From: a bacterium
GTDB lineage: Bacteria > Atribacterota > JS1 > SB-45 > 34-128
Reading direction: 5' to 3'
Length of the DNA stretch: 8,608 nt
Assembly (NCBI GenBank): GCA_018903015.1
Contig: JAHIPR010000229.1
Coordinates: forward strand, 1-8,608
Notes under the pieces: model-generated
Told to the model about the DNA's origin: nothing
Databases searched by the model: none
The model's input: only the letters and a program-made list of their open reading frames with translations
Shown here: positions 1 to 8,608 of the stretch, in pieces
Position numbering within the stretch: the stretch's first letter is position 1
Layout of the letters: each line of letters begins with the position of its first letter
Translations under genes and position numbers: made by a program

Positions 1-1
1 A

Positions 2-982
2 AAATATGAAGTAATTGAAGATTTAAATCAAAATTCATTGATTACTGAGATTGGTAATAAATTGGCCAGGGCTTCTGATTTACATGGTATGAGTTATCAC
101 TTTAAAATATTGAAGATGGATGGGCCTAATGCCTTTTCTATTCCCGGTGGATATGTTTATGTGACTTATGATCTTTTTGATTATGTCCAGTCAGATGATG
201 AACTGGCTGGGATTTTAGCCCACGAAATTGCCCATATAGTACACAATCATGCCTTAAAACAGACCAGAGATAATACTAAATATACTCTGCTAACTATTTT
301 GGCCGTTCTTTTAACCAGAGAGCCGGATGTAGGCGTATTAGGGAAGCTTACTACTATCACTCTTCTCAATCAATACAGTCGAGAGTACGAAGAAGAAGCA
401 GATTTAACTGCTACAAATCTCTTAATTAAGGCGGGATATAATCCGGTAGGTTTTTTAACTTTTTTAGAAAGATTGCATACCCGGGAAATGTTTAAACCTG
501 AAGTAAATTTGGGAATATTTCAAACTCACCCTGATACTGAAAATAGGATTACTTATGTAAGAAATAAATTAATAGAAAAAGGAATAGATATTGATAGGCG
601 AGCTACAACCGATTATCTTAAAGTGAGCTCTAAATATATATTAAAAGATTCTTTTTATACGGGTATTATCTGTATTGATGATATTCCTGTGTTAAATTTA
701 ACTTTTCCCAAGAGAGAGGAAATTTATCTTAAAATAATTGAAACCAGTCAAAATCTCGATAGATTTCTTAGTATCGATTTGAGCCCCTATGAGATAAATA
801 TCTTAGTAGAGGGAACTACCTCTACGCTCCTGATTCGTTATAATAAAATAATCTCCTTAGATAATTCAGACACAATTTATTTAAGAAAAACTGCCGAAGA
901 AGTGTTGCATGAAACTAAGGATAAGATTACGCAGGTGCTTTGGGAGTTCAGACTTAATATGCCTTTTGATATTAAAAGATGA
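2..982 (+). CDS. M48 family zinc metallopeptidase, 5' end cut by window edge
   Basis: Probable zinc-dependent endopeptidase of family M48, the group of BepA/YfgC-like envelope quality-control proteases. The frame is open to the first bases of the window, so the true start (and any signal peptide) lies outside; the TTG at 38 is not a convincing start. Numbering from the first visible codon, the HEIAH zinc-binding and catalytic motif is at residues 74-78 (221-235). The third zinc ligand is probably Glu132 in the EEEADLTA segment (395-397), followed by the THPDTENRI stretch usual in this family. A hydrophobic segment lies near residues 94-104. The last ~120 residues after the peptidase core match nothing I recognise and contain no TPR pattern. 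The gene ends TGA, converging on livF 10 bp away. Family call is strong; the substrate is unknown. Confidence 0.88.
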   Translation, partial: KYEVIEDLNQNSLITEIGNKLARASDLHGMSYHFKILKMDGPNAFSIPGGYVYVTYDLFDYVQSDDELAGILAHEIAHIVHNHALKQTRDNTKYTLLTILAVLLTREPDVGVLGKLTTITLLNQYSREYEEEADLTATNLLIKAGYNPVGFLTFLERLHTREMFKPEVNLGIFQTHPDTENRITYVRNKLIEKGIDIDRRATTDYLKVSSKYILKDSFYTGIICIDDIPVLNLTFPKREEIYLKIIETSQNLDRFLSIDLSPYEINILVEGTTSTLLIRYNKIISLDNSDTIYLRKTAEEVLHETKDKITQVLWEFRLNMPFDIKR

Positions 983-992
983 TATTTAAAAA

Positions 993-1694
993 TTATCCTA
1001 AGTAGGCTTTAATTACTTTAGGATTTTTAGCGACTTCATGCGCAGGACCCTCTAAGATAATATTTCCCGTTTCCAAAACATAAGCTCGATGAGCCACTTC
1101 TAAAGCCATATGGGCGTTTTGCTCTACCAATAAAATAGTAGTGCCTTCAGCGTTTACCTGTCGTATTACTCGGAATATGTCCTGAACTAAGAGGGGTGCC
1201 AAACCCATAGATGGTTCATCTAACAACATAAGTTTAGCTCGAGCCATTAAACCACGACCCAAGGCTAACATCTGTTGTTCTCCTCCGGATAAGGTTTCTC
1301 CAAGTTGAAATTTTCGTTCTTTCATTAAGGGGAATAAGTCATACACTTTATTTAAATCTTCTTGAATTGCTATTTTATCTCTTCTTCCCCAGGCAGCAAG
1401 TTCTAAATTTTCCTGAACCGTCAGTGGTCCAAATATTATTCTTCCTTCTGGGACATGAGCTATACCTAATTTTACTAAATCATATGCTGGTACAGATAAC
1501 AAGTCTTTATTTAAAAAAGTAATGCTTCCTCCTTGAGGTTTAAGAAGGTTAGAAATGGTGCGTAAAGTAGTTGATTTGCCAGCTCCGTTTGCTCCAATTA
1601 GGGTTACTATTTCGCCTTCTTTGACCTCGAAAGAGATTCCTTTAAGGGCTCGAATTGGTCCATAAGATACATTTAAATTATGAATTTTTAACAT
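993..1694 (-). CDS. livF: branched-chain amino acid ABC transporter ATP-binding protein LivF
   Basis: Cytoplasmic ATPase subunit that pairs with LivG to power branched-chain amino acid import through LivH/LivM. The 233-residue length is typical. Walker A GANGAGKS is at residues 34-41, the ABC signature LSGGEQQ at 134-140, and Walker B LMLLDEP at 154-160. The usual H-loop histidine is replaced by Gln in LLVEQNA (~188-193), which is normal for LivF proteins and supports F over G. The C-terminus NPKVIKAYLG is also family-typical. It starts at ATG 1694, inside the last codons of livG (17-bp overlap), with an AGGAGA-like Shine-Dalgarno about 10 bases upstream. Last gene of the liv operon. No hairpin terminator is visible in the 10-bp gap after its TAA stop, so termination must occur within the opposing M48 gene. 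Confidence 0.95.
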   Translation of the reverse strand: MLKIHNLNVSYGPIRALKGISFEVKEGEIVTLIGANGAGKSTTLRTISNLLKPQGGSITFLNKDLLSVPAYDLVKLGIAHVPEGRIIFGPLTVQENLELAAWGRRDKIAIQEDLNKVYDLFPLMKERKFQLGETLSGGEQQMLALGRGLMARAKLMLLDEPSMGLAPLLVQDIFRVIRQVNAEGTTILLVEQNAHMALEVAHRAYVLETGNIILEGPAHEVAKNPKVIKAYLG

Positions 1695-2460
1695 CTTTTT
1701 TTTCTTCTCCTAAATAAGCCTCAATTACTTTAGGATTTTTTTGTATTTCCTGAGGAGTTCCTTCTGCGATTTGTAGTCCAAAATCCATTACCATAATTCT
1801 TTCACAAATTCCCATTACAAATTGCATATGATGTTCTATTAAGAAAATAGTTAATTGAAAATCTTCTTTAATCTTTTTAACTAATTCCATTAATTTGATA
1901 GTTTCATAAGGGTTCATTCCGGCTGCCGGTTCATCGAGTAGAAGCATACTTGGTTTAGTCGCTAAAGCTCGGGCTATTTCTAATTTTCTCTGTTCGCCAT
2001 AGGGGAGGCTTCCAGCTGGGTTATTGTAATAAGTATGTAAATTAAAAAGTCGCAGCAATTCCATAGCTTGTTTATTCATTTCCTCTTCCTCACGATGATA
2101 ATTTTCATCTCTTAGTATGCCTGAGAAGATACTATAGTGAGTACGAAAGTGATAGGCAATGATAATATTTTCTAATACACTAAGGTTTGCAAAAATACGG
2201 ATATTTTGAAAGGTGCGGACAATTCCTTTTTGAGTAATTTTATGGGAAAGAAGCCCTCCGATATTCTCTTCTTGAAAAATTACTTCTCCAGAAGTAGGAG
2301 GGTATATCCCGGTGAGCACGTTAAATACAGTAGTTTTACCTGCTCCATTGGGCCCAATCAGGCCAACTAACTCATCCTTTTTAATTTGGGTATTAAATTT
2401 TTCCACCGCTTTTAGACCGCCAAAGTAGCAGCATAAATCTTTTAATTCTAAAATCGCCAC
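1678..2460 (-). CDS. livG: branched-chain amino acid ABC transporter ATP-binding protein LivG
   Basis: Second ATPase subunit of the liv importer. Walker A GPNGAGKTT is at residues 36-44 and the Q-loop Gln at 85. The helical region (~105-150) is long, as in LivG. The degenerate signature LPYGEQRKLEIARAL starts at 152, where LivG proteins commonly have LxYGxQR in place of LSGGQ. Walker B MLLLDEP is at 172-178 and H-loop His210 is in FLIEHH. The 260-residue length is normal for LivG. The start is GTG at 2458-2460, directly abutting the livM TAA stop, with a purine-rich AGGAAAGAGG Shine-Dalgarno inside the last livM codons. Translational coupling with livM is therefore likely. The C-terminal NPKVIEAYLG parallels LivF, followed by a short charged tail that overlaps the livF start. 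Confidence 0.95.
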   Translation of the reverse strand: MAILELKDLCCYFGGLKAVEKFNTQIKKDELVGLIGPNGAGKTTVFNVLTGIYPPTSGEVIFQEENIGGLLSHKITQKGIVRTFQNIRIFANLSVLENIIIAYHFRTHYSIFSGILRDENYHREEEEMNKQAMELLRLFNLHTYYNNPAGSLPYGEQRKLEIARALATKPSMLLLDEPAAGMNPYETIKLMELVKKIKEDFQLTIFLIEHHMQFVMGICERIMVMDFGLQIAEGTPQEIQKNPKVIEAYLGEEKKDVKNS

Positions 2461-3525
2461 TTAATTTACCTCTTTCCTTTTGGGGACTAAAAATGAAAAT
2501 TCACGATTACCAAAGATACCATCCGGTTTCCTTAACATTAATATAACTAAAAGTAAGGGATAGATAACCATTCTCCATTGTTGAAAGTTAATTACTCTTA
2601 AAAATTCTGGGAGAATTGTGAGCCCGGTAGCAGCTAAAATTGAACCGGTAATACTTCCCATCCCACCAGCATAAAGGTAAATAAGGTAATCAATTGATTT
2701 TATGAAGCTGAAATTGTCAGGGTGAATAAATCTTAAGACATGAGCAAAGAGTCCACCCCCGACACCAGCAAAAAAAGCACTTAAGCTGAAAGCGATAATT
2801 TTATACCGAGTAGTATTAATGCCCATAGTTTCCGCTGCGACTTCATTTTCTCTTATAGAAAGACAGGCTCTACCATGCGTAGAGTAAATGAAATTACGCA
2901 TAATGACAACTGATAATATAGAGATAACATATACTAACCAAAATTTAGAAAGGGCTGGTATGGTTGATAATCCTCGGGGTCCACTTATTTTGTCAATAGT
3001 TTCTGAAAAATTAATTAATCCTATACGATTTAAAAAAGCAGCAATTTCATCAGAGGCGCGAACGATCGAGCGAACTATTTCACCAAAAGCTAAAGTAACT
3101 ATGGCTAAATAGTCACCTTTTAATTTTAAAGTGGGAAGTCCGATGAGATATCCGGCAATTGCGGCCATTAATCCTCCAATAATTAGAGAAAAAATAAAAA
3201 GTGCTAATTGAGGGAAATAAGCCATTTTTGCTGCCTTAAATAGAATAGTAGTAAAATAAGCTGAAGTGTATGCTCCGATACACATAAAACCAGCGTGACC
3301 AATCGAAAATTGTCCGGTGAATCCGTTGATTAAGTTTAAACTTACAGTCATTATGATATTGATTAAAGCAAACATAAGGATTTGCATATAATAACGGGTA
3401 AGAAGGCGAGGAACAATTGGAGTAGTACCGTTAAGTATTTCAATTAATAAATAAACCAGAACGGTTATTAATATAAATTTATAATATTTTTTTATTAGAT
3501 TAATAATATTTTTTATAATTTTCAT
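2461..3525 (-). CDS. livM: branched-chain amino acid ABC transporter permease LivM
   Basis: Inner-membrane permease that forms the translocation path with LivH. Length is 354 residues with about nine to ten hydrophobic segments after a basic N-terminus. Family hallmarks are GFTGQFSIGHAGFMCIGAY (~68-86), PTLKLKGDYLAIVTLAFGEI (~130-150, the cytoplasmic coupling region characteristic of LivM), a RACLSIRENEVAAETMGIN segment (~219-237), and AFFAGVGGGLFAH (~250-262). ATG start at 3523-3525, four bases after the livH stop, with an AAAAGGT Shine-Dalgarno about seven bases upstream overlapping the end of livH. It abuts livG downstream with no gap. Lies in the operon K-H-M-G-F and probably depends entirely on the upstream liv promoter. 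Confidence 0.95.
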   Translation of the reverse strand: MKIIKNIINLIKKYYKFILITVLVYLLIEILNGTTPIVPRLLTRYYMQILMFALINIIMTVSLNLINGFTGQFSIGHAGFMCIGAYTSAYFTTILFKAAKMAYFPQLALFIFSLIIGGLMAAIAGYLIGLPTLKLKGDYLAIVTLAFGEIVRSIVRASDEIAAFLNRIGLINFSETIDKISGPRGLSTIPALSKFWLVYVISILSVVIMRNFIYSTHGRACLSIRENEVAAETMGINTTRYKIIAFSLSAFFAGVGGGLFAHVLRFIHPDNFSFIKSIDYLIYLYAGGMGSITGSILAATGLTILPEFLRVINFQQWRMVIYPLLLVILMLRKPDGIFGNREFSFLVPKRKEVN

Positions 3526-3529
3526 CAGT

Positions 3530-4594
3530 TTATACCTTTTCTTTGGTGAATTTTCCTAAGAGCCCTGCCGGTTTAAATATTAAAACTACGATCAGGATGA
3601 CAAAGGCAATAACGTAGCCAAAATTGGAATTAATAGAAGTAGCAAAGGTTTCGGAGATACCCATTACATAACTTCCTAACATAGCTCCCGGGATACTTCC
3701 AATACCTCCTAAAACCGCAGCTATAAAAGCTTTAAGGCCGGGCCAGATTCCTAAATAGGGCGATTGTAATTGCCCATAAGTCAGTGCAAATAATGTACCT
3801 GCCGCAGCAGCCAGTGAAGTTCCTATGCCAAAAGTGATAGAGATGATGTTATTTATATTTATACCCATCATCAGGCAGGCATCTTTATGAAAGGCTACCG
3901 CCCGCATTGCCTTTCCGATCATAGTTTTTTTTACAATATATTGTAATAAAATCATAAGAATAACAGTTATTATAATATCCAAAATCTTAATGTTATTAAT
4001 GGTGATTCCAGCTATATCATATGTTGCATCGGCAATTAATGCAGGAAAAGGAAGGAACCGTGGGCCAAATACGATTTTATTTAAAGGAAAGGGGACATTC
4101 TCAGGAGAAAGGGCAAAAAAGTTCTCTAAGAATAGAGAAACACCTAAAGCAGTAATTAAAGCCGCTAATCTGGGCTTAAATCTTAAAGGTTTATAAGCAA
4201 TCTTTTCTATAGTCATTCCTAATAGTGCGGTAACAGCCATAGAAAAAATTAAAACTACTATAAAAGGAAAACCAAAGTTGTGAGCAATTAGATAATTACC
4301 CAAGAAACAAGAGATATAAGCACCAAACATAAAAAGGTCGCCATGGGCAAAATTAATCAGTTTGATAATTCCATAAATCATAGTGTAACCTAAAGCAATT
4401 AACGCATATATGCTTCCCAGTTGAATTCCATTTACTAATTGTTGTAGGAATGATTGAATTCCAAAAGATAAAATATATAAAAATAAAAAAAATAGAATAA
4501 TTACAGAAATAAAAACGTATTTTTTCCAATTTGCCCATTTATTGTAATTCAATATATTATTATTTATAGAATCAGATAGTTGCTTTTTAGTCAT
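3530..4594 (-). CDS. livH: branched-chain amino acid ABC transporter permease LivH, with N-terminal extension
   Basis: Inner-membrane permease partner of LivM. The family core begins with FLQQLVNGIQLGSIYALIALG and the hallmark INFAHGDLFMFGAY, and ends with the GYVIAFVILIVVLIFKPAGLLGK region. The GLKAFIAAVLGGIGSIPGAMLG loop is also typical. I chose ATG 4594 (354 residues). It has a GGGAAAG Shine-Dalgarno five to six bases upstream, whereas the longer option TTG 4657 sits in the loop of a 16-bp hairpin with no ribosome site. Even so, the protein carries about 50 residues before the usual LivH start: a polar ~25-residue stretch (Asn/Lys-rich) and an additional hydrophobic helix at roughly residues 27-45. 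Typical LivH proteins of about 290-310 residues begin near the LVNGIQLG motif. It is 130 bases downstream of livK, which suggests post-transcriptional uncoupling from it. Confidence 0.92.
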   Translation of the reverse strand: MTKKQLSDSINNNILNYNKWANWKKYVFISVIILFFLFLYILSFGIQSFLQQLVNGIQLGSIYALIALGYTMIYGIIKLINFAHGDLFMFGAYISCFLGNYLIAHNFGFPFIVVLIFSMAVTALLGMTIEKIAYKPLRFKPRLAALITALGVSLFLENFFALSPENVPFPLNKIVFGPRFLPFPALIADATYDIAGITINNIKILDIIITVILMILLQYIVKKTMIGKAMRAVAFHKDACLMMGININNIISITFGIGTSLAAAAGTLFALTYGQLQSPYLGIWPGLKAFIAAVLGGIGSIPGAMLGSYVMGISETFATSINSNFGYVIAFVILIVVLIFKPAGLLGKFTKEKV

Positions 4595-4639
4595 ATTCTT
4601 TCCCAATTTTTTAAAAAATATCTTTACTGTTTTATATAA

Positions 4640-4676
4640 TATAACAGGATATTGCAAAATGCAATATCCTGTTATA
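4640..4676 (-). promoter_or_regulatory. perfect 16-bp stem-loop between livK and livH
   Basis: Bases 4640-4655 and 4661-4676 are exact inverted repeats (arm TATAACAGGATATTGC) separated by a 5-base loop, in the gap after livK. On the transcript strand the stem is followed by UUAUAUAAAACAG rather than a clean U-run, so it is a poor intrinsic terminator. It could be an mRNA-stabilising or processing hairpin, or a partial attenuator. Such elements are known after the binding-protein gene in ABC transporter operons, where they raise binding-protein levels over the permease. It also blocks the alternative TTG start of livH in its loop. Confidence 0.8.
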
Positions 4677-4724
4677 GGGACTTAATTAGTTGTCTAAAGA
4701 CAATTTGCACTAATCATTTAGATT

Positions 4725-5864
4725 TTATGGTTGGACAAATTTCTGGAAGACAAATTTGCCGTTCTCTACTTTAATTATTGCAGCCTTTTTAATGGGATCA
4801 CCATTTTCATTAAAAGTAATTTGACCTGAAACGCACTCTAAATTAGTTGCAAAGATAGCATCTCTAATTGCTGCGCCATCTGTAGAACCGGCTCTTTGTA
4901 GAGAATCAATTAAAATTAAGGCTGCATCGTAGGCTAAAGTCGCTAAGGCATCAGGAGTTTGTCCATAAGTTTCTGCGTATTTTTTTACAAAGTTCTGCAC
5001 AATTGGTCTAGGGTCTTCAGGCGAATAATGATTGCAGAAATACCCACCTTCTACTGCCTCTCCACCTAATTTAGGAAATTCTGCTGAATCCCATCCATCT
5101 GCTCCGACAAAAGGAACGGTTATTCCTAAACCTCGGGCCTGTTTAGCCATTAAAGCGGCAGCAGAATAATATGCATCTAAAAAGATTACATCCGGATTAG
5201 CAGATTTAATATTGGTTAATTGGGCAGAGAAATCAGTAGTTTTATCTTCATCAGTAAAAGATTCGTACGCCACTACTTTACCGCCTAATTTTTCAAAACT
5301 TTCTCTAAAGGCTTCAGCTAATCCCTTAGTATAGTCATTAGCATTATCAAAGATAACTGCTGCGGTTTTTGCTTTTAAATCATTGGTACTAAAAGTCGCT
5401 ACTACAGCACCCTGGAAGGGATCAAGAAAACAGGCTCGGAAAATATAGTCGCCAGTAAGAGTAACTTGGACTGCAGTAGAAGTTGGACTAATAACTGGGA
5501 CGCCAGCATCTTGAGCAATAGGGGCACCAGCTAAAGTACACTTACTCATTACCGAGCCAAGGATAGCAACTACTTCATCTTGGTCTATAAGTTTACGAAA
5601 TGCATTGGCTGCTACTTCGGGAGAACCTTGGTCATCTTCAAAAATGTAATTGATTAAATATTTTGTTCCTCCGATGTCAATTCCGCCCTCAGCATTTACT
5701 GCTTTAAAGGCTAATAAACAACCATTTTTAGTAGAAGCTCCATAAGTAGCTGCCCCCCCTGTCAGGGGAGCGACTCCACCAATTCTAACAATTTTTGCCG
5801 AGGCGACTGAAACAGAAAATAAAAAACATACTAAAATTAATAAAATCAACAATTTCTTATTCAT
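4725..5864 (-). CDS. livK: branched-chain amino acid ABC transporter substrate-binding protein LivK
   Basis: Extracytoplasmic binding protein that delivers branched-chain or related amino acids to LivH/LivM. Residues 1-23 form a Sec signal peptide: MNKK, a long Leu/Ile/Val core, then ASA before Lys24. No lipobox is present (the only nearby Cys, residue 13, follows LILV). The mature protein therefore looks soluble and periplasmic, implying an outer membrane. The body has the Peripla_BP_6 fold pattern: IGGVAPLTGGAATYG at the N-lobe, AILGSVMSKCTLAGAP and GVPVISPTST near the ligand site, PDVIFLDAYYSAAALMAKQARGLG in the C-lobe, and TPDALATLAYDAALIL near the end. Length 379 is typical. ATG 5864 is preceded by a strong AAAAGGAGAT Shine-Dalgarno (5871-5880). 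First gene of the operon, following a 5' leader of over 300 bases that carries a riboswitch. Exact substrate within the family cannot be read from sequence. Confidence 0.94.
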   Translation of the reverse strand: MNKKLLILLILVCFLFSVSVASAKIVRIGGVAPLTGGAATYGASTKNGCLLAFKAVNAEGGIDIGGTKYLINYIFEDDQGSPEVAANAFRKLIDQDEVVAILGSVMSKCTLAGAPIAQDAGVPVISPTSTAVQVTLTGDYIFRACFLDPFQGAVVATFSTNDLKAKTAAVIFDNANDYTKGLAEAFRESFEKLGGKVVAYESFTDEDKTTDFSAQLTNIKSANPDVIFLDAYYSAAALMAKQARGLGITVPFVGADGWDSAEFPKLGGEAVEGGYFCNHYSPEDPRPIVQNFVKKYAETYGQTPDALATLAYDAALILIDSLQRAGSTDGAAIRDAIFATNLECVSGQITFNENGDPIKKAAIIKVENGKFVFQKFVQP

Positions 5865-6029
5865 TTTTAGATCTCCTTTTAATAAGTTTATTTTAATTAA
5901 ATTTTACAAATTCAAACAAAACCTACGATTATATTAAGTTTATTGGATTGTCATCCCTCCTTTTTAATTAAAAGATTTTGATATGGGATCGATATTATCA
6001 TGTATATATTTGTACTTCGACCTTTATTC
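5865..6029 (-). other. post-terminator liv leader, non-coding
   Basis: About 165 AT-rich bases between the riboswitch terminator and livK. They hold the livK Shine-Dalgarno (5871-5880), two near-copies of TTTTAATTAAA (from 5891 and 5963), and a strong SD-like AAAAAGGAGGG (5955-5965) with no usable start at proper spacing. A TATAAT at 5928-5933 lacks a good -35 at normal spacing. A 16-codon open frame starting at ATG 6001 has no ribosome site. I see no convincing gene here. Confidence 0.6.
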
Positions 6030-6031
6030 AA
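6003..6031 (-). promoter_or_regulatory. possible secondary promoter downstream of the riboswitch terminator
   Basis: TTGAAT (6026-6031) and TATATA (6003-6008) are separated by exactly 17 bases on the minus strand. The -35 overlaps the U-tract of the terminator. If active it would give a basal livK transcript that bypasses riboswitch control. In DNA this AT-rich, such matches are common by chance. Confidence 0.3.
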
Positions 6032-6080
6032 AAATAGCCCAAAGGTTTGGTTCAAATTTATGGAACCTATCCTTCAGGCT
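6030..6080 (-). terminator. intrinsic terminator of the riboswitch expression platform
   Basis: The 18-base arm AGCCTGAAGGATAGGTTC (6080 down to 6063) pairs with GAACCAAACCTTTGGGCT (6053 down to 6036) across a 9-base loop, with only two A-A mismatches and two G-U pairs. It is followed by ATTTTT (6035 down to 6030). This is a strong rho-independent terminator placed before the livK coding sequence, so it must be regulated for the operon to be expressed. Its 5' arm contains the 3' part of the ykkC-like aptamer. Confidence 0.87.
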
Positions 6081-6170
6081 TTTTTCCTAAAAGTGTGGCA
6101 TTTATAAATAAATGCTTTATACCGCTCGGTCCAGACTTTTTCAAAAAACGGAACCCTAGGTATACTCCCA
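6063..6170 (-). ncRNA. ykkC-class riboswitch aptamer, probably the ppGpp subtype (2a)
   Basis: Read on the minus strand, the leader contains, in order, the conserved ykkC words. CCTAGGGTTCCG is at 6160-6149, and CTGGACCGAGCGG at 6134-6122. A 7-bp hairpin with arm GCATTTA occupies 6115-6098, then come ACAC and AGGAAAAAAGCCT (6088-6076), which matches the class's GGG-A-rich-loop-GCCC element. ACCTA (6161-6157) can pair with TAGGT (6069-6065) as the closing helix. From knowledge of the class, guanidine-I RNAs typically read GGUCCGAGAGA, whereas this copy reads GGACCGAGCGG as in subtype 2. Members of subtype 2 sense ppGpp, PRPP or nucleoside diphosphates. The ppGpp subtype is known upstream of branched-chain amino acid synthesis and transport genes, which fits livK. 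The class is well supported; the ligand is inferred from context. Confidence 0.82.
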
Positions 6171-6193
6171 ATATAATATTTAATTTTGAAAAA

Positions 6194-6222
6194 ATCTTAC
6201 CATGCACGGTTATAATTGTCAA
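6194..6222 (-). promoter_or_regulatory. main promoter of the liv operon
   Basis: Perfect -35 TTGACA (6217-6222), a 17-base spacer, and -10 TAAGAT (6194-6199) on the minus strand. Transcription would begin near 6187, about 17 bases before the first helix of the ykkC-like RNA and about 320 bases before the livK start. The placement immediately upstream of the aptamer supports both calls. Confidence 0.85.
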
Positions 6223-6309
6223 GCTTTTATCAGTTTTTATGAAAGAGTTAAGGTAAAATTTATTTATTTCAGTAAATTATAAATATTATAAATATAAATC
6301 GATTTTTTA

Positions 6310-7080
6310 TTATATTTGAAAAGGTACGGGAGTAAAAGATAGGACACAGAAAATTAAGGCGCAGATTCCCAATATTTTTCTTCTTTTGTTTAAAGGAGTG
6401 AAATCATCTAATGGTGGAGGATGATTAAATCCAAATATAAGAAGTAAGACAAATAATAAGGTCCACGCTGGGTTAACGAATATACAGATAAGGCCTAAAA
6501 TACCCAAGGTTATATAATAAGCAATTTTGCTATTTTTACCGAACAAGGAATAAATTATATGTCCGCCATCTAACTGTCCAACCGGAAGGAGATTTAAAGC
6601 AGTTACAAACAATCCCACCCAGCCCGCATAAGCTATAGGATGCAGGATTATATCCTGGCCTTCGGGAAGATACCCGAACATTATTTTTTCTATAAATGAG
6701 AACAGTATGGAGCTTCCCAGAGGCATAACCGGTCCTTCGATTTCTGAAATTACTGCTATTTCTGATAATTTAAGCCCGATTATTATAGTAGGAATAGTGA
6801 GGACCAAACCTACAAAAGGTCCAGCTATCCCGATGTCAAATAAAGCTTTGCGATCAGGCATAATCCCTTTCATTTTGATAACTGCCCCTAAAGTACCAAA
6901 AGGAGATAGGGGAAAAGGAATAAAAAAAGGTAGAGTGACTTCTACCCCGTATCTTCTGCTAATAAAAAAATGTCCTAGTTCGTGAGCAAGTAGAATAGTG
7001 ATTAAAAATAGGGCATACCAAATACCACCTACAAAAAAACAAGAAATTATAGTTAGAAGAAATAAAATTAAATTTAAAAT
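6310..7080 (-). CDS. site-2 protease family (M50) membrane metallopeptidase, probable ATT start
   Basis: Intramembrane zinc protease related to S2P/EGY-type enzymes, which cut substrates within the membrane. Numbering from the proposed ATT start (256 residues), the first helix is LILFLLTIISCFFVGG and the catalytic helix carries HELGH at 33-37 (6970-6984). Family motifs follow: LPFFIPFPLSPFGTLGAVI, then PDRKALFDIGIAGPFVG, and NLLPVGQLDGGH with Asn163, Pro166 and Asp171 supplying the third zinc ligand. A HPP motif lies near the end. No ATG, GTG or TTG occurs in frame between the TGA at 7087-7089 and ATG 6873, and ATG 6873 would delete the HExxH helix. The Shine-Dalgarno GAGGTGA (7087-7093) is well placed for ATT 7078-7080. 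Family call is strong, the start is inferred, and the substrate is unknown. It lacks the longer N-terminal domain of many relatives. Confidence 0.87.
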   Translation of the reverse strand: MLNLILFLLTIISCFFVGGIWYALFLITILLAHELGHFFISRRYGVEVTLPFFIPFPLSPFGTLGAVIKMKGIMPDRKALFDIGIAGPFVGLVLTIPTIIIGLKLSEIAVISEIEGPVMPLGSSILFSFIEKIMFGYLPEGQDIILHPIAYAGWVGLFVTALNLLPVGQLDGGHIIYSLFGKNSKIAYYITLGILGLICIFVNPAWTLLFVLLLIFGFNHPPPLDDFTPLNKRRKILGICALIFCVLSFTPVPFQI

Positions 7081-7120
7081 TAACTCTCACCTCTTTATAT
7101 CGCTTTACTTTATGTAAATT

Positions 7121-7149
7121 ATTATATCTTAATCTTCCCTATTTATAAA
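7121..7149 (-). promoter_or_regulatory. promoter of the site-2 protease gene
   Basis: TATAAT (7121-7126) with TTTATA (7144-7149, four of six -35 matches) at a 17-base spacing on the minus strand. Transcription would start near 7114, giving a leader of about 20 bases before the GAGGTGA Shine-Dalgarno. This supports translation beginning right after that site rather than at the distant ATG 6873. Confidence 0.5.
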
Positions 7150-7212
7150 GTGGTGTACTCTCAAAGGTGAGAGAAATTAAAAATATAAATTTGTTCTTTT
7201 AATTTTTTCGTT

Positions 7213-7241
7213 TTGGAGTAAAATGGGGATAGGAATAAAAT
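7213..7241 (+). promoter_or_regulatory. promoter of the acylphosphatase gene
   Basis: TTGGAG (7213-7218), a 17-base spacer and TAAAAT (7236-7241), 26 bases before the ATG. Divergent from the protease promoter. Confidence 0.5.
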
Positions 7242-7267
7242 AGTTTTGGATAAGGATACTATTAAGT

Positions 7268-7558
7268 ATGAATAAAGATGGAAAAAAAGTAAGAGCCCAT
7301 CTTCTAATTTCTGGAAGAGTACAGGGAGTAGCTTTTCGTTATTATACCCAGGATATTGCCCAAAGTTTAGAAATAAAGGGATGGGTTAGGAATTGTTGGG
7401 ATGGTAAGGTAGAGATAGTTATAGAAGGGGAAGAAGATAGAGTTAAAGAACTAATAGATTGGTGCTATCGAGGACCGGGGAGTGCAATTGTAGAAAAAGT
7501 AGACGTAGAATGGGAAGAATACGGAGGAGAATTCAATTCTTTCGGTATCAGGGGATAG
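7268..7558 (+). CDS. acyP: acylphosphatase
   Basis: Small cytoplasmic hydrolase that cleaves carboxyl-phosphate bonds of acyl phosphates such as acetyl- or carbamoyl-phosphate. Length 96 matches the ~90-100-residue family. The signature GRVQGVAFRYY (residues 16-26) contains the phosphate-binding loop and catalytic Arg24. The second motif GWVRNCWDGKVEIVIEG (38-54) carries catalytic Asn42. The downstream GPGSAIVEKVDV (69-80) matches the usual GPP-A-V segment. A ribosome site AAGGAT (7252-7257) lies ten bases before ATG 7268. It appears to be monocistronic, transcribed from its own promoter and divergent from the site-2 protease gene. No GC-rich terminator is visible after the TAG stop. The residues after the signature are acidic and Trp-rich but otherwise ordinary. 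Confidence 0.95.
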   Translation: MNKDGKKVRAHLLISGRVQGVAFRYYTQDIAQSLEIKGWVRNCWDGKVEIVIEGEEDRVKELIDWCYRGPGSAIVEKVDVEWEEYGGEFNSFGIRG

Positions 7559-7753
7559 TAAAAACTTCCAATTAAATAATAAAAAATAGAGGATTTACTT
7601 TAATAATCATGAATTATATCAGGAAAGAAAAATTATAAAGAGAAAGCAAGATTAAAAAATATTTTTCATTTCATTGGTTTTTATATTATAATTTATTAAG
7701 GTGCGATAAATAGGAATAAATTTTTAAATGTATTTTGGAAAGGGGGAAGCAAA
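7559..7753 (+). other. intergenic spacer with a weak promoter candidate
   Basis: About 195 AT-rich bases. A TATAAT (7687-7692) with TTTTCA (7663-7668) at 18-base spacing is a plausible promoter for the small membrane protein genes. An AAAAATATTTTT palindrome lies near 7654-7665. I see no gene, tRNA or GC-rich terminator on either strand. Confidence 0.4.
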
Positions 7754-7975
7754 ATGTGGATTATTTTGGGAGGAATAGCAGCTATAATTTTAGGGGTATT
7801 AGGATTAATCAAATGGTGGTTATTGTTTCTAAAAGCTTTAGCAGCATTGGTGCCTTTTATTTTATTGATTGGTGGAATATTTGCGGTAATAATAGGCATA
7901 AGTTCTGTTAAAGAAAGAGCAGAAGAGAAAAGAGAAGAAGCTGCCGAGCAATCTACAGAAAGCGATAAATCCTAA
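7754..7975 (+). CDS. small two-helix membrane protein, function unknown
   Basis: Not a named family that I recognise. The 73 residues hold two Gly/Ile-rich hydrophobic helices, about 2-19 (IILGGIAAIILGVLGLIK) and 30-50 (AALVPFILLIGGIFAVIIGIS), joined by KWWLLFLK. A highly charged tail (52-73) follows, rich in Glu, Lys and Arg and probably a short cytoplasmic helix. There is no signal peptidase site and no catalytic motif. ATG 7754 is preceded by a GGGGGAAG purine run (7741-7748) at good spacing, which supports real translation. The open frame on the opposite strand is a shadow. The next gene starts 67 bases downstream on the same strand, so the two may be co-transcribed. Small proteins of this shape often act as membrane scaffolds or partners, but nothing here proves a role. 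Confidence 0.7.
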   Translation: MWIILGGIAAIILGVLGLIKWWLLFLKALAALVPFILLIGGIFAVIIGISSVKERAEEKREEAAEQSTESDKS

Positions 7976-8042
7976 TCAGAAGCAAAATAAACAATGTCTA
8001 AATTAATATATTAATGTATAAGATTTAGAAGGATTTTATAAG

Positions 8043-8459
8043 GTGAGTAAAGATTTTAAGCCAAAACTGAAGAAACCAAAGTTTAAAGAAGATTTAGAAA
8101 TTGCTATAACCGTATTAATAATGATATCGGTTTTTTATGTACTAACTTATTTTGGGGTTGATAAAATATTAAGTACGGCAATTGTAGCCTTATTGGGCAT
8201 TTTTATGGAGGTAGCCAGACAAGTTTTTTCTCAAGCTATATTTATTATCCAATCAATTCCCTATATAGGGCCGATTGTAGCTAAAGTAATAGTCTGGCCC
8301 TTCTTTATTACTATAAATGGGGTAGCTTATCTGGTTGCTTTGACATTAATTAGAATTAAGGGGTATAAACAAGTAGCCAATGCCCGGGTGTTAACTACTG
8401 TTTTTCTTGTCGGAATATTAGTAGGATTTATTTTAGGCCGGGTTTTTAAGGTTATATAA
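8043..8459 (+). CDS. hypothetical four-helix membrane protein
   Basis: Unknown function and no family recognised. The protein has 138 residues from GTG 8043, which is preceded by AGAAGGA (8027-8033) at nine bases, a good ribosome site; no nearby ATG does better. The N-terminal 16 residues are strongly basic with a Lys/Pro pattern (KPKLKKPKFK). Four hydrophobic segments follow at roughly 19-38, 42-58, 77-103 and 115-133. Between the second and third lies an amphipathic stretch with SIPYIGPIVAKV. The third segment contains WPFFITINGVAYLVAL, and the protein ends GFILGRVFKVI. There are no conserved acidic or histidine pairs suggesting an enzyme, so a structural or channel-like small membrane protein is as much as can be said. 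Possibly in an operon with the preceding small membrane protein. Confidence 0.75.
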   Translation: MSKDFKPKLKKPKFKEDLEIAITVLIMISVFYVLTYFGVDKILSTAIVALLGIFMEVARQVFSQAIFIIQSIPYIGPIVAKVIVWPFFITINGVAYLVALTLIRIKGYKQVANARVLTTVFLVGILVGFILGRVFKVI

Positions 8460-8493
8460 ATGATTATCGAGTATATAATTAGTTAATCGGTTA

Positions 8494-8512
8494 GTTACCT
8501 GGTTACCTGGTT
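8494..8512. repeat. octamer tandem repeat GTTACCTG, 2.4 copies
   Basis: GTTACCTG at 8494-8501 and 8502-8509 followed by GTT (8510-8512), all exact. Related degenerate GTTA words extend to the left (AGTTAATC, GGTTA). It lies in non-coding DNA after the last membrane protein gene. Confidence 0.75.
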
Positions 8513-8537
8513 AAGAAAATAGAAAAAAGAAGCCGAA

Positions 8538-8572
8538 TTCGTATTTCGTATCTTGTGAATCGTATCTCGTTA
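8538..8572. repeat. degenerate heptamer tandem repeat, consensus TTCGTAT
   Basis: Five consecutive 7-base units: TTCGTAT, TTCGTAT, CTTGTGA, ATCGTAT, CTCGTTA. The first two are identical and the others diverge by a few bases. Located in the 149-base non-coding right end of the window, 26 bases after the octamer repeat. Confidence 0.7.
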
Positions 8573-8608
8573 AGAACATAATAATGTATAATATGTAGAG
8601 GCACGATG

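Follow-up and report, generated by a model that had tools for sequence, protein, structure and literature searches.

The liv operon and its leader

The window, the whole stretch of 8,608 nucleotides that was analysed (contig JAHIPR010000229.1), comes from a bacterium of the phylum Atribacterota. On its minus strand it carries a livK-H-M-G-F operon behind a structured leader:

6194..6222 (-), promoter: TTGACA (6222-6217), 17-nt spacer, TAAGAT (6199-6194), TG before the -10; 10 of 12 consensus positions
6061..6170 (-), predicted ykkC subtype 2a (ppGpp-type) aptamer, from RF00442, folding, covariation and the R2 model
6170-6166/6065-6061 (-), aptamer helix P0
6164-6159/6123-6118 (-), aptamer helix P1
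6155-6151/6132-6128 (-), aptamer helix P1a
6115-6109/6104-6098 (-), aptamer helix P2
6093-6086/6078-6071 (-), aptamer helix P3
6030..6080 (-), terminator hairpin from RNA folding: 6080-6071 with 6045-6036, 6067-6063 with 6053-6049, U tract 6034-6030
4725..5864 (-), livK, amino-acid ABC transporter binding protein, with AGGAG at 5877-5873
3530..4657 (-), livH-type permease; listed with TTG as start codon, a later ATG possible
2461..3525 (-), livM-type permease
1678..2460 (-), livG-type ATPase
993..1694 (-), livF-type ATPase

The liv operon that the preliminary description had placed downstream is there, a LivK-type binding protein gene followed by H-M-G-F-type genes, with 196 bases between the end of P0 (6061) and the livK ATG (5864). 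The Liv models score highest among the transporter models, although they and the urea models all stay below their curated cut-offs. Among proteins of solved structure, LivK is closest to branched-chain amino-acid binding proteins. Relatives of LivK at 92-93% identity come from Atribacteria or Atribacterota wherever the source states the organism.

Between livK and livH lies a perfect 17-bp hairpin without a U tract (4632-4685, minus strand; the fold of 4724-4625 has -30 kcal/mol, z -6.3), which may act in mRNA processing or stability and thereby raise livK above the permeases. Two ordinary neighbours are a gene with an M50 peptidase domain, which lies upstream of the leader (6310-6873, minus strand), and an acylphosphatase gene (7268-7558, plus strand).

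From the promoter, transcription would be expected to start near 6187. With 5 promoter-like sites found where 3.7 were expected, a consensus match by itself carries little weight; the letters CTTGACA are the same in all five aligned livK leaders. With TTGACA-17-TAAGAT upstream and a LivK-type gene downstream, the element occupies the position between promoter and livK that had been claimed for it.

The motifs of the ykkC class, CCTAGGGTTCCG (6160-6149), CTGGACCGAGCGG (6134-6122), a variable hairpin and AGGAAAAAAGCCT (6088-6076), are all present on the minus strand in the order first described. The proposed span of 6063..6170 contains the element, which is slightly longer, with P0 closed by 6170/6061 and a terminator that extends to 6030. 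The Rfam covariance search suggested at the outset gave a significant match by cmscan to RF00442 at 6170-6070 (-), with the whole model (1-107) aligned at E 6e-8, but with 55.2 bits it stays short of the gathering score (63), and annotation by cut-off would pass over the aptamer. No other Rfam family matches the aptamer stretch at E <= 10 by cmscan. Elsewhere in the Rfam scan of the window, matches to mir-2804, snoR12, rli37 and rliD are far under their own cut-offs and are taken as chance, although a real hairpin underlies the mir-2804 match. Membership of the ykkC class is confirmed by the model R2, whose training set was 12 Clostridia-type aptamers that precede amino-acid or peptide genes, with no Atribacterota among them; R2 scores the window at 94.2 bits, with an E-value of 1.2e-20 in 408 kb. 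Here and below, Clostridia-type genomes are those from the phylum of a Clostridiales bacterium.

Folding of 6172-6057 yields P0, P1, P1a, P2 and P3, and the minimum-energy structure (-27.7 kcal/mol) includes P0. Taken alone, the aptamer does not stand out by its folding energy (z -1.5; 15 of 200 shuffles fold equally well), and the comparative evidence is stronger. It comes from an alignment of 19 copies that share the P3 form of the window (the window included; 22 copies minus a near-duplicate, one cut by a contig end and one divergent). Standard pairs fill 96.7% of pair cells and 16 of 31 pairs have both sides changed, counts that are biased in favour of the structure because it was drawn on the window. 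None of 500 shuffles reached either the standard-pair share or the both-side changes; 45 of 500 reached the number of further pair types. P0 is paired in 100% of cells, with both sides changed in three of its five pairs, and P3 is a plain helix with 99.3% of cells paired.

Subtype marks and the P3 helix

The RF00442 score cannot settle the subtype because guanidine, PRPP and ppGpp types all match that family. Individual positions are more telling. They are numbered here after the T. mathranii aptamer (PMC6031431), with the numbers transferred by the alignment made for this study:

6124..6125 (-), equivalents of G48-C49; G and C in 19 of 19 copies
6093..6096 (-), equivalents of A74-C75-A76-C77; A, C and A in 19 of 19 copies, C77 in 18 of 19 (one gap)
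6071..6078 (-), 3' strand of P3, CCUGAAGG; by the same alignment 1 nt shorter than in PRPP aptamers, with position 96 absent

The available portion of PMC6031431 describes how the subtypes differ. Guanidine-I aptamers have A where subtypes 2a and 2b have a pyrimidine (C49), and P0 is an addition in 2a and 2b. G96 is more than 97% conserved in 2b and is absent or another base in 2a, where the guanine of ppGpp is paired by C75. A single change, G96A, shifts specificity about 40,000-fold. In the window, position 49 is C (6124), which argues against the guanidine-I type as characterised there. A pyrimidine occupies this position in 57 of the 58 copies described below by script, and in the 58th it is a T by eye. 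C75 of the window (6095) would pair with the guanine of ppGpp if it has the role given to it in that source, and position 96 is absent, a placement that rests on the alignment made here. The other ppGpp contacts, with roles likewise drawn from that portion of PMC6031431, are also retained: all 19 copies have A5, G6, G48, C75, A76 and G105, 18 of the 19 have C77 and G104, and every contact is present in the window.

The locus thus combines the ykkC core, a pyrimidine at 49, P0, C75 without G96, an amino-acid gene and a competing terminator. Assignment to subtype 2a, with ppGpp as the predicted ligand and guanidine and PRPP disfavoured, is well supported. The ligand had first been proposed from gene context; the same call now also comes from pocket positions and from models made with foreign genomes. 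Compared with the known ppGpp riboswitches (PMC7266159, PMC10687018 and PMC12373219, along with PMC6031431, each as far as the available text goes), the window has the same P0, pyrimidine 49, C75, absent G96, terminator-based ON platform and branched-chain amino-acid genes. Neither the class nor its link to livK is new, since a livK-linked ppGpp aptamer is already known from Oxobacter pfennigii, where it is reported to prefer ppGpp about 6-fold (PMC12373219).

The window differs from these riboswitches in its Atribacterota host and in the lower part of P3, a continuous CUUUU/GAAGG helix where 2a aptamers usually have CCG..CGG with an internal loop or bulge. Positions 78-79 are UU in the window and CG in 12 of 12 Clostridia-type amino-acid-linked aptamers. 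With up to 3 mismatches, the P3 letters ACACUUUU..CCUGAAGG occur in 13 of 50 Atribacterota genomes (18 sites) and in none of 398 Clostridia-type genomes, in a search that covers these letters rather than every sequence able to form a continuous helix. ACACUU is found in none of 30 Clostridia-type loci taken from the best matches of R1, a model of the window's form. R1 itself matches at least 159 of 299 Clostridia-type genomes (11 candidates scored per genome) and is therefore a marker of the wider class rather than of the P3 form; the Clostridia-type tallies, with 12 or 11 candidates scored per genome, are lower bounds. The nearest Clostridia-type P3, at locus L170, reads ACACCUUUAGGG, and U-A replaces G-C at 79/98 in L156, which inspection by eye and kinship to L161 mark as a purine-permease copy. 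Lower P3 is therefore not rigid in Clostridia-type genomes either.

This distribution raises the question of a variant ligand: the livK, brnQ and gdh copies with a continuous P3 (ACACUUUU..CCUGAAGG and the like) may prefer another alarmone, for instance pppGpp or pGpp. The occurrence of the P3 letters in Atribacterota but in none of the Clostridia-type genomes is consistent with such a preference, as is the retention of ACACCGUG in P3 by the ilv copies of the same phylum, and the ppGpp/pppGpp preference does vary among known 2a aptamers (PMC12373219). The known ppGpp-contact residues are nevertheless kept and the altered P3 is a plain, almost fully paired helix, which makes a different ligand quite unlikely. 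A broader proposal, rather improbable, is that the Atribacterota ppGpp aptamer is split into an ilv form, with the usual P3 and often behind a T-box, and an uptake and nitrogen form before livK, brnQ and gdh, with a continuous P3 and position 96 deleted, the latter maybe a distinct specificity class for another alarmone or concentration range.

Related copies and competing ligands

The assignment of the window aptamer to the ppGpp type can be compared with its relatives in 50 genomes of the phylum. A search with RF00442 yields 47 copies and one with R1 yields 57, spread over 21 genomes in each case (58 copies with the window); a genome that has ykkC-type copies, PRPP type included, carries 1 to 5. 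Only 3 of the 47 RF00442 matches, all before GAF-ANTAR/gdh genes, are not under the family cut-off. The first genes behind the 58 copies fall into these groups:

ilvB cluster 18, ilvD cluster 3, proC 1
livK cluster 6 (with the window), BrnQ-type carrier 2
GAF-ANTAR protein 9 (glutamate dehydrogenase next in 7), glutamate dehydrogenase directly 2
purine genes 11 (purE 10, purC 1)
others 6 (3 ORFs without an assigned family, 1 contig end, 2 ilvD- or ilvB-like by eye)

Each named cluster had one or more members compared with NCBIfam or Pfam; the others were named by blastp clustering, except for eight purine copies named by eye.

Not every livK gene in the phylum has such a leader. Two further Atribacterota livK loci (L003 and L004) and three more distant ones (L005, L007 and L008) show no aptamer before their livK-like genes, so control of liv by the switch is not universal even in this phylum. 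At seven loci (L074 and L075 are among the gdh loci), the gene that separates a ppGpp-type aptamer from glutamate dehydrogenase encodes a GAF-ANTAR protein, a predicted RNA-binding antiterminator. The L074 protein was family-tested, and a terminator-like hairpin precedes gdh there (z -1.6 for the whole 150 nt).

A T-box lies directly upstream of 8 of the 21 usual-P3 copies (ilvB, ilvD and proC; 18 loci scanned, some of the 21 being near contig ends). The combination of T-box and ppGpp-type aptamer before ilvB or ilvD is found at L076, L080, L081, L090, L098, L103, L104 and L105. Tandems of this kind are a published arrangement for ppGpp riboswitches, as T-box(Leu)/ppGpp in the available portion of PMC9481103; the sister Atribacterota ilv leaders share the arrangement, and no T-box is among the Rfam matches of the window.

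The purine-linked copies provide an internal control for PRPP. The PRPP motif CCCNGRCGG, which contains G96, is present in 11 of 11 purine-linked copies and in none of the 47 others, the window included (one copy is cut before the site). Moreover, a guanine-type aptamer (RF00167, over cut-off) lies directly upstream of all 11 (L114-L116 and L216-L223), and guanine/PRPP tandems are a published arrangement, as far as the available text of PMC5912903 describes it. R3, a model of 18 Clostridia-type aptamers before purine genes, again with no Atribacterota, is preferred over R2 by 11 of 11 purine-linked Atribacterota copies, by 10.4 to 23.3 bits. R2 is preferred by 43 of the 47 non-purine copies; the other four are two brnQ copies (-2.6 and -3.3), one gdh copy (-19.8) and one before a 408-aa ORF (-15.0, divergent). 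Both training sets were picked by gene context, partly by blastp cluster or by eye. In the 2a set, two transporter- or peptidase-linked Clostridia-type copies possibly have G at 96, and the one-base rule is to that extent imperfect.

These comparisons bear on whether the window could hold a PRPP-sensing (subtype 2b) riboswitch. Subtype 2b has the same fold, P0 and the tail UAGGUU, its copies occur in the same phylum, and R3 still gives the window 69.4 bits. That score is 24.8 bits below R2, in a comparison that is asymmetric because R2 lacks P2 pairs, so that long P2 arms may lose score. Furthermore, G96 and purine genes belong to 2b, and the window has neither the G96 motif nor a purine gene in its operon, nor is a purine aptamer among its Rfam matches. 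A PRPP ligand is consequently very improbable, and the preliminary call of subtype 2a, now backed by C49, C75, the lack of G96 where PRPP-type relatives carry G, P0 and the bit-score difference, is upheld.

A guanidine-I riboswitch before a guanidine or urea importer, as the Rfam name implies, is extremely unlikely. RF00442 is the best Rfam family, the P1-P3 core is the same and the transporter proteins also match urea-transporter models, less strongly. Guanidine-I aptamers, however, have A49, no P0 and guanidine-related genes, whereas the window has C at 49 and a covarying P0, scores under the RF00442 cut-off, and encodes a binding protein that gives 169 bits with the branched-chain family (cut-off 477) against 64 with UrtA (cut-off 493). 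Gene context sets subtype 2c ((d)NDP) apart, with a livK operon instead of a NUDIX or HAD hydrolase gene downstream, and likewise the orphan subtype 2d was rejected, the livK operon standing in place of an EamA or TauE transporter gene.

Predicted switching and its meaning

The terminator bears on the direction of control. Its hairpin has -21.8 kcal/mol (z -4.2 for 6088-6026), and its 5' arm comprises the entire 3' strand of P3 and three of the five 3' bases of P0. A rule-based terminator scan of the window found none because its rules, restricted to loops of 3-8 bases, do not admit the 6080-6030 hairpin. Of 48 copies, made up of the window and the 47 RF00442 matches, 46 have a terminator-like hairpin that overlaps the aptamer 3' end (three partly caught), on a criterion, applied with no shuffle control, of at least 8 pairs with the aptamer 3' end in the arm before a U run; the two copies without a hairpin result include one at a contig end.

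Reuse of the P3 3' strand and part of P0 by the terminator suggests that the ligand should turn the operon on. In the available portion of PMC10687018, the closing helix (called P1 in that work and P0 in the window) gains stability from ppGpp in competition with a terminator. Without ligand, the nascent RNA would form the 6080-6030 hairpin, occupying the P3 3' strand and part of P0, and transcription would end before livK. Upon starvation, Rel/SpoT would raise ppGpp, which may bind between P0 and P3 with its guanine pairing to C75 where G96 is missing. Bound ppGpp would stabilise P0 and P3, the terminator would be blocked and the importer transcribed. A Rel/SpoT gene is found over cut-off in 23 of the 24 related genomes searched, the one miss being a 0.6 Mb bin.

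Taken together, the fold, the subtype marks, the terminator overlap, the operon and the Rel gene in related genomes, all read from sequence, indicate that the livKHMGF leader very probably contains a ppGpp-sensing (ykkC subtype 2a) transcriptional ON riboswitch, with ppGpp as the putative ligand, activation as the predicted direction of control and amino acids, presumably branched-chain, as the cargo. Literature searches pairing riboswitch with Atribacter*, or riboswitch with JS1 and candidate phylum, found no paper, and as far as the literature was searched the phylum and the P3 form ACACUUUU..CCUGAAGG are new.

For annotation, the Guanidine-I family at the Rfam cut-off would miss 44 of the 47 Atribacterota copies that RF00442 matches and would label the other three with the wrong ligand. 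The occurrence of PRPP-type and ppGpp-type copies in one phylum, differing at the key base, is a natural test of specificity. If the two-form split were true, amino-acid import and synthesis would switch on at different points of starvation. For the ppGpp riboswitch reading itself, the finding would extend to Atribacterota a direct RNA link from the stringent signal to amino-acid import.
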